DNA of 64,000 bases from contig NZ_CP126161.1 in the NCBI RefSeq assembly GCF_030127105.1, positions 1,984,001 through 2,048,000 on the forward strand, written 5' to 3'. The DNA comes from Haloarcula pelagica. Lineage in GTDB: Archaea; Halobacteriota; Halobacteria; Halobacteriales; Haloarculaceae. This document shows positions 1-64,000 of this stretch, one piece after another (position 1 is the stretch's first letter; each line of letters opens with the position of its first letter). Position numbers and translations under genes: made by a program. A model generated the notes under the pieces. That model was not told the origin of the DNA and searched no databases. It saw only the letters and a program-made list of their open reading frames with translations.

Positions 1-37
1 AGCCGACACGACCGTAGCCGACGATGACGAACTTCAT
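1..37 (-). CDS. TrkA-N (NAD-binding) domain protein, N-terminus only
   Basis: Only the first 12 codons are in the window; the gene runs off the left edge. They read MKFVIVGYGRVG, the first beta-strand and glycine-rich loop (GxGxxG) of a TrkA-N/RCK Rossmann fold. In haloarchaea this start is typical of TrkA-N proteins, including those fused to a DHH phosphoesterase domain, but the fusion cannot be seen here. An AT-rich box about 27 nt upstream of the ATG suggests a leaderless transcript. The product beyond the Rossmann start is unknown. Confidence 0.6.
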   Translation of the reverse strand, partial: MKFVIVGYGRVG

Positions 38-60
38 GGGGGCCGATACGACAGCCTCCG

Positions 61-68
61 GTATAAAT
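61..68 (-). promoter_or_regulatory. TATA box of the leftmost gene
   Basis: On the minus strand the sequence reads ATTTATAC, centred about 27 nt before the ATG at 37. That spacing is what a leaderless haloarchaeal promoter shows. It lies between the start of the TrkA-N gene and the stop of the DUF7282 gene. Assignment is by position and composition only. Confidence 0.45.
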
Positions 69-88
69 GTGAACGGGTGACAGGGGGG

Positions 89-1657
89 TCAGCCCGTCTC
101 GGTCGCCGTGTCGTTTTCGGGGGTCGGCGACGGCGGTTCCTGGTCGTCGGTACCGCCGACTGTGACGTTCGCGCTGTCGGTGATGGGCTGGCCGGTGTCG
201 TCGACGTACGGGGTGTCGGCGCTGCCGCCCGTCGAGACGAAGTCGTACCGCTCGTTGTCGTTCGTGTCCAGGTGGGGCATCGCGATCAGCGTCCGGTTCT
301 CCGTCAGTTCGTCCTCGTCGAAGGCCGCACCGGGCACGTCGAACAGGGTGACGGTGACGTTCGTGTAGTTACCGGGCGCGAGGTACTCGGAGACGCCGAC
401 GACGCTGCCGACGGCGTCACCGTCGAGTAAGCTCTCGTTGTGGATCGTGACGAACCCGCCCTCGGAGAGGTTCACCGACTCGACCGTGACCGTGGTCCCG
501 TCGCTCTCCTGGTCCGAGAACACGACCGTTTCGGTCTCGTTGTCCGTCGGCGGTGCCGTGTCCTCGCCCAGGACGATGAGCGCCGACTGGCCGCTCCCTT
601 CGGTGAACACGCTGTGGATGTAGGTTCCGGGTTCGATCCCGGTGGTGTCGGCGGTGAACGTGACCTCCGTCGAGTCGTTCGCCGGCAGCGTGACGTTCTG
701 TTCCGCCAGGCGGTCGCCCTGGAACCGGAACTCGACGAGCTGATCGGTCGCGAACGGGTTCGGGTTCGTGATCGTCGCGTTCACCGTGATCGTCTCACCG
801 ACGGTCGCCGTCGCGGGGGCCGAGAGGTCGGTGACGCCGAACGACTGGACCTCGTCGACGATCATGACCTGTGCGGGCTGGCCGCGGGTCCGCGTGTAGA
901 TGCCCAGGAAGTAGGTCCCCTCGGCGACGCTCGTGTTGAGCGAGTACCTGACGGTGGTCGACTCGCCGGGGCCGAGTGTCACCTGCTCGCGCGAGACGAC
1001 ATCGCCCTGGAACCGGAACGTCACCCGCTGGGTGTCCGTGACATCGTTGGGGTTGGTCACCACCGCGTTCACTACCTCGGAGCTCCCCTGCCGGACGACT
1101 GTGGGGACGTTGAGGTCGCTCACGGTGAACGACTCGCCACTGACCCCTGCAGCGACGGTGACGTTCGCGCTGTCGGTGATGGGCTGGCCGGCGTCGTCGA
1201 CGTACGGCCCGTCGACGGCACCGTCCGACGAGACGAAGTCGTACGTCTCGTTGCCGTCGGTATCGAGATGAGGCATCGCGATCAGCGTCTGGTTCTCCGT
1301 TAGCTCCGTCTCGTTGAAGCTCGCGCCGGGCACGTCGAACAGGGTGACGGTGACGTTCGTGTAGTTGCCGGGCGCGAGGTACTCGGAGACGCCGACGACG
1401 CTGCCGACCGCGTCACCGTCGAGCAGGCTCTCGTTGTGGATGGCGACGAACCCACCCTCGGAGACGTTCACCGACTCGACCGTGACTGTCGTCCCGTCCG
1501 TCGTTTGATCGGCGAACGATACCGCGGCGTTCCCTGCGTTTCCGACGTTCCCGACCTGTGCCGCGCCCGGTCCGACGAACGCGACGGCTGTCAGCGTCGA
1601 GAGAGTCAGTATTGCGACTACCGTGATCGTTGTCAGTTTCTCTGTAGCCGTGTCCAT
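89..1657 (-). CDS. Secreted two-copy DUF7282 protein with central CARDB-like repeats
   Basis: 522 aa. The start MDTATEKL was chosen because it begins a Sec-type signal peptide (hydrophobic stretch at about residues 10-30, then GAAQ); upstream extensions in the frame have no such feature. Two nearly identical DUF7282-like modules (about residues 43-160 and 385-505, sharing EGGFVxIHNESLLDGDAVGS and PYVDD-GQPITDSANVTV) flank two Ig/CARDB-like repeats (about 170-270 and 275-365, each with the pattern VTNPN...FRFQGD...). The C-terminus is a short acidic, Thr-rich tail with no PGF-CTERM anchor or TM, so the protein is probably secreted or loosely cell-surface. Function is unknown. TTTATC at about 1687-1692 (minus strand) is a plausible TATA box. 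A second DUF7282 gene lies at 58390. Confidence 0.8.
   Translation of the reverse strand: MDTATEKLTTITVVAILTLSTLTAVAFVGPGAAQVGNVGNAGNAAVSFADQTTDGTTVTVESVNVSEGGFVAIHNESLLDGDAVGSVVGVSEYLAPGNYTNVTVTLFDVPGASFNETELTENQTLIAMPHLDTDGNETYDFVSSDGAVDGPYVDDAGQPITDSANVTVAAGVSGESFTVSDLNVPTVVRQGSSEVVNAVVTNPNDVTDTQRVTFRFQGDVVSREQVTLGPGESTTVRYSLNTSVAEGTYFLGIYTRTRGQPAQVMIVDEVQSFGVTDLSAPATATVGETITVNATITNPNPFATDQLVEFRFQGDRLAEQNVTLPANDSTEVTFTADTTGIEPGTYIHSVFTEGSGQSALIVLGEDTAPPTDNETETVVFSDQESDGTTVTVESVNLSEGGFVTIHNESLLDGDAVGSVVGVSEYLAPGNYTNVTVTLFDVPGAAFDEDELTENRTLIAMPHLDTNDNERYDFVSTGGSADTPYVDDTGQPITDSANVTVGGTDDQEPPSPTPENDTATETG
162..502 (-). repeat. 341-bp internal direct repeat, copy 2 (C-terminal DUF7282 module)
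   Basis: This stretch aligns without any insertion or deletion to 1158-1498 and is nearly identical in long runs, including synonymous sites. It encodes the second DUF7282 module of the same protein. See the paired entry and the finding on gene conversion. Confidence 0.8.
1158..1498 (-). repeat. 341-bp internal direct repeat, copy 1 (N-terminal DUF7282 module)
   Basis: Partner of 162-502 in the same gene. The two copies have the same length and long identical blocks at the DNA level, which suggests a recent duplication or ongoing gene conversion. Confidence 0.8.
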
Positions 1658-1865
1658 GGCCACCCGAACGAACTCCCGAACGGCTGATAAAGCGCGATAA
1701 TTGTTCACAGACGGACAGGTGTGGTTACCGTCGGTTACGCGAGGAAACACCGACTTATGCAACCGGAAACCAGTTTGTTCGACCCACCGACGGTCCGATA
1801 CGTGGACGTTACCGATAGCCCGACCGACCGGTGCCGTACGGGACACCATGTCGTAACAGTATGTT

Positions 1866-1885
1866 TCCAGACACTTTCGTCTGGA
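1866..1885. promoter_or_regulatory. 7-bp inverted repeat upstream of rnz
   Basis: The arms TCCAGAC and GTCTGGA are separated by 6 nt in the divergent intergenic region 1658-1947. The site lies upstream of an AT-containing box (GCGTTTACCC, about 1912-1921) that sits about 30 nt before the rnz ATG. It could be an operator or chance; no regulator is linked to it. Confidence 0.25.
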
Positions 1886-1947
1886 GCGTCTGACGGCCAG
1901 TGGGTTTCGACACGCGTTTACCCGTCGGCGGCCGACGGTGCGACGAG

Positions 1948-2871
1948 ATGCGAGTGACGTTCCTCGGGACGAGTGGGGCCGTGCCGACGACACAGCGAAA
2001 CACCAGCGGGCTGTTCGTCAACAAGGACGGCGACTACCTCCTGTTCGACTGCGGCGAGGGGACACAGCGCCAGATGATGCGCTTTGGCACCGGCTTCGCC
2101 GTCGACCACCTGTTCGTGACCCACCTCCACGGCGACCACGTCCTGGGAATCCCGGGGCTGCTCCAGACGTTCGACTTCAACGACCGGGACGCCCCTATCG
2201 CTATCCACGTGCCCGCCGGAACCCGCGGGAACGTCCGCCAACTCATCGAGGCCAACGGGACGAAACCCTCGTTCCCGGTCCGGATCAACGAACTGTCGGC
2301 CGGCGACGTTGCGCTGGACGGCGAGGACTACACCGTCCGGGCGATCGCGACCACTCACCGCTGTGCCTCGGTTGGCTACGTGATCGACGAGGACGACCGC
2401 AAGGGCCGGTTCGATCGCGAGAAAGCCGAAGAGCAACTGGGGCTTCCGCCGGGACCGAAGTACTCGAAGCTCCACCGTGGCGAGGCGGTCGAACACGACG
2501 GCCGGACGATCCGGCCCGAGGAGGTCGTCGGGCCGCCCCGACCCGGCCGGACGTTCGTCTACACCGGCGACACCCGACCGACCGACGGCGTCGTCGAAGC
2601 CGCCGCCGACGCCGACCTGCTCGTCCACGATGCGACTTTCGCGGGGGACCGGGCCGACCGCGCGCAGGCGACCGCCCACTCGACGGCCCGCGAGGCCGGC
2701 CAGGTCGCGGCCGACGCCGGGGTCCGCACGCTGGCGCTGACCCACATCTCGACGCGCTACGCCGGCCAGACCGACCGGCTGGCCGCCGAGGCCAGGGAGG
2801 TCTTCGACGGCGAGGTGTTCGTCCCCGACGACGGCCACAAACGCGAGGTCGCCTTCCCCGACGCCGAATAG
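1948..2871 (+). CDS. rnz: Ribonuclease Z (tRNA 3'-processing endonuclease)
   Basis: 307 aa, starting MRVTFLGTSGAVPT, the canonical RNase Z N-terminus. The family removes 3' trailers from pre-tRNA, leaving the end to which CCA is added; the CCA-adding enzyme is at 51035. The metallo-beta-lactamase metal motif THLHGDH is at about residue 60 and is followed by the short-form features: YTGDTRP at about 207, HDATF at about 230 and the late LTHISTRY motif at about 277. Length fits the short RNase Z class. It is monocistronic, divergent from the DUF7282 gene, with a likely leaderless promoter at about 1915. Confidence 0.95.
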   Translation: MRVTFLGTSGAVPTTQRNTSGLFVNKDGDYLLFDCGEGTQRQMMRFGTGFAVDHLFVTHLHGDHVLGIPGLLQTFDFNDRDAPIAIHVPAGTRGNVRQLIEANGTKPSFPVRINELSAGDVALDGEDYTVRAIATTHRCASVGYVIDEDDRKGRFDREKAEEQLGLPPGPKYSKLHRGEAVEHDGRTIRPEEVVGPPRPGRTFVYTGDTRPTDGVVEAAADADLLVHDATFAGDRADRAQATAHSTAREAGQVAADAGVRTLALTHISTRYAGQTDRLAAEAREVFDGEVFVPDDGHKREVAFPDAE

Positions 2872-2873
2872 TT

Positions 2874-2887
2874 GTACCTTTAGGTAC
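2874..2887. promoter_or_regulatory. 14-nt palindromic site before the Gfo/Idh gene
   Basis: The sequence GTACCTTTAGGTAC has 6-bp arms around a TT centre. It ends 18 nt before the ATG of the oxidoreductase and begins just after the rnz stop. It could be an operator or part of the core promoter; this is inference from symmetry and position only. Confidence 0.3.
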
Positions 2888-2905
2888 TGACGCGGTAGCC
2901 GAGGT

Positions 2906-3973
2906 ATGACCTACCGGATGGTACACGTCGGCCTCGGTGGTCGCGGCCACCACTGGGTCGAGCAGTCGATCCCGCCCAACGTCGCGGCCGGCCGTATCGA
3001 GGTCGCAGCCGCGGTCGACACCGATCCCGACCGTCTCACGCTCGCTCGCTCCGAACTGGATCTCGACCCGGAACGGTGTTACACCGATCTGGAGACGGCC
3101 CTGAGCGAACGCGAGGCGGACTTCGTCTCCATCGTGACACCGCCGGCCGCCCACGAACCGGTCGTCGACATCGCCCTCGAACACGACTGTCACATCCTCT
3201 CGGAGAAGCCCATCGCGGACACGCTGGAGGGCTCCGTCCGCATCGCGAAGAAGGTCCGGCAGGCGGACAAGAAGATGGGGATCACGATGAGCCACCGGTT
3301 CGACCAGGACAAGACGACGTTCCGGCGTGCGGTCCAGGACGCCAGTCCGGTCGATTACCTCACGGCCAGGTACACCGGCAACGTCCGCGAACGGGGGCTG
3401 TACTCGGACTACGTCCACGATATGGAGAACCTACTGTTGCTCGACGGCGCGGTCCACCACCTGGACATCCTGGCGTCGCTCGTCGACGCGCCCTGTGAGG
3501 AGGTGTACGCCGACACCTGGGTCCCCGACGCCGCCGACTACGAAGGGGACTGTACCGGTCTGGTGACGATGTACTTCGCCGACGGCACCCGCGTCCAGTA
3601 CGAGGGCAGCTACGGCAACGCGACGGCGCTGAACGGTTGGGGCCACGAGCAGTTCCGCGCGGAGTGTCGCGACGAGACCATCGTCCTCGACCACCGCGAA
3701 CTGACCCGCTACCCCTTCGACGCCGACGATGTCGGCGACTGGGGACGGAAGCCCGAGGGCGAACCCATCACGCTGGACGAACGCCCATCCTGGGAGAACA
3801 CCTGGCTCATCGAGCAGTTCTGTGACTGGCTCGACGGGAACGAGCGGATGGAGACAAACGTCGACGCCGTCCTCGAATCGATGGCGATCGTCTTCGCCGC
3901 GATCGAGAGCAGCGAGCGCGGCGAACCGGTCAACGTACAGGACCTGCTCAACGAGGCCCACGCCAACGCCTGA
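2906..3973 (+). CDS. Gfo/Idh/MocA family oxidoreductase
   Basis: 355 aa NAD(P)-dependent dehydrogenase-like protein acting on a sugar, inositol or related polyol (substrate not predictable). The N-terminal Rossmann fold begins VHVGLGGRGHHW (residues 6-17), with the family signature SEKPIADTLEGS near residue 100. The C-terminal alpha/beta domain carries HHLDIL at about residue 180, where family members place the catalytic His. The start follows rnz by 34 nt on the same strand, but the spacer contains its own palindrome, so a separate promoter is likely. No sugar-uptake or kinase genes are adjacent. Confidence 0.85.
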   Translation: MTYRMVHVGLGGRGHHWVEQSIPPNVAAGRIEVAAAVDTDPDRLTLARSELDLDPERCYTDLETALSEREADFVSIVTPPAAHEPVVDIALEHDCHILSEKPIADTLEGSVRIAKKVRQADKKMGITMSHRFDQDKTTFRRAVQDASPVDYLTARYTGNVRERGLYSDYVHDMENLLLLDGAVHHLDILASLVDAPCEEVYADTWVPDAADYEGDCTGLVTMYFADGTRVQYEGSYGNATALNGWGHEQFRAECRDETIVLDHRELTRYPFDADDVGDWGRKPEGEPITLDERPSWENTWLIEQFCDWLDGNERMETNVDAVLESMAIVFAAIESSERGEPVNVQDLLNEAHANA

Positions 3974-3983
3974 GTCCGGTGGC

Positions 3984-4175
3984 TCACTCGGGCGAGAAGA
4001 TGTCCTCGATCGCGCAGTCGTAGTGTGCCGCCAGCGCGAACGCCAGTTCCAGCGAGGGGTCGTAGCGGTCCCGCTCGACGGCGTTGATCGTCTGGCGTGT
4101 CACGTCGACGGCGGCGGCCAGGTCGGCCTGGCTCTCGCCGCGGCGCTCGCGGAACTCGGGCAGGCTGTTTCTCAT
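3984..4175 (-). CDS. Small Cro/C1-type HTH regulator
   Basis: 63 aa, essentially only a helix-turn-helix (MRNSLPEFRERRGESQADLA..., recognition helix VTRQTINAVERDRYDPS at about residues 24-40). Short XRE proteins of this form (YozG-like) are commonly paired with small membrane proteins. Its ATG overlaps the stop of the upstream membrane-protein gene by 4 nt (ATGA), so the two are translationally coupled. It probably binds the palindromes at 4571-4623 and regulates its own operon (inference). Confidence 0.88.
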   Translation of the reverse strand: MRNSLPEFRERRGESQADLAAAVDVTRQTINAVERDRYDPSLELAFALAAHYDCAIEDIFSPE

Positions 4176-4561
4176 CGCTTCGCCCGCGCGACGCCGACCA
4201 GCAGCGCCCACAGGGCGAACAGCCCGGTCACGAACCACGCGAGGTGGACGAGCCACAGCGGCCACGCCACCAGCCCCAGCGCTCGCAACACCGTCATCGT
4301 CGGGAAGATCACGGCCGAACTCATCCCGACGGCGGCGACGGTGTTCGCGCCGGCCTCCTGGAACACCGTCGTGTCCCGCTCGTCGAACATGACCGGCGTG
4401 CGGTACTGCAGGGCCGTGGCGGCCACGGCGGTCAGCGCGAAGCCGGCGACCCCGACCAGCGGGTAGCCCGCCGCGATCAACAGTGCCAGCGCCAGGCCAC
4501 CGCCGGCCCAGAGACCGAAGTACGTGCGTCGGTACGTCGTGAGGGTGTGTGCAGTCGTCAT
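4172..4561 (-). CDS. DUF2178-like four-TM membrane protein
   Basis: 129 aa with about four hydrophobic segments (residues about 15-35, 38-52, 75-95, 100-122) and a conserved-looking FDERD loop (VMFDERDTTVFQEAGANT), as in the DUF2178 class that is typically co-transcribed with a small XRE regulator. Start MTTAHTLTTYRR was chosen because upstream codons lie in the operator region. Function is unknown; possibly a membrane stress or sensing partner of the regulator. Confidence 0.75.
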   Translation of the reverse strand: MTTAHTLTTYRRTYFGLWAGGGLALALLIAAGYPLVGVAGFALTAVAATALQYRTPVMFDERDTTVFQEAGANTVAAVGMSSAVIFPTMTVLRALGLVAWPLWLVHLAWFVTGLFALWALLVGVARAKR

Positions 4562-4570
4562 CGGGAACCA

Positions 4571-4634
4571 CGTAAAGCGCGCTTGTCGTAAAGGACGCTT
4601 TACGTGTAAAGCATGCTTTACACAGAATATAAAT
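4571..4634 (-). promoter_or_regulatory. Triple palindromic operator with TATA box for the membrane protein/HTH operon
   Basis: Three half-turn-related palindromes with GTAAAG/CTTTAC arms lie in tandem: a degenerate one around 4572-4587, one with 7-bp arms at 4587-4604, and a perfect 20-bp palindrome GTGTAAAGCATGCTTTACAC at 4604-4623. Centres are about 16 and 18 bp apart. A minus-strand TATA-like ATTTATATT occupies about 4626-4634. Transcription would start inside the palindromes, so occupancy should block it. The operon's own XRE protein is the obvious candidate ligand. Confidence 0.75.
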
Positions 4635-5252
4635 CTACCGCTCCTCGCCATCACCCCGATAGACGCTGCCGCGGCGCTCGTACTCCATCTCTCGGGTGAC
4701 CCGCTGGCCCACGTTCGCGCCCCACTCGCGCTCGACCAGGTAGACGGCGAGATCGAGGCCCGACGTGACCCCGCCGGCGGTCAGTACGTCCCCGTCGTCG
4801 ACCACGCGGGCGTCGACGACTTCGGCGTCGGTCGCCCGGAGGTCGTCGAGAGCCGCCTGGTGGGTGACCGCCGGCCGGCCGTCCAGCAGGCCCGCGCGGG
4901 CCAGGAGCATCCCACCGGTACAGACGCCGGCGACGGTCGCGCCGCGGTCGTGGGCCGCCGCCAGCAGTTCGGGTAACGCGCCCCGCTGGGCCTCCGCCCA
5001 CGCTCCCTCGTCGCCGCGTGCGTTCCAGCCTCCGCCGGCGACCACCACGAGGTCCGAGTCGACGGCGCGCAGGGGACCGTCCGGGCGGACCCGGAGCCCG
5101 TGGCTGGCGGACACCGTTTCGGCCTCCTCCACCGAGCGAAGCGTCACGTCCCAGGTCGCGCCGGCGTCGGCGGCGTTCTCGAACACCTCGTAGGGGCCGA
5201 CGGCGTCCAGTTCGTCGAACCCCTCGTAACAGACGACCGCGACAGTGTCCAT
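4635..5252 (-). CDS. DJ-1/PfpI family protein
   Basis: 205 aa, class I glutamine amidotransferase-like fold. The nucleophile elbow is AGVCTGGMLLARAGLLDG, with Cys at about residue 110, followed by a conserved His region (AVTHQAALDDL). The N-terminus VAVVCYEGFDELDAVGPYEVF and the AGGVTSGLDLAVYLV block match the ThiJ/AraC-associated and isonitrile hydratase-like branch. The family includes hydratases, deglycases and chaperones; the substrate here is unknown. The stop codon touches the TATA region of the downstream operon. Confidence 0.88.
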   Translation of the reverse strand: MDTVAVVCYEGFDELDAVGPYEVFENAADAGATWDVTLRSVEEAETVSASHGLRVRPDGPLRAVDSDLVVVAGGGWNARGDEGAWAEAQRGALPELLAAAHDRGATVAGVCTGGMLLARAGLLDGRPAVTHQAALDDLRATDAEVVDARVVDDGDVLTAGGVTSGLDLAVYLVEREWGANVGQRVTREMEYERRGSVYRGDGEER

Positions 5253-5338
5253 ACGCTCGCAGCGAGTGCCACGGACAAATAGTGGTGTGGTACCACGGTT
5301 CCCACATGCTCTTTGGCGGTGCCGCCGACCCCGCAGAC

Positions 5339-6217
5339 ATGTCCCGCCCGTTCCACCTCGTCGACGTGTTCGCCCGCGAACGCTACGCCGGCAACCAACT
5401 CGCCGTCGTGCGTGATGCCGGTTCCCTCGGCACCGCGGAGATGCAGGCCATCGCCGCCGAGATGGGCTTCTCGGAGACGACGTTCGTCACCGGTCCCCCC
5501 GCGGACGGCGCCTGGCCCGTCCGGATCTTCACGCCGGCCGAGGAGGTCCCCTTCGCCGGCCACCCGACGCTCGGGACCGCCCAGGTGATCCGCGACCACC
5601 TCGCCGACGGCCGGCCCGAGACGGTGGTGCTCGACCTGCAGGTCGGCGAGGTCCCCGTCGAGGCCGTCGAGCGCGACGACGGCGAGTCGCTGTGGATGAC
5701 CCAACAGCCCCCCGACTTTGGCGACCGTCTCGCTCACGAGGACCTCGCGGCGGTGCTTGGCCTCCCCACCGAGGCGCTGGCGACAGACTGGCCCGTCCAG
5801 ATAGTCTCGACCGGGCTCCCGACGGTCGTCGTCCCGCTGGCCGACCGCGAGGCGCTGACCAGTATCGACATCGACCGGACGGCCTACGACCGGGTGACCG
5901 GCGCCCGCGACGCCAAGAACGTCCTCGCGTTCTGTGCCGACCCCCGGGACGACGCCAACGACCTCGCCGACCGCGTGTTCGCGCCGTTCTACGATGTCCC
6001 GGAGGACCCGGCGACCGGCTCCTCGAACGGCTGTCTCGCGGCGTATCTCGCCCGCCACGAGTTCTTCGGCGACGACACCGTCGACGCCCGCGTCGAACAG
6101 GGGTACGAGATGGGGCGTCCGTCGCTGCTGGAGCTGTCGGCCGACGCCGGCGGCGACCCGGTCACCGTCGAGGTCGGTGGCAGCGTCGTCCCGGTCGCCA
6201 GCGGTGAGTTGGTGTAG
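5339..6217 (+). CDS. PhzF family isomerase-like protein
   Basis: 292 aa. Start MSRPFHLVDVFARERYAGNQ was preferred over an in-frame ATG at 5307 because it is the family's usual first residue block. Conserved PhzF features include the YAGNQLAVV motif, the catalytic Glu region (MGFSETTFV, about residue 45), PFAGHPTLGTA at about 72 and the C-terminal DPATGSSNGCLAAYL. PhzF itself isomerises trans-2,3-dihydro-3-hydroxyanthranilate, but most archaeal homologues have no assigned substrate. It is monocistronic; the 3' flank carries two hairpins. Confidence 0.9.
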   Translation: MSRPFHLVDVFARERYAGNQLAVVRDAGSLGTAEMQAIAAEMGFSETTFVTGPPADGAWPVRIFTPAEEVPFAGHPTLGTAQVIRDHLADGRPETVVLDLQVGEVPVEAVERDDGESLWMTQQPPDFGDRLAHEDLAAVLGLPTEALATDWPVQIVSTGLPTVVVPLADREALTSIDIDRTAYDRVTGARDAKNVLAFCADPRDDANDLADRVFAPFYDVPEDPATGSSNGCLAAYLARHEFFGDDTVDARVEQGYEMGRPSLLELSADAGGDPVTVEVGGSVVPVASGELV

Positions 6218-6237
6218 CAAAGACGCCAGGGTACTCC

Positions 6238-6292
6238 GCGGTTCGCTTCGCTCACCGCTTCGTCGAGACTCCTCGCTATGCTCGGAGTCTCG
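6238..6292. terminator. Two tandem hairpins between convergent genes
   Basis: Hairpin 1 (6238-6258) has arms GCGGT/ACCGC around the loop TCGCTTCGCTC. Hairpin 2 (6264-6292) has arms CGAGACTCC/GGAGTCTCG around the loop TCGCTATGCTC and ends at the stop codon of the aldo/keto reductase gene. They sit between the convergent phzF-like and AKR genes and may terminate or insulate both transcripts. The loops recur in other hairpins of this window with different stems. Confidence 0.5.
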
Positions 6293-7267
6293 CTATTCGT
6301 GCCCGTACACAGGAACCGGCTCGTAGGGCTCCTCCAGATACGCCACGTCAGAGGCCGAGAGGTCGATCTCCAGGGCCTCGACGGCCTCCTCTAAGTGCTC
6401 GATGCTGGAGGTCCCGAGGATCGGCGCGGTCGTGTCGCCGTTCTCGAAGTGCCAGGCCAGCGCGATCTGTGCCATCGTCACGCCGTAGTCGGCGGCCAAC
6501 TCCTGCACTCGCTCGTTGATCTCCTCGCTGCCCGGCCCCTCGTCGTAGGGGACCTCGGCGGTCTCGTTCTCGTGGACGCCACGGGTCGTCGCGGTGAACT
6601 CCTCGTGGGGCCGGGTCAGATACCCGGCGCCCAGCGGGCTCCACGGGATGACGCCGACGTTCTCGCGGTCACACAGCGGCAGCATCTCGCGTTCCTCCTC
6701 CCGGTAGGTCAGGTGATGGAGGTTCTGCATCGTCTCGAAGCGAGCTAGCCCCTCGCGGTCGCTGATCTGCAGCGCCCGCTGGAACTGTCTGGCCCACATC
6801 GACGAGGCGCCGATGTGGCGGACCTGGCCGCGCCGGACGGCGTCGTCCAGCGCCCGCAGCGTCGTCTCGATGGGCGTGTCGTAGTCCCAGCGGTGGATCT
6901 GGTAGAGGTCGACGGTGTCCATCCCCAATCGATCGAGGGAGTGTTCCAGTTCCTGCTCGATGGTCTTCCGCGAGAGCCCGCTCGCGTTCCGGTGGTCGTC
7001 GGCGCCGGGGAACCGGACCTTCGTCGCGACGACCTGCTCGTCGCGGTCGTAGTCGGCCAGTACGTCGCCCAGGATTGCCTCGCTCTCGCCCGCGGAGTAG
7101 ACGTTCGCGGTGTCGAAGAAGTTCACGCCCAGGTCGATCGCCCGCTCGACGAGTTCACGGCCCTCCTCGGCGTCTAGCATCCACTCGCGGTCGCTCCCGA
7201 AGCTCATACAACCCAGACAGATCCGACTGACCTCGATCCCGGTCGAACCGAGTGTGGTGTACTCCAT
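6293..7267 (-). CDS. Aldo/keto reductase
   Basis: 324 aa TIM-barrel NADPH-dependent oxidoreductase of the general AKR type (MEYTTLGSTGIEVSRICLGCMSFGS). The catalytic tetrad is visible: Asp and Tyr in FFDTANVYSAGESE (about residues 50-63), Lys in VVATKVRF (about 84) and His in YQIHRWDYDTPIE (about 125). The cofactor-binding C-terminal segment ILGTSSIEHLEEAVEAL is present. The substrate is unknown. Stop overlaps the edge of the intergenic hairpins. Confidence 0.92.
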   Translation of the reverse strand: MEYTTLGSTGIEVSRICLGCMSFGSDREWMLDAEEGRELVERAIDLGVNFFDTANVYSAGESEAILGDVLADYDRDEQVVATKVRFPGADDHRNASGLSRKTIEQELEHSLDRLGMDTVDLYQIHRWDYDTPIETTLRALDDAVRRGQVRHIGASSMWARQFQRALQISDREGLARFETMQNLHHLTYREEEREMLPLCDRENVGVIPWSPLGAGYLTRPHEEFTATTRGVHENETAEVPYDEGPGSEEINERVQELAADYGVTMAQIALAWHFENGDTTAPILGTSSIEHLEEAVEALEIDLSASDVAYLEEPYEPVPVYGHE

Positions 7268-7306
7268 GGCTCGGCATCGGACGCGACGGATAAATTCCCG
7301 TCGCTG

Positions 7307-8710
7307 TCAGGCCTCTGGCTCCGACGCTTGCGGCAGCGACAGTGTCACCGTGTTCCCGCTGTCGTCGGCCGTGTGGTCGATGGTCCCGCCGGCCAGGTCG
7401 ACCGTCCAGTAGACGAGCCAGAGCCCACACCCCCGGCTGTGGTTGACCGCCGACATCTCGTGGTCGCCCAGCAGGACGTTCCGGTCGTACTCGGGGATCG
7501 GTGCCGCGCTGTCCTCGACGGTCACCTCGACCCGGTCGCCGACCGTTTCGACGGCGATCCGGACCCGCGGGGTCCCCCGATCGTTGTGGCGGATCGCGTT
7601 CTCGACGAGTTCGGCCACCGCACACTCCAGTTCGCCGGGGCCGTCGACGACCGCCGTCTCGGGGAGCACCGTCTCGATGTTCGTCGCCGGGTACTGGTTC
7701 CGCAGTCGCCCGACAGCGTCTCGGACCGCCTCGCTCATGTCGGTCGTCGCCGTTCGGGGTTGGCTGGTGAGCATCTCGACGATGTCGCGCTGTTTCTCCG
7801 CGGTCTCCAGCAGCCCCTCACCGGCCCGTCGGATCATCGTCGCGTGTGTCTCGATGTCGACGTTCGGGTCGGATTCGAGCGTCTCGGCGCTCCCGATGAC
7901 GACGTTCAACTGGTTGCGGATGTTGTGCCGCAGGAAGTTGTCGAGCACCGCGAGCTGTCGCTCCCGACGGCGACGGTGTGTCACGTCCCGGCTGAACCCC
8001 GCGATACGGACGACCTCGCCGTCCTCGACGATCGGTTCCCCCTGGATCCACACCCAGCGGTTGTAGCCGGTCGAGGGGTTCACCCGGATCTCTTTGTCGG
8101 TCGGGACCCCCTCCGAGAGCTGTTTCATCGACTCCTCGACGACGGGCCGGTCCGGCGGGTAGACACAGTCGAGGATGTTCTCTGGCCCCGCTTCCAGTTC
8201 CTCGACCGGGCGGCCGAACACAGCCTCGTAGGCCGGGTTACAGAACAGCACCTCCTCCCAATCTCCGTCGACCAGCCAGAGGACATCGTCGGTCGTATCG
8301 GCCAGTTCGCGCAGCCGTGCCTGGCTCTCCTGGCGCTCCCGTTCGGCCTCGATGCGGTCGGTGACGACCCGGGAACTGACGACGTAGCCCGCCAGTTCCG
8401 TGTCGGTCAGGTTCGACATCCGGCTTTCGAGCCAGGTCCAGGACCCGTCGCTGGCGCGGTAGCGGTACGTCGCCGTGTCCGCCTGGAACTCCTCGGTTCC
8501 GACGATCGTCTCGAAGGCGTCCTGTAACACCCCACGGTCGTCGGGATGGACGTACTCGAAGGCGTTCGTTCCGATCAGTGCGGCCGGTTCGTAGCCGATA
8601 ACGTGCTCTGCGGCCGCGTTGACGTAGGTGTAGGTCCCCGACTCGTCCAGTACGGCGATCTTGTCTTGCGTGTACTCCAGCAAGAGGGTCGAGGGACCCG
8701 AATCGTTCAT
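7307..8710 (-). CDS. Soluble PAS-PAS sensor histidine kinase
   Basis: 467 aa, no TM segments. PAS 1 at about residues 5-120 (YTYVNAAAEHVIGYEPAALIG), PAS 2 at about 135-250 with a C-terminal PAC-like segment (RIAGFSRDVTHRRRRERQL), the H-box FLRHNIRNQLNVVIGSAETL at about residue 260, and a C-terminal HATPase domain with N-box LVENAIRHNDRGTPRVRI and a GCGLWLVYWTVDLAGG motif. This is the common haloarchaeal cytosolic kinase design; the signal and partner are unknown. No receiver gene is adjacent. ATG at 8710 was chosen; an in-frame start 10 codons upstream is possible. Divergent from the VOC gene. Confidence 0.92.
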   Translation of the reverse strand: MNDSGPSTLLLEYTQDKIAVLDESGTYTYVNAAAEHVIGYEPAALIGTNAFEYVHPDDRGVLQDAFETIVGTEEFQADTATYRYRASDGSWTWLESRMSNLTDTELAGYVVSSRVVTDRIEAERERQESQARLRELADTTDDVLWLVDGDWEEVLFCNPAYEAVFGRPVEELEAGPENILDCVYPPDRPVVEESMKQLSEGVPTDKEIRVNPSTGYNRWVWIQGEPIVEDGEVVRIAGFSRDVTHRRRRERQLAVLDNFLRHNIRNQLNVVIGSAETLESDPNVDIETHATMIRRAGEGLLETAEKQRDIVEMLTSQPRTATTDMSEAVRDAVGRLRNQYPATNIETVLPETAVVDGPGELECAVAELVENAIRHNDRGTPRVRIAVETVGDRVEVTVEDSAAPIPEYDRNVLLGDHEMSAVNHSRGCGLWLVYWTVDLAGGTIDHTADDSGNTVTLSLPQASEPEA

Positions 8711-8801
8711 CCGGCCCAAATGTTTCGTCCGTGGCCCCAAAGAACCGGCGACCGTTTCCGCACCGGTACAGTCATCCCTGGTGCTCTCGAATCCGGCGAG
8801 T

Positions 8802-9176
8802 ATGGACCTTGCACACGTCGCACTCTGTGTTTCGGACCTCGATCGCGCGATGGCCTTCTACGAGGAGATGGGCTTTTCCGAGACCAACCGATTCACGCTG
8901 AACGGCGTCGAGAACGTCTACCTGGGGCGATCCGGCGAGGACGGTGACATCCAGCTCCGGTACGATCCGGACCGAACCACACCGATCGCACCCAGCCGTG
9001 CGGATACCGACCACGTCGCTTTCACCGTCGCGGATGTCGACGCGGCGTTCGAGACGGCCGTCGAGGCCGGCGGCGCGGCGGTTCTGGAGCCGACGACGAT
9101 CCCTGAGGCCGACGCGTATGCGGCCTTCGTCGAGGACCCCGAGGGGTACACGCTCGAACTGTTCCAGTGGGAGTGA
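8802..9176 (+). CDS. VOC (glyoxalase/bleomycin resistance fold) family protein
   Basis: 124 aa, one vicinal-oxygen-chelate domain built of two beta-alpha-beta-beta-beta repeats. The N-terminal half starts MDLAHVALCVSDLDRAMAFYEEMGF with metal ligand His5; the C-terminal half has DHVAFTVADVDAAFE and ends DPEGYTLELFQ, where the Glu is usually a ligand. Size and motifs resemble lactoylglutathione lyase-type enzymes, but haloarchaea use gamma-glutamylcysteine rather than glutathione, so the substrate is not assigned. Confidence 0.88.
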   Translation: MDLAHVALCVSDLDRAMAFYEEMGFSETNRFTLNGVENVYLGRSGEDGDIQLRYDPDRTTPIAPSRADTDHVAFTVADVDAAFETAVEAGGAAVLEPTTIPEADAYAAFVEDPEGYTLELFQWE

Positions 9177-9212
9177 CCGAGGAGCTACGTCGCTGGCCCG
9201 CGTAGTCCGGCC

Positions 9213-9467
9213 GTGATCGAACCCGGGCAGCTGTACCTGCTCGCCGTGACGGTGTTGCTGCTGGCGGCGCTGGCGGCTGCGGTCCCCGTCCTCGTCGGGA
9301 TCGTCCGCGAGGGCCGTCAGCGACGGCGACGGGGGCAACCTCGTCCGCCCGACCCGCAGTCCGACGACAGCGACGACTCGCCGGCCGACAGCCACCCGTG
9401 TCCCCACTGCGGAACGAGCAACGAGCCCGGGTTCACCTACTGTCGGCACTGTCTGGAACCGCTGTAG
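9213..9467 (+). CDS. Membrane-anchored zinc-ribbon protein
   Basis: 84 aa from a GTG start. One N-terminal TM helix (about residues 6-28), a basic then Asp/Ser-rich linker, and a C-terminal zinc ribbon CPHCGTSNEPGFTYCRHC (two CxxC pairs). Such short membrane zinc ribbons (DUF7577-like) are frequent in Halobacteria with unknown function. It follows the VOC gene by 36 nt and may share its transcript. Confidence 0.75.
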   Translation: MIEPGQLYLLAVTVLLLAALAAAVPVLVGIVREGRQRRRRGQPRPPDPQSDDSDDSPADSHPCPHCGTSNEPGFTYCRHCLEPL

Positions 9468-9500
9468 GCTCCGCTCGGGAACCGATCGACGACAGAACTA

Positions 9501-9583
9501 CGCCAGAGCTGGGATTTGAACCCAGAATCCCAAAGGGAACACGCTTTCCAGGCGTGCGCCTTACCAGGTTCGGCCACTCTGGC
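9501..9583 (-). tRNA. tRNA-Ser (GGA anticodon)
   Basis: 83 nt, acceptor arms GCCAGAG/CTCTGGC, discriminator G, no encoded CCA. The anticodon stem CACGC/GCGTG encloses loop CTGGAAA, giving anticodon GGA (9547-9549). A long type II variable arm (TTCCCTTTGGGATT) confirms serine. The T-arm carries GGTTCAAATCC. Confidence 0.95.
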
Positions 9584-9611
9584 TCGCAATCGTGAGTCTG
9601 ACGGCCGTCGG

Positions 9612-9815
9612 TTAATGGCTTTCGTTTCCGGGTAGTCGCCCCCGGGCAACGGTGGTGAGGACGGTGGCCCCGACGCCGACGGCCAGCGCCACCCCCACCT
9701 TCACCGTGGCGGCGATCGGTCGCGCTGCGAACAGTTCGTACCCCTGGACGAGCACGAGAAAGGACAGCGCGCCGACGACGCCCCACAGGAGGCTCGATTT
9801 CGTCGCGGCGTCCAT
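9612..9815 (-). CDS. Small two-TM membrane protein
   Basis: 67 aa with two hydrophobic helices (about residues 8-28 and 36-56) and a basic C-terminal tail. Its ATG overlaps the ridA stop (TGATG), so it is translationally coupled to ridA; a GTG one codon upstream is an alternative start. No family recognised. It is the last gene of an apparent ilvA-ridA-membrane protein unit, with tRNA-Ser immediately beyond. Confidence 0.65.
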   Translation of the reverse strand: MDAATKSSLLWGVVGALSFLVLVQGYELFAARPIAATVKVGVALAVGVGATVLTTVARGRLPGNESH

Positions 9816-10192
9816 CACTTCGCGGCGACGGCCTCGATCTCGACGGCGACGCCTTTCGGGAGGTCCGCGACGGCGACGGCCGATCGCGCCGGTGGTTCGT
9901 CGTCGAAGAACGATTCGTAGGTGTCGTTCATCGCGTCGAAGTCCTCGATGTCGTCCAGAAACACCGTCACCTTCAGCACGTCGTCCATCGTCGTGCCGGC
10001 CTCCTCCAGGATCGCCCGGAGGTTCGTCAGGGCCTGCTCGGTCTGGACATCGACGGCGGCGCCGTCGAGCAGGTCGCCGTCGGGTGTCAGCGGGATCTGG
10101 CCCGCGGTGAACACCAGATCGTCGGTGGTCGTCGCCTGACTGTACGCGCCGACGGCGGCGGGCGCCTCGTCGGTGTGGACCGTCTCTTTCAT
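9815..10192 (-). CDS. ridA: RidA family enamine/imine deaminase
   Basis: 125 aa, YjgF/YER057c/UK114 fold. Hallmarks are the N-terminal VGAYSQATTTDDLVFTAGQIP, the central QTEQALTNLRAILEEAG, and the active-site Arg and Glu near the end (PPARSAVAVADLPKGVAVEIEAVA). RidA hydrolyses reactive enamine/imine intermediates released by PLP dehydratases. It lies 39 nt downstream of the threonine deaminase gene, the enzyme whose by-products it clears, which supports the assignment. Confidence 0.95.
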   Translation of the reverse strand: MKETVHTDEAPAAVGAYSQATTTDDLVFTAGQIPLTPDGDLLDGAAVDVQTEQALTNLRAILEEAGTTMDDVLKVTVFLDDIEDFDAMNDTYESFFDDEPPARSAVAVADLPKGVAVEIEAVAAK

Positions 10193-10231
10193 ACCCGAAG
10201 CGGCGGCCGCCAGCGGCTTAAAAGCCCTCGC

Positions 10232-11443
10232 TCAGACGAGTACCTCGACCTGATACCCCTCCTCGCGCAGCGCCGAAAGCAGTGCCTCGACGTGGTCGGG
10301 GCCTCTCGTCTCCAGGTCCAGTTCCACCTCGGCGTCGTCCATCGCCACGTCGCGGCTGGTCCGGTCGTGCTCGATCCCGTAGATGTTGACCTGCTCGGCC
10401 GACAGCACCGAGACGAGTCGTTCGAGTGAGCCGGGGTGGTCGGTCAGGACCGTCCTGATCTTGACGTACCGCCCCGTCTCGACCAGGCCGCGCATGATGA
10501 CGTTCGTCAGCGTGTTCAGGTCGATGTTGCCCCCACACAGCGCGGGGACGATCGTCTCGCCGTCGTCGTAGTCGAACCGGTCTTCGAGCACCGCTGCCAG
10601 CGCGACCGCGCCGGCCCCCTCGACCATGATCTTCGCCCGCTCTAACAGCGTCGTCAGCGCGACGGCGATCTCGGAGTCGTCGACGGTCACTACCTCGTCG
10701 ACCCGGTCCTGGATGATCTCGAAGGTCCGCTCGCCGACCGTCCGGGTGGCGATCCCGTCGGCGATCGTCCGGACCTCGTCGCGGACGACCCGCTCGCCCT
10801 TCGCCAGTGACTCGGCGACGCTGGATGCGCCCTCGGCCTGGACGCCGACGACGCGGATGTCCGGGTTCTTCCCCTTCAGCGCGGTGGCGATGCCGCTGAC
10901 GAGTCCGCCACCGCCGATGGGGACGACGACCGTGTCGACGCCGGGGAGGTCCTCGTAGATCTCCAGGCCGATCGTCCCCTGGCCGGCCATCACCATCTCG
11001 TCGTCGAACGCGTGGATGTAGGTCCGGCCCTCCTCGCGTTCGATCCCGTGGGCGCGCTCGGCGGCCTCGTCGTAGTCCTGTCCCGAGAGGACGACCTCGC
11101 CGCCGTAGTTCCGGGTGGCTTCGACCTTCGAGATGGGGGCGTGTTCGGGCATGACGATCTTCGAGTCGACACCGGCCCGCGTCGCCGCCAGCGCGACCCC
11201 CTGTGCGTGGTTGCCCGCGCTCGCGGTGACGACGCCGGCGTCACGCTCTGCCTGTGAGAGCGTCGCGATCCGGTTTGTCGCCCCCCGGATCTTGAACGCG
11301 CCGGTGCGCTGGAACAGTTCGAGTTTGAGGTACACGTCGGCCCCGGTCATCGACGAGAACGTGTGTGAGTAGTCGAGCGGCGTGTGCCGGGAAGTCTCGG
11401 CGACCCGGTCGCGCGCCGCCAGCACGTCGTCCAGGGAGAGCAT
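10232..11443 (-). CDS. ilvA: Threonine ammonia-lyase with C-terminal ACT domain
   Basis: 403 aa PLP fold-type II enzyme converting L-threonine to 2-oxobutyrate, the entry to isoleucine synthesis. The PLP lysine lies in TGAFKIRGATNRI (about residue 52), the glycine-rich phosphate loop is VPIGGGGLVSGIA (about 180), and the C-terminal ACT domain (about 325-403, VLTDHPGSLERLVSVLSAEQVNIYGIEHDR) suggests allosteric control. Start MLSLDDVLAARDRV was chosen; upstream in-frame residues have no family support. ridA follows on the same strand. Confidence 0.94.
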   Translation of the reverse strand: MLSLDDVLAARDRVAETSRHTPLDYSHTFSSMTGADVYLKLELFQRTGAFKIRGATNRIATLSQAERDAGVVTASAGNHAQGVALAATRAGVDSKIVMPEHAPISKVEATRNYGGEVVLSGQDYDEAAERAHGIEREEGRTYIHAFDDEMVMAGQGTIGLEIYEDLPGVDTVVVPIGGGGLVSGIATALKGKNPDIRVVGVQAEGASSVAESLAKGERVVRDEVRTIADGIATRTVGERTFEIIQDRVDEVVTVDDSEIAVALTTLLERAKIMVEGAGAVALAAVLEDRFDYDDGETIVPALCGGNIDLNTLTNVIMRGLVETGRYVKIRTVLTDHPGSLERLVSVLSAEQVNIYGIEHDRTSRDVAMDDAEVELDLETRGPDHVEALLSALREEGYQVEVLV

Positions 11444-11530
11444 GGCACGGCCTACTCGCTGTGGGATGTTAGGCCTGCGGGAAAACGTAAGGGGGAGCGT
11501 GTGACTGCATCCGGAGTATGCACACCCGGT

Positions 11531-11568
11531 GATATAAAACCAGTCGAACCGCGGCGAAAGTGAAAGTG
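11531..11568 (-). promoter_or_regulatory. Candidate ilvA promoter with CACTTTCACTTTC upstream element
   Basis: On the minus strand a 13-nt CACTTTCACTTTC (11556-11568) precedes a TATA-like GTTTTATATC (11531-11540) by about 15 nt. A second exact 13-mer precedes the TATA box of the DUF5790 gene at 44035. This would give ilvA a leader of roughly 60 nt. The rest of the 239-nt divergent region also serves the channel gene starting at 11683, for which I see no clear TATA box. Confidence 0.4.
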
Positions 11569-11682
11569 CGGGACGAAGCCGCGGTGGGAGCGCTGTCTGC
11601 CCGGCGTCGGCCCCGCGTCTGACTGTCAACCTGTCACAGATGATAACTGTCTGTCCTGTCGGCCGTCGGTACCAACACTGGT

Positions 11683-13344
11683 ATGGCTCCGTCCAGTAAC
11701 AGTGGGTGGATGGACACCTGGCAACGCCGGACGCTGTTGTACGTCGTGGGACTGGTCGGTGTCATAGTGGCCTACACCTTCGCCTACGATTACGGCATGA
11801 CGGTCTTCGAGAACCGGCCTCGCGAGTTCCTGCACTCGCTGCAGGTCGTCGTCGAGACGTTCACGACGACCGGCTACGGCTCCGACGCGCCGTGGGACAC
11901 CGACGTGATGCGCGTGTTCGTCATCCTGATGGATGTCACCGGCGTCGTCCTCATCTTCCTCGCGTTGCCCGTCCTCCTCTTCCCGCTGTTCGAGGAGGCG
12001 ATGGAGACGACCGCCCCGACCACCGTCGAGGACGACCTCAGCGGCCACATCGTCATCTGTACGTTCACCCCCCGCGGCGAGACGCTCGTCACGGAACTGG
12101 AGTCCTGGGACGTGGACTACGTCGTCGTCGAACCCGACCGCGAGACCGCCAACGACCTCTACGACGAGGGGTACAACGTCATCCACGCCGACCCCCAGTC
12201 CGTCGAGGGACTGGAACACGCGCGGCTCTCCTCGGCCCGCGCGCTCGTGGCCGACGACTCCGACCAGGTCAACACCAGTATCGTCCTCACCGCCCGCGAA
12301 GTCGACGAGGACGTTCGGACCATCAGCGTCGTCGAGGAACCCGACCGCGAGCGCTACCACGAACTCGCCGGCGCCGACGTGGTCCTCTCGCCGCGTGGCA
12401 TCCTCGGGCGGAGCCTCGCCGGGAAGGTCACCACCGGCGTCTCGGCGACGCTGGGGGACTCGATCGAACTCGGCGAGGACTTCGACATCGCCGAACTGCC
12501 GATCCACCGCGGGAGCGACCTCGTCGGGACGACGCTGGCCGACAGCGGCATCCGCGAGGGGACCGGCGTCAACGTCATCGGCGCGTGGTTCCGCGGCCAG
12601 TTCCAGAGCCCGCCCTCGCCCGACGCCGAACTCGACGGCAGCACCGTCCTGCTGGTCTCGGGCACCGAGTCCCAACTGGAGCAACTCAAGACCATGACGC
12701 TCTCGAACGTCCGCCAGTACCGCACCGGCGAGACGGTCGTCGTCGGCTACGGCGAGGTGGGCCAGACGATCTGTGGGGAACTCACGGCCGCCGGCGTCCC
12801 GTACACGATCCTCGACCGCCAGGAGAAGGCCAACGTCGACGTGGTCGGCGACGCCACCGAACCCGAGGACCTCCGGCGGGTCGGCGTCGACGAGGCCCGG
12901 ACGGTCATCCTCGCGCTCTCGAAGGACACCGACACCGAGTTCGCGACGCTCGTGGTCCGGGATCTGAACCCCGACGTGGAGATCATCGCCCGCGCCGAGG
13001 GCACCGAAAACGTCCAGAAGATCTATCGCGCCGGCGCGGACTACGTCCTCTCGCTGGCGACGGTCAGCGGCCGGATGCTCGCTTCGACGATCCTCCGGGA
13101 GGAAGACGTGATCTCGATGGACCAGCAGGTCGAGGTCGTTCGGACCACCGCCGACGGCCTCGCGGGGACGACACTGGGCGAGGCCGACATCCGCTCGCGG
13201 ACCGGCTGTACCGTCATCGCGGTCGAGCGCAACGGCGACGTGCTCACCGAACTGGGGCCGGACGTGGACATCCGCCGGGGCGACGAACTCGTCGTCGCCG
13301 GCACGGACGAGGGTGTGACGCGGTTCCGGGAGCTGTTCGGGTAA
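11683..13344 (+). CDS. Two-TM potassium channel with two RCK (TrkA-N/C) modules
   Basis: 553 aa. TM1 at about residues 15-40, a pore loop with K+ selectivity sequence TTTGYGSDAPW (about 60-70), and TM2 at about 73-100, as in MthK-type channels. The cytoplasmic part has a TrkA-N domain (SGHIVICTFTPRGETL, from about 118), a TrkA-C domain (about 255-335), then a second TrkA-N (ETVVVGYGEVGQTI, about 352) and TrkA-C (about 470-550). The first Rossmann loop lacks the usual GxGxxG glycines, the second keeps them, so nucleotide binding is likelier in the second module. It is followed immediately by dispersed element copy A. Confidence 0.93.
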   Translation: MAPSSNSGWMDTWQRRTLLYVVGLVGVIVAYTFAYDYGMTVFENRPREFLHSLQVVVETFTTTGYGSDAPWDTDVMRVFVILMDVTGVVLIFLALPVLLFPLFEEAMETTAPTTVEDDLSGHIVICTFTPRGETLVTELESWDVDYVVVEPDRETANDLYDEGYNVIHADPQSVEGLEHARLSSARALVADDSDQVNTSIVLTAREVDEDVRTISVVEEPDRERYHELAGADVVLSPRGILGRSLAGKVTTGVSATLGDSIELGEDFDIAELPIHRGSDLVGTTLADSGIREGTGVNVIGAWFRGQFQSPPSPDAELDGSTVLLVSGTESQLEQLKTMTLSNVRQYRTGETVVVGYGEVGQTICGELTAAGVPYTILDRQEKANVDVVGDATEPEDLRRVGVDEARTVILALSKDTDTEFATLVVRDLNPDVEIIARAEGTENVQKIYRAGADYVLSLATVSGRMLASTILREEDVISMDQQVEVVRTTADGLAGTTLGEADIRSRTGCTVIAVERNGDVLTELGPDVDIRRGDELVVAGTDEGVTRFRELFG

Positions 13345-13555
13345 CCACTTTTTGCTGCGGGGTGTCCTCGCTCGCTCTGCTCGCTGCGGGCACCCCCGCT
13401 TGCAAAAACGCGGGGAAAAACTGCTCGGCCTCGTTGCACTCGGCCGAGTGAACCGGCGGCTCCGCCGCCGGATGCTCTCGGGTCGCCCTGCCTTTCCCCG
13501 TCTTCGCTCCGGCGCGACTGCCGTCGCGCCACTCGATCACGGCCACAGCACCACC
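13345..13555 (+). repeat. Dispersed multi-hairpin element, copy A
   Basis: It starts directly after the stop codon of the channel gene. Order: CACTTTTTGC; hairpin 1 (GGGGTG...CACCCC); spacer TGCAAAAACGCGGGGAAAAA; hairpin 2 (CTCGGCC/GGCCGAG, loop TCGTTGCACTC); GTGAACC; hairpin 3 (CCGGCGG/CCGCCGG); CCTGCCTTTCCCCGTCTTCG; hairpin 4 (GGCGCGAC/GTCGCGCC, loop TGCC); ACTCGATCACGGCCAC. The same order recurs at 18009 and 22779 with different stem bases. The 90 nt from here to the citrate synthase stop show nothing further. Confidence 0.85.
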
Positions 13556-13644
13556 GAGGGACTCTCTCGGATGTGTCCTCGTTCCCCTCCGGAATACCGA
13601 TGCAGAGACTATCGACCGCGTGAAAAACAGCGAACCGAAGCCGC

Positions 13645-14790
13645 CTATCGTTCCTCGATCGGGACGAACTCAGTGTCCTCAGGCTTGGGACCGGTGTAGC
13701 GAGCGCGCGGCCGGATCAGGCGGTTGTCCTCGATGTACTCCAAGACGTGAGCCGCCCAGCCGCCGACGCGGGACATCGCGAAGATGGGTGTGTAGATGTC
13801 GATGGGGATACCCATCTGGTAGTACGTCGACGCCGAGTAGAAGTCGACGTTCGGGGCCAGTCCCTTCTCCTCCATGAGGTAGTCCTCGATGGTCGTCGAC
13901 ATCTCGTACCACTTGAGCGAGCCGGCGGCCTCGCCCAGTTCCTTCGAGCGCTCGCCCAGAATCTTCGCGCGGGGGTCCTTGACGTTGTAGACGCGGTGGC
14001 CGAACCCGGAGACGCGACGGCCCTCGTCCAGGGCCTTCGTGACCCAGTCCAGCGGGTTCTGCTCGGCGTCGTCGACCTCTTTGAGCATCTCCATGACATC
14101 CTGGTTGGCGCCGCCGTGCAGCGGGCCCTTCAGGGTGCCGATCGCGGAGGTGACGGCGCTGTGGATGTCCGACAGCGTCGAGGCGGTGACCATCGCGGAG
14201 AACGTCGAAGCGTTGATCCCGTGGTCGGCGTGGAGGACGAGCGCCTGGTCGAAGACATCCGCGGCCACGTCGTCGGGTTCCTCGCCGTTGAGCATGTACA
14301 GGAAGTTCGCGGCGTGGTCTAGGTCCTCGCGGGGCTCGACCGGCGTTTCACCGTTCCGGATGCGGGTAAACGCCGCGACGATGGTGGGCATCTTCGCGGT
14401 GATCCGGCGGCCTTTCGCGAGGTTGACCTCCTCGTCGGTGGGCTCTGCGTCCTCGGGCGCAGGGTCGTACCCGGACAGCATCGACACCGCGGTCCGTAGC
14501 GCGGCCATCGGGTTCTCGTCGGCCTCGGCCAGCCGGCGAACGGTTTCGAGCACGTCGTCGTCGACCTCCCGCTCCGCCGCCATCGCGTCCTCGAAGGTCG
14601 CGAGCTCCTCGGCGTTCGGGAGGTGGCCGTGCCAGAGCAGGTACAGCACCTCTTCGTAGCTGGCGCCGTTCGCGAGGTCCTCGATGGTGTAGCCGCGGTA
14701 GACCAGCCTGCCAGCGTCGCCGTCGATCATGCTGAGGCTGGACTCGGAAACGAGGACACCTTCGAGCCCCTTCTTGAGGTCGTCGGACAT
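13645..14790 (-). CDS. gltA: Citrate synthase
   Basis: 381 aa, archaeal short-type citrate synthase condensing oxaloacetate and acetyl-CoA. Start MSDDLKKGLEGVLVSESSLS is typical of haloarchaeal enzymes. Catalytic residues are visible: His in LHADHGINAS (about residue 190), His in GFGHRVYN (about 263) and Asp in APNVDFYSASTYY (about 315). The C-terminus RARYTGPKPEDTEFVPI is standard. Monocistronic; no other TCA-cycle gene in the window. Confidence 0.97.
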   Translation of the reverse strand: MSDDLKKGLEGVLVSESSLSMIDGDAGRLVYRGYTIEDLANGASYEEVLYLLWHGHLPNAEELATFEDAMAAEREVDDDVLETVRRLAEADENPMAALRTAVSMLSGYDPAPEDAEPTDEEVNLAKGRRITAKMPTIVAAFTRIRNGETPVEPREDLDHAANFLYMLNGEEPDDVAADVFDQALVLHADHGINASTFSAMVTASTLSDIHSAVTSAIGTLKGPLHGGANQDVMEMLKEVDDAEQNPLDWVTKALDEGRRVSGFGHRVYNVKDPRAKILGERSKELGEAAGSLKWYEMSTTIEDYLMEEKGLAPNVDFYSASTYYQMGIPIDIYTPIFAMSRVGGWAAHVLEYIEDNRLIRPRARYTGPKPEDTEFVPIEER

Positions 14791-15037
14791 ACGCTGTGGG
14801 TTCCCGACCTGCCGGGAAAAACATTTTCTTTCCGGCCGCCGATGTAATATTGCCGAAACGTTTTCGATGGCGAAATGCCCAGCAACGACGGCTATAAATT
14901 GAACACTGCAACTCTTCGGCCCGGTAACTGTCCGACCATCCACAGTGACGGGCGCACCGCCTCACTGTGTGTGGGCGATGACTCACCCGCTGTGGCCGTG
15001 GTCAACGCTTTTGCCCGGTGGCGTCGAACCGCCGGGC

Positions 15038-16258
15038 ATGGACCCGACAGTGTCGGTCGAGTACGAACCGGTCAGCGTCAAGTCGGTGCTGGCCGAGATG
15101 AAAGACACCGCGGAGTTGCTCATCGACCTCTCGTACTCGGCGGTCCTGTTGGGTAGCGACGATGTCGCCGCGGAGGTGCTGGAACTCGAAGAGAAGATGG
15201 ACGTACTCCAGTTGCGGGCGCGGATGAGCCTGCTGATGGCCTGTCGCTCGACGGAGGACGCCGAGGCGCTGGCGCCGGTCCTGGGGATGGTCGGCGCCGC
15301 CGAGAAGATCAGCGACGCCGCCGGCGACATCGCGAAGGTAGTTCTCGAAGACATCGGCCTGCCCGAGACGATGCGGGCCGCGCTGCCCGAGGCCCTCGAG
15401 ACGCTCGTGCGGGCGACGGTGGCGCCGGACTCCCCGCTGGCCGGACGGACGCTGGGCGCGCTGAACCTGGAGACAGAGACCGGCGTCCGCGCACTGGCGA
15501 TCCGCCGCCAGGGTGACTGGCTGCTCAACCCCGACCGGGAGACGGCGCTGCAAGCCGGCGATGTCGTGTTGTTCCGGGGGCCGGAGTCCGGTATCAGCGA
15601 GGTGTATCGGGACGCCACCGGCGAGCGCTACGAACCGCCGGACCCGCCCGAGGGGGCCGCACAGGACCTCGACCGGGCGGTCACGTCGATCGTCCTGATG
15701 AAAGACATGGCGGAACTGGCGGTCGATCTGGCTTACGGCGCAGTGCTGTTCGACAGCGAGGCCGTCGCCGAGGAGGTCGTCGAACTCGAAGCCGAGGTCG
15801 ACGCGCTCCAGTCCCGGTTCGAGGCCTGGGTGCTCCGGGCGGCCGGCGAGAGCGACGACCCCGTCTCCTTGCGCGGCCTGGTCCACCTGGCCCGCTCGAC
15901 GGAGGTCATCTCCGACGCCGCCCTGGAGATGAGCGAGGGCGTCCTCCGCGGGCTCTCGACGCACCCGGTCGTCGCCGAGGCCGTCCAGGAGTCCGACGAG
16001 ATCCTCACACAGGCGACGATCACCGAATCGAGCGACTTCGCGGGCGCCACGATCGGCGAACAGGAGATCAAGACGGCCACCGGCATGCGGATCATCGCGA
16101 TCCGTCGGCCGGGGAGTCAGAGCGACCGCACCGGCCGCGAGGGTGGCGACTGGGTCGTCTCGCCGGGCCCGGAGACGCCGCTGCAGGCCGGCGATGTCGT
16201 CATCGCGAAAGGGACCCGTTCGGGCGCCGAGCGGTTCGTCGCGCTGGCCGGCGGCTAA
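15038..16258 (+). CDS. Duplicated PhoU-like/TrkA-C regulatory protein
   Basis: 406 aa made of two similar halves (about 1-195 and 205-406). Each has a PhoU-like helical bundle (VLAEMKDTAELLIDLSYSAVLL... and VLMKDMAELAVDLAYGAVLF...) followed by a TrkA-C ligand-binding domain (LAGRTLGALNLETETGVRALAIRR; FAGATIGEQEIKTATGMRIIAIRR) ending in LQAGDVV. There are no TM segments. The architecture implies a soluble regulator of potassium or other cation transport. Start MDPTVSVEYEPVSVKSVLAEM was chosen as the first with family-like sequence. It overlaps the convergent gene by 4 nt at the stop. Confidence 0.85.
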   Translation: MDPTVSVEYEPVSVKSVLAEMKDTAELLIDLSYSAVLLGSDDVAAEVLELEEKMDVLQLRARMSLLMACRSTEDAEALAPVLGMVGAAEKISDAAGDIAKVVLEDIGLPETMRAALPEALETLVRATVAPDSPLAGRTLGALNLETETGVRALAIRRQGDWLLNPDRETALQAGDVVLFRGPESGISEVYRDATGERYEPPDPPEGAAQDLDRAVTSIVLMKDMAELAVDLAYGAVLFDSEAVAEEVVELEAEVDALQSRFEAWVLRAAGESDDPVSLRGLVHLARSTEVISDAALEMSEGVLRGLSTHPVVAEAVQESDEILTQATITESSDFAGATIGEQEIKTATGMRIIAIRRPGSQSDRTGREGGDWVVSPGPETPLQAGDVVIAKGTRSGAERFVALAGG

Positions 16259-16626
16259 GGCTCGACGGTCACCACGCCGGGTTCGACGGCCAGTACCGCC
16301 CCCAGCGTATACAGGAACCCAAGAATGCCGAACGCGGCGACGACCGGTGCGAAGGCGACCGTCCCGCTGCCGGCGGCGTCACCGATCGCCAGCGGTGTGA
16401 CACTGATTCCGAAGACGCCGGCCGCGTAGCCGAGTTTGTCACGGCGCCGGCCGAACGAGTACACGCTCGCGGAAAGCGCTGCCGGGTAGCTGATCGCGAA
16501 GTAGCTCCACCCGGCGTACAGCGGGGCAGTTCCGAGGGCGAGGTACCAGCCGGCGTCGAGCACCTGTGTGACGACGGTACCGGCCGCGAGACCGACGAGC
16601 GCCGCGGCGGGGAGGGCTCTGTCCAT
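16255..16626 (-). CDS. Four-TM membrane protein, unknown function
   Basis: 123 aa with about four hydrophobic helices (residues 5-25, 28-52, 65-82, 90-115). Start MDRALPAAALVGLAAGTV was chosen; a much longer upstream reading frame is the antisense of the aspartoacylase gene and is rejected. Stop codons of this gene and the convergent PhoU/TrkA-C gene overlap in CTAA. No family recognised. Confidence 0.75.
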   Translation of the reverse strand: MDRALPAAALVGLAAGTVVTQVLDAGWYLALGTAPLYAGWSYFAISYPAALSASVYSFGRRRDKLGYAAGVFGISVTPLAIGDAAGSGTVAFAPVVAAFGILGFLYTLGAVLAVEPGVVTVEP

Positions 16627-16691
16627 ACCGGGCCGTGTCGGCTCCCGGCTCCTAAATCCCGGGGGGTGTTCCACGGACTGCCCGGCCCCGC

Positions 16692-16955
16692 TCAGTCCGG
16701 CCTGTCCCGCCGCGCCAGCCGAACGGCCGAGCCGATCGTCAGGACGGCCGTCGCCAGCCCGCCAAGCGACATCGCCAGGACGAACGCCAGGGCGAGGTAG
16801 AGATACGCCGGCCGCCCGGTCCCGGGCAGGACGAACGTCGCGAAGACGAGGCCGGTCACCACGAGCGCGAACCCGAACCCGAGTTTCGCGTTCCGCGGGA
16901 CGTTCAGCGCCTGCACCATCGCGGCCCGGCCGCTGGGTTGCTCGCTCTCTGACAC
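16692..16955 (-). CDS. Two-TM membrane protein (DUF7536-like)
   Basis: 87 aa from a GTG start (VSESEQPSGRAAMVQALNVPRNAKLGFG); an internal ATG gives 75 aa. Two TM helices lie at about residues 27-47 and 51-76. The pattern of a charged N-terminus with MVxALNVPRNAKLGFG before TM1 recurs in a Halobacteria-only family. It is followed 65 nt later by the previous membrane gene on the same strand, perhaps one transcript. Confidence 0.7.
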   Translation of the reverse strand: MSESEQPSGRAAMVQALNVPRNAKLGFGFALVVTGLVFATFVLPGTGRPAYLYLALAFVLAMSLGGLATAVLTIGSAVRLARRDRPD

Positions 16956-17049
16956 GCCCGGTGGTAGGGTCGCGTGGCTCAAGACGGCGTCGGTCCGTGT
17001 TGGCCGGAATCCGAACCAGTAAAGGCACACAGGCCGAACGAGTCGGACA

Positions 17050-18006
17050 ATGGTACGTTTCGGTACGGCGAGTGCCGTCCCCGGTGAGCGGGACACGGGA
17101 CGGTTGGAGGTGGGGGAGACCCGCGACGGGAGTTCCGTCGGACTCCCCGTCGCCGTGGTCAACGGCGCCGCCGACGGGAAGACACTCTACATCCAGGCCG
17201 CGAGCGACGGCGACGAACTCAACGGCGTCGGCGTCATCCAGCGGGTGCTCCCGCGGCTCGACCCCTCGGAGATCGCCGGCACGATCATCGTCTGTGGCAT
17301 CGTCAACTACCACGCCTTCCAGGTCGCCGAGCACCGCAATCCCATCGACGACACGAAGATGAACCGGGCCTATCCCGGCGACGACACGGGCACCTCCAGC
17401 GAGCGCATCGCCGCCGCGACCTTCGACGCCGCCATCGGTGCCGACCTCGTCCTGGACCTCCACCAGGGCTCGACCTCGCGGATGATCGAGGAGTGTCGCG
17501 TCCGGTGTGGCACCCGCCACCGCCTCCACAGCGAGTGTCTCGAACTGGCGAAGGTCTTCGGCTGTGGGCACATCCTCGATCAGAAGGGGCCGGACGGCCA
17601 ACTCGCCCGCGCGGCTCCCGACGAGGGCGTCCCGACCATCGACCCGGAACTGGGCGGCTGTGTCGGCTGGGACGAGGAGTCGATCCGGAAAGGCGTCGAC
17701 GGCGTCTTCAACGTCCTCACCTACTACGGCTTCCTCGACGGCCACTACAGCCCCACGCCACAGACCCGCGCCAGCGGCTTCGAGCAGTACGGCGCCCCCG
17801 CCGGCGGTCTCGTGGACTTCCAGACGGACCTGGGCGAGCGGGTCTCCCGCGGCGAGACGCTGTTCGAGATCACCGACGTGTTCGGCCAGGTCAAGGAGAC
17901 GATCACCGCCGACTCCTCGGGCATCTTCTGGCGTTCCCGTCGCCTCCCGCAGGTCGCGACCGGCGAGTACGTCTGCTCGGTCGGGACTGACATCGATACC
18001 TACTAA
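17050..18006 (+). CDS. Succinylglutamate desuccinylase/aspartoacylase-family protein
   Basis: 318 aa, M14-related zinc deacylase fold. Substrate-binding and metal motifs: DGDELNG at about residue 54, MNRAYPGD at about 103, and LVLDLHQGSTSRMIEE at about 134; the C-terminal beta domain begins at about 230. The first zinc ligand, normally His in HGDE or HGNE, is Asp here (SDGDELNG), while the Glu and the later His are kept. The family cleaves N-acyl amino acids; the substrate here is unknown. Divergent from the small membrane gene; dispersed element copy B follows the stop. Confidence 0.85.
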   Translation: MVRFGTASAVPGERDTGRLEVGETRDGSSVGLPVAVVNGAADGKTLYIQAASDGDELNGVGVIQRVLPRLDPSEIAGTIIVCGIVNYHAFQVAEHRNPIDDTKMNRAYPGDDTGTSSERIAAATFDAAIGADLVLDLHQGSTSRMIEECRVRCGTRHRLHSECLELAKVFGCGHILDQKGPDGQLARAAPDEGVPTIDPELGGCVGWDEESIRKGVDGVFNVLTYYGFLDGHYSPTPQTRASGFEQYGAPAGGLVDFQTDLGERVSRGETLFEITDVFGQVKETITADSSGIFWRSRRLPQVATGEYVCSVGTDIDTY

Positions 18007-18008
18007 CC

Positions 18009-18216
18009 CACCTTTTTCATCGTCGGGTTCGCGCGCAGCAGTCGCTGCGCGCGAACCACTCCTCGAAAAACGTGGGCGAAAAAGGCGGGACCGTCGCTTC
18101 GCTCGGTCCCGTGAAACCGCGCCTGCGGCGCGGTATGCTCCCGGTACAGCCCTGCCCTTCCCCGTCTTCGCTCGGGCGCGACTGCCGTCGCGCCACTCGC
18201 TCACGGCCACTGCACC
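18009..18216 (+). repeat. Dispersed multi-hairpin element, copy B
   Basis: Begins 3 nt after the aspartoacylase-family stop. Hairpin 1 is a perfect 14-bp stem (18026-18039 with 18044-18057). Then GAAAAACGTGGGCGAAAAAGGC; hairpin 2 GGGACC/GGTCCC with loop GTCGCTTCGCTC (18087-18110); GTGAAACC; hairpin 3 ACCGCGC/GCGCGGT; CCCTGCCCTTCCCCGTCTTC; hairpin 4 GGCGCGAC/GTCGCGCC; CACTCGCTCACGGCCAC. Same architecture as copies A and C with different arms. Confidence 0.85.
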
Positions 18217-18245
18217 GCTGTCCCGTTGCTCGGCTTCGACCCTCG

Positions 18246-18728
18246 CTACGCTGTGGTTCGCTCTAGCGAGCGTCGCTCTCCACGTTCGCGGTCCTCGCTA
18301 CTCGGTTTCGGTCCGTTTTCCGTCCGGTACGGAGCGGACGGCGTGATGGTGTGCTCCTCCGGAACTTCGTTGGCGAGGACGGTCCCGTCGGCGCGGTAGA
18401 CGATCCCGATCTGGTCGTTCCACTTGTGGTGTGTGGTCGCCACGTGGTCGCCGTCGACCGAGGTGTGCAGGAGGAAGGGGTACGGCCAGTCCGAGTTCGG
18501 GAGCAGGTCGGCGATCTCGCCCTGCTCGTCGCCGGCGACGGTGACGGCCCCCGTTGTCACGTCGTAGCCTTCCCCGCGGTCCATCGTGACGGTGAACTCG
18601 TGGGTGTCTTCGTCCCAGTTCTGGACGAGAATGTCGCCGTCCGAACCGGGGAGCCGTTCGGAACAGCCTGCGGATAGCGCCGCCGCTACGGTACCGACGC
18701 CGCGGAGGTAGGTTCTGCGGGAGACCAT
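18246..18728 (-). CDS. TAT-exported lipoprotein, unknown function
   Basis: 160 aa. The N-terminus MVSRRTYLRGVGTVAAALSAGCS combines a twin-arginine motif (SRRTYLRG) with a lipobox (LSAGC, Cys at residue 22), the usual haloarchaeal TAT-lipoprotein signal. The mature part is acidic with motifs VQNWDEDTHEFTVTMDRGE and HHKWNDQIGIVYRADG. The last 25 residues are Arg/Glu-rich and unlike the rest, and may be a recent readthrough into repeat-rich DNA near element B. No catalytic motif seen. Confidence 0.72.
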   Translation of the reverse strand: MVSRRTYLRGVGTVAAALSAGCSERLPGSDGDILVQNWDEDTHEFTVTMDRGEGYDVTTGAVTVAGDEQGEIADLLPNSDWPYPFLLHTSVDGDHVATTHHKWNDQIGIVYRADGTVLANEVPEEHTITPSAPYRTENGPKPSSEDRERGERRSLERTTA

Positions 18729-18811
18729 TGTCGGACCACCCGACGCCGTCGAAATAAACCTTCTGCGTACTGGACCACCACCTTTTGATGGCTCCCAGCC
18801 CCAGTGCCCCC

Positions 18812-19869
18812 ATGCGACACTGCGAGGCCTGCGGCCGCGAGTATCCCCGCGACCGGCCGTGGCGCTGTGACTGTGGCCACGCACTGGACTACACCGACCT
18901 GCCGGTGCCCGACGGCGAACCGCCCGCGTTCGACCGCGCGGCGGGCATCTGGGCGTTCGACGCGTTCCTGCCGATGGACGAGCGGGTGACACTCGGGGAG
19001 GGGTGGACCCCGCTCGTCGACGCGCCCGAGTGGGACGTGACGGTCAAACTGGAGTCGCTGCACCCGACCGGGAGCTTCAAGGATCGCGGCGCGGCGGCGG
19101 TGATCGCCGAAGCGCAGGCGGTCGGCGCCGACCGCGTGCTGGAGGACTCCTCGGGCAACGCCGGCTGGCGGTCGCGAGCTACGCCGCTCGCGCCGGCATC
19201 GACGCCGAGATCTACGTCCCGGCCGACGCGAAAGCGGGGAAACGCCGCCGGATCGAACGCACGGACGCCGAGGTCGTCCCCGTCGAGGGCGACCGGCAAG
19301 CGGTCACCGACGCCTGTATCGCCGCCGTCGAGGCCGGCGAGGGCTACTACGCCAGCCACGCCTGGAATCCCGCCTTCTTCGCCGGGACCGCGACGATCGC
19401 CTACGAACTGGCCGCCCAGCGCGACTGGTCGGTCCCCGACGCCGTCGTCACGCCGCTGGGCCACGGGACGCTGTTCCTGGGGGCCTACCGGGGGTTCCGG
19501 GCGCTTGAACGGGCCGGCTGGACCGACGACGTACCGCGACTGCTCGGCGCCCAGGCGGCCGGTGCCAGCCCCATCGCCGACGCCCGTCACGGCGACAGCG
19601 GAGGGCACAACGACCTGGCCGACGGCATCCAGATCCGGGAGCCGGCCCGCGCCGACCAGCTCCGGGCGGCCATCGAGGCCACCGACGGGGACGCCGTCGC
19701 CGTCGACGAACCGGCGACCCGGGCCGCACACGAGCGGTTGGCCGCCGCGGGGTTCCACGTCGAACCGACCTGTGCGACGGCGACGGCGGCGCTGGAACAG
19801 TTCAGGGAGCGGGGTGTCCTCACCCCGGCGGACGACGTAGTGGTCGCGCTGACCGGCCGCAACGCCTGA
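18812..19869 (+). pseudogene. thrC: Threonine synthase-like gene broken by a 1-nt frameshift
   Basis: The first reading frame gives a zinc ribbon (MRHCEACGREYP...CDCGHAL) and the PLP-lysine motif HPTGSFKDRGAA, ending its homology at EDSSGNAG. The next frame resumes with AVASYAARAGIDAEIYVPADAK and continues through the phosphate-binding region to ALTGRNA. Restoring one base near 19165-19170 (GGCTGGCG) would rejoin them into about 352 residues. Either a real pseudogene, with threonine synthase elsewhere, or a base-calling error. ATG at 18788 is an alternative start. Confidence 0.82.
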
Positions 19870-20073
19870 TCAACGCCACAGGAGCAAGGAGACGGGGACG
19901 GCGGCGTCGACCGAGAACCACTCGGCGTCGGCGTCGGCCGCGTCTGTATCCCCGGCGTAACAGATGTACCGCTCGTCCCCGTCCGATCTGGTTCTGACGA
20001 CCGCGGGATACACCCCCTCGTCGGGATCGGGCGAGGGAGTTCCGCCCGTCTGTGAGACGTGTTCCGTTCCCAT
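19870..20073 (-). CDS. Small DUF7511-like protein, paralogue 1
   Basis: 67 aa acidic protein MGTEHVSQTGGTPS...RYICYAGDTDAADADAEWFSVDAAVPVSLLLWR. Its C-terminal half aligns with the neighbouring small protein (YxxD...W-L/F...VDLLIPV) and with the Halobacteria-only DUF7511 pattern. No function known. Its stop codon abuts the threonine synthase stop in the palindrome TGATCA. Confidence 0.65.
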   Translation of the reverse strand: MGTEHVSQTGGTPSPDPDEGVYPAVVRTRSDGDERYICYAGDTDAADADAEWFSVDAAVPVSLLLWR

Positions 20074-20132
20074 GCTGGACGCAGTCGGGCACTGTCGCTA
20101 TTGTTACCGACTAACTAGGTGGACGGAAGGGA

Positions 20133-20342
20133 TCACCGAACCGCCTCGACGGGGATCAGGAGGTCCACCGACGCGGCGAGCCAGCGGGTCGCCATCTCGG
20201 TGCCGGAGCGGTCGTTCGGGTAGAGGATCGCCCGCTCGCCGCCCCGGGCGGACGGTTCCAGTTCGGCGACCAGCACGGTGTCGCTGAACTCGTCCTGTGG
20301 AAGTCGGTCCCTCGCGTCGTCCCGTACGTGTTCGGTGCTCAT
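20133..20342 (-). CDS. Small DUF7511-like protein, paralogue 2
   Basis: 69 aa, [20 protein letters not shown]...[32 protein letters not shown]. Ends in the W(L/M)xA...L.(V/D)VR pattern of DUF7511-like proteins. It begins with the same MxTEHV as its downstream neighbour, and the two form a tandem paralogous pair 60 nt apart. Function unknown. Confidence 0.7.
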
Positions 20343-20381
20343 GTCCCCGCTAGTCGCTGCGTATCCATTGTTATCTGGCGC

Positions 20382-21695
20382 CTACTCCGACCCCGCTCGG
20401 GCGCTCCACGCGGCTTCTGGTCGTCGCGTTACCGCTCGGGATGGACCGGGCCGTCGAACCCGCCCCGGATCAGCGGCTTCGCGACGTGTCGCCGCGCCAC
20501 CGGCGGGACCTCGTACCAGCCCCGGGTCGATCGCTCGCTCGATCGCTCGCTCGACCTTCCCGTCGGCGCTGGTCCCGCAGTCACGACAGCGATACCCCTG
20601 GTCACGGCCGGCCGACGCCATCGACCGCCCACACTCGGCGCAGTCCGGGGTCACCCGTTCGGTCTCGACCAGTTCGTCGACCCGGAACTTCTCCAGTTTG
20701 AGCGTGCCGTCGCTGACCTCCCCACAGACGGTCACCCGGTCGCCCACCCGGAGGCTCCGAACCCGATCACGGAACTGCTTGGTCGGCTCGAAGGCCGCAC
20801 ACTGGAGGGTCGCCCCGTCGCCGGCGAGCGTCAGGAAGACGTGCCCGCCGGCCCGGGTCTCCGGTGGGTCGACCACCTCGCCGGCGACCCGGTACGCCCT
20901 GTCGTCCTCGACCGCCGACAGCGAGGCGTCCCGGAGGTGTACGTCGGTTCCCTGGTTCGTCAGCAACGTCGCCCGCTGGGCGATCGGTTCGCTCTCGATG
21001 GCGTCGGCGACGGCCCGACAGGCCTCGGGATCGTCACCGCGGATGCCGTACAACACCGGACACGGCGTCCGTGGGACACAGACCGGGTAGTTCGACTCCC
21101 GGTCGACGGTGTCCCAGACTGCCGGATAGTGGGCCTCGGCGGCAGCGAACACGCTCTCGGTGTCCACCTCACGATCCGTCCCCCACCGCTCGCGCTCGCG
21201 GTAGGCGATGTGTTCGTGGGTCCACTCTTCCAGGGCCGACCACGCGCCGACGGCCGCCAGCGCGCCGATCAGCCCGCGGCCGTTTCCCCGCTCCAGACGG
21301 GCGAAGCCGGCGTGATCGGCAAGCGTCGTCGCCGTCGCTCGGTCCTGGATCGCTCGGATCGCGTCCGTCGTGAAGTCGGCGACCGCCGACGGAACCGCCG
21401 CTGGGGCGCAGTCGGCGACGAGCGCGCCGGGGTTCGTCCGCGGGTCGTCGGTCTCGGCCAGGTCGAGCGTCGACTCGGCCAGGCTGACGGCCCGATCGGC
21501 GTCGATGTCGGTGTGGACCGCCAGCGCCGCGTTCCCGCGGGTCTTGTGTTCGACGGCCGGGTTCAGCCGGACCAACAGCAGCCGTTCGACGCGCCCGCCG
21601 GCCGCGCGGATGTCGTCGGCCAACTGCCTGGCGGCGTAGGTCGTACACATCCCGCCTTCCCGGGAGTCGGTGTCGTCGAGGCCGACGATTGTCAC
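20382..21695 (-). CDS. tiaS: tRNA(Ile2) 2-agmatinylcytidine synthetase TiaS, frameshifted C-terminus
   Basis: TiaS attaches agmatine to C34 of tRNA-Ile(CAU) so that it reads AUA. The GTG start gives [22 protein letters not shown], the kinase-like N-terminus; an upstream ATG has no family sequence. An OB-fold region (about 300-380) and zinc ribbon [22 protein letters not shown] follow. After [10 protein letters not shown] the frame slips: the expected ending [20 protein letters not shown]...HPER is in the next frame, stopping at 20429, while the open frame continues to 20382. One extra G in the run at 20520-20523 explains it. Agmatine is also the substrate of the SpeB-like enzyme at 28767. Confidence 0.9.
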
Positions 21696-21763
21696 GCTCT
21701 GTCGTTGGCCGGTGGTGCCCAAACCCCTTTCGTCGTGCGAATCCCCGCGGGTACCGCCACAAA

Positions 21764-21775
21764 TCATATATACGA
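21764..21775. promoter_or_regulatory. AT-rich core of the divergent tiaS/regulator intergenic region
   Basis: TCATATATACGA is the only AT-rich run in the 114-nt divergent region. It lies about 40 nt before the ATG of the regulator gene (21810), which is also preceded by a good Shine-Dalgarno run GGAGGAG, so that transcript probably has a short leader. It may serve tiaS on the other strand as well. Confidence 0.4.
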
Positions 21776-21809
21776 CGATTGGTTACCTTCGGTAGAGGTA
21801 CGGAGGAGT

Positions 21810-22778
21810 ATGTCACGGTCGGCACTGGTCGGTAACGTCACGGCGATGCTGGAGGACGCGGGGTTTCTCGTCAGCGACCGCTGTGCGATCAGACCCAAGA
21901 GCTTCGACATCGCGGCCCGGCGCGGCGAGGACGTGCTGCTGGTAAAGATCCTGGGCAACATCGACGCCTTCGACGGCGTCACCGGCGCGGAGATGCGCCG
22001 CCTGGGGACCTATCTGAACGCGACGCCCATCGTCGTCGGGTTACGGACCCGTGACGAGGAGCTGAAACCCGGCGTCGTCTACTTCCGGCACGGCGTCCCG
22101 GTCCTATCGCCCGACACCGCCATGGACCTGTTCCTCGAGGAGGTCCCGCCGCTCATCTACGCGGCGCCGGGCGGCCTCTACGTCAACATCGACTCGGAAG
22201 TGCTCGCGGACGCCCGCGAGGACAAGGAGTGGTCGCTGGGACGCCTGGCCTCGGAACTGGGCGTCTCCCGGCGCACCGTCTCGAAGTACGAGGACGGCAT
22301 GGACGCCTCCGTCGAGGTGGCCGCCGAACTCGAAGACCTCTTCGACGCGCCGCTGACAGCGCCGGTGAGCGTCCTCGACGGCGCCGAGGAGGTCCGAGAC
22401 GACGAACCGACCCCCGAGGACCCTGACGCGGACCCCGAGGACGAACCCATCGTCACCGTCTTCACCCGGATCGGCTTCGAGGTCCACCCCACCGACCGGG
22501 CACCGTTTACGGCGGTCAACGAGAACGGCCGCCGCCGCGAGCAGGTCCTGACCGGCCACTCGCCGTTCACCGAGACCGCACAGAAGCGCGCACGGATCAT
22601 GTCTTCCGTCGGCGAGGTCACCCGGACGCGGTCGGTGTACGTCGTCGACGAACTCGAACGCGAGTCCGTCGAGGGCACCGCCATCATCGAGGAGGCAGAG
22701 ATGGAGGAGATCGAGGACGCCGTCGACCTGCGCGATCTCATCATGGAACGGGGCGAGGACCACGAGGAGACTGCCTAG
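21810..22778 (+). CDS. Conserved archaeal HTH transcriptional regulator
   Basis: 322 aa matching the 'putative HTH-type transcriptional regulatory protein' family found across Euryarchaeota. The N-terminal domain (about 1-130, [33 protein letters not shown]) resembles a nuclease-like fold; the XRE helix-turn-helix is at about 138-175 ([25 protein letters not shown]); an acidic linker and conserved C-terminal domain ([19 protein letters not shown]) follow. The regulon is unknown. Element copy C starts at its stop codon. Confidence 0.9.
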
Positions 22779-22972
22779 CCACTTTACTGCGGGGTTCGCT
22801 CCGCGAACCCCGCTTGCAAAAACGTGGGGAAAAACTGCCGAGCGTTCGCTTCGCTCACGCTCGGTGAAACCGCTCGCTATGCTCGCGGTACGCTTTCGGT
22901 ACCGCCCTGCCCGTCCCCAGGTCGCTCGGCTGCGACTACCGTCGCAGCACTCGCTCCCGGCCACCGCATCGA
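22779..22972 (+). repeat. Dispersed multi-hairpin element, copy C
   Basis: Begins at the base after the regulator stop: CCACTTTACTGC; hairpin 1 GCGGGGTTCG/CGAACCCCGC; TTGCAAAAACGTGGGGAAAA; hairpin 2 CCGAGCG/CGCTCGG, loop TTCGCTTCGCTCA (22838-22864); GTGAAACC; hairpin 3 ACCGC/GCGGT, loop TCGCTATGCTC (22869-22889); CCCTGCCCGTCCCC; hairpin 4 GCTGCGAC/GTCGCAGC, loop TACC; CACTCGCTCCCGGCCAC. Compared with A and B, stem 4 changed on both arms. Confidence 0.85.
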
Positions 22973-23006
22973 CGACCGCAAAAAGCCGCGTGCTCCGCTC
23001 GCGGCG

Positions 23007-23264
23007 TTACGCTGCGCCGCTGCCGTAGGTCTCTTCGAGGTACTCGACGATGTCGTCGGACTCGGGCATCCCCTCGACGCCGTTGTCCGGGTCGACCAGC
23101 ACCGGGACGCCGGTCTGGCCCGAGACCTCCTTCACTTCGGTGCGGTCGCCGTGTGAGCGCGGGACCATGTGGGACTCGTACTCCAGGCCGAGTTCGTCGA
23201 GCTTCGTGATTACCTTCGCGCAGTACGGACAGCCCTCCAGTTCGTAGAGTTCGAGGTTGGCCAT
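23007..23264 (-). CDS. Glutaredoxin-like protein
   Basis: 85 aa thioredoxin-fold protein with redox motif CPYC at residues 11-14 (LYELEGCPYCAKVITKL), the TGVPVLVDP cis-Pro strand at about 51 and DIVEYLEETYG at the C-terminus. It also resembles the N-terminal domain of glutathione S-transferases. The redox partner in haloarchaea would be gamma-glutamylcysteine or a thioredoxin reductase rather than glutathione. ATG at 23264 was chosen over one 10 codons upstream. Confidence 0.9.
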   Translation of the reverse strand: MANLELYELEGCPYCAKVITKLDELGLEYESHMVPRSHGDRTEVKEVSGQTGVPVLVDPDNGVEGMPESDDIVEYLEETYGSGAA

Positions 23265-23331
23265 TGCGGCCGTCGGTATGGCCGCCAGCGACAAGAGGAC
23301 ACCGGTGGTGTGTCCGGCGCGCGCAGGGCCG

Positions 23332-24765
23332 TCAGACCGCGCTCGCGAGGACGCCGCCGGTCCGGACGACGAAGTAGAGCACGAACGCGAGTGCCAGCAC
23401 CCACTGGCCGATCAACACGTCGTCGAACTCGCCCTGGGCGGTCTTGACGACGGGGTAGGAGACGATGCCGGCGGCGATACCGTAGGCGATCGAGTAGGTG
23501 AACGGCATCACCATGATCGTCAGGCCGGCCGGCACCGCGTGCGAGAAGTCGTCCCACTGGATGTCGACGACGTTGCGCATCATCAACACGGCGACGACGA
23601 CCAGCGCGATGTGGGAGGCATAGAGGGGGATCGCCGTCGCCAGCGGCACGACGACGAGCGAGGCCATGAACAGGCCGGCGACGACGAGGGCCGTGAGGCC
23701 GGTCCGGCCGCCCTCCTCGACACCGGTCGCGGACTCGATGAACGTCGTCACCGTCGAGGTGCCCAGCATTCCGCCGACGGTGGTCCCGACCGCGTCGGCC
23801 ATCAGCGGCTTGTCGATGTCCGGGAAGTCACCGTTCTCGTCGAGGAAGCCGCCGGCCTGCCCGACCCCGACGAGCGTCCCGGCGGTGTCGAAGAAGTCCA
23901 CGAAGAAGAACGTGAACACGATCAGCGCGAAAGCGAAGGCCTCGACGTTCTGGAGGCCGGCGATGAACGCGCCCGCCAGCGGCGTGATGTCGTACTGTGC
24001 CGAGGAGAGCTGTGCGGCGTCGAACCCGCCGTTCCGGACGGCTTCGGTCGCGAGCACGCCCGGTTCGGCCAGCCCGAGGAAGGTCGCGACGGCGCCGGCG
24101 ACCGTCGTCAGGACGATGCCGGCGATGATCGCGCCGCGGAAGCCAGCCGCGTAGAGGACGAACGTCAGGAAGAGACCGACGACCGAGAGGATCGCCACGG
24201 GGTCGCTGGCGATGCTCCCCAGGCCGACCAGCGTCGCCGGGTCGTCGACGACAATCCCCATGGCCTGCAGACCGATAACCGCCAGAAAGAGGCCGATCCC
24301 CGCCCCGACGGCGAACTTCACCGGCTCGGGGAACAGTTTGATGATGTACTCTCTGGCTCCGACCGCCGTGAGGATGATGAAGATGATCCCCTCGACGACG
24401 ATTGCGGCGAGTGCCGTCTGCCAGGGGACGCCCAGCACGCCGACGACGGTGATCGAGAAGAAGGCGTTCAGGCCCAGCCCGGGCGCCAGGCCGAACGGTC
24501 TGTTCGCGTAGAAGGCCATCACCAGCATCGCCACGACCGACGAGAGGATGGTGACGACCGCGAGCATCTGCAGTACTTCCGGCGGGCTGTACCCGTCGAT
24601 GGCGATGCCACCGGGTGTCCCGTTGTCCGGGAAGGCCGTGAGGATCGCCGGGTTGAGGACGACGATATAGCTCATCGTCAGGAACGTCGTCAACCCCGCG
24701 ACCAACTCGGTCCGGACGGTGGTGTCGTGTGCGTCGAGTTCGAACAACTGCTCCAGCGTACCCAT
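23332..24765 (-). CDS. NCS2 family nucleobase permease (AzgA-like)
   Basis: 477 aa with 12-14 predicted TM helices. The N-terminus VRTELVAGLTTFLTMSYIVVLNPAIL and motifs GLAPGLGLNAFF, GAGIGLFLAVIGLQAMGI, FFFVDFFDTAGTLVGVGQ and GTSTVTTFIESATGVEEGGRTGLTA identify the AzgA branch, which takes up adenine, guanine or hypoxanthine by proton symport. pyrE lies upstream on the same strand with a 93-nt gap, and the glutaredoxin gene lies downstream. Confidence 0.93.
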   Translation of the reverse strand: MGTLEQLFELDAHDTTVRTELVAGLTTFLTMSYIVVLNPAILTAFPDNGTPGGIAIDGYSPPEVLQMLAVVTILSSVVAMLVMAFYANRPFGLAPGLGLNAFFSITVVGVLGVPWQTALAAIVVEGIIFIILTAVGAREYIIKLFPEPVKFAVGAGIGLFLAVIGLQAMGIVVDDPATLVGLGSIASDPVAILSVVGLFLTFVLYAAGFRGAIIAGIVLTTVAGAVATFLGLAEPGVLATEAVRNGGFDAAQLSSAQYDITPLAGAFIAGLQNVEAFAFALIVFTFFFVDFFDTAGTLVGVGQAGGFLDENGDFPDIDKPLMADAVGTTVGGMLGTSTVTTFIESATGVEEGGRTGLTALVVAGLFMASLVVVPLATAIPLYASHIALVVVAVLMMRNVVDIQWDDFSHAVPAGLTIMVMPFTYSIAYGIAAGIVSYPVVKTAQGEFDDVLIGQWVLALAFVLYFVVRTGGVLASAV

Positions 24766-24858
24766 TGGTGCCTGTCTCTATACAGACGGGCATAAGCGTG
24801 GCGAGAACGGCCAAAATTGGTAGTCCCGCCGAGAGATCGGACGGCGCCGGTCGGGCGG

Positions 24859-25398
24859 TCAGCCGTCGCTCTCTGCGGGGGCGTCCGCCAGCAGGTCCGA
24901 CGCGGTCACGAGCGACTCCAGGTGCAGGTCGTGGTCGGCCAGGTTCTCCCGGGCGCCCTCCTCGCGGTCGACGACGACCAGGACCCGTTCGACGACGGCG
25001 CCGGCCTCCCGCAGCGCCTGTGCGGCGTCGACGGCGCTCTGGCCGGTCGTGGCGATGTCCTCGATGACGACGACCTCCTCGCCCGCTTCGAGTTCGCCCT
25101 CGATGCGGTTGCCCGTGCCGTACTCTTTTGCCTGTTTGCGGGCGATGACGTAGGGGAGGCCGGTCTCGACGCTGGTGACGGCGACCATCGGGACGCCGCC
25201 CAGGGCGACGCCGGCCAGTTTCGTCCCGTCGAGTCGCTCGGCGAAGGCCGCGGCGATCAGTTCCAGACAGCGGGGGTCGGTCTCGAAGACGTACTTGTCG
25301 ACGTAGTAGTTCGAGGTACCGCCGTGTGAAAGCTCGAACTCGCCGTATTTCACGGCGTCCGCGTCCCGGAGCGCGTCGATGAGTTCCTGGTTGGGCAT
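24859..25398 (-). CDS. pyrE: Orotate phosphoribosyltransferase
   Basis: 179 aa type I phosphoribosyltransferase converting orotate and PRPP to OMP in pyrimidine synthesis. The PRPP-binding motif [14 protein letters not shown] is at about residues 108-121, the N-terminal hood has [21 protein letters not shown], and the catalytic loop lysine region is [16 protein letters not shown]. Length matches haloarchaeal PyrE. It shares a 103-nt divergent region with glmM. Confidence 0.96.
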
Positions 25399-25501
25399 AC
25401 AGGCTCTCTGCTGGCAGGGGGCTAAGGGTTGTTGGAATCCCCTGGCCGACGCCGAGTAACGTCGACATTCCTAAGCCACTCGGTGACACACTCCCGTTCG
25501 A

Positions 25502-26854
25502 ATGCAAGTGTTCGGGTCGAGTGGCGTCCGGGATGTCGCTGGCGAGGGACTGACGCCGCGGTACGTCGTCCGCATCGCACAGGCCGCGGGAAGCGTCTGG
25601 ACCGACGAGTACGACCGCGTCGCCATCGGGCGTGACACGCGGACCACCGGGCGGACGTTCGCCAACGCCGCGACGAGCGGCCTGACCGCACTCGGCTTCG
25701 CCGTCGACCGCCTCGGGGTCGTCCCGACGCCCGGGCTCCAGGCCTACTGTGAGCGCGAGGGCGTCCCCGGCGTGATGATCACCGCCAGCCACAACCCCCC
25801 GGCGTACAACGGCGTCAAACTGATCGGCGCCGACGGCGTCGAACTCCGCCGAGAGACGCTCGACGACATCGCGGCCGCCGTCGAGGCCGACGACCCGGAA
25901 CTGGCCGGGTGGGACCGGGTCGGCACCGATCGATGTATCGAGACCGCCCGCGAGAGCTATCGGGATCAACTCCGCGATGCCGTCGACCGCGAGCGCATCG
26001 CCGCCGCGGACCTGACGGTCGTGATCGACCCCGGCCACGGCGCGGGCTCGCTCACCAGCCCCGACCTCTTCCGGGAACTGGGCTGTACGGTCCACACGAT
26101 CAACGCCCAGCCCGACGGCCACTTCCCGGGTCGGGATCCCGAGCCCGTCGCGGCCAACCTCGCCGACCTGCGGGCGTACGTCCGGGCCACCGACGCGGAC
26201 CTGGGAATTGCCCACGACGGCGACGGCGACCGGGCAATCTTCGTCGACGAGCACGGCGACCACGTCGAGGGCGACGCCGCACTGGCGGCGCTTTCGGCCG
26301 CCGAACTCGACGCCGACGACGCGGTCGTCTCGGCGGTCAACGCCTCACAGCGACTCGTCGATGTCGCCGAGGACGCCGGCGCGGAACTCTCCTTGACTCC
26401 GATCGGTTCGACGTACATCGTCAGTCGCATCGCCGACCTCCAGGCCGCGGGGACCCGCGTCGCCGTCGCCGGCGAGGGCAACGGCGGCATCATCTTCCCG
26501 GCGTATCGGGTGGCCCGGGACGGCGCCTACACCGCGGCACGCTTCTGTGAACTCGCCGCCGAGACCCCGGTCAGCGAACTCGTCGCGCCGTTCGACGACT
26601 ACGCGAACGTCCGGCGGAACCTCCGGTACGACGACGACGACGAACGCGAAGCGATGCTCGCCGGCGTCGAGGGCTACGCACAGGAGACCGACGCCGCCGT
26701 CGACCGGACCGACGGCTGGCGGCTGAACTACGACGACGCCTGGGTACTCGCCCGGCCGTCGGGCACCGAACCGGTCGTCCGCGTCTACGCAGAAGCCCGC
26801 AGCCTCGACCGGGCGACGGAACTGGCGGAAGCGATGGTCGCGGCCGCCGAGTAA
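25502..26854 (+). CDS. glmM: Phosphoglucosamine mutase/phosphomannomutase family
   Basis: 450 aa alpha-D-phosphohexomutase. Domains in order: the active-site phosphoserine loop TASHNPPAYNG (about residues 94-104), the metal loop DGDGDR (about 239-244), the sugar-specificity loop GEGNGGII (about 322) and the C-terminal phosphate-binding RPSGTEPVVRVYAEA (about 420). The GEGNGG loop rather than GEMSGH fits the glucosamine/archaeal branch, but the preferred sugar is not certain. It supplies precursors for surface glycans. Confidence 0.9.
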   Translation: MQVFGSSGVRDVAGEGLTPRYVVRIAQAAGSVWTDEYDRVAIGRDTRTTGRTFANAATSGLTALGFAVDRLGVVPTPGLQAYCEREGVPGVMITASHNPPAYNGVKLIGADGVELRRETLDDIAAAVEADDPELAGWDRVGTDRCIETARESYRDQLRDAVDRERIAAADLTVVIDPGHGAGSLTSPDLFRELGCTVHTINAQPDGHFPGRDPEPVAANLADLRAYVRATDADLGIAHDGDGDRAIFVDEHGDHVEGDAALAALSAAELDADDAVVSAVNASQRLVDVAEDAGAELSLTPIGSTYIVSRIADLQAAGTRVAVAGEGNGGIIFPAYRVARDGAYTAARFCELAAETPVSELVAPFDDYANVRRNLRYDDDDEREAMLAGVEGYAQETDAAVDRTDGWRLNYDDAWVLARPSGTEPVVRVYAEARSLDRATELAEAMVAAAE

Positions 26855-26879
26855 GTCACGCCACGGCGGCCGACAGTCC

Positions 26880-28004
26880 TCAGGGCGGGTCGCCCAGTTC
26901 GCCGTGGGTCGACAGCGCCTCCTCGATGGCCGCCCGTTCCTCCCGAGCGGCCGCCAGATCACGCTCGACGGCGCCGCTCGCGACCCGCTCGCGCTCCTCG
27001 TCGGTGAGTTCCGAGCGAGCCAGCGCGCTCTCGCGGAGTCGCTCGTACTCCTCGCGGCGGGCCAGCGCCCGGACCTCGCGCAGTCGGGCGACGACCGACT
27101 CGTCGGCGAACCCGGCGACGACGGAGCGGTACTCCCCGCACAGCCACGGGAGTTCCGCGGCCGGGGGCGGCGGCCAGCCGACGGTGAGCGGCTCGGCGTC
27201 GATGTCCCGGAGGTAGGTTCGCCGGGTCGCGACGGCCGAGCGCAGCGCCGCCGGATCCTCGACGTAGTGGTCCAGTTTCGACCCGGAGTAGTCGGCGTAC
27301 TCCAGTAGCGTCGGCAGCGGCTCGGTCCCGGCCTCGTGGTCGTGGACGTAGGTCAGCAGCTCCGCGGGCGGCGAGCGGAACTCGACCAGGGGGAAGGCGC
27401 CGGCCCGTTCGATCAGGTCGAGGAGGTCCCGCGCCGACGCGTCGCCCCGGAACGCCCCGAACGCCTCGCGGACGGCCTCGTCGTACGCGTCGATGGGCTC
27501 CCGGAGCCGTTCGACCGGCGCGTCCAGATCGGCGTCGCCCAGCCGTTCGAGCCGTTCCAGCTCCGCGACCCGGTCGTCCAGCGTTCCGATTCGCCGCCGG
27601 GCGTCCCGCCGGGCCTGAACGTACGCTTCCCGGGCCGCTTCCAGGTCGTCCAGTCGGCCGACGAGATCGGCCACCGGCGCCAGCATCTCCCGGGCCCGCT
27701 CGAAGTCGCTCTCCGAGAGCCGGCGCTGCTGGAGGTGGTCGTCGACGGCCTCGAAGGTGTCGTACTCGGGCACGTCCTCGTCGAGGTTCCCCACCACGGT
27801 CGCCACGGCCCCCTCGAACTGGGTGTAGGCCTGGAAGTCCCCGCTCCCGGTCGCCCGACCGTCGTAGTCGTCGAGCAGGCGCGTCAGCTCCCGGTAGGCG
27901 TCCCGGCAGGTCCGGAGCCGGTCGGCGCCGACTTCCTCGACTCGCTCCCGTGCCTGCTCGCGCTCGCGTTCGGCCTGCTCCAGGCGGTCGACGGCGTCGG
28001 ACAT
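26880..28004 (-). CDS. Coiled-coil protein (DUF7118-like), unknown function
   Basis: 374 aa, highly charged, no TM. Heptad-rich helices span about 1-50 (VDRLEQAEREREQARERVEEV), 100-160 (LEAAREAYVQARRDARRRIGTLDDRVAELERLERL) and 320-365. A conserved-looking central block contains FRSPPAELLTYVHDHEAGTE and WPPPPAAELPWLCGEYRSVV. Its ATG overlaps the hisI stop (TGATG), so it is translationally coupled to histidine biosynthesis. That coupling may be incidental. Confidence 0.78.
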   Translation of the reverse strand: MSDAVDRLEQAEREREQARERVEEVGADRLRTCRDAYRELTRLLDDYDGRATGSGDFQAYTQFEGAVATVVGNLDEDVPEYDTFEAVDDHLQQRRLSESDFERAREMLAPVADLVGRLDDLEAAREAYVQARRDARRRIGTLDDRVAELERLERLGDADLDAPVERLREPIDAYDEAVREAFGAFRGDASARDLLDLIERAGAFPLVEFRSPPAELLTYVHDHEAGTEPLPTLLEYADYSGSKLDHYVEDPAALRSAVATRRTYLRDIDAEPLTVGWPPPPAAELPWLCGEYRSVVAGFADESVVARLREVRALARREEYERLRESALARSELTDEERERVASGAVERDLAAAREERAAIEEALSTHGELGDPP

Positions 28005-28366
28005 CAGTAGACTTCGTCCGGGTCGAACACCTGTTGGCCGACCTCCTCGCCGTCGACGGTCCGGTAGAAACAGGACTCGTAGCCCGTGTGACAGGCCCCG
28101 CCAGCCTGGTCGACGACGTACAGCACCGCGTCGCCGTCACAGTCGACACGGACCTCCTCGATCGCCTGGGTGTGGCCGCTCGTCCCCCCCTTCTTCCAGA
28201 GTTCGTCGCGGCTGCGCGAGTAGTAGTGCGCGTAGCCCGTCTCCCGGGTCCGGTCGAGCGCTTCCTCGGTGACGTACGCGAGCATGAGGACCTCGCCCGT
28301 CTCGGCGTCCTGGGCGACCGCCGGGAGGTACTCCTGCTCGTCGAACGCGAGGTCGACGGCTGTCAT
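28004..28366 (-). CDS. hisI: Phosphoribosyl-AMP cyclohydrolase
   Basis: 120 aa zinc enzyme of histidine biosynthesis opening the adenine ring of PR-AMP. Substrate and metal motifs: [29 protein letters not shown], the Mg-site [11 protein letters not shown], and the zinc cysteines in [14 protein letters not shown]. Start [20 protein letters not shown] is typical; upstream in-frame sequence is not conserved. First gene of a two-gene unit with the coiled-coil protein. Confidence 0.96.
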
Positions 28367-28766
28367 ACTCTGGCGGAAGCCTGTCTGCAAGATAGGTCTT
28401 GTGTCACACGCGAGGCACACGGTTCCCGTCGCCGCCAACCGCCCTGGTCGTCGATTCCGTCGGGGCCGACTGCCGACTCGTCGAGTGGTCCGGACCGGCC
28501 TCGGGACGACGAACGCACTTGTATCGGCATGACCGACCGGGAACGTGATATTATATCTTTAATTCACTCCCACAATACCTGGACACATCTTATGTACCAC
28601 GGTGGGAACGTCGATGTATGAGACGAGATAGCACTGCCACGGACCGCATCGATGCGCGACTCGCTCCCGTCGGCGGATCGGCCGCCGGGGATTCTCCCCC
28701 GAAGTGGCCGAACCCGACCCCCGCTCCAGGCACCGCCCGCCAGCCACGCCAGTTCACCACGCACCA
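28367..28766. other. 400-nt gene-free divergent region upstream of the agmatinase-family gene
   Basis: No convincing gene. It holds the hisI promoter at the left and an unusually AT-rich stretch at about 28546-28596 (GTGATATTATATCTTTAATT and following), roughly 170-220 nt before the ATG at 28767. If that is the promoter, the transcript has a leader of about 170-190 nt, long for a haloarchaeon. A 30-codon open frame starts at 28529 but has no support. An arm pair CCCAC/GTGGG brackets the AT-rich part. Confidence 0.5.
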
Positions 28767-29750
28767 ATGACGAACGACATCACGGAACCGACGAGCCGCC
28801 TCCCCGAGACCGCGTTCGCCGGTATCCAGACGTTCCTCGGCGCCGATGTCGTCGACCCCGAGGGGCTCCCAGCCGACGCCCGGGTCGGCGCTGTCGGCGT
28901 CCCGTTTGACGGCTCCGTCTCCCGGCGGCCCGGCACCCGATACGGCCCCAGGGCGCTCCGCGCGGCCAGCGAGTGGATCGCGCAGTTCGGCGACGAGAAC
29001 GGGCGGGCCTACAACGCCGACACCGGCCGCCACGTCGACCAGCGCGCCCTCGGCGTCTACGACTGCGGGGACGCCCCGGTCGCCCCCAACGACGCCGAGC
29101 GGACACGGGATCAGGTCGCCGCCTACGTGGGCGCTGTCGCCGAACGCGCCTTTCCGCTCGTCCTCGGGGGCGACCACTACATCACGTATCCGGCCTTCGC
29201 CGGCTACGCCGGGAGCGTCGAGGGCGACGTTGGGCTCGTCCACCTCGACGCGCACTCGGACACGGCCGACGACGGAGACCTGTACGGAAAACACTGGCAC
29301 GGCTCGCCGATGGCGCGGATCGACGACCTCGAACAGGGCGGCTACGAGAACCACGCGATGATCGGGATTCGGGCCTACGAGCGGTCCGGGTTCCCCGACC
29401 TCGTCGAGTCGAACGGGATTCAGGTCAACTACGCCCGCGACGTTCGCGAGAAGGGGATCGAGACGTGTGTCGAGGAGGCCATCGAGCACGCGACCGACGG
29501 GACCGACCACGTCTACCTGACGGTCGACATCGACGCCGTCGATCCGTCGTTCGCCCCCGGGACGGGGACCCCGGAACCGGGCGGGCTCACCAGCGCTCAA
29601 CTGCTGGCCGCGATGGATCGGTTGGGCCGGTGTCGGGATATCGGTGCGATGGACCTCATGGAGGTCGCGCCCCGACTCGATCCGACCGACTCGACCCAGA
29701 TGCTCGCGGTCATGGCCGTCGCACGCTTTCTCGAACGGCGCTTCCCGTGA
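28767..29750 (+). CDS. speB: Agmatinase-family (ureohydrolase) enzyme
   Basis: 327 aa arginase/agmatinase fold with a binuclear Mn site. Metal motifs: GGDHYITYP (about residue 136), HLDAHSDTADD (about 158-168) and DIDAVDPSFAPGTGTPEPGG (about 253-272). The N-terminal GVPFDGSVSRRPGTRYGPRALR is also conserved. Agmatinase gives putrescine and urea, but related archaeal enzymes act on other guanidino compounds. The next gene starts inside its stop codon. TiaS, an agmatine user, is in the same window. Confidence 0.9.
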   Translation: MTNDITEPTSRLPETAFAGIQTFLGADVVDPEGLPADARVGAVGVPFDGSVSRRPGTRYGPRALRAASEWIAQFGDENGRAYNADTGRHVDQRALGVYDCGDAPVAPNDAERTRDQVAAYVGAVAERAFPLVLGGDHYITYPAFAGYAGSVEGDVGLVHLDAHSDTADDGDLYGKHWHGSPMARIDDLEQGGYENHAMIGIRAYERSGFPDLVESNGIQVNYARDVREKGIETCVEEAIEHATDGTDHVYLTVDIDAVDPSFAPGTGTPEPGGLTSAQLLAAMDRLGRCRDIGAMDLMEVAPRLDPTDSTQMLAVMAVARFLERRFP

Positions 29751-30415
29751 CGGATCGACCCGACACGGACGACCCGATCACCGAGATCCGCCCGGACGTG
29801 TACGACCTCACGCTGACCCGCGACCCGGCCAGATACCGGGCGTTCCTGTTCGATTGGGACCGGCCGACGCTCGTCGACTGCGGCCCGGCAGCGAACGCGG
29901 GGACGCTCCTCGACCGCATCGAGACCCTCGATATCGTGCCCGAACGGGTGGTGCTCACCCACGCCGACCACGACCACGTCGGGGGGTTCGACGCGGTCGT
30001 CGACAGCTACGACCCGACGACGTGGGTTCCCCAGGAGTCGACGCTGTCGACGGAGCACTCTCCCGACCACCGCTACGACCACGAGACGACGGTCGGGCCG
30101 TTCACTGCCGTCCACGTTCCCGGGCACACTGCCGACAACTACGCGCTGGTCGCGTCCGACCACGACCTCGTCGTGATGGGTGACGCGATGATCGGCGCCG
30201 ACTGGCGTGGGCTACCCGCGGGGTACTTCCTTCTGGTCGAGGCCGTCTACTCCGACGATCTCGCGACGGCCGAACGGAACCTCGAACGCCTCCAGACCTA
30301 CGAGTTCGATGCCGGACTGGTGTTTCACGGCTCCTCGGTCTTCACGGACGCGAGACGGAAACTCGACCGGTTTCTGGAGTTCCCGAACAAGGGTACCTGG
30401 AGCGATCCCGACTGA
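29747..30415 (+). CDS. MBL-fold metallo-hydrolase
   Basis: 222 aa from a GTG overlapping the upstream TGA (GTGA), so coupled to the agmatinase-family gene. Metal-binding motifs: THADHDHVGG (about residues 67-76), VPGHTADNYALV (about 125) and MGDAMIG (about 145). This is the glyoxalase II-like group of the superfamily; the substrate is unknown. Co-translation suggests that it acts on a product or by-product of the guanidino hydrolase (inference). Confidence 0.85.
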   Translation: MTDRPDTDDPITEIRPDVYDLTLTRDPARYRAFLFDWDRPTLVDCGPAANAGTLLDRIETLDIVPERVVLTHADHDHVGGFDAVVDSYDPTTWVPQESTLSTEHSPDHRYDHETTVGPFTAVHVPGHTADNYALVASDHDLVVMGDAMIGADWRGLPAGYFLLVEAVYSDDLATAERNLERLQTYEFDAGLVFHGSSVFTDARRKLDRFLEFPNKGTWSDPD

Positions 30416-30551
30416 CCCCGAGTCGGCGGTGTGACACGAGTCGGCGAGTTCTCGAAGCGAACCGGTCGGCTGCGGCGACGGACCGCCTCCCAGGTTTGAA
30501 TCGCCTGGAGACTCGCTGACGCTCGCCTTCCGAGCCTCCGCTCGCGGAGGC

Positions 30552-30598
30552 GGGGACAGCCCGAGCTTCCGGTCGAGTACTCTTCCAGTCTGGGCTAC
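30552..30598 (-). pseudogene. Degenerate tRNA-Phe fragment (D-arm and anticodon arm)
   Basis: Matches 34690-34735 of the intact tRNA-Phe at 39 of 46 aligned positions with a 1-nt insertion in the anticodon loop. The T-arm and acceptor stem are missing; they are replaced by a hairpin GCCTCCGC/GCGGAGGC. The stop codon TAG of the adjacent gene (30595-30597) lies inside it. It marks the far end of the three-gene island opposite the intact tRNA-Phe. Confidence 0.7.
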
Positions 30599-31878
30599 CG
30601 GGGCTCACCCCGTTGGTCCGGACGGAGGGGCTGGGAACAGACGGGGCTGGTGGTCGTTTGCGGTTCGATACCCCGATCGACGCGGAGGAACTCCGAGATC
30701 GCGTAGACCATCCAGGCCTGACACCACCGCATCAGCGTCGTCCGCTTCGTGTGGTACCGGTGTTTCCGGTGGTAGAACCGGCCGTCACCCCCGTAGAGGT
30801 TATCGAGGGTCCATTCGAGGATCCGACGCGCGAAGTCGAGCCGTCCGGCGTAAGTGAACACCAGGATCCCCTGGGCGCTGGCGTGGATGTCTCGGGGGTA
30901 CGAACAGGATTCGTCCCAGTTCGGCGCTCCAGACGCCTCGAACAGTTCGTTCCGATAGAACTCGACTCCGTCCTCGACCACGTCCGCATAGCGTTCGTCG
31001 ACGACATCCCCGTACCGCTGGAGACTCTCGATGATGAACCCGTTGTGGAAATTGTCCATCGAGAGGTGAGACGCATCGGGCGGCTCGCGGTAGTACCAGC
31101 CACCGCGATCCGTCTGGAGGTCGGCGACGTGGTCGAAGATTCGCCGTGCCCGCTCGCGCAGGGCCGACTCGTCGAAGACATCGTACAGATCGACGAGGAG
31201 GCGTGCACCGAGCGCGCCGGCGTTGATGGTGTAGTACTCATCGGTGTCCTGGACGTGGTAGTCGATGACTGCACCGCCGTCGACCGCTCGATAGTTCAGG
31301 TCGTCGACGACGAAGTCCGCGGCCGTCCGGGCGACCTCGGCGTAGGACGGATCCAGCGGGGCCGCTGCGAGGAGCGCCCGCACCGGAAAGGCGGTCGATA
31401 CCACCGACGGATGGTTCGGGAGCCCCTTGACCCTGAGCGTCTGAATCTCGTGTTTGTGACCGCCACAGAACCCGCTGTAACCGACGCTCCGGTGTTCGAT
31501 CAGCCAGTCGACGAGGGATCTCGCCTCCCCGACGTGATCGACACTCGCTTCTGCCGGTTCGTCGACCGCCCCGGCCGTGAGGAGACGGGCGTACGTCAGG
31601 TTGGCCATCGCGAAGAGCGCCGCTCCCATGTAATTCCGGCGCTGTTCGACTAGGAACAGTGGCCGCACGTTCACCGGGGCTCGCTTTATGCTCTCCTGTA
31701 CGGCGATGTTCACCCACTTGTTGTCCACGGGGACGGCCCGGAGGAGCTTACTACTCAGTCCGTCGGCGTAATCCCACCCGGTGTAGTCGCGCTCCCGTGC
31801 GTACGCGAGCGTCTCCCGGAGGAGCGTCGGAGCGCGTGTGGTCGACAGATCGACCGGGCCCGTCTGTTCGGTGGTCAT
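30595..31878 (-). CDS. Six-hairpin glycosidase-like protein
   Basis: 427 aa, no TM or signal peptide. The pattern of repeated helix pairs (AARTAADFVVDDLNYR, LRERARRIFDHVADLQ, DVVEDGVEFYRNELF, DFARRILEWTLDNLYG) and aromatic loops (TDRGGWYYREPPDASHLSMDNFHNGFIIESL, WCQAWMVYAISEFL) resembles alpha/alpha six-hairpin glycosidases or polysaccharide lyase-related proteins. Catalytic residues cannot be assigned. ATG overlaps the ATP-grasp stop by 4 nt. Third gene of the island operon; probably acts on an intracellular glycan or glycoconjugate. Confidence 0.7.
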   Translation of the reverse strand: MTTEQTGPVDLSTTRAPTLLRETLAYARERDYTGWDYADGLSSKLLRAVPVDNKWVNIAVQESIKRAPVNVRPLFLVEQRRNYMGAALFAMANLTYARLLTAGAVDEPAEASVDHVGEARSLVDWLIEHRSVGYSGFCGGHKHEIQTLRVKGLPNHPSVVSTAFPVRALLAAAPLDPSYAEVARTAADFVVDDLNYRAVDGGAVIDYHVQDTDEYYTINAGALGARLLVDLYDVFDESALRERARRIFDHVADLQTDRGGWYYREPPDASHLSMDNFHNGFIIESLQRYGDVVDERYADVVEDGVEFYRNELFEASGAPNWDESCSYPRDIHASAQGILVFTYAGRLDFARRILEWTLDNLYGGDGRFYHRKHRYHTKRTTLMRWCQAWMVYAISEFLRVDRGIEPQTTTSPVCSQPLRPDQRGEPR

Positions 31879-33143
31879 CGATCTCCGTTCGCCACCGTCT
31901 CCCGGTCGATGTCGGGATCGTCTGCGTCGACCGTGAGGTTCTCCTCCGAACCGCCCTGGGCCGAGCGTGTGTCTGCGTCCGAGCCGCGAACGGGTGGCTC
32001 TGCGTCCGCTTCCGCGTCTCCCGATGGGGGTGTGAACCACGATATCGGGTCCCGGAAGTTGAGGTCGATCCGAGCCGGCGGGTACGCCATCGCGACGATG
32101 GATCGCAGCAGTGACTCGCTCTCGTGGCTGTACGAGAAGTAGAGTTCGCGTAACGGGAACACCATCTCGCCGACCTGTGCGGGTTGGCACGTGGACGGCT
32201 CCCACGGCAGATCGAGGAGCTCGGATACGATCGAGGAGACGAACCGGTAGCCAGACTGACTCGCGAGCGCGTACGATGCCCAGAGCTTCGGGTTCACCTC
32301 CATCAGGACGAACGAGCCGTCGGGGCGACGCTTGAACTCGACTAGGGCGGGACCGTTCCAGTCGAGCCCGTCCAACAGCGCGATGGTCGCAGCTTCGAGG
32401 GCCGGGTGGCGGTAGATGCGGACCCGCGTCCCGCTCCCGCCCGCTCGGGGAACGGAGCGAAGTTCCTCGTGCTCGAACAGCATCTTGAGGTCGCCGTCGC
32501 AGTAGAGGACGCCACAGCCGAACGTCCGAGGGTCGTCGATGAACTCCTGAACGAGGATATCGTCGGTTGCTTCCTCAGCCAGGTCCTCGTACGTCGACCA
32601 GAACGCCGCCGGCTCGTCGACTTTCGCCGTCATGGTCTCTCCGCATTCGTGGCGGGCTTTCAGGAACACCGGGAACGGAAGCTGATCGATGCTGCCGGGT
32701 CGACCCTGTTCGTCCAGCGTCGTGACCTGGGTCGTGTAGTCGTCGGGCGTGTCGATACCGCAGTCGTCGGCGAGCGAGAGTGTCGCACGCTTGTCGACCG
32801 CGGTCGATAACGGCTCCGTCGGAGGGAGGCAACAGCGGATCGAACCTGGGAGTCGGTCCCGTAGCCCGTCGAGTGTCACGACCGATTGATAGCCGACCGG
32901 CAGGACGACATCCGGTTCGTGTGACCAGATGATCTCGAGCAGCTCCTCGCCGTACCCGTCCGCCTCGGGATCTGCCGTGACGCCGATATCGCAGTACTTC
33001 GAGCGGAGCAGTCGGCTGTTCCCGGCCGACCCGATGCCGACGATCGTCGCGTCCAGGTCCTCGGAGAGTTCGGTCGCGACCTGGATGGCGTTGTCGTAGT
33101 CTCCGTCGAGGACTATCACCCGCGGGGGTCTCTGGTCACTCAT
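31875..33143 (-). CDS. ATP-grasp ligase-like protein
   Basis: 422 aa. N-terminal pre-ATP-grasp Rossmann-like domain (VIVLDGDYDNAIQVATELSEDL), ATP-grasp core from about 115: the lysine strand FPVFLKARHECGETMTAKV, the ILVQEFIDD hinge, and the metal-binding VEFKRRPDGSFVLMEVNPKLWAS (about 300). An acidic, Asp/Glu-rich 70-residue tail follows. Resembles carbamoyl-phosphate-synthase-like and D-alanine ligase-like ATP-grasp proteins that join a carboxylate to an amine. Starts 5 nt after the GNAT gene, so it is in the same operon. Confidence 0.82.
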   Translation of the reverse strand: MSDQRPPRVIVLDGDYDNAIQVATELSEDLDATIVGIGSAGNSRLLRSKYCDIGVTADPEADGYGEELLEIIWSHEPDVVLPVGYQSVVTLDGLRDRLPGSIRCCLPPTEPLSTAVDKRATLSLADDCGIDTPDDYTTQVTTLDEQGRPGSIDQLPFPVFLKARHECGETMTAKVDEPAAFWSTYEDLAEEATDDILVQEFIDDPRTFGCGVLYCDGDLKMLFEHEELRSVPRAGGSGTRVRIYRHPALEAATIALLDGLDWNGPALVEFKRRPDGSFVLMEVNPKLWASYALASQSGYRFVSSIVSELLDLPWEPSTCQPAQVGEMVFPLRELYFSYSHESESLLRSIVAMAYPPARIDLNFRDPISWFTPPSGDAEADAEPPVRGSDADTRSAQGGSEENLTVDADDPDIDRETVANGDR

Positions 33144-33148
33144 GTCGT

Positions 33149-34258
33149 TCAGTCCCTGTCCTGTTCGGTGAACGTCGTTCGCCAGTTCGACCCGTCAGCG
33201 AGCTCGCCGACAGGGAGTCGATCGGCCTCAGAATCGCTCGTGAGCGGACGTACCGCCATCTCGGTTGGCGTCCGGAACCGGGAGACGATCGGGGCTTCGT
33301 CGGGGACGAATCCGAACCGCGAGAGGAGCGGAGACGGGAGCGTCGATCCGGAGACGGCCAGGACGCTCGCGTCGGCGTTGTCGGAGACGATAGTCGCGAT
33401 CAGTCGTCCGAATGCCGGTTCGCCCGGACCCGCCGGGAGTGCATCCATGAGTTTGACTTTCCGTCCGTTCCTCGTGCGGGTGACGATGGCGGCGACGGGC
33501 TCGCCATCGCGTGAGGCGACGTACGTCGTGTCCTCGTAGGCGGGGTCGGCGAACCACCAGCGATAGAAGGCGCTGTCTCGCTGGACGTGGAACCGTCGAG
33601 GTGGGGCGGTTTCGTAGAGGGTTTCCAGCGTCTCCGCCGGCACCGTCTCGTAGCGGTCGACCTCGACGGAGTCGTCACTGGACGACCGACGGGCCCCGAC
33701 GACACCCAGCGCCCCGCGTGCGATCGCGTTCATCGTCCGGCCGAGTGTCCGCCTCCCTACCCCCGCGTCTCCCGGGGTGAGGAGTTCGGCGGGGCGCTGG
33801 ACCCGGTAGTGGGTCACGACGCGGTCGAGGGCCGACCAGCCGAGGTCACGCTGGACCGACAGGGCGCCGGGGTTCGGGAAGTTGAAGAAGAACGCCGGCT
33901 CGCCGTCTTCGTACCGATCGATGGCGCTCCGGGTGATCCGTGTGTACAGTCCCTTTCGGCGGTGGTCGGGGTGGACCATCGCGTCGGCCGGCTGAAGCGC
34001 GAGGACTGACCGGTCACCTCGGCGTATCCGGGCTGGGACGTACGCCTGGGTGCCGACGATCTCGCCGCCGTGAGTAGCGACGTTGATCGGAACGTGCGAG
34101 AGGAACGGATCGTCGACGTACTTCCAGTCGAACCAGTCGGGGGTGGGGCGTCTGTCCCACTCGGTCTCGTACAGCGAGAGTATCCCGTGGCGGTCGTCCC
34201 GTTGGAACCACCGAACCTCGTACTCGTCAGAACCCTCTTTTTGTTCTTTGACGCCCAT
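33149..34258 (-). CDS. GNAT family N-acetyltransferase-like protein (two-domain)
   Basis: 369 aa from ATG at 34258; a GTG one codon earlier is possible. The N-terminal GNAT domain has the acetyl-CoA loop MVHPDHRRKGLYTRITRSAI (about residues 92-111) preceded by VGTQAYVPARIRRGDRSVLAL. The C-terminal half (about 190-330) looks like a second, degenerate GNAT domain (DTTYVASRDGEPVAAIVTRTRNG...). Similar proteins occur in polysaccharide clusters. First gene of the island operon; a TATA-like GTATAAC lies about 30 nt upstream. Confidence 0.82.
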   Translation of the reverse strand: MGVKEQKEGSDEYEVRWFQRDDRHGILSLYETEWDRRPTPDWFDWKYVDDPFLSHVPINVATHGGEIVGTQAYVPARIRRGDRSVLALQPADAMVHPDHRRKGLYTRITRSAIDRYEDGEPAFFFNFPNPGALSVQRDLGWSALDRVVTHYRVQRPAELLTPGDAGVGRRTLGRTMNAIARGALGVVGARRSSSDDSVEVDRYETVPAETLETLYETAPPRRFHVQRDSAFYRWWFADPAYEDTTYVASRDGEPVAAIVTRTRNGRKVKLMDALPAGPGEPAFGRLIATIVSDNADASVLAVSGSTLPSPLLSRFGFVPDEAPIVSRFRTPTEMAVRPLTSDSEADRLPVGELADGSNWRTTFTEQDRD

Positions 34259-34600
34259 CACTGGACTACATCTTCTATTCGTCCATTTGTTATACGCGCT
34301 GTATCGGGGATTAGAGCACTCCTAACTCTCGTTTCTGTACGGGAGTCCACACCAAGTCGGATGTGTTGCCCTCGAGGGTGCCGTTATCGCGTGACCGACG
34401 ACAGCCCCCGCGCTTCCGACCTAGGCCGTCGATACTCCAACTCACACACGTTCTTGCGGTCACTCCGATCGCACCAATTGGGACAATACACCGGCCACAC
34501 TGTCGTGCGAGCGGGTGTGCAGTGATCTCCTGCTAAGCGGGACCACCACCGATCGACTCGCTTCGCTCGTCTTTCGACTTCCCGCTCGTTTCGCTCCGGG
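34259..34600. other. Gene-free, relatively AT-rich island edge with the GNAT promoter
   Basis: No gene supported. A minus-strand TATA-like element (GTATAAC, about 34289-34295) lies upstream of the GNAT start. The next 200 nt are less GC-rich than the surrounding chromosome and contain no recognisable repeats. The right end (34556-34600) has weak hairpins of the CTCGTTTCGCT type before the tRNA-Phe fragment. Confidence 0.5.
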
Positions 34601-34630
34601 AACGGGGACAGGTCGACCTTCAGTCGAGTA
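34601..34630 (-). pseudogene. Degenerate tRNA-Phe anticodon-arm fragment
   Basis: This 30-nt piece differs from the anticodon arm and T-stem start of the intact tRNA-Phe (68 nt away) by about three changes and keeps the GAA anticodon sequence. It lies 3' of the tRNA gene in transcript direction. It may be an old attachment-site duplication. Confidence 0.6.
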
Positions 34631-34667
34631 CGTAACGCTCTCGAATGCGGATCGCGTAGAATCGGGA

Positions 34668-34741
34668 TGCCGCCTCCCGGATTTGAACCGGGGACAGCTC
34701 GATCTTCAGTCGAGTGCTCTCCCAGTCTGAGCTAAGGCGGC
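34668..34741 (-). tRNA. tRNA-Phe (GAA anticodon)
   Basis: 74 nt, acceptor GCCGCCT/AGGCGGC, discriminator A. D-arm TAGCTCAGACTGGGAGAGC, anticodon stem CTCGA/TCGAG around loop CTGAAGA giving GAA (34705-34707), T-arm CCCCGGTTCAAATCCGGG. It is the right border of the island at 30552-34668. Confidence 0.96.
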
Positions 34742-34799
34742 GCGCACTTCCACCGATGGCCAGTGTATAAAAAAGGATTTCGAAAGCGGGTGGTCCCGG

Positions 34800-34919
34800 T
34801 CAGGGAAGGAACAGGTCCGCACTGTCGTAACTCGCTCCGCAGTCGTCACACTCGTACTCCGTACCGTTGGTCGTCGAGACATCGCCGTCACACCGAGGAC
34901 ACGTCGATCCGTCGATCAT
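34800..34919 (-). CDS. Tiny zinc-ribbon protein
   Basis: 39 aa: MIDGSTCPRCDGDVSTTNGT followed by EYECDDCGASYDSADLFLP. Two CxxC pairs (residues 7-10 and 24-27) form a minimal zinc ribbon of the small CPxCG-like zinc-finger proteins common in haloarchaea. Acidic outside the ribbon. No partner gene; it lies upstream of tRNA-Phe on the same strand. Roles of this class are mostly unknown. Confidence 0.75.
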   Translation of the reverse strand: MIDGSTCPRCDGDVSTTNGTEYECDDCGASYDSADLFLP

Positions 34920-35039
34920 GCCTCGCGGTACCACAGACCGGGATAAATGGCTTTCGTCACGTGTTGGCACAGCGACAGCAGTGGCTGGCGTCTCGCCGTG
35001 TCCCGATGTCGCCCCGTCGTCGGTGCTCGTTTGCGCCGT

Positions 35040-35240
35040 TCACGAGTCGTTCGCGGAATGGGTCCGGGCGTCCTGCGCGAGAGCGCAGGGCTCGGGAGAG
35101 CGTCGCTCTCCCGGTGGATTCGAACCGGAGGAAGACGGACCGCTCGCTTCGCTCGCGGTTGCGACTTCCAGGGTTCGAACCGCCCGAGAGAGCGATTCAC
35201 CGCTCACGAGTCGTTCGCGGAGAATCTATGGGTCCGGGCG
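35040..35240. repeat. tRNA-Val-derived direct repeats and T-arm debris
   Basis: TCACGAGTCGTTCGCGGA plus ATGGGTCCGGGCG occurs at 35040-35070 and again at 35204-35240, where a 6-nt insert separates the two parts and the second part is the real 3' end of tRNA-Val. Between the copies are two T-arm-like pieces (GGTGGATTCGAACCGG at about 35113, GGGTTCGAACCGCCC at about 35171) and hairpins at 35072-35089, 35094-35112 and 35139-35159. No gene is seen in 34920-35228. Confidence 0.7.
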
Positions 35241-35302
35241 GATTCGAACCACCGACCTCGGCCTTGTAAAGGCCACGTCATAACCAACTAGACCACGGAC
35301 CC
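35229..35302 (-). tRNA. tRNA-Val (TAC anticodon)
   Basis: 74 nt, acceptor GGGTCCG/CGGACCC, discriminator A. D-arm TGGTCTAGTTGGTTATGAC, anticodon loop TTTACAA giving TAC, T-arm GGTGGTTCGAATCCGCC. Its 3' end is duplicated 170 nt downstream. Confidence 0.95.
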
Positions 35303-35385
35303 GCACTCTCCCGTTCCCCATCGGCAGGAATAACGCTTTCTCTCTCGGTCGGAACGCTTAGGCCCGCGCTGGCCCACCGTCCGGT

Positions 35386-35964
35386 ATGGAGCGACGCGCC
35401 GGTATCGTGATTCTGGGGACGGTCGCGCTGTTGGTCGGCGGGGCGGTCGTCCTCCAGTCGGGGTTGTGGGTCGACCTCGTCGGGACCGGCGACTACGAGC
35501 GCGGGACGGTCACCGTCACGGAGCGGACGACGCCGACCGCCGCGACACCGACGCCGACGGGGACGGCCACTCCCGGAACGACCGTCGCGGTCAGGCAATC
35601 CGACGCGGGGCCGACGCTGGCGACCGTCGAGGTCCGCATCGCGGACACGACGACGAAACGCTACGTCGGGCTCAGCGAGACCGACGAACTCGGCCCCGAC
35701 GAGGGGATGTTGTTCGTCCACGACGAGGCCGACACCCACGCCTACGTCATGCGGAACATGTCGTTCCCGCTCGACATCATCTTCGTCGACGCCGACGGCA
35801 CGATCACGACGATCCACCACGCGTCGCTGCCGCCGCCGGGTGACGAGACGTTGCGGCGGTACGAGGGCCGCGGGAAGTACGTCCTCGAAGTGAACCGCGG
35901 GTGGACCAACCGGACCGGCGTCGAGGTGGGCGACCGGGTCGAACTGCCCGCCGGCGTCGCGTAG
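35386..35964 (+). CDS. Membrane-anchored DUF192 protein
   Basis: 192 aa. One N-terminal TM (about residues 6-26), a Thr/Pro-rich linker (TPTAATPTPTGTATPGTT) and a DUF192 domain (about 75-190) with RYVGLSETDELGPDEGMLFVHDE, YVMRNMSFPLDIIFVDADG and YVLEVNRGWTNRTGVEVGDRV. DUF192 domains are small beta-barrels, probably ligand-binding, usually facing outside. Single gene, 39 nt upstream of the ABC exporter gene, perhaps co-transcribed. Confidence 0.88.
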   Translation: MERRAGIVILGTVALLVGGAVVLQSGLWVDLVGTGDYERGTVTVTERTTPTAATPTPTGTATPGTTVAVRQSDAGPTLATVEVRIADTTTKRYVGLSETDELGPDEGMLFVHDEADTHAYVMRNMSFPLDIIFVDADGTITTIHHASLPPPGDETLRRYEGRGKYVLEVNRGWTNRTGVEVGDRVELPAGVA

Positions 35965-36003
35965 CCCGACGGTCTTTTGCGCGTCCGGGCCGTCGTACCG
36001 ATA

Positions 36004-37926
<1,923 letters not shown>

Positions 37927-37997
37927 GTGTGCTTCCCGTCGGCCTCCCGGGCACGTCGGGTAAACTGTTATTACAGTGTGTCATGTAACGACGTAGC

Positions 37998-38447
37998 ATG
38001 GCGACCGCATATCTCGTGAGTACGGCGCTGATGGCGGTGCTCGCGGTCGCGGTGGTGGCATGGCTGATGAACGGTCGGCAGTGGTACCAGTACGCACCGC
38101 CGGCTCGGGACGCTGCAGGACTGCCGGAACCGGCCGACGCCGCGGACGGCGGGCCGATCGGCCGCCTGGCGAGCCAGCCGGCGGTCCAGCTCGCCGCCTT
38201 CGCCCTGCTGGTCGTCGCGGTGTTGGTCCTCCCGGTCGTCTACATCTCCGCGCCCGGCGGGAGTCAGCCGATGGTCGGCATGGCTATCGCCGTCGGCGGC
38301 GGCGCTCTGGTCGTCGGCTATCTCCTCTACGGGGTCTACGCCGCGGCCAGCGGGCGCGGTCATCCCCGATCGCTGGCGGTCGCCGAGTCCGCGACGGTCG
38401 GCGGCGCGCTCTTTCTCGTCGCCATCGTCGTTCGGCTCGTGATGTAG
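37998..38447 (+). CDS. Three- or four-TM membrane protein, unknown function
   Basis: 149 aa with TM helices at about 5-25, 65-85, 95-118 and 128-148 and a conserved-looking NGRQWYQYAPPARDAAG loop after TM1. No family recognised. It is convergent with the oxidase cluster, its end 65 nt from the end of the CoxIV-like gene. Possibly an accessory protein, from position only. Confidence 0.7.
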   Translation: MATAYLVSTALMAVLAVAVVAWLMNGRQWYQYAPPARDAAGLPEPADAADGGPIGRLASQPAVQLAAFALLVVAVLVLPVVYISAPGGSQPMVGMAIAVGGGALVVGYLLYGVYAAASGRGHPRSLAVAESATVGGALFLVAIVVRLVM

Positions 38448-38512
38448 GGCACGCCCGGAGACACGGGTACGTGTACCGTCGTCGGTGGCCGAAAACGCAG
38501 AGCAACGCGGGT

Positions 38513-38779
38513 TCAGACGATCGAGTACGCCGCCGCGGCGGTCAGCGCCAGCGCGGCCGTCGTTCCACCGAGGACGAGGTACGTCACCGCCCGGGGCTCC
38601 CAGCGCAGGTGCTGGTAGTAGGCGGCGACGCCGACGGCCTTGATGATCGACAACACCATGATGACCGCGAAGGCCAGCCAGTAGGCGCTGTCGACGAGGC
38701 CGGTGAACTCGACGACCGCCTGAGCGGTCGCGAAGGCGAACAACACGACGTATATCAGAGTGTATCCTTTCCAGTCCAT
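38513..38779 (-). CDS. Cytochrome c oxidase subunit IV-like protein
   Basis: 88 aa with three TM helices (about 5-25, 32-52, 62-85). MDWKGYTLIYVVLFAFATAQ, AVIMVLSIIKAVGVAAYYQHLRWEPR and its place 4 nt after the CoxAC gene fit the small prokaryotic subunit IV (CyoD/CtaF class), which stabilises the CuB site. Last gene of the coxB-coxAC-coxIV operon. Confidence 0.88.
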   Translation of the reverse strand: MDWKGYTLIYVVLFAFATAQAVVEFTGLVDSAYWLAFAVIMVLSIIKAVGVAAYYQHLRWEPRAVTYLVLGGTTAALALTAAAAYSIV

Positions 38780-38783
38780 TGTT

Positions 38784-41327
38784 CTAGAGGATGTAAAACA
38801 GCGGGAACAGGAACAGCCAGACGATGTCCACGAAGTGCCAGTACAACCCGAAGTACTCGATGGGCTTGTCGTCGCCCTGGTAGGCCCCGTTCCAGGCCCG
38901 GACGGCCATGTACGCACAGATTATCAGCCCGATGACGACGTGGGCGCCGTGGAGCCCGGTCGTCAGGTAGAACGTCGACGAGCCGATGTTCGTCGAGAGG
39001 TTCCAGCCGTTGGGGAACGCCGCGGTCTCGATGTGGAACAGGTGGTTCCACTCGATGCCCTTGTTGATGAGGAAGCCGACGCCGAGCGCGAAGGTCCCGA
39101 CCAGCGCGGCGACGGTGCCCCGCCTGCTCTCGCGTTCGGCGGCGACCATCGCGATGACGACGAGGAAACTCGACGTGAGCAACAGGTAGGTGTTGATCAG
39201 CCCCGGCATGGTCACGTGGGCCGCCGGGATCAGGTCGTGGTGCCAGTCCGTCCAGCCGTAGGCGACCCGGACGAAGGCATACGAGCCGATGAAGGCACCA
39301 AAGAGGACGATGTCGCTCGCCAGGAACGTCCACATCCCGAGTTTCATCTTCTCGACGCCCTCGAAGGGCCACCGTTCGGCGATCGCCATCTCGGGGGCGT
39401 GGAACGACTCGCGGGTCATCCCGAACAGCGAGGAGAACGTCGCCAGGCCGCCGGCGAGTGCCATCCCGACGTAGACGACACTGCCGGTCCGAACCCCGGA
39501 GAGCCCGAGGAACAGGACGAACCCGCCCAGGCTGATCAGGAACGGCCAGAAACTCGCGTGGCTGGCGTGGTCACCGCCGGCCGTCTCCTGTGCCGTTCCC
39601 AGTGCCGTTGCCCCCGTCGCAGTCACCGGCGTGGCCGTCCCGCCGTCGGTCGCGGTGCCGCCGTCGGCGGCGACCCCGTCGGTCCGCTTGGCGACCTCCT
39701 CGTCCGAGAGGAAGGAGAGCGAGCCGTCGGCGTAACTGGGCAGTCCCGGGAAGTTCTCCAGCGGCGGCGGGGAGGAGACCGCCCACTCGGCGGTGGTGGC
39801 GTACTCCCAGGGGTTGTCCCCCGCGTCCGCGCCCCGCCACAGCGAGACGAACAGGTTGTAGAACATGATGAGGAAACTCGCGCCGAGGATGAACCCACCC
39901 ACCGTCGCCATCGAGTGCCAGATCTGGAGGTCCTGGGAGTACTCGAACACCCGTCGGGGCGTCTCCCAGGCGACGAACATCGGGAAGTACAGCAGGTTGA
40001 ACCCGACGAAGTACACCGCGAAGTGGAGCTTCCCGAGGAATTCGTCGTACATCTTGCCCGTGATCTTCGGATACCAGTAGTAGAGCCCGCCAAAGAGTGC
40101 CGTCGCGCCCGCGACCATCACGTAGTGGAAGTGCGCGACGACCCAGTAGGTGCCCCGGAACTGGTAGTCGAGCACGATCGCGCCCAGGAAGACGCCGGTG
40201 ATCCCGCCGACGATGAAGAGGATGAGCGCGCCGAGCGAGAACAGGAACGGCGTCGTGAACCGGACGCGGCCTTTCGCCATCGTGTAGATCAGCGAGAAGA
40301 CCATCAGGTCGAAGGGCAGGGAGATGCCGATGGTCGTCGCCATGAACACCGTCTTGATGGGGAGGTTGATCCCGGTCAGGAACATGTGGTGCATCCAGAC
40401 GACGAAGCTCTGGATCGCCACCAACACCATCGAGATGATGAACCACTTGCGCCCGACCAGCCGGCGACCGGTAAAGGTCTGGAAGCACTCGGCCATCACG
40501 CCCAGCGCGGGGAAGAAGACGATGTACACCTCGGGATGGCCGAAAAACCAGAACAGGTGTGCCCACAGCAAGGAGGCGCCGGGGTTCTCGGCGCTCGTGG
40601 CCATCGTCGACCCGTCGTTGGCGAACTGGAAGTAGGTCGTCCCGATGATGTGATCGGAGGCGAGGATCATCAGCGCCGCCAGCAGCGCGGCGAAGGCAAA
40701 CAGCATCATCCAGACGGTGAGGTTGATCGTCAGCGAGAAGATCGGGATGTCCCGCATCCGCAGGCCCTCGGCGCGCATCCGGTACATCGTCGTCAGGAAG
40801 TTGACCGAGCCAAGCGTCACCGCGGCGGTGAACATGATGAGCGCGAGCACGACCGACGTGGCGCCCAGCCCCTCACCGGGGATGTACGCCGGCGTGTTCA
40901 GCGGCGCGTACATCGTCCAGCCGCCGGCGAAGGTCGTCCCCTGGAAGAAGGAGACGCCCATCAGGATCCCGGAGAACAGGTAGAGCCAGTACGACAGCGC
41001 GTTCAGCCGCGGGAAGGCCAGATCGTCGGCCCCGATCTGGAGCGGGACGATGTAGTTGGCGAAGCCGAAGGCAAAGGGCGAGATGAACCAGAACACCATC
41101 AACAGCCCGTGGGTCGAGACGGCCTGGTTGTAGCCGATCGAGCCCAGCAGGTCCGCGCCGGGCGTGATGAGTTCCAGGCGAAAGAGGAGCGCCAGCATCC
41201 CGCCGAAGACGAGGAAGAAGAGCGCGGTGATGAGATAGAGGATGCCGATGTCCTTGTGGTTGGTCGTCAGGAACCACCGGCTGACGGAGGATTTCGGCGG
41301 GAGGCCGTGGTCGTGGTCGTGGCTCAT
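38784..41327 (-). CDS. coxAC: Cytochrome c oxidase subunit I/III fusion (CoxA-CoxC)
   Basis: 847 aa. The subunit I part (about 1-560) carries the heme a ligand in AVSTHGLLMVFWF, CuB and tyrosine ligands in FGHPEVYIVFFP, the HH pair in VWMHHMFLTG and heme ligands in VVAHFHYVMVAG. A linker rich in Gly/Thr/Ala (about 560-600) leads to the subunit III part with seven TM helices, including LTTGLHGAHVVIG and YWHFVDIVWLFLFPLFYI. The enzyme reduces O2 to water and pumps protons. Its ATG overlaps the coxB stop by 4 nt. Confidence 0.96.
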   Translation of the reverse strand: MSHDHDHGLPPKSSVSRWFLTTNHKDIGILYLITALFFLVFGGMLALLFRLELITPGADLLGSIGYNQAVSTHGLLMVFWFISPFAFGFANYIVPLQIGADDLAFPRLNALSYWLYLFSGILMGVSFFQGTTFAGGWTMYAPLNTPAYIPGEGLGATSVVLALIMFTAAVTLGSVNFLTTMYRMRAEGLRMRDIPIFSLTINLTVWMMLFAFAALLAALMILASDHIIGTTYFQFANDGSTMATSAENPGASLLWAHLFWFFGHPEVYIVFFPALGVMAECFQTFTGRRLVGRKWFIISMVLVAIQSFVVWMHHMFLTGINLPIKTVFMATTIGISLPFDLMVFSLIYTMAKGRVRFTTPFLFSLGALILFIVGGITGVFLGAIVLDYQFRGTYWVVAHFHYVMVAGATALFGGLYYWYPKITGKMYDEFLGKLHFAVYFVGFNLLYFPMFVAWETPRRVFEYSQDLQIWHSMATVGGFILGASFLIMFYNLFVSLWRGADAGDNPWEYATTAEWAVSSPPPLENFPGLPSYADGSLSFLSDEEVAKRTDGVAADGGTATDGGTATPVTATGATALGTAQETAGGDHASHASFWPFLISLGGFVLFLGLSGVRTGSVVYVGMALAGGLATFSSLFGMTRESFHAPEMAIAERWPFEGVEKMKLGMWTFLASDIVLFGAFIGSYAFVRVAYGWTDWHHDLIPAAHVTMPGLINTYLLLTSSFLVVIAMVAAERESRRGTVAALVGTFALGVGFLINKGIEWNHLFHIETAAFPNGWNLSTNIGSSTFYLTTGLHGAHVVIGLIICAYMAVRAWNGAYQGDDKPIEYFGLYWHFVDIVWLFLFPLFYIL

Positions 41328-42178
41328 GCCGGCACCTCCTGCGGTGCAGTCAGGCTCGCGGGCGCCGCGGCGGGTGCGGTGGGGGCCACGCTCGCGGACT
41401 CGCGCGGCGCCAGACTCGCGGACTGGTTCGACGCCATCGCCGTCTCGTTGGGCGCGGACGTGTTCGCGTACCAGGCGTTGTACTCGTCACCGGGCATCAC
41501 CCGAACGGTCGCGGTCATCACCGAGTGGCCGCTCCCGCAGAGTTCGTAGCACTTGGCCTCGTAGGTCCCCGTCTCGGGGGCGGTGAACCACGCCGACGTG
41601 CTCTGGCCGGGGACCGCGTCGGTCTTGACCCGCAACTCGGGAATCCCGAAGTTGTGGAACACGTCCCGTGAGGTCACGTTCAACTCGACCACCCGGTCCT
41701 TGGGGACCCGCAGCGTCGAACTCTCGTACCCGTTGGGGTACCGGAACGTCCAGCCGAAGCGGTATCCCTCTACGTCGATCTCCATGGCGTCGATGTTGTC
41801 GCCCTCGGGCGCGGTCTCGACGTACAACAGCGTCGTGTACGTCCAGGCGATCAGCGAGATGACGATGATCGCGCTGATCCCGAACGAGTAGAACACCTTC
41901 CGCCCGCCCGACCCGCCCGTAGGCAGTTCGCCCATCGAGGGCCGTTCGACCTTGTCGGCGTAGGGGTCGTCCTCGCTCGCGGACTCGCGGTACTTGAGCG
42001 CGTGGTACATCGTGTACGCGACGACGACGACCCCGACAAGCGTCCCGAGTCCGAGGAACACCTCGAAGATACTGTTGAACACGTCGGCGGGAGCTCTGAC
42101 GCTCCCTCCGTGCAACGGCGCCCCGACCACGGTGTGTGGTATCACATATCCCGCCATTTCGTTGATGATATTCCGCAC
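41324..42178 (-). CDS. coxB: Cytochrome c oxidase subunit II
   Basis: 284 aa from a GTG (ATG at 42157, seven codons in, is an alternative). Two TM helices (about 35-57 and 97-119) and a periplasmic-side cupredoxin domain with CuA motif CYELCGSGHSVM (about residues 212-223) plus the distal His in DVFHNFGIPELRV. The C-terminal 45 residues are low complexity (Ala/Ser/Pro). First gene of the oxidase operon; a TTTATGTAA box about 30 nt upstream is a plausible promoter. Confidence 0.95.
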   Translation of the reverse strand: MRNIINEMAGYVIPHTVVGAPLHGGSVRAPADVFNSIFEVFLGLGTLVGVVVVAYTMYHALKYRESASEDDPYADKVERPSMGELPTGGSGGRKVFYSFGISAIIVISLIAWTYTTLLYVETAPEGDNIDAMEIDVEGYRFGWTFRYPNGYESSTLRVPKDRVVELNVTSRDVFHNFGIPELRVKTDAVPGQSTSAWFTAPETGTYEAKCYELCGSGHSVMTATVRVMPGDEYNAWYANTSAPNETAMASNQSASLAPRESASVAPTAPAAAPASLTAPQEVPA

Positions 42179-42275
42179 CGGGTATTAGTCATTATGGACA
42201 GCAGGATTACATAAACGGGTCGTCCGCCGTACATGTGCGGGAACCTTTTTACCCATTGGTATGTTACACCACATC

Positions 42276-42800
42276 ATGAGCGATACGCCACCGAGCATCG
42301 AGGACCCGATGGCCGAGGAGTCGGTGACCGACACCGAGGAGTTCGATAGCCTCGTCGGAATCGTCGCCGACGGCGTCGTCGGTGCCGCTGGCGGCCTGGT
42401 CGGGACCGCGATGATGACCGTCGTCTTCCTCATCGCGCAGTCGCTGGGCGCGTTCAGTCTCACCGACTTCGCCATCCTGACCGAACTGGTCGGGCTGACC
42501 GGGTACGTGCCGGAGGTACTGTTCGGCTTTTTCATCTTCCTGGGCGGCGGGATGTTCCCCTGGCCGCTGCTGTTTGCCTCGCTCAAGGCGTATCTGCCCG
42601 GCCAGTCGTCCGACGCCATCAGCGGCGCGTTCTTCGGGGCCGCGATGTGGACCGGGTTCGTCCTGGCGTTCTACACGGGCCAGACCGGTGTCGAACTCGT
42701 CCTCTACGCCGTCCTGACGCTGCTCGCCCACGTCGTCTACGGCGTGGGGCTCGGGATGGTCTTCGAGTACTTCGCGTCCCGCCCCGACTCGATCGTGTGA
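42276..42800 (+). CDS. DUF6789-like membrane protein
   Basis: 174 aa with four TM helices after an acidic 30-residue N-terminus. GLVGTAMMTVVFLIAQSLGAFSLTDFA and GFFIFLGGGMFPWPLLFASLKAYLPG are typical of a Halobacteria family found beside oxidase genes. Divergent from coxB, sharing a 97-nt region with an AT-rich TTTTTACCC stretch about 28 nt before the ATG. Possibly an oxidase assembly or accessory protein (inference from location). Confidence 0.78.
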   Translation: MSDTPPSIEDPMAEESVTDTEEFDSLVGIVADGVVGAAGGLVGTAMMTVVFLIAQSLGAFSLTDFAILTELVGLTGYVPEVLFGFFIFLGGGMFPWPLLFASLKAYLPGQSSDAISGAFFGAAMWTGFVLAFYTGQTGVELVLYAVLTLLAHVVYGVGLGMVFEYFASRPDSIV

Positions 42801-42845
42801 GGGCTCGGCCGGTCACTTTTGTACTCCTCGCACGCAGACCGAGGC

Positions 42846-43552
42846 ATGCACCTACGCGAGTCGGCCTGGACCGACGCCGAGGCCGTCGACACCGATCTGG
42901 CGGTCCTCCCGGTCGGGAGCACGGAACAACACGGCCCACACGCGCCGCTTGGCACCGACGTGCTGACGGCCGAAGCGGTCGCCAACGCGGGAGTCGACGC
43001 CTACGACGGCGAGGTCGTCGTCGCGCCCGCCATCCCGGTCAGTGTCGCCGAGGAACACCGCAACTTCGCCGGGACCCTGTGGGTCAGCGAGGACACCTTC
43101 CGGGAGTACGTCCGGGAGACGATCGGCAGTCTGGCCCACCACGGCTGGGACCGGGTCGTCGTCGTCAACGGCCACGGTGGGAACGTCGCCCCGCTTCGGG
43201 AGGTGTGTGGCCGGGTGACCAGACACGACGACGCGTACGCGGTACCGTTCACGTGGTTCGACGCCGTCGACGCGCCCGACATGGGCCACGGCGGCCCGGT
43301 CGAGACCAGCCTCCTTCAGCACGTCTCTCCGGAACTCGTCCGGGAGGACCGGCTGGACGAGGCAGCCGCTGGCGGGGCCGACCGCTGGGGGGAGTGGGTC
43401 CACGGCGTCAACCTGGCCTACGACACCGACGAGTTCAGCGAGAACGGGACGGTCGGGGACCCACGTGAGGGGGCCCCGACCGTGGCGAAGCGCTCCTCGA
43501 CGAGGCGAGCGACGCGCTGGCGGCGCTGCTGGACCGGGTCCGGAGCCGTTAG
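42846..43552 (+). CDS. Creatininase-family amidohydrolase, frameshifted near the C-terminus
   Basis: Metal and substrate motifs: LPVGSTEQHGPHAPLGTDV (about residues 22-40), VAEEHRNFAGT, VVVNGHGGNVAPL (about 105) and DMGHGGPVETSL (about 145). The family includes creatininase and archaeal ArfB of flavin/F420 synthesis. After GDPREG the open frame turns arginine-rich, while the next frame resumes DRGEALLDEASDALAALLDR and stops at 43552. One missing base in GAGGGGGCCCC (43476-43486) explains this. Expected length about 235 aa. The restored stop overlaps the DUF5790 stop by 4 nt. Confidence 0.85.
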
Positions 43553-43995
43553 GCTTCGGCCTCTTCGGTGTCTGCGTCGGCCTCCGCGTCCGCGCCGTCG
43601 TCGCCGTCCTCGAACTCTTCGAGGGTCCCCCGTAGCTGGGGAATCGTCGCGGTGAGGTCTCCGACCTGGTCGCGGGCGTCCTCGATGTCGGCGATCAGGT
43701 CGTCGACCTCCTCGATCGCCTCTGCGAGGTCGTCGGCGTCCTCGAAGGCGTCGGCGCGTTCGCCCATCGTGTACCACTTCTTCGCGTCGCGGAGGTGGTC
43801 CTCGGCGTCGCCGACATCCAGTGCCGTCTTCAGTGCGTTGAGCACGCCCAGCGTGTTGTCCGCCTCAACGTCCCAGATGTCGTCGGCGTCGGGCAGCGCT
43901 GCCCGGGCCGCGTCCAGTGACGCCTCCACGTCCGAGCGCATCTCGCTTGCCGCCTCGCCGAACAGGTCGTCGTCGTCCAGACTCGTCTGTCCCAT
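43549..43995 (-). CDS. DUF5790 family protein
   Basis: 148 aa acidic, largely helical protein matching the Halobacteria-only DUF5790: MGQTSLDDDDLFGEAASEMR, DVGDAEDHLRDAKKWYTMGERADAFEDADDLAEAIE, DARDQVGDLTATIPQLRGTLEEF. Coiled-coil forming; an acidic tail of Ala/Asp/Glu follows. No function known. Its promoter carries the CACTTTCACTTTC element. Confidence 0.9.
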   Translation of the reverse strand: MGQTSLDDDDLFGEAASEMRSDVEASLDAARAALPDADDIWDVEADNTLGVLNALKTALDVGDAEDHLRDAKKWYTMGERADAFEDADDLAEAIEEVDDLIADIEDARDQVGDLTATIPQLRGTLEEFEDGDDGADAEADADTEEAEA

Positions 43996-44019
43996 ATCGA
44001 CCCGTTCGACGGGCGGGGG

Positions 44020-44047
44020 ATTAAAAGCCCGCCTGAAAGTGAAAGTG
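44020..44047 (-). promoter_or_regulatory. DUF5790 gene promoter with CACTTTCACTTTC element
   Basis: On the minus strand, CACTTTCACTTTC (44035-44047) is followed by a TATA-like CTTTTAAT (44020-44027), which lies about 28 nt before the ATG at 43995. The transcript is therefore probably leaderless. The same 13-mer precedes the putative ilvA promoter in the same orientation. Confidence 0.55.
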
Positions 44048-44110
44048 TAATCGCACGACTGCGCGTCGCCGGGCGCGGCGAAACCGAAACTGTGGGGTGT
44101 CGTGGCCGCC

Positions 44111-45214
44111 TCACGCGGCCTCGTCGCTTCGCAGTGCCCCACGGACCTCCGGGATCGGGTCGAGCCCCTCGTCGATGTCGCCCAGGACGAGCATCGCGTA
44201 GTACCGCAGGAACGTCTGGAGGGGCGCCTTGATCATGTTCGCGACGACGAGCAACACGAGCAGATACAGGACGAAGACGACGGCACCGCCGGCGATCCCG
44301 GCGGCCTGACTGACGGTCGCCAGTCCGAACCCGAGGAGCAGTCCCACGAGACCGAACGGGATCGCGATGATCAGCGCCGCGACGAATCCGGCGATGCCCC
44401 CGACGATTCCCACCCCGATCGCCAGCACGACCGAGAAGAAGACGTAGACGAGATACTGCTTGGGCTCCCGTCGCATCGATCCCCACAGGCGCTTCCAGCC
44501 CCCGACCAGGCCGTCGCCGCGCTCGACGATCATCGGGACGACGAAGACGTTGGTGAAGCCGTTGATCAGCCCGTAGACGACCGCGAACCCGACGACGGCG
44601 ACGATGACGAGTCCGAGCGACCCAAGCAGCACCGACGCGCTCGGGTTCTGGAAACTCCCGCCGGCGACGACGTACAAAGCAGCCAGTCCACTGATCAGCA
44701 CGACCAGCGATGCGACACCCAGGACGACCCGGAAGCCGAACAGCCACAGCCCGTTGCCCGCGTGTCGGCGGAGATACCGGCGGACGTGGACTTCCTGGTC
44801 GATCAACGACTGCGCGAGCGCGAACTCCATCACGGCACCGAGGTACGCGAACACGAGCGCGAGGACGACGACGGCGGCGACGGCCGCGATCAGGACCGCC
44901 GCACCGACCTCGTTTGCGAGCGAACTCGGTTCCGCGGGGACCCGGCCACCGACCTGGAACAGCCGTCCCGGCCCGGGGACCGCGGGGACTGACTCCAGTG
45001 GCGCCGTCAGCGAGAACTCGCCGGCGGAGGGACTGCCCTCGTCGCCGAAGTTACTGAACTGGCCGATGTTCTGGACGCCGCCGGTCCCGGTGCCGCCACC
45101 GATGAAGAAGACGACCAGGGCCATCCGGAGCCACTGGCGCAACTCGAAGGGGAACAGGAACGACTTCGTAGCGTCGATCGCCTCGTCGATGTCGTCGACT
45201 GCGTGGAGGGTCAT
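44111..45214 (-). CDS. Multi-TM membrane protein (DUF7544-like)
   Basis: 367 aa. An N-terminal amphipathic segment (DDIDEAIDATKSFLFPFELRQWLRMALVVFFIGG) with TM1, a Gly/Ser-rich outer loop, then about five further TM helices (about 105-135, 160-190, 205-235, 265-300, 305-340). Matches the organisation of haloarchaeal DUF7544 proteins. Unknown function. It ends 116 nt upstream of the DUF5790 start and may be transcribed with it. Confidence 0.8.
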   Translation of the reverse strand: MTLHAVDDIDEAIDATKSFLFPFELRQWLRMALVVFFIGGGTGTGGVQNIGQFSNFGDEGSPSAGEFSLTAPLESVPAVPGPGRLFQVGGRVPAEPSSLANEVGAAVLIAAVAAVVVLALVFAYLGAVMEFALAQSLIDQEVHVRRYLRRHAGNGLWLFGFRVVLGVASLVVLISGLAALYVVAGGSFQNPSASVLLGSLGLVIVAVVGFAVVYGLINGFTNVFVVPMIVERGDGLVGGWKRLWGSMRREPKQYLVYVFFSVVLAIGVGIVGGIAGFVAALIIAIPFGLVGLLLGFGLATVSQAAGIAGGAVVFVLYLLVLLVVANMIKAPLQTFLRYYAMLVLGDIDEGLDPIPEVRGALRSDEAA

Positions 45215-45261
45215 AGCGTCTACCGATGTGAAAGCACCGACAGTAAACGTTTGGAACTGTC

Positions 45262-45609
45262 TCAGTCCCTGAGATCTTCGACCTGCATCAGCGGGTAGTC
45301 CCCCTCCATCGCCATGCTCGTCTCGACGGTGACCCCCTCGTACTCAATCACCATCGCCACGTCCAGGAAGCGGCCGGTCAGTTCCGTGTAGTCGGCGTCG
45401 GCGTCTTCGATCGCCTGCCGGAGCGCGTCCGTCCGGACGCTGACGGTGACCGACTCGCAGTACGGTTGGTTCTCGATGGCCTCCTCCATCGCTCGGGCCA
45501 GCGAGTCGGCGCTGTCGGGACTGACCGGGGTCCCCGCGAACTGGTGGTACAGCGAGCCGAACTTGATGCCGGCCTCGAAACACGCGACCTCCGACGGCGT
45601 CGGGTCCAT
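45262..45609 (-). CDS. mptD: Archaeal dihydroneopterin aldolase
   Basis: 115 aa, MptD family (formerly DUF372), which converts 7,8-dihydroneopterin to 6-hydroxymethyl-dihydropterin in pterin/folate synthesis. Conserved: EVACFEAGIKFGSLYHQFAGTPVS near the N-terminus, ENQPYCESVTVSVR, and YTELTGRFLDVAMVIEYEGV. Start MDPTPSEVACFEAG is the family start. Next to the DUF7544-like gene but with its own 47-nt spacer. Confidence 0.92.
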   Translation of the reverse strand: MDPTPSEVACFEAGIKFGSLYHQFAGTPVSPDSADSLARAMEEAIENQPYCESVTVSVRTDALRQAIEDADADYTELTGRFLDVAMVIEYEGVTVETSMAMEGDYPLMQVEDLRD

Positions 45610-45684
45610 GGCCGACTGTTCACTCGCACGGCACATAACCGAACCGCAAGCTACCTATTCGATGGTACCTATTCATCCGATAAC

Positions 45685-46458
45685 ATGGACGAGACGGTTC
45701 TGCTCACCGGCGCCGGCGGGGCAGTAGGGGAGGCGATCCTCGAAGGGATCGGGGACGCCTACGACTGGCGACTCCTGTTTCACAACCCTCCGGCCGAGGA
45801 GCCCGACCACGAGTATCTCATCGGCGATGTCGACGACGAAGCCGACGTGAACGCGGCGATGGACGGCGTCGGCGCAGTGGTCCACCTCGCGGGCGACCCG
45901 CGTCCGGAGGCCCCGTGGCCGTCGGTGCTGACCAACAACATCGACGGCACCCAGAAGATGTACGAGGCGGCCGCCGCCGAGGGCGTCGAGCGGTTCGTCT
46001 TCGCGTCCTCGAACCACGCCGTCGGCGCGTTCGAGACCGACCGCCGGACGCCGGAGATGTACCGCCCGGAGGACGACTTCCTGCTCGACGGCACCGAACT
46101 CCCTCGCCCCGGGAACCTGTATGGCGTCTCGAAGGCCACCGGCGAGGTGCTCGGGCGGTACTACCACGACGAGTACGGCATCGAGGTGTGTAACATCCGG
46201 ATCGGTAACCTCACCCGCGGACACCCGCCGCTTGACTACGAGCGCGGCCAGGCGATGTGGCTCTCCTACCGTGACTGTGCACACATTCACGACTGCGCGC
46301 TCCAGGCCGACTACGACTACGAGATCGTCTACGGTATCTCCGACAACGACCGGAAGTACTACTCCATCGAGCGCGCCGAGGAGATCCTTGGCTACGAACC
46401 GCGGGACAACTCCGCGCACTTCGAGGGTGAAGACCGGGTCGTCGAACCCGACCTCTAG
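45685..46458 (+). CDS. azf: Glucose-6-phosphate dehydrogenase, archaeal Azf type
   Basis: 257 aa extended SDR enzyme matching the haloarchaeal zwischenferment, the NAD-dependent G6P dehydrogenase of the oxidative pentose phosphate route. Rossmann motif LLTGAGGAVGEAIL (residues 6-19), FASSNHAVGAFETD (about 110), catalytic YxxxK in NLYGVSKATGE (about 147) and the family-specific YERGQAMWLSYRDCAH and YEIVYGISDNDRKYYSI. gnd, the next oxidoreductase of the route, is at 53964. Stop codons of azf and the DUF309 gene overlap in CTAG. Confidence 0.93.
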   Translation: MDETVLLTGAGGAVGEAILEGIGDAYDWRLLFHNPPAEEPDHEYLIGDVDDEADVNAAMDGVGAVVHLAGDPRPEAPWPSVLTNNIDGTQKMYEAAAAEGVERFVFASSNHAVGAFETDRRTPEMYRPEDDFLLDGTELPRPGNLYGVSKATGEVLGRYYHDEYGIEVCNIRIGNLTRGHPPLDYERGQAMWLSYRDCAHIHDCALQADYDYEIVYGISDNDRKYYSIERAEEILGYEPRDNSAHFEGEDRVVEPDL

Positions 46459-47066
46459 TCGAACAGCCCCGCTACGTCGTCGTCTTTCTGCTGTTCCCGT
46501 CTGACGTGATCGCCGAGCCGCTGATAGACCACCGGCCGCTGGTCGCGCTCGCGGACGAACGAGAACAGCAGGCCGACGAACCGCCCGTCCTCGCTGTCGG
46601 CGAGTTCGTCGCGAGCGTAGTCGATGGCCCCCTCGACGAGGGCCTCGTCGTAGCCGTCGGCCTCCGCGATGACGGTCGCCGCGATCGCCGTGGCCTCGAA
46701 GTCCAGATCCTCGTACCCCAGGACGCTTCCGTCGTGGGTGAGTTCGGGCGGCTCGGTCCAGTCGATCGCTTCGGGGTCGGCGGCCACACGAACGAGGAAC
46801 CGCCGGACGGTCTCTAGGTCGACGCCCCGATAGTCGGCCGGCAGGTCGGTCAGGTACTCGCCGGCGCTCTCCGCGAGTCCCTGCGCGCCCGACCAGTTCT
46901 CCCCGCGGCCGTGGTGGACGACGGCGGTGAACTGGATGAGCCCGTGGAGAAACCGCTCGTCGTCCCCGGTGTCGAGCGCCAGCCAGCGGTCCTCCCAGGC
47001 GTCGTGAGCCGCGTGGTACCGGCCGGCGTTGTAGACGGCGATCCCGGCACGGAGGTGGGGGCGCAT
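46455..47066 (-). CDS. DUF309 family protein
   Basis: 203 aa. The DUF309 signature is near the start: IAVYNAGRYHAAHDAWEDRW, then DERFLHGLIQFTAVVHHGRG. The C-terminal half (YDEALVEGAIDYARDELADSEDGRFVGLLFSFV) is typical of the halophilic members. Function unknown. The start at 47066 was chosen; upstream in-frame codons run through tRNA-Arg and are rejected. Confidence 0.88.
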   Translation of the reverse strand: MRPHLRAGIAVYNAGRYHAAHDAWEDRWLALDTGDDERFLHGLIQFTAVVHHGRGENWSGAQGLAESAGEYLTDLPADYRGVDLETVRRFLVRVAADPEAIDWTEPPELTHDGSVLGYEDLDFEATAIAATVIAEADGYDEALVEGAIDYARDELADSEDGRFVGLLFSFVRERDQRPVVYQRLGDHVRREQQKDDDVAGLFD

Positions 47067-47153
47067 GGCGGCCGTTGGTGGCGCCTGGGCAAAAGGACCC
47101 GGACCGCCAACTGTCAGGTAGCGTCCCGTTGCTCGTCGTCTGGTGGACTGGAA

Positions 47154-47168
47154 AACGTCCGGACGGAG
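47154..47168 (-). repeat. Direct repeat of the tRNA-Arg(GCG) 3' end
   Basis: AACGTCCGGACGGAG at 47154-47168 recurs exactly at 47219-47233, where it spans the discriminator, the acceptor strand and the start of the T-stem of tRNA-Arg. A hairpin with arms CCACGC/GCGTGG (47171-47194) lies between the copies. Confidence 0.7.
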
Positions 47169-47220
47169 TTCCACGCGAGCGAAAGCGAGCGTGGAGCCCG
47201 TCGGTCGTGAACAGCGTGAA

Positions 47221-47293
47221 CGTCCGGACGGAGATTTGAACTCCGGTCCCTGGCTCCGCAAGCCAAGAGGATAGTCCACTACCCTACCCGGAC
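47221..47293 (-). tRNA. tRNA-Arg (GCG anticodon)
   Basis: 73 nt, acceptor GTCCGGG/TCCGGAC with a terminal G-U, discriminator G. D-arm TAGGGTAGTGGACTATCCTC, anticodon stem TTGGC/GCCAG around loop TTGCGGA giving GCG (47257-47259), T-arm CGGAGTTCAAATCTCCG. Confidence 0.95.
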
Positions 47294-47427
47294 TCGTATT
47301 AGCGGAGGGTGGTGGTACTCAAAAGGGTGACGGTTCGACCCACCCGCGCGACGGATGTGCACACGACGCTGAAACACGGCTTTCAACGAACACAAGGGCC
47401 TTTATTTCTAGTGCGCTCTGTAGAGCC

Positions 47428-47907
47428 GTGAACCGCCGAACCCTGCTCCGCTGTCTCGGCACGGCTGGTGGCGCCCTCGTCAGTGGCTGTCTCGCCGGTG
47501 GGCCGGCCGACGACACACCGACGGACGCCCCGACGACCGACCGCCCCCCGGTCGTCGACACGGTCGAGTTCTCCCTCCGGGGGCGGACCGACGGCCAGCA
47601 ACGGGACACGGCGAGCGTCTCGAACGACGCCTCGACGGTCACCGTCACCGGGACGATCTGGGGCCGCAACGGCTGCCGGACGGCACAACTCTCGTCGGCG
47701 ACGTACGATCAGGAGACAGGAGAACTGACCGTCGCCGTCGAGACGGTCGACAGGACCGACGAGACGGCCGTCGCCTGCACGCAAGCCATCGTCGAGATCC
47801 GGTACCGGGTCGTCGTCTCGATGTCACGTGGACTCCCCGAGACCGTCGTGGTCACCCACGACCGTGGCGACGGGCCACAGGAAGTCACACGCACGAGCGG
47901 GATGTGA
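47428..47907 (+). CDS. TAT-type lipoprotein, unknown function
   Basis: 159 aa from a GTG start. Signal MNRRTLLRCLGTAGGALVSGC has a twin-Arg start and lipobox (VSGC, Cys at residue 21), followed by a Thr/Pro/Asp linker. The mature domain has paired cysteines (NGCRTAQLSS and AVACTQAIVEIRY), suggesting a disulfide-bonded beta domain. A CTTTATTTCTA box about 25 nt upstream suggests leaderless transcription. Confidence 0.75.
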   Translation: MNRRTLLRCLGTAGGALVSGCLAGGPADDTPTDAPTTDRPPVVDTVEFSLRGRTDGQQRDTASVSNDASTVTVTGTIWGRNGCRTAQLSSATYDQETGELTVAVETVDRTDETAVACTQAIVEIRYRVVVSMSRGLPETVVVTHDRGDGPQEVTRTSGM

Positions 47908-48049
47908 GGGGCCACGGCGGACGTTTATATACGATCGCGGAGCCAGGGAGAGACGATGCGACAGCGTGCGACGGAATCGCCAGACTGCGGCGGGGGAATT
48001 GTCCAACGACAACGCTTAAGCGCGGTCCATCCCTGCGTCCCATAGATAG

Positions 48050-49483
48050 ATGGGCGCACTAGAGGACATCTACGCGGACATCGAAGCCGATGTCTCCGAG
48101 GAGCAGTTCCGGGAGGCCGTCGAGCAGAAGGTCGAGCAGATGGGGGGGCTCGCCGACGAGGAGACGGCCGCGATGCTCATCGCCCACGAACTCAGCGAGG
48201 GCGAGGTCAACGCCGTCGCCGACATCGAACCGGGGATGGAGGAGGTGAAGTTCCTCGCGAAGGTCATGTCGATCGGCGACCTGCGGACCTTCGAGCGGGA
48301 CGGCGAGGACGAGGACGGCCGGGTCATCAACGTCGATGTCGCCGACGAGACAGACAGCGTTCGCCTGGCGTTCTGGGACGAACAGGCGGTCTCGATCGAC
48401 GAGGGACAGCTTTCGGTCGGCGAGGTGCTCCGGATCAAGGGCCGACCCAAGGACGGCTACAACGGGCTCGAACTCTCCGTCGACAAGGCCGAACCCGACG
48501 ACGAGGCGACGATCGATGTCGACCCCGGCGGCGGCTCGACCATCGAGTCGCTGACGCTCGGCCAGGGCGACGTGACGCTCCGCGGACTGGTGCTGGATAC
48601 CGATTCGATCCGCACGTTCGACCGCGACGACGGCAGCGAGGGCCGCGTAGCGAACCTCACGCTGGGCGACGAGACCGGCCGCGTTCGCGTGACGCTGTGG
48701 GACGACCGCGCCGACCGTGCCGAGGAACTGTCCGCGGGAACCGCCGTCGAGGTCGTCGACGGGTACGTCCGCGAGCGGGACGGCTCGCTGGAACTCCACG
48801 TCGGTGACGGCGGGGCGGTCGACGAGATCGACGAGTCGGTCGCGTTCGAACCCGACGCCGACGACATCGCCGCCGTCGAGATCGGCGAGACGGTCGACGT
48901 TGCGGGCGTCGTCCGTTCGGCCGACCCGAAGCGGACCTTCGACCGGGACGACGGCGGGGAAGGACAGGTCCGGAACATCCGCGTTCAGGACGGCACGGGC
49001 GATATCCGCATCGCCCTGTGGGGCGACAAGGCCGACAAGGAGATCGGACCCGGTGACGAGGTACTCGCCGCCGATGTCGAGATCCAGGACGGCTGGAAAG
49101 ACGACAAGGAGGCCTCCGCCAACTGGGCGTCGACGGTCGTCGTCCTCGAAGACACCGTCGACGTGACCGCGTCCGCGGGCGGCGACGAGGAGAACGCAGG
49201 GCTCGGCGAGTTCGCCGAGGGCGACGACACGACCGCGTCCGCGGCCGACTCCGGCACCGACGCGACCGCCACAGCCAGCGCGTCGGCCGATGGTGGGGCC
49301 GTCGCCGGCGAAACGGTCGAGTTCACCGGGACAGTCGTCCAGACCGGCGATCCGATCATCTTGGACGACGGGAGCGAGACCAGAACCGTCGAGACCGACG
49401 AACGGGTCCAGCTCGGCCAGGAGGTCACCGTCCGCGGCCGCTCGACCGACGACGACCGCATCGACGCCGACGACGTGTTCTGA
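48050..49483 (+). CDS. rpa2: Single-stranded DNA-binding protein, RPA family
   Basis: 477 aa with about four OB folds: VKFLAKVMSIGDLRTFERDGEDEDGRV (from about 65), VTLRGLVLDTDSIRTFDRDDGSEGRV (about 175), VDVAGVVRSADPKRTFDRDDGGEGQV (about 285) and a C-terminal VEFTGTVVQTGDPIILDDGS (about 425). An N-terminal helical region and an Ala/Asp/Thr-rich linker flank them. Binds ssDNA in replication and repair. The symbol is by analogy with the single-gene Haloferax RPA2. A TATA-like CGCTTAAGCG lies about 35 nt upstream. Confidence 0.9.
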   Translation: MGALEDIYADIEADVSEEQFREAVEQKVEQMGGLADEETAAMLIAHELSEGEVNAVADIEPGMEEVKFLAKVMSIGDLRTFERDGEDEDGRVINVDVADETDSVRLAFWDEQAVSIDEGQLSVGEVLRIKGRPKDGYNGLELSVDKAEPDDEATIDVDPGGGSTIESLTLGQGDVTLRGLVLDTDSIRTFDRDDGSEGRVANLTLGDETGRVRVTLWDDRADRAEELSAGTAVEVVDGYVRERDGSLELHVGDGGAVDEIDESVAFEPDADDIAAVEIGETVDVAGVVRSADPKRTFDRDDGGEGQVRNIRVQDGTGDIRIALWGDKADKEIGPGDEVLAADVEIQDGWKDDKEASANWASTVVVLEDTVDVTASAGGDEENAGLGEFAEGDDTTASAADSGTDATATASASADGGAVAGETVEFTGTVVQTGDPIILDDGSETRTVETDERVQLGQEVTVRGRSTDDDRIDADDVF

Positions 49484-49604
49484 GATCCCTGCTCCGTCCG
49501 TCGATTCCGCCCGCCGTGACCGGCCTCGGTGTCCATCGAACGCCTCTGCGCGTGCCAACGCCGCTACGGAAACTCTTAAGACCGCAACACCCCCGATTGT
49601 GGGT

Positions 49605-50042
49605 ATGAGTGTCGAGCTACCGTTCGCGCCGGTCGACGCCGTTATCCGGCGAAACGCGGACGGGCTGCGGGTGAGCGCCGAGGCAGCCGAGGAACTGGCG
49701 CGCCGGATCCAGACACGCGGGTCGTCCCTGGCGGTCGACGCGGCCACCGAGGCGACCGCGGACGGGCGGAAGACGCTGATGCCCGAGGACTTCGGCGTCG
49801 ACGGCATCCCGGATAAGGACACGCTCGAACTACCGGTGGCTCCGGTCGATCGCATCGCCCGACTCGATATCGACGACGACTATCGGGTGTCGATGGACGC
49901 CCGCGTCGCGCTGGCGGACATCCTCGAAGGGTTCGCCGACGACACGGCGACGGCCGCCGCGGCGCTGGCCCGACACGCCGGCCGGCGGACGATCAAAGGC
50001 GAGGATATCGAGACGTACTTCGAACTCGGGCAGTACTACTGA
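49605..50042 (+). CDS. Archaeal double histone
   Basis: 145 aa with two tandem histone folds, as usual in Halobacteria: fold 1 ELPFAPVDAVIRRNADGLRVSAEAAEELARR... (residues about 4-68), fold 2 ELPVAPVDRIARLDIDDDYRVSMDARVALADIL... to KGEDIETYFELGQYY (about 74-145). It forms pseudodimers that bind DNA. CTCTTAAG about 30 nt before the ATG is a likely TATA element. The deacetylase gene follows by 6 nt, so the two are probably co-transcribed. Confidence 0.95.
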   Translation: MSVELPFAPVDAVIRRNADGLRVSAEAAEELARRIQTRGSSLAVDAATEATADGRKTLMPEDFGVDGIPDKDTLELPVAPVDRIARLDIDDDYRVSMDARVALADILEGFADDTATAAAALARHAGRRTIKGEDIETYFELGQYY

Positions 50043-50048
50043 CTCTGA

Positions 50049-51056
50049 ATGAACTTCGGCTACCGCGAGGTCTGTCTCGACCACGACACCGGGCCGCGCC
50101 ATCCCGAGAGTCCCGACCGACTCCGCGCCGTGCGTCGCGCGCTCAAGGAACGCCACGGCGTCGAGTACGTCGCCGCCAACGACGCCGACACGGACCTCGT
50201 CAGGACCGTCCACGACAGCGACTACATCGACGAGTTCCGGGCTTTCTGTGACGACGGCGGGGGTAACTGGGACGCCGACACGGTCGCCGTCGAGGCAACC
50301 TGGAACGCCGCGCTGGCGTCGGCCGGCACCGCCGTCTGGGCGGCCGAAGCCGCGCTCGACGGGCTGGACGGCCGTGACACGCCATTCGGCCTCGGGCGCC
50401 CGCCGGGACACCACGCCGTCGAGGACGACGCGATGGGCTTTTGTTTCATCAACAACGCCGCCGTCGCCGCACAGGCCGCGCTGGAACGCGAGGCCGACCG
50501 GGTCGCCATCTTCGACTGGGACGTTCACCACGGCAACGGCACCCAGGACATCTTCTACGACCGCGGGGACGTGTTCTACGCCTCGATCCACGAGGACGGC
50601 CTCTACCCCGGGACGGGCGACCTCGACGAGACCGGGGCCGGCGACGGCGAGGGAGCGACCCTCAACGTCAAGTACGAACCCGGTGCCGACACGACCGACT
50701 ACCTGGCGGCGATCGACGACTGTATCGCGCCGGCGATCGCGGACTACGACCCCGACCTGTTGCTCATCAGTGCCGGCTTCGACGCCCACGAACACGACCC
50801 GATCTCGCGGATGCGGGTCACGACCGAGGGGTACGGCGCGATGACCCAGCGGATGCGGACGCTGGCCGAGGACTGCGGGGCCGGCCTCGGGTTCGTGCTG
50901 GAAGGGGGCTACGGGCTGGACACGCTCGCGGACTCGATCACGACCGTCCACGAGGTGTTCGACGGCTACGAACCGGTCGTCTCCGAGGGCGAGGTCGACG
51001 AGGACGCCCGTGCGGTGCTTGATGAACTGGCCGATCAGGGCTTCGGGTCGAAGTAA
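50049..51056 (+). CDS. Histone deacetylase-family protein
   Basis: 335 aa arginase-fold Zn enzyme. Catalytic and metal motifs: RPPGHHAVEDDAMGFCFINNAAVAA (about residue 118), DWDVHHGNGTQDIFY (about 156), LISAGFDAHEHDP (about 240) and VLEGGYGLDTLA (about 283). Class II-like HDAC / acetylpolyamine amidohydrolase group. Placement directly after the histone gene suggests a chromatin-related role, but archaeal members can act on other acetyl-lysines or polyamines. Its last 22 nt overlap the convergent cca gene. Confidence 0.93.
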   Translation: MNFGYREVCLDHDTGPRHPESPDRLRAVRRALKERHGVEYVAANDADTDLVRTVHDSDYIDEFRAFCDDGGGNWDADTVAVEATWNAALASAGTAVWAAEAALDGLDGRDTPFGLGRPPGHHAVEDDAMGFCFINNAAVAAQAALEREADRVAIFDWDVHHGNGTQDIFYDRGDVFYASIHEDGLYPGTGDLDETGAGDGEGATLNVKYEPGADTTDYLAAIDDCIAPAIADYDPDLLLISAGFDAHEHDPISRMRVTTEGYGAMTQRMRTLAEDCGAGLGFVLEGGYGLDTLADSITTVHEVFDGYEPVVSEGEVDEDARAVLDELADQGFGSK

Positions 51057-52387
51057 CGCGCCAGGTCGACGCCGAACGCCGGGACGAGTTCGGAGAGTTC
51101 CTCACCGACGAGACAGTCGTACCCTGCTTCGAGTGCCGACTCGACGTGGGGGCCAAGCCGCACGTCCAAGAGGGCGTCGCTGTCGAGGAAGTCGGCGGCC
51201 GTCGTGAACTCCCGGTCGCGCTCGACGACGTACCGGTCGCCGTCGACGAACGGGCCGGCAACGTCGGCGTCGGCGTACGCGTCGTAGAACCCTTCGGCGT
51301 GCTGGCGGACGTGGACCGGCGGCCCCTCGTGGCGCTCGACGGCCGGCCGCTCGGCGACGGTCAGTTCGGCCAGCAGTACAGCGGATTCGCCGGCGAACGC
51401 CGCCGACCGGAGCACGTCGAACCCACGCCGGTCCAGTTCCTCGGTCAGACCGGCCAGGGACTTCTCCAGTTGCGGCCAGAGCTGATCCTCGACCACGTCG
51501 GGGGTCTCGAACCGGACCGCGACCGGCGTCGTCCCGCGGCGCTCGATGGCCGCCCGGACAGCCGAAGCGTCGTAGGGGGCGGGCTCGCTGGGCGTGAACA
51601 GTCCGTCCCGTGGGTCGGCACGCAGGTCCCGGGCGTAGTGTTGGAGTCGGGCGACGTTTCGCGCCGAACAGACCGCGGCCACGTTGCGCTCGGGGTCGGT
51701 CGGGTCGACGACCACCAGCGGGTCCTCGAACGTCGTCGCGGCGTGGTCCTCGGGATCGAACTCGACGGGCGGGTGCCAATCGGCCGCCGCCTCGACGAAC
51801 GCCCGGAACCCGCCGTACTCGACGACCAGCAGTTCCGTCAGATAGCCCGAGAAGCCCCGCGTCCGGAGGTCGCTCCCGTAGACGCCGATGCCTTTCAGGA
51901 ACTGTTTGGTAACCCGCACCTCGCCGGCCAGCCGGTCGTCCAGCCGTGCTTCGAGATAGCGGGTGTGGAAGGGGGTGCGGTCGACAGCGGACTGGATCGC
52001 CGTCGCCTCGGCCACGTCGTAACAGGGCACCAGGTCGACGGCGTACCCCTCGACCTCGCCGACGACGTAGGGGTGTTCGGCGTACTCCTCGCGGCCCTCG
52101 GGCAACACCGCGTGACCGACCTCCAGGCCGTACGATTCTAAGGTCTCGCGGTCCAGTTCCGGCGGGAAGCAGACGAACACGTCGATGTCTCTGTCACCGG
52201 CGGTCCAGGTGTTGCGAGCTGTCGATCCTACCTGGACGATCTCGGCCGCCACCGGGAGGTCCGCGACGGCGTCGGCCGCCCGTCGTCGCACCGCTGTGGC
52301 GACCCGCTGGAGGCGGGCGCGCTCCTCGTCGTCGGGCGAGACTCGCTCGCGGACCCGCTCAACGACGGCGTCGAACTCGTCGCTCAT
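51035..52387 (-). CDS. cca: CCA tRNA nucleotidyltransferase, archaeal class I
   Basis: 450 aa. Adds CCA to tRNA 3' ends; none of the six intact tRNA genes here encodes CCA. Nucleotidyltransferase motif VQVGSTARNTWTAGDRDIDVFVCFP (about residues 50-74) with the catalytic DxD, VDLVPCYDV at about 117, RVTKQFLKGIGVYGSDLRTRGFSGYLTELLV at about 158-188 and archaeal tail domains. Length and order match class I archaeal enzymes. Confidence 0.96.
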   Translation of the reverse strand: MSDEFDAVVERVRERVSPDDEERARLQRVATAVRRRAADAVADLPVAAEIVQVGSTARNTWTAGDRDIDVFVCFPPELDRETLESYGLEVGHAVLPEGREEYAEHPYVVGEVEGYAVDLVPCYDVAEATAIQSAVDRTPFHTRYLEARLDDRLAGEVRVTKQFLKGIGVYGSDLRTRGFSGYLTELLVVEYGGFRAFVEAAADWHPPVEFDPEDHAATTFEDPLVVVDPTDPERNVAAVCSARNVARLQHYARDLRADPRDGLFTPSEPAPYDASAVRAAIERRGTTPVAVRFETPDVVEDQLWPQLEKSLAGLTEELDRRGFDVLRSAAFAGESAVLLAELTVAERPAVERHEGPPVHVRQHAEGFYDAYADADVAGPFVDGDRYVVERDREFTTAADFLDSDALLDVRLGPHVESALEAGYDCLVGEELSELVPAFGVDLARYFDPKP

Positions 52388-52482
52388 GGGCCGCGCTACT
52401 CACAGAGTGCGTGAAAGCGTGTCGATGCGGGCCGGAAACGAAAGCCCTAATTACCAACTCCAGCAATCCATGGATGCGGAAA

Positions 52483-52555
52483 GCCGCCGTAGCTCAGTTG
52501 GTAGAGCACCTGGTTGTTACCCAGGTTGTCCCAGGTTCGAGCCCTGGCGGTGGCG
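52483..52555 (+). tRNA. tRNA-Asn (GTT anticodon)
   Basis: 73 nt, acceptor GCCGCCG/CGGTGGC, discriminator G. D-arm TAGCTCAGTTGGTAGAGC, anticodon stem CCTGG/CCAGG around loop TTGTTAC giving GTT (52516-52518), T-arm CCAGGTTCGAGCCCTGG. No duplicated 3' piece was seen near this gene. Confidence 0.96.
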
Positions 52556-52795
52556 CTTCTCCCGATTCGTCGGCTAGCCAGCGACGCGAACCGGGTATTC
52601 CGCGTGCCGAACGCGATGTCGCACAGCCGCGGCGTCGTGAATCCGGGAGGGCTTCGGTGCGTGAAGCGCTTGCTGTCGTCAGGACACTTCCGATAGCCGG
52701 CAACAGCGGGATCGTCGCGCCGACGTACCGTGACCGCCGGGGTACGTTTCGCTGGGGTAACATTATCACCCGCCCGATCGAACGGAAGAGACGGC

Positions 52796-52999
52796 ATGAA
52801 TAGTGGAACAGTCGTCCGCTGGCTCTCGTTCGGTGCGGCACTGCTTGGCGTCGCACTGATCGGCGCCGGCTCCCTTCTGGTGACGTTCATCCTCACGGAC
52901 GGCTTGCTCCCGCCCAGCGACGAGGTCCTCGGCGCCGTCGCGGTGCTGTCGGCGACCACCCTCGTCGGCGTTGTCGTGTACCGTCGTGTCGCCGACTGA
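52796..52999 (+). CDS. Small two-TM membrane protein
   Basis: 67 aa, MNSGTVVRWLSFGAALLGVA then a second helix. TM helices at about 8-30 and 43-60 with a short LTDGLLPPSDEV loop. No family recognised. The 240 nt between tRNA-Asn and this gene show an AACATTATCACC stretch about 30 nt before the ATG that may be its promoter. Confidence 0.6.
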   Translation: MNSGTVVRWLSFGAALLGVALIGAGSLLVTFILTDGLLPPSDEVLGAVAVLSATTLVGVVVYRRVAD

Positions 53000-53120
53000 G
53001 CTGAGACCTCGGTGCCGTGTGCGGAGGGAGTAGTTAGTACTCGAGAGTCGTCCAGGGGAAACACGGGTGGCGCGCGGTTCGAATCAGATTACGAGAGTTC
53101 GCTGCGCGCGACTGGCAGAG

Positions 53121-53139
53121 TTCAAATCCCTCGCTGCCG
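53121..53139 (+). repeat. Inverted copy of the tRNA-Arg(CCG) 3' end
   Basis: TTCAAATCCCTCGCTGCCG on the plus strand is the inverse of the 3' region of tRNA-Arg at 53181-53202 on the minus strand; 14 nt (TTCAAATCCCTCGC) match exactly. The nearby CGCGCGGTTCGAATC (about 53071-53085) is another T-arm-like piece. Region 53000-53180 holds no gene. Confidence 0.6.
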
Positions 53140-53180
53140 GTTCACTCACTGCCTCGCTGTCGCTCGGCAGTTTCGTTGCA

Positions 53181-53253
53181 CGGGCGGCGAGGGATTTGAA
53201 CCCCCGACCATCTGGTCCGGAACCAGGCGTTCTGTCCGCTGAACTAGCCGCCC
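53181..53253 (-). tRNA. tRNA-Arg (CCG anticodon)
   Basis: 73 nt, acceptor GGGCGGC/GCCGCCC, discriminator G. D-arm TAGTTCAGCGGACAGAACG, anticodon loop TTCCGGA giving CCG (53218-53220) with a C-A mismatch at the first stem pair, T-arm CGGGGGTTCAAATCCCTCG. The second tRNA-Arg in the window. Confidence 0.93.
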
Positions 53254-53303
53254 TCGATAGGCCGTACTGGGTAGCTCGTCTTAACGGTTGTGAACGGGAG
53301 CGC

Positions 53304-53882
53304 TTACGGGGACTCGCCGGTCTCGATGCTGAACTCCGCGACGGGGTAGGCGACACAGGTCAGGCAGTACCCTTCCTCCATATCGTCGTCCATCAGCGAG
53401 TCGTTCTGGCTGTGGCGGATGTACTCCTCGGCCGGGCCGTCCTGGATGTGGCCGGCACAGGAGATACACTGGCCCTGTCGGCAGGCGTAGGGGAGGTCCC
53501 ACCCCTCGTCTTCGCCGGCGTCGAGGATCGTCTCGTTGTTGGCGACTTCGATGGTCTCGCCTTCCTTCGCGAACTCGATCTCGTAGTACTCGACCTCGTC
53601 GTCGGCGATGTCGTCGGGATCGAAGCCGGCCTCTTTTTCCTCTTCTTCGCCTTCACCGAGTTCGCCGGCCTCGCCGGCCGGGATCGCTGCGGCACCGCCG
53701 CCGCCGATCGACCGGTTGTACGGTTCGGGGAAGTCCGTCTCCGGCACTGTGGCAGCACGCTGTTCGAGGACTTCCTGAGAGATGTCCTCCGGGGCCTCCC
53801 AGCCGGTCCCTTTCGCGTAGTGGAGTGCCACCACGATCAGGGTCACCGCGGCCCCCCCAGCGATACTTACGAGTTCGACCAT
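53304..53882 (-). CDS. Membrane-anchored 2Fe-2S ferredoxin
   Basis: 192 aa. An N-terminal TM (about residues 5-20), a Gly/Glu-rich linker (about 60-92), then a plant-type ferredoxin domain (about 98-192) with the cluster cysteines in CRQGQCISC and CLTC (four Cys in the CxxxxCxxC...C arrangement). DMEEGYCLTCVAYP is typical of halophilic ferredoxins. Carries electrons at the membrane; the partner is unknown. Confidence 0.92.
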   Translation of the reverse strand: MVELVSIAGGAAVTLIVVALHYAKGTGWEAPEDISQEVLEQRAATVPETDFPEPYNRSIGGGGAAAIPAGEAGELGEGEEEEKEAGFDPDDIADDEVEYYEIEFAKEGETIEVANNETILDAGEDEGWDLPYACRQGQCISCAGHIQDGPAEEYIRHSQNDSLMDDDMEEGYCLTCVAYPVAEFSIETGESP

Positions 53883-53963
53883 GTGGACGCCTTTGGAGTA
53901 CTGATTTAATTAGCTGTTGTTTCAGGCACAGCGCCGGCACCGCAAAACGACGGGTCGCCGGTG

Positions 53964-54860
53964 CTATCGTCGCGGCACGTCGTGGCGACCGAAGCCGTAC
54001 CGGAGCCGACTCGCAAGCCGGCGCGAGAACCGCCCGTCGTCGGCCCGCGAGCCGAAGCGTTCGGCCAACGCCTGGTAGATCAGCGGCACCGGCACTTCCT
54101 GTTCGAGCGCCTCCTGGACGGTCCAGGTCCCGGTCGAGCCACCCTCGACGCGGTCGGCGACGGTCCCCAGATCGGTGCCCTCCTCGCGGAACGCTTCCTC
54201 ACACAGCTCCAGGAGCCACGAGCGGATCACGGCGCCGTTGTTCCAGGTGCGCGCGACGGCCTCCAGATCGAGGTCGTAGCGGCCGTTGGCGAGCAGTTCG
54301 AACCCCTCGCCGTAGGCCTGCATCAGGGCGTACTCGACGCCGTTGTGGATCATCTTGACGTAGTGGCCCGAGCCGGCGGGACCCATGCGGTCGTGGCCCG
54401 CGGGCCCGGTGGCGACGGCGTCGAAGACCGGCGTGAGTTCCTCGTAGGCCCACTCTGGACCGCCGATCATCAGCGAGAAGCCCAGTTCGGCGCCCGCGGG
54501 ACCGCCGGAGGTCCCACAGTCGAGGTAGGCGGCGTCGGTCGACTCCGCCCGCCGGACGGAGTCCTCGAAGTAGGAGTTCCCGCCGTCGACGACCACGTCG
54601 TCCTCGTCGACGAGGCCGTCGAGTTCGTCCAGCGCGGCGTCGACCGGGTCGCCGGCCGGCACCATCAGCCAGATGCGTTTCTCCTCGCCCAGACTGTCAG
54701 CGAGGTCGGCGATGCTCTCTGCCGGGCGCGCCCCCGCCTCGGCGGCGTCCGCGACCGCCGCCTCGTCGATGTCGAAGACGACCACGTCGTGCCCCGCATC
54801 GAGGACGCGGTCGACGACGATTCGACCCATCCGTCCGAGTCCGATGACGCCAAGTTCCAT
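53964..54860 (-). CDS. gnd: 6-phosphogluconate dehydrogenase (decarboxylating), short type
   Basis: 298 aa, NAD-type short form (about 300 aa versus 470 in the long form). Rossmann start MELGVIGLGRMGRIVVDRVL, DGGNSYFEDSVRRAE at about 96, the substrate motif CGTSGGPAGAELGFSLMIGG at about 118, the catalytic Lys region GSGHYVKMIHNGVEYALMQAYGEG (about 165-188). Oxidises 6-phosphogluconate to ribulose 5-phosphate, acting after Azf. ATG at 54860 was chosen over one eight codons upstream. Confidence 0.94.
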   Translation of the reverse strand: MELGVIGLGRMGRIVVDRVLDAGHDVVVFDIDEAAVADAAEAGARPAESIADLADSLGEEKRIWLMVPAGDPVDAALDELDGLVDEDDVVVDGGNSYFEDSVRRAESTDAAYLDCGTSGGPAGAELGFSLMIGGPEWAYEELTPVFDAVATGPAGHDRMGPAGSGHYVKMIHNGVEYALMQAYGEGFELLANGRYDLDLEAVARTWNNGAVIRSWLLELCEEAFREEGTDLGTVADRVEGGSTGTWTVQEALEQEVPVPLIYQALAERFGSRADDGRFSRRLASRLRYGFGRHDVPRR

Positions 54861-54908
54861 ACCGCCACTCCAGCCAGCGGGCAAGTAGGGGTTCCGGTTC
54901 GAGCGTGC

Positions 54909-55973
54909 TCAGGGGACCATCCAGATCCCCTGCTGGCTGTCGAGCCAGCCCCCGACGACGACGTGGGGCAGCGCGATGATCGAGACGAAGACGCTCCAGA
55001 AGGCAACTCCGCCCACGAGCGGCGAGGCGGTCCCCAGCGGGTTCGGTGCGAACTGGTACAGCAGGCCCGCGATGGCGAACGTCAGGATCGCCCCGGCCAG
55101 TAGGAGCCCCCACGTGACCAGCGCCACCCGCTGTGGGTCCTCGAAGGCGAGCAGGTCAGGGCCGCCGGTCCCCCGACGGCTGTCCAGCGCCACGTCCCGC
55201 CCGACCTGCCGGGTCGAGTACCACAGCGGGAAGTACAGACCGACGGCCACCACGACCGGGACGACCGCGAAGTAGACGCCCAGCAGGAACGTCTCCCCGG
55301 CGTCGGCGAGCCAGGAGCTGCTGCCACCGCGAACGTACCCCAGCCCGACGTGTGTAACCGCCGCCAGCGCCCACCCGCCGCCGACGAGCCAGCGGGTCGT
55401 CCCGAAGTACGCGGCGTACTCGGCCAGCGCGCCGGGTTCGAAGATGGCGACCATCGCGTGGCTGAACGCCTGGAACACCCCGGGCCAGAAGAAGATCGGC
55501 AGCGCCATCACCGCGCCGCCCCGGACCGCGACGGCCAGCGCCCGCTGGACGTGGCTGTCGAGGTGGTCGGTCCCGGTCGTCGCGTCCAGCACCCGCAGGC
55601 CGCCGTGGCCCCCTTTCGCGACCGCGACGCCGATCGCCAGCGCCAGCCCCGCGACCGGCGCGAGCACGAACAGTCCGACGAAGGCAGCGACGAGCGCGAG
55701 ATACAGCCCGAGGTAGCGCCAGCGGAAGGCGAGCCGGCGCCGCCGGAGGTTCGCGAAGTGCTCGTAGCCGCCGTGAGGGAGGTTCAGCGCGACCATCCCG
55801 AACAGGTAGATGGCGGCCTGTGTCGACAGCGACAGCGAGACACCGGCCAGCCGGAGCGCACCGAAGCAAAGTGCCACCGCGACCAGCGCGAGCCGCGAGA
55901 GGGTCAGTGGACGGTTCGTCGACTCGACGGCTCCCAGGACCGGACGGACACGGGTCGGAACGGCCGTACTCAT
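54909..55973 (-). CDS. blh: Brp/Blh family beta-carotene 15,15'-dioxygenase-like protein
   Basis: 354 aa, about eight to ten TM helices. Conserved His motifs: LNLPHGGYEHFANLRRRR (about residue 62), AFSHAMVAIFEP (about 172), and IIALPHVVVGGWLD near the C-terminus (about 335). The family cleaves beta-carotene to retinal for bacteriorhodopsin-like proteins. No opsin gene is in the window. Lies 48 nt upstream of gnd on the same strand. Confidence 0.9.
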   Translation of the reverse strand: MSTAVPTRVRPVLGAVESTNRPLTLSRLALVAVALCFGALRLAGVSLSLSTQAAIYLFGMVALNLPHGGYEHFANLRRRRLAFRWRYLGLYLALVAAFVGLFVLAPVAGLALAIGVAVAKGGHGGLRVLDATTGTDHLDSHVQRALAVAVRGGAVMALPIFFWPGVFQAFSHAMVAIFEPGALAEYAAYFGTTRWLVGGGWALAAVTHVGLGYVRGGSSSWLADAGETFLLGVYFAVVPVVVAVGLYFPLWYSTRQVGRDVALDSRRGTGGPDLLAFEDPQRVALVTWGLLLAGAILTFAIAGLLYQFAPNPLGTASPLVGGVAFWSVFVSIIALPHVVVGGWLDSQQGIWMVP

Positions 55974-56094
55974 ATCGGGCCGTTAGGACTGGACCGTGGT
56001 CAGACGGGGGCCGTGAAAATGTGGGCGTTTTTGTCCCCACCAAAGTTAGTAAGCACTCACTCAGCTTTATGTGGCTGGGGCCACTACCGCCGGT

Positions 56095-56412
56095 ATGGAC
56101 ACCGATCACGACGCTGTGACGTACGGACTCGTCACCGGGACGCTCTCTTTGCTGATATTGCTCGTCGGCCTCGGCGGGCTCGCGCTCGGGATTCCGTGGG
56201 CGTGGGTCGCCTTCCCGGTCGGCTACGGCGGCGTGTTGCCGCTGACGATCGGCCTCTTGCGACGCCGATCCGCGGCCGCCGACCGATCGTCGGAACCGTC
56301 GCCGACCGATTCGGGCCCGCTCGCGACGCTGCGCGAGCGGTACGCCCGCGGCGAGATCGACGAAGGGGAGTTCGAACGCCGTGTCGAGGGGCTGCTGGAG
56401 ACGGAGTCGTAA
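56095..56412 (+). CDS. Membrane protein with C-terminal SHOCT domain
   Basis: 105 aa. Two TM helices (about 10-30 and 35-55), an Arg/Ser linker, and a SHOCT motif LATLRERYARGEIDEGEFERRVEGLLE (about 75-101). SHOCT modules are short oligomerisation elements common in small haloarchaeal membrane proteins. CTTTATG about 27 nt before the ATG suggests a leaderless promoter. Confidence 0.85.
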   Translation: MDTDHDAVTYGLVTGTLSLLILLVGLGGLALGIPWAWVAFPVGYGGVLPLTIGLLRRRSAAADRSSEPSPTDSGPLATLRERYARGEIDEGEFERRVEGLLETES

Positions 56413-56493
56413 CCGACCCCGACGCACCCCGTTTCGGGTGGAACCGACTCACGCGACGGTACGTTTTCACGGCTCGGCCCCCTCGGCGTGCGC

Positions 56494-57591
56494 ATGGACG
56501 AACGCATCCGGGAACACGCACGGGTCCTGGTCGACTGGAGCGCGCGCATCGAGGCCGGCGACGACGTGGTCCTCCGGGTCGACGAGGGCGCCCACGACCT
56601 CGCGGTCGCCGTCGCCGAGGCCCTCGGCGAGCGCGGCGCGAACCTCCTGTCGGTGTACGACAGCGACGAGATCACGCGGGCGTACCTGCGAGCGCACGAC
56701 GGCGAGTTCACGACCGACCCCGACTACGCCCTGGCGCTGTACGAGCGGGCCGACAGCGTCCTCTCGCTGTCGGGGTCGAACAACACCGCCGGCAGCGCGG
56801 ACGTGCCCGGCGAGCGCCGCCAGGCCTACGCCAAGGCACGTGCGGGAATCCGTGAGGCCCGCCTGGACACCGACTGGGTGTCGACCCAACACCCCACGCG
56901 GGCGATGGCCCAGCAGGCCGGGATGGCCTACGAGGCCTACAGGGATTTCGTCTACGAGGCGACGCTGCGGGACTGGGAGGCACTGGCCGAGGAACAGGCC
57001 CGACTGAAGGAGATCCTCGACGACGGCAGCGAGGTCCACCTGGTCGCGGCGGGGACCGACCTCACCATGTCCATCGCCGACCGGATCGCGGTCAACTCGG
57101 CGGCCAGCGTCGCCTACGACTCGCACAACCTCCCGTCGGGCGAGGTGTTCACCGCCCCCGAGGCCACGGAGGGCGTCGTCACCTTCGACGTACCGATGAC
57201 CGTCCAGGGCCGGCGGATCAGGGGCGTGGAACTCACCTTCGAGGACGGCGCCGTCGTCGGCTGGCACGCCGAACAGGGCGGTGCCGTGATCGAGGAGGTC
57301 CTGTCGACCGACGAGGGTGCCCGACGGCTGGGCGAACTGGGCATCGGGATGAACCGCGGCGTCGACCGGGTCACCGACAACATCCTCTTCGACGAGAAGA
57401 TGGGCGGGACCGTCCACCTGGCGCTGGGGCGAGCCTACGACGCCTGTCTGCCCGAGGGTGTCGCCGGCAACGACAGCGCCGTCCACGAGGACCTCATCAC
57501 GACGATGGGCGAGGGCTCACGGCTCGAAGTCGACGGCGACGTGATCCAGCACGACGGCCTGTTCCGGTGGGAAGACGGCTTCGAGGCGTGA
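56494..57591 (+). CDS. M29-family aminopeptidase
   Basis: 365 aa. M29 (thermophilic aminopeptidase T) pattern: NSAASVAYDSHNLPSGEVFTAPEATEGVV at about 190-220 with metal ligand Glu, LTFEDGAVV, GIGMNRGVDRVTDNILFDEKMGGTVHLALGRAYD (about 290-323) and a late HEDLI motif. Removes N-terminal residues from peptides with a two-metal site. The start follows GTGCGC; ATG at 56494 was used. Confidence 0.92.
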   Translation: MDERIREHARVLVDWSARIEAGDDVVLRVDEGAHDLAVAVAEALGERGANLLSVYDSDEITRAYLRAHDGEFTTDPDYALALYERADSVLSLSGSNNTAGSADVPGERRQAYAKARAGIREARLDTDWVSTQHPTRAMAQQAGMAYEAYRDFVYEATLRDWEALAEEQARLKEILDDGSEVHLVAAGTDLTMSIADRIAVNSAASVAYDSHNLPSGEVFTAPEATEGVVTFDVPMTVQGRRIRGVELTFEDGAVVGWHAEQGGAVIEEVLSTDEGARRLGELGIGMNRGVDRVTDNILFDEKMGGTVHLALGRAYDACLPEGVAGNDSAVHEDLITTMGEGSRLEVDGDVIQHDGLFRWEDGFEA

Positions 57592-57696
57592 CCGCTGGGA
57601 GTCCCGAATTTGGGTGACAGGGGGGTCACAGGCTGGCCGCAACTGGGTAACATCTCGGAAAATTTACTATATGGTCGCCTGCCCCTGTTTGCCTGC

Positions 57697-58389
57697 ATGG
57701 CACACGACTCCCATGACGACGGCGACGACCAGTCCAGTGACTCCTCGACCAGCCGACGCGGCTTCCTCGCGGGTGCGGCCGGCGTGGCGGCGGCCGTCGG
57801 GGCACCAGCGGTCCTCGATACGGCGTCGGCCCAGCAGAGCGGCCGGTCCGACATCGAGATCCTCAACTACGCCCTGACGCTGGAACACCTCGAAAACGAG
57901 TTCTACAAGGAGTACCTCTCGGAGTTCAGCGAGCGGGACTTCCAGCGGTCGGAGCTGCTGGAGGACTTCGGCTTTGGCACCCGCTTCACCGCCAGAGACT
58001 ACATCCGAGACACGCAGGAACACGAGCAGGCCCACGTCGACTTCCTGACGACGGCCATCTCGGACAACGGCGGGACGCCGGTCGGCCCCGCCCAGGAGTA
58101 CGACTTCGCGGCGCCACTGGGCAAAGACGACATCGAGACGGTCGAGGAGTTCACCGCCGTCGCACAGGTACTGGAGTCGACCGGTGTCGACGCCTACGCC
58201 GGCGCTGCCCCCGAGATCAGCAACGCGGCCTTCATCCCGCCAGCCCTGGAGATCCACAGCGTCGAGGCCAACCACGCGGCCTTCTACCGCCACCTCAACG
58301 GCGAGAACCCGGCGCCGACGGCGTTCAACGGGGCAAAGAGCATCAGCACGGTGCTGGGTATCGTCGATCCCATCATCGTCCAGCAGTAG
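57697..58389 (+). CDS. TAT-exported ferritin-like domain protein
   Basis: 230 aa. Twin-arginine signal SSTSRRGFLAGAAGVAAAVG with a cleavage region near SAQQ (about residue 47). The mature part is a four-helix ferritin-like bundle with repeated Glu/His motifs: LTLEHLENEFYKEYL (about 62), RDTQEHEQAHVDFL (about 108) and IHSVEANHAAFY (about 190). These could bind a di-iron centre, but the family's function is unknown. The next gene starts at the first base after its stop. Confidence 0.88.
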   Translation: MAHDSHDDGDDQSSDSSTSRRGFLAGAAGVAAAVGAPAVLDTASAQQSGRSDIEILNYALTLEHLENEFYKEYLSEFSERDFQRSELLEDFGFGTRFTARDYIRDTQEHEQAHVDFLTTAISDNGGTPVGPAQEYDFAAPLGKDDIETVEEFTAVAQVLESTGVDAYAGAAPEISNAAFIPPALEIHSVEANHAAFYRHLNGENPAPTAFNGAKSISTVLGIVDPIIVQQ

Positions 58390-58992
58390 ATGCGCTCCCC
58401 ACGCACTGTCACGGCGACGGTCGCGGCGGCCGTCCTCGTGGCGACGGCGCTGCTGTCCGGGACCGGCGCGGCGGTCGCGGTCACCGGATCGGACGCGGCT
58501 GCCAGCCCGCAGTCCCACGCGGTCCCGGGGCCGCCCGACGAGTTCCGGGCCTGTACCAACGGCTCCTCGGACTCGGTGCTGGCCTGTGGGTACACGCCCG
58601 GCCCGACGAACGTCGAGTTCCGGTCACAGACGACCGACGGCGAGTCGGTGACGGTCCGGGCCGTCTCGCTCGCCGACGGCGGGTTCGTGGCGATCCACCG
58701 CTACGCGTTCGTCAACGGGCAGTTCCGCGAGAGCCTCGTCGGCGCCTCGGACGAACTCGACGCCGGTCTCCACCAGAACGTCACGGTCGAACTGGACCGC
58801 CCGGTCGCCGAGTCGACCGTGCTGTACGCGGTCGCCTACGAGGACGAGGACGGCAACGGACAGCTCGACTTCGCGTCCCCGACCGGCGTCGATCGCCCGT
58901 ACACGAACAGCTACCACCCTCGGACCGGCCACATCCCCGACGAGTCCGGCGATGTCATCGGCGAGGGCGCGGAGATCACCGTCGCCCGCTGA
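58390..58992 (+). CDS. Secreted DUF7282 protein
   Basis: 200 aa with a Sec-type signal (about 1-31, VAAAVLVATALLSGTGAAVA) and one DUF7282 domain (about 75-200): VEFRSQTTDGESVTVRAVSLADGGFVAIHRYAF, LVGASDELDAGLHQNVTVEL, DRPYTNSYHPRTGHI. Two cysteines (RACTNG, LACGYT) may form a disulfide. It abuts the ferritin-like gene with no spacer, so the two exported proteins are probably co-translated. Relative of the two-copy protein at 89-1657. Confidence 0.85.
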   Translation: MRSPRTVTATVAAAVLVATALLSGTGAAVAVTGSDAAASPQSHAVPGPPDEFRACTNGSSDSVLACGYTPGPTNVEFRSQTTDGESVTVRAVSLADGGFVAIHRYAFVNGQFRESLVGASDELDAGLHQNVTVELDRPVAESTVLYAVAYEDEDGNGQLDFASPTGVDRPYTNSYHPRTGHIPDESGDVIGEGAEITVAR

Positions 58993-58993
58993 C

Positions 58994-60739
58994 TCAGATC
59001 TGGAGGAACTGGGTCACCAGCCACTTCGTGAACGTCCCCGTGATGGCGCCGATCCAGGTGAGGATGACGAAGTGCATGTAGGTGTTTGCCTTGTGGCCCC
59101 CGTCGACGGTCCTGATCATCAGGCTGGACAGCATCGCCGAGAACATGATGATGATGACCAGCAGGAACTCGATCAGCGGGATGTTGTAGACGCCGGTGTT
59201 GATCAGGGAGTTCACGTCCAGCCGGCTCCCGGCGTTGAGATCGAGCGACATCTGTGCGAGGATGTTGACGACCTGGAGACCGATGAAGAAGGCAAAGGTC
59301 GAGGCGGCCGTGATCCCGTACAGCAGGCCGATAAGCGTCGTCGCCGCCTGCTTTCGCTTCTGGCGGAGTTGGAGCACCTCGTTCATGTTCTCGGCGATGA
59401 GTTCGCCCAGTTGCTTGGGCGAGCCACCCATCTCCCGGCCGATGAGGTACATCTCCGAGAACGTCTGGATGAGATACGACCGGCAGTCGGCGGTGAAGTA
59501 CCGCCAGGCCGCGGTCGGCTCGATCCGCATGTTCAGGCGTTTGTACAGGTCGTTGATGTTCGGGGTCAGCGGGCCGAAGTCCTTCTTCCGCAGCGTCCGC
59601 AACACCTGCCCGGTCGTCGACTGCTTGGCCCCCTCGGTCGCCCCTAGCGCCCGGATGAAACTGGGGAACTCCTGGTCGCGGGCCTTGATCTTCTGTTCTT
59701 CCTGCCGGAAGACGATCCCGGGGATGATCATCGGCGTGACCGGGACCGCGGCGTAGAACGGCAGGGGTACGCCGTCGAACATGAAGAGCAACTCGTCCAG
59801 TCCGACCGGCGAGAGCCCGGTCATCCCGCCCAGCGAGAGACAGAGCAACAGCACGGAGAGACCGACGCCGACGTACATCGACCGGTCGAGTTTCTGTTTG
59901 ATCGGCGATGGGTACTCGACGGGGTGGAACCACAGCGGGTCGTAGGGCGCCATCGACCGGATGGCGAGGAAGAACCCGGACTGGACGAACACGAACATCA
60001 CGATGACGGCGCTGACGGTCATCGTCGGGTTCGTCCCGGTCAGCACCGGCAGGACGACCGCGAACACCAGCGCGAACGTCATCGAGAGGATCATCGACAG
60101 GTAGAGGTCTTTCATCACCTCCAGGCTGTCCAGCGAACTCCGGTAGACGGTCGTGTAGTGCTGGATGATCTGCTCCTGCTCGGAGAGGAGGTAGTCTTCG
60201 AGTGACTGGCCGGCGCCGAGCGTGTAGGCGAGTCTGTCCAGGAAGTCCGAGACGGCGTCGCTTGGCACTTCCTTCGCCCGGCGCCGACAGGCGTCGTCGA
60301 GGCTCTGGTTCCAGGTGTCGACGAGCTGGACGATGCGGTGCATCTCCATGGCGAGTTCGCCGTACTCGTCTTCCTCCGCCAGCGTGCGGAACACTTCCAT
60401 CCGGTCGATCTTGGTCGTCGCCAGCACCGTCATGTGGGTGACCATCAGGTGAAACCGGTTGTTGAGCTCACTCTTGCGCTGGGACAGCAGGATCTTCGGG
60501 TAGAATACCGCCGACACGAGCACCAGAAAGCCAAGCAACGGGATCGGTGCCCGGATGGCGACCGCGAGCGGCAGCAACAGCCCCGCGCCGACCGTGATGA
60601 GGAAGAAGACCACCGACGGCGCCAGGATGTAGGTGAGATACCGCTCCAGGGGAATCTCCATCTGGCGGTACGACTCCGCCAGTCCCTGGACGAACTCCGT
60701 GATCGTGAGGTCCAGCCCCTCGGCTTCGCTCTGGGCCAT
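58994..60739 (-). CDS. arlJ: Archaellum membrane platform protein ArlJ (FlaJ)
   Basis: 581 aa TadC/T2SF-like inner-membrane protein with about nine TM helices in two T2SF modules. EEDEYGELAMEMHRIVQLVDTWNQSLDDACRRR and FLDRLAYTLGAGQSLEDYLL are the first cytoplasmic module; REMGGSPKQLGELIAENMNEVLQLRQKRKQAATTLIGLLYG the second. Anchors the ArlI ATPase and the filament. Starts 1 nt after the arlI stop. Confidence 0.94.
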   Translation of the reverse strand: MAQSEAEGLDLTITEFVQGLAESYRQMEIPLERYLTYILAPSVVFFLITVGAGLLLPLAVAIRAPIPLLGFLVLVSAVFYPKILLSQRKSELNNRFHLMVTHMTVLATTKIDRMEVFRTLAEEDEYGELAMEMHRIVQLVDTWNQSLDDACRRRAKEVPSDAVSDFLDRLAYTLGAGQSLEDYLLSEQEQIIQHYTTVYRSSLDSLEVMKDLYLSMILSMTFALVFAVVLPVLTGTNPTMTVSAVIVMFVFVQSGFFLAIRSMAPYDPLWFHPVEYPSPIKQKLDRSMYVGVGLSVLLLCLSLGGMTGLSPVGLDELLFMFDGVPLPFYAAVPVTPMIIPGIVFRQEEQKIKARDQEFPSFIRALGATEGAKQSTTGQVLRTLRKKDFGPLTPNINDLYKRLNMRIEPTAAWRYFTADCRSYLIQTFSEMYLIGREMGGSPKQLGELIAENMNEVLQLRQKRKQAATTLIGLLYGITAASTFAFFIGLQVVNILAQMSLDLNAGSRLDVNSLINTGVYNIPLIEFLLVIIIMFSAMLSSLMIRTVDGGHKANTYMHFVILTWIGAITGTFTKWLVTQFLQI

Positions 60740-60740
60740 G

Positions 60741-62414
60741 TCAGTCGGGTCGGGTCATGCTGAAGGGGATCCCCTCGATGCCGTCGCGCTGGAAGTCGCT
60801 GATGAAGTCGTTGACCTCGTGGTAGCCGGTGATCCCCTCCTGGATCGCGCGCCGGATGATGTTCGCCCGGAACTCCAGGTCGTCGTAGATGTCACGCGTG
60901 TCCTCGTAACCGAGCAGCGTCGCGATCTGCTCTTCGAGGACGTAGGAGTTGTTCATCCCCTGGAAGACGATCTCGTCCTCGACGGGGTCCCAGTTGAACA
61001 CCTGCCGGGTGACGACCCCGTCCATCTCCTTGGAGTAGCCCTCGATCTCCTGGACGCTCGTGACCCGGCGCAGGACCTGATCGCCCTGTTTGACCCGGTT
61101 CTGGAACAGCGCCACGTCGGCCACGTCCATGAACGTCTCGGGGACGTTGATCGGTTCGCCGGTGAAACGCTGGATCATCGAGACGATGTCGCTCGCGTGG
61201 AAGGTCAGCATGACCGGGTGACCGGTCTGGGCGGCCTGGAAGGCCATCCGCCCCTCCTCGCCACGAACCTCGCCCACGATGATGTAGTCCGGACGCGACC
61301 GGAGGGCCGCGGCGACCAGGTCGAACATGTCGATGCTCGTGCCCTCGTCCTCGCCCTCGCGAGTCAACAACTGCTGCCAGGTGTTGTGTGGCGGGAGCAC
61401 CTCGGCGGTGTCCTCCGCGGTGTAGATCTTCGCGTCGTCGGGGATGAAGGAGGTGATGGCGTTCAGCGTCGTCGTCTTCCCCGAGGCCGTCTCCCCGACC
61501 ACGAAGACCGTCTGCTCGTTCTCCAGACAGAGCCAGAGGTACGCCGCCAGTTCCGGCGAGAGGGTCATCCACTTCGTGATCTGGAAGATCGACAGCGGCA
61601 CCTCGTCGCCCTGGCGGATGGTCAGCGAGGGCCCTTTCAGGCTCACGTCGTCGGAGTAGATGAGGTTCAGCCGCGAGCCGTCCGGCAGCGTCGAGTCGAC
61701 GATCGGATCGGAGTCGCTGACGGGGTCGCCCATCCGCTCGCCCATGTTGCGCAGCCACTGGTCGAACGCCTCTTCGGACTCCCACTCGACGGTCGTCTCC
61801 AGCATCCCGTAGACGCCGTGGTCGACGTGGCACTCGCTGCGGCCGATGACGTGGATGTCCTCGTTCGCCGGGTCACGCATCACTGGTTCCAGCGGCCCGA
61901 GCCCGACGATGTCCCGGTTCAGGCGGTAGAGGATGTTCTCGTAGGTCGACTGAGTGACCTCGACGCTGCCGACGCTGGTGAGGTTCGACAGCCGCGTGAG
62001 CACGCCGTCGTTGCCGTCCTCGTTTTTGACTGTCGTCGTCTCCTGGAGCAGTTCCTCGATCCGGTCGTCGTACTGGGCCTCGCTCTCGGGAGCGGGTTTG
62101 TTGACGCTCTTTTCGAGCAGGCGGTTCCGAACTTTCCCGAAGACGACCTGCTCGTCCTCGTCCAGTTCCGGCTCGATGGCGTAGTACTTCATGTCCTGGC
62201 CCACATCGCCGTAGATGTGACAGAAGATGGGGCCACCGACCGGGTAGAGGACGTTCGGCCGGTCGGACTCGTAGTCGCCGTCGGCCTCGTCGATGAGCAT
62301 AGGGAACTCCCCGGTGATCTGCTTGAACTTCTTCAGGTGGTCCCGCAGGTGTGGTCGCCGTGCGGCCATCTGTCGCAGTTCGTCGGATGGTTTGGCGCGT
62401 CCGTGGTCTGTCAT
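60741..62414 (-). CDS. arlI: Archaellum motor ATPase ArlI (FlaI)
   Basis: 557 aa secretion-superfamily ATPase that powers archaellum assembly and rotation. Walker A VGETASGKTTTL (about residue 310), Asp box, Walker B YIIVGEVRGEEGRM (about 375) and His box AAQTGHPVMLTFHASDI (about 395). The N-terminal 200 residues form the substrate/assembly domain, and a halophile-type acidic region lies at about 80-140. Its ATG is 2 nt past the arlH stop. Confidence 0.96.
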   Translation of the reverse strand: MTDHGRAKPSDELRQMAARRPHLRDHLKKFKQITGEFPMLIDEADGDYESDRPNVLYPVGGPIFCHIYGDVGQDMKYYAIEPELDEDEQVVFGKVRNRLLEKSVNKPAPESEAQYDDRIEELLQETTTVKNEDGNDGVLTRLSNLTSVGSVEVTQSTYENILYRLNRDIVGLGPLEPVMRDPANEDIHVIGRSECHVDHGVYGMLETTVEWESEEAFDQWLRNMGERMGDPVSDSDPIVDSTLPDGSRLNLIYSDDVSLKGPSLTIRQGDEVPLSIFQITKWMTLSPELAAYLWLCLENEQTVFVVGETASGKTTTLNAITSFIPDDAKIYTAEDTAEVLPPHNTWQQLLTREGEDEGTSIDMFDLVAAALRSRPDYIIVGEVRGEEGRMAFQAAQTGHPVMLTFHASDIVSMIQRFTGEPINVPETFMDVADVALFQNRVKQGDQVLRRVTSVQEIEGYSKEMDGVVTRQVFNWDPVEDEIVFQGMNNSYVLEEQIATLLGYEDTRDIYDDLEFRANIIRRAIQEGITGYHEVNDFISDFQRDGIEGIPFSMTRPD

Positions 62415-62416
62415 TG

Positions 62417-63181
62417 TTAGGCAACACTCCTGGATTCGATGACGATGCCGGTTCCCGACCGGACCGAGAACCCGATCGTGTCACCGACCTGCTCGCCCAT
62501 CCCCGCGAACCGGAGGACGTTGATCTGGCGGCGCACGTCGTTGCCGACCTCGATCATCTCCAACTCGATGAACACGTCGGCGATGGCCCGGAACGGGCCG
62601 ATGGCCTCCTCGTCGAGCGTCGAAGGGTCGACGGTCAACATCACGCATTTCCCCTGCGAGATCACGTCCCGGAAGTACGAGATGACCTCCAGGGCGGCCT
62701 GGCGCTCCTCGTTCTGTCGGACCAGCGCCTCGAACTTGGGGTCGTTGCGGAGGATGGCGTCGAACGTGTCGATGATGACCACGTCGCTGTTCCACATCAC
62801 GTCCGCCTCCATCAGCCGCTTGAGCAGTTCCTTGCGGTCTTCCTGGTCCTCGTTGGTGCCGGTCAGGGCGTTGGACTCGCCGATGTCGGCGTGGAGGAAC
62901 AGGACGTTCTCGTCGAGGATGTGATCGACCATGTCGTACGACAGCGAGTGCATCTGATCGAGGAAGCTCCCGACGGTCAACTCCGTCGAGAGGTAGGTCA
63001 CGTCGATCCCCTCCTCACAGAGGCCGTAGGCGAACCGCTGGCTCATCGCGGACTTCCCGGCCCCGTAATCCCCCTCGACGAGGATGATACTGCCCGGCGG
63101 GATGCCCCCGCCCAGTTCCTTGTTCAGTCGGTCGTGATCGTCCAGTCCCAGCGAGAACAGATCGTTGCTTGCGATACTCAT
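62417..63181 (-). CDS. arlH: Archaellum regulatory ATPase ArlH (FlaH)
   Basis: 254 aa RecA/KaiC-like protein. Walker [21 protein letters not shown] (about residues 34-53), Walker [16 protein letters not shown] (about 130), and the KaiC-like THYLSTELT region. Binds ATP, sits inside the ArlF/G stator ring and controls ArlI. ATG overlaps the arlG stop by 4 nt. Confidence 0.96.
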
Positions 63182-63648
63182 GTGCGGAACTCGAACACCT
63201 CCTCGTCACCGTTGACGATGACCTTCACACGGTGGTCACCGCCTGGCTGCCAGTTCGCCAGCGCCCCCGTCGAGATCTCCAGACGGACCACGTCGCCCGG
63301 GTCCCAGGACAGCCCGCCGTCCGGCATCAATCGCACGCTGTACGCGGTCGCGAACTCGCCGTCGACGAACACGTCGAGTTCGCCGGGATCGGCTGCCAGC
63401 CCCTCCGAACCGGTGTTTTTGACGTGCAGCGTGATGTTCCCGTTCCCGCTGCTGTCGTAGATCGCGCTGGAGCCGCTGTCGGAGATGATCTCGATGTCGG
63501 TGCGAACGTCGCTGCTGACATCCAGCCCCTGCTCGGAGACGGCGCTGCTCAACTGCCCGACGGTGTCGGTAAACACGCCGGCGACGCTGGCGGCGATCAT
63601 CATGGAGGCGATGAAGATGATCAGATGCGACACCGAGACGCTCGCCAT
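63178..63648 (-). CDS. arlG: Archaellum stator protein ArlG (FlaG)
   Basis: 156 aa. N-terminal hydrophobic segment [23 protein letters not shown] (pilin-like), then an extracellular beta-sandwich with [27 protein letters not shown] and [23 protein letters not shown]. ArlG forms a filament-tip complex with ArlF that anchors the motor to the S-layer. Confidence 0.94.
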
Positions 63649-63649
63649 C

Positions 63650-64000
63650 TCAGGGCACCCCCGTCGAGGTCGCCGTCGCCTCGATGCCCGGCCCGGTGAC
63701 GAGTTTGACCCGTCCCGGGTCGGTGGTGAGCCCGGTCGCGTTGATCGTCAGGGTCTCGCCGGGGAGCCAGAGGTCGGTGGTCGTCGACCCGTCGACGGCG
63801 GTTCGGTAGCCGCTCAGATACCGGTCGTTCGCCAGCACGTCGACGGCCTCGACCGACAGCTCCGTCGAGCCCGTGTTGTCGACGGTGACGTTCAGGGAGT
63901 CGGCGGTGCCGTTGTAGACGACGGTCCGCAGTTCGATAGCGGTGTTTTGCTGTTCGAGGGTCTGGTCGGCGCTGGCGTCCCGGGCGTCGTTGACGTTCTC
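63650..64000 (-). CDS. arlF: Archaellum stator protein ArlF (FlaF), C-terminal part
   Basis: The gene enters from the right edge; 116 C-terminal residues are visible (ENVNDARDASADQTLEQQNT... to ATATSTGVP). The visible beta-sandwich has LNVTVDNTGSTELSVEAVDVLAND and LTTDPGRVKLVTGPGIEAT, as in ArlF. The N-terminal helix is outside the window. It ends 1 nt before arlG, consistent with the arlF-G-H-I-J operon. Confidence 0.9.
   Translation of the reverse strand, partial: ENVNDARDASADQTLEQQNTAIELRTVVYNGTADSLNVTVDNTGSTELSVEAVDVLANDRYLSGYRTAVDGSTTTDLWLPGETLTINATGLTTDPGRVKLVTGPGIEATATSTGVP

Follow-up and report, generated by a model that had tools for sequence, protein, structure and literature searches.

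The tRNA-Phe gene of Haloarcula pelagica is accompanied by two broken pieces of a tRNA-Phe with a three-gene operon between them, which raises the question whether these pieces are the footprint of an element that integrated at the tRNA gene or have another origin. The window, by which we mean the whole stretch of 64,000 nucleotides that was analysed (C1:1984001-2048000; coordinates without prefix refer to it), belongs to a genome of 4.46 Mb. For comparison we used 31 genomes of the genus in the orthologue search, with the tRNA-Phe locus compared in 29 relatives, a phylum sample of 197 genomes for a covariance model and 392 genomes of the order for a survey of homologues of the six-hairpin-type protein.

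The intact tRNA-Phe (GAA), anchor of the locus, was confirmed at 34668..34741 on the minus strand by ARAGORN and Rfam. The operon lies on the same strand and consists of a GNAT-family acetyltransferase (33149..34261, PF13527), an ATP-grasp protein (31875..33143; a weak PF02786 match and a PRK12767-like one below cut-off) and a six-hairpin-type protein (30595..31878), which carries the name given to it in an earlier note on this DNA and had no match in Pfam or NCBIfam. As that note had stated, the operon is situated between the two pieces, which alignments place at 30482..30604 (piece 1) and 34540..34667 (piece 2), both on the minus strand. Left of piece 1 follow, on the plus strand, genes for a metallo-beta-lactamase-fold protein (29747..30415, PF00753) and an arginase/agmatinase-family protein (28704..29750, PF00491), and then hisI, encoding phosphoribosyl-AMP cyclohydrolase (28004..28438, minus strand, PF01502), a left flank conserved throughout the genus.

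The closest relative, G014, is collinear with the window on both sides at ~87%, and where the window has 28411..34666 (6.3 kb, without assigned strand) it contains 18.9 kb of other DNA. The exchanged segment comprises the operon together with the arginase-family and beta-lactamase-fold genes; piece 1 is positioned between this left gene pair and the operon, an arrangement suggesting that DNA accreted here at least twice. Of the island at a tRNA gene that the earlier note described, the foreign nature and the hot-spot setting were borne out, but the segment proved larger, taking in two genes left of piece 1. G014 thus lacks the segment but offers other DNA in its place, and none of the remaining relatives could serve as an empty site, since their hisI is on a different contig or a long way from tRNA-Phe.

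The distribution of the genes points in the same direction. We found no orthologue of the ATP-grasp protein among the 31 relatives (best ~31% identity); its best match elsewhere is 58% identical and comes from another family. Homologues of the six-hairpin protein occur in 114 of the 392 genomes of the order, and copies of 59-60% in G013 and G018 are located at other places. The gene order GNAT, ATP-grasp, six-hairpin was met in one other family (G069, G040, G080), the GNAT being seen only in part in two of these genomes. Judged from a reading of the sequences, the neighbours of the G040 operon include a putative recombinase-like protein and putative methylase-like proteins. Orthologues of the arginase-family protein at 70-74% were detected only in G008 and G024. 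The composition of the segment is mildly deviant, with a 4-mer distance at the 97.8th percentile; GC is 0.646 in the operon block (~5th percentile) and 0.579 at 34259-34600 (~1st percentile), an edge already noticed as less GC-rich. On comparative evidence the operon is foreign at its present place beside a tRNA gene, a hot spot of integration.

In the 29 relatives similarity to the window ends at the 3' end of tRNA-Phe, or within ~80 nt of it in a few. Within 18 kb on that side the only tRNA-proximal DNA common to window and relatives is a weak GNAT match in G008 and G010. The GNAT genes in question are ~36% identical to that of the window and lie 0.4 kb from tRNA-Phe in G008 and just past the element in G010; cargo of this sort is thus found here repeatedly. 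Rearranged loci of the G075 type, such as L075 and L082, also contain a few blocks matching other parts of the window. G003, G005 and G010 carry insertions of 15.4-15.8 kb that end in a copy of the tRNA-Phe tail and have a gene for a 415-aa tyrosine recombinase adjoining. The same recombinase (90-99.8% identical) is encoded near tRNA-Phe of G019 and G021, where no tail copy was found near it, and G020 has a different recombinase (348 aa) with a tail copy at 8.0 kb. Insertions with recombinase gene and tail copy span 8-16 kb in some of the relatives. Sequence comparison identifies tRNA-Phe as a genuine hot spot of integration.

An example of recent integration in the same genome is an insertion of ~20.7 kb. 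It starts at a tRNA 3' end (C1:1967619), runs leftwards as far as about C1:1946.8-1947.1 kb and is absent from G014. A perfect 44-nt tRNA copy marks its far end, and a gene for a recombinase (C1:1966301) lies beside the tRNA. Beyond the 44-nt copy sits a small cassette of the kind described below; in G014, without the element, the same cassette directly follows the tRNA. The segment of the window has neither mark, integrase or clean att copy. No integrase gene was found among its genes or, in its vicinity, among the genome-wide PF00589 matches listed, the nearest of which is the one at C1:1966301; the observation that no integrase is visible in this stretch thus stands. No tail copy that could form a direct att repeat was detected at 28.4-28.7 kb. 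Two traits of mobile elements are present: the segment is absent at the same place in G014, and its boundary falls at a tRNA used by related elements. The 6.3 kb would have built up 3' of tRNA-Phe, probably in at least two blocks, and any integrase and clean att copy would have been lost, or would never have been there.

The flanks of tRNA-Phe in the relatives consist of repeated modules, each ending in a tRNA tail. The same applies to tRNA-Val (TAC) of the window (35229..35302, minus strand, tRNA search) with its cassette region at 35059..35228 on that strand (alignments; core model match at 35116-35182). Read on the tRNA strand, a cassette contains hairpin A, an inverted copy of the T arm, hairpin B, and finally the T arm and 3' acceptor end of the host tRNA, copied in direct orientation. 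It is ~90-160 nt in size and non-coding in appearance. The tRNA-Val region shows all of these parts in this order, except that its tail copy is interrupted. Rfam 15 gave nothing above the gathering score in the cassette regions of the window, its matches being six tRNAs only.

A strict loop motif, PyGA-RC-GNA-GY-GAPu, is present in 32 of 73 units; its inner pairs are A..T (19) or G..C (19), and one case is mixed. GNA loops with GA/GA pairs form very stable DNA mini-hairpins. Folded as single-stranded DNA, two units gave z values of -4.9 and -3.8 and a third -0.4. A consensus fold of 39 mixed cassettes was dropped and 14 similar cores were used instead, because the alignment of the 39 was too poor in hairpin B. 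Of the cells in the 14-sequence core alignment, 94.6% pair, and covariation scores 0.240, compared to 0.136 for shuffled and at most 0.067 for slid alignments; as these sequences also served to draw the structure, the covariation supports it without proving it.

Counting from tRNA flanks and model searches, we found that 13 of the 43 tRNA genes of H. pelagica have a copy of their own tail downstream and none upstream, a tail copy being defined as the last 20 nt of the own tRNA with at most 3 edits within 600 nt. When tails of other tRNAs were swapped in, 27 of 1802 pairs matched. One genome from another haloarchaeal family showed tail copies at 16 of 30 tested tRNAs, in arrays of up to four. 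Among haloarchaeal tRNA-Phe core loci, 35 of 73 have a direct tail copy within 300 nt at a score of at least 13 (largest shuffled score 13.0). The covariance model of the core has 16 full-length sense matches in the own genome, 14 of them directly behind a tRNA; one of these 14 follows a tRNA-Gln found by ARAGORN. Of the two matches away from a tRNA, one is located beyond the ~21-kb element of its parent tRNA, and the other bears the tail of a tRNA 33.5 kb away, with a presumed element in between. In the phylum sample 30 of the 197 genomes match the model at E <= 1e-4 in a search whose filters lose weak matches, and all of them belong to this order. The only two tail copies in G404, a non-halophilic member of the phylum, turned out to be two neighbouring copies of one tRNA. 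Narrow searches of viral contigs, phages and plasmids (one strict pattern, two queries) yielded no cassettes on the first two and only a 25-nt match on plasmids. A search of the open-access literature gave no description of haloarchaeal tRNA-tail cassettes. The cassette family is apparently widespread behind the tRNA genes of salt-loving archaea and previously undescribed.

Cassette content varies considerably. In the genus, tRNA-Val is followed by tandem units of mostly 100-125 nt, each closed by a copy of the tRNA-Val tail that is often exact, and unit types and their order differ between species. Typing by fuzzy match distinguished first hairpins A1-A4 and second hairpins b1-b4, which reassort: A1 occurs with b1, b2 and b3, A2 with b1 and b2, A3 with b1 and b3, and A4 with b2, b3 and b4. 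Absence and presence of a unit could be compared exactly at the sequence level in one case, at tRNA-Phe. In G031 the tail is followed by TCCTGATTTTGTATC; G003 has its 15.7-kb element, then the tail and TCCCGATTTTGTATC; G005 has a 15.8-kb element, the tail, a 144-nt unit ending in the tail, and then TCCTGATTTTGTATC. A tail thus occurs both with and without the 144-nt unit, and the difference is exact. Over 58 nt the second hairpin of this unit has 96.6% identity with the tRNA-Val hairpin of the window, whereas the T arms of the unit fit tRNA-Phe. The bodies behind Val-TAC and Val-CAC agree at 82% over 85 nt. The absent/present case and the common bodies at other tRNAs argue for cassettes that would insert at the tRNA tail and move between tRNA genes.

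Insertion of such a cassette at the tRNA 3' end would leave the gene undamaged and provide a further tail copy, by which arrays could grow. The mover may be a site-specific recombinase acting in trans, and the hairpins may act as folded single strands; no integrase was seen beside the arrays of the window, and neither a moving enzyme nor an excised cassette came to light. A large element has pushed one cassette ~21 kb from its parent tRNA. We regard it as possible, if somewhat short of probable, that these arrays form a gene-less, integron-like system in which a site-specific recombinase inserts, removes and moves hairpin cassettes with tRNA-tail sites among haloarchaeal tRNAs, perhaps via a folded single strand.

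Similar arrays could arise with no recombinase if the tRNA tail underwent local tandem duplication, slippage and gene conversion, the reassortment of hairpins then being due to ordinary homologous recombination between arrays that resemble each other. Tail copies are indeed often exact to the neighbouring tRNA, tandem repeats exist in G014 and G073, and short repeats favour unequal exchange. However, adjoining units within one array often have different bodies, related hairpins are found at other tRNAs with a switched tail, and G031 and G003 lack exactly the unit that G005 has; we regard a purely local origin as possible but not likely. Alternatively, the units might function as RNAs or terminators: transcription from the tRNA promoter would run into them and tRNA 3' processing would cut at each tail copy, in a way comparable to the tyrT repeats and rtT RNA of E. 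coli. Their fixed position and strand behind tRNAs, the conserved two-hairpin design and the paired changes in the core are what such a role would lead one to expect, but DNA-level selection on a palindrome would yield the same paired changes. Most tRNAs showed no cassette, and species differ in the presence, type and order of the units, which makes an RNA function unlikely as the explanation.

The cassettes share features with several known systems. The 178-bp repeats of E. coli tyrT, associated with rtT RNA, are tandem units containing the 3' end of the neighbouring tRNA. The cassettes are built in the same manner, but whereas tyrT/rtT is one locus, they are found at many tRNAs of an order and have different bodies within one array. 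Integron arrays consist of cassettes with imperfect palindromic ends whose content and order change. The tRNA-tail cassettes are likewise tandem units varying in content and order; unlike integron cassettes they contain no genes, their site is the tRNA tail, and no dedicated integrase was found beside the arrays. In Methanopyrus kandleri a palindromic motif reported to be specific to this species follows about half of the tRNA genes (PMC5217627). This is again palindromic DNA downstream of many tRNA genes in an archaeon, but it is a single short palindrome with no tail copy and no array. Archaeal elements using tyrosine recombinases take the tRNA 3' end as site, leave a partial tRNA copy at the far end and carry foreign cargo (PMC8371274). 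This plan was met in the relatives and elsewhere in the own genome; the segment of the window differs in having no integrase or clean att copy, and the cassettes, at ~100-160 nt, in being gene-less. Haloquadratum walsbyi has, 6.7 kb downstream of tRNA-Thr1 and with no integrase nearby, an imperfect copy of part of the tRNA (5 mismatches in 57 nt) that has been read as an element remnant (PMC3119063). The window also has an imperfect tRNA copy without a nearby integrase, but this copy is near full length with a hairpin in the T arm, and similar modules stand behind many tRNAs.

We now return to the two pieces. Both are real and in the same orientation as the gene, as previously described, but their limits had been drawn wrongly. 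The core of piece 1 is a tRNA-Phe copy at 30551-30604 with 44 of 54 columns identical in a gapped alignment. The tRNA 3' end is also present, at 30483-30503 (86%; family D18), so that piece 1 (30482-30604) amounts to a tRNA-Phe copy of almost full length. A GC-rich hairpin sequence of ~47 nt breaks this copy at the T arm, and piece 1 overlaps the 3' end of the six-hairpin gene. The core of piece 2, an anticodon-arm copy at 34603-34629 (93%), sits inside a longer decayed module with GC-rich hairpins (34540-34667). Neither piece was detected by ARAGORN or Rfam in the window. A chance origin is ruled out: the tile at 30471 scores 31 against tRNA-Phe, the window background having a mean of 9.1 (sd 1.8) and the next tile scoring 17, so the match of piece 1 is not chance.

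The pieces could be att duplications of the three-gene island, as the earlier note had it, with an integrase core perhaps at the anticodon arm and the integrase lost or acting in trans. They share one orientation, closely bracket the operon and both have the anticodon arm followed by hairpins, and tRNA-Phe is a hot spot; moreover, the anticodon loop or 5' half can form part of archaeal att sites (PMC8371274). The far copies at tRNA-Phe of the relatives, however, consist of the last ~15-24 nt of the tRNA, unlike the pieces, which carry the 5' half or anticodon arm. The exchanged segment also extends beyond piece 1 and contains no detected integrase. Parts of the piece 2 stretch were found behind tRNA-Phe of G026, G001 and G015, all without the operon, and the arrival of the operon accordingly did not create piece 2. 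The copies are degenerate, represent the wrong part of the tRNA and are of the type of a cassette family found behind many tRNA genes, with or without an island. An att origin is thus not supported and appears quite improbable, and we would not read the pieces as att sites of the operon.

In content the pieces resemble cassettes, with anticodon arm, variable loop and hairpins, and in piece 1 additionally T arm and tail. A unit behind tRNA-Phe of Natronolimnohabitans is organised in the same way; its tail is complete and its anticodon-arm copy of 27 nt is perfect. Single-strand DNA folds of the pieces are no better than shuffled ones and the core covariance model gives them weak scores; they are too decayed for membership in the cassette family to be provable from them alone. 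Most likely they are old, decayed tRNA-Phe cassettes between which the foreign operon came to lie. A foreign segment at tRNA-Phe, overlapping with decayed tRNA-tail cassettes in the form of the two pieces, is the best explanation of the locus, and one we consider fairly probable.

If this holds, one archaeal order possesses arrays of non-coding cassettes that are closed by tRNA tails and change from one species to the next. Annotation centred on genes would miss this small system, be it mobile or regulatory. The cassette idea is directly testable, since the point of insertion is precisely defined and the cassettes present vary among cultivable species. The reading of tRNA remnants would change as well, because haloarchaeal pieces near tRNA genes can be cassettes, and a broken piece in such a place may be one of these rather than proof of an island. 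A further tRNA-Phe-like match, at C1:2403832, was considered as a remnant and turned out to be a separate tRNA, called Tyr, which is present in nearly all members of the genus.

GNAT genes are cargo recurring at the tRNA-Phe hot spot, the integration site of recombinase-bearing elements in relatives: besides the gene in the window, one lies beside tRNA-Phe in the genus relative G008 (locus L076, 16776–17891) and another just past the element at tRNA-Phe in G010 (L073, 832–1941; both in oriented coordinates), each with about 36% identity to the GNAT of the window. Three more homologues of the six-hairpin gene (56–58%) are present in the window's own genome at C1:638691 (C1 being NZ_CP126161.1), C2:306969 and C2:406121, two of the three with an ATP-grasp homologue nearby. 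Among the relatives compared, hisI (window 28004–28438) is located next to tRNA-Phe (34668–34741) only in the window's genome and its closest relative, G014, whereas in most others carrying both on one contig the distance is roughly 140–190 kb or more, which places a rearrangement breakpoint near the hot spot.

Within the window, the stretch at 53060–53180 behind tRNA-Arg (53181–53253) holds a hairpin and the 3' end of this tRNA copied in inverted orientation (score 16.8); it is likely a further cassette, the non-coding two-hairpin unit closed by a copy of its host tRNA's tail. Outside the window, at C1:~1946.8–1967.6 kb (L101, L102), an element of about 20.7 kb that G014 lacks is inserted at the 3' end of a tRNA. 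It comes with a recombinase frame of 428 aa and a perfect copy of 44 nt of the tRNA, and it has displaced the cassette of the host tRNA to its far end. The cassette at C1:2614245–2614311 (L292), accompanied by additional tail copies, bears the tail of a tRNA 33.5 kb away at C1:2647901, as if a second large element lay between them. A tRNA-Gln (CTG) with a cassette (C1:1881740–1881806, L293) is missing from the Rfam-based listing of 43 tRNAs, so the tRNA count for this genome is slightly low.
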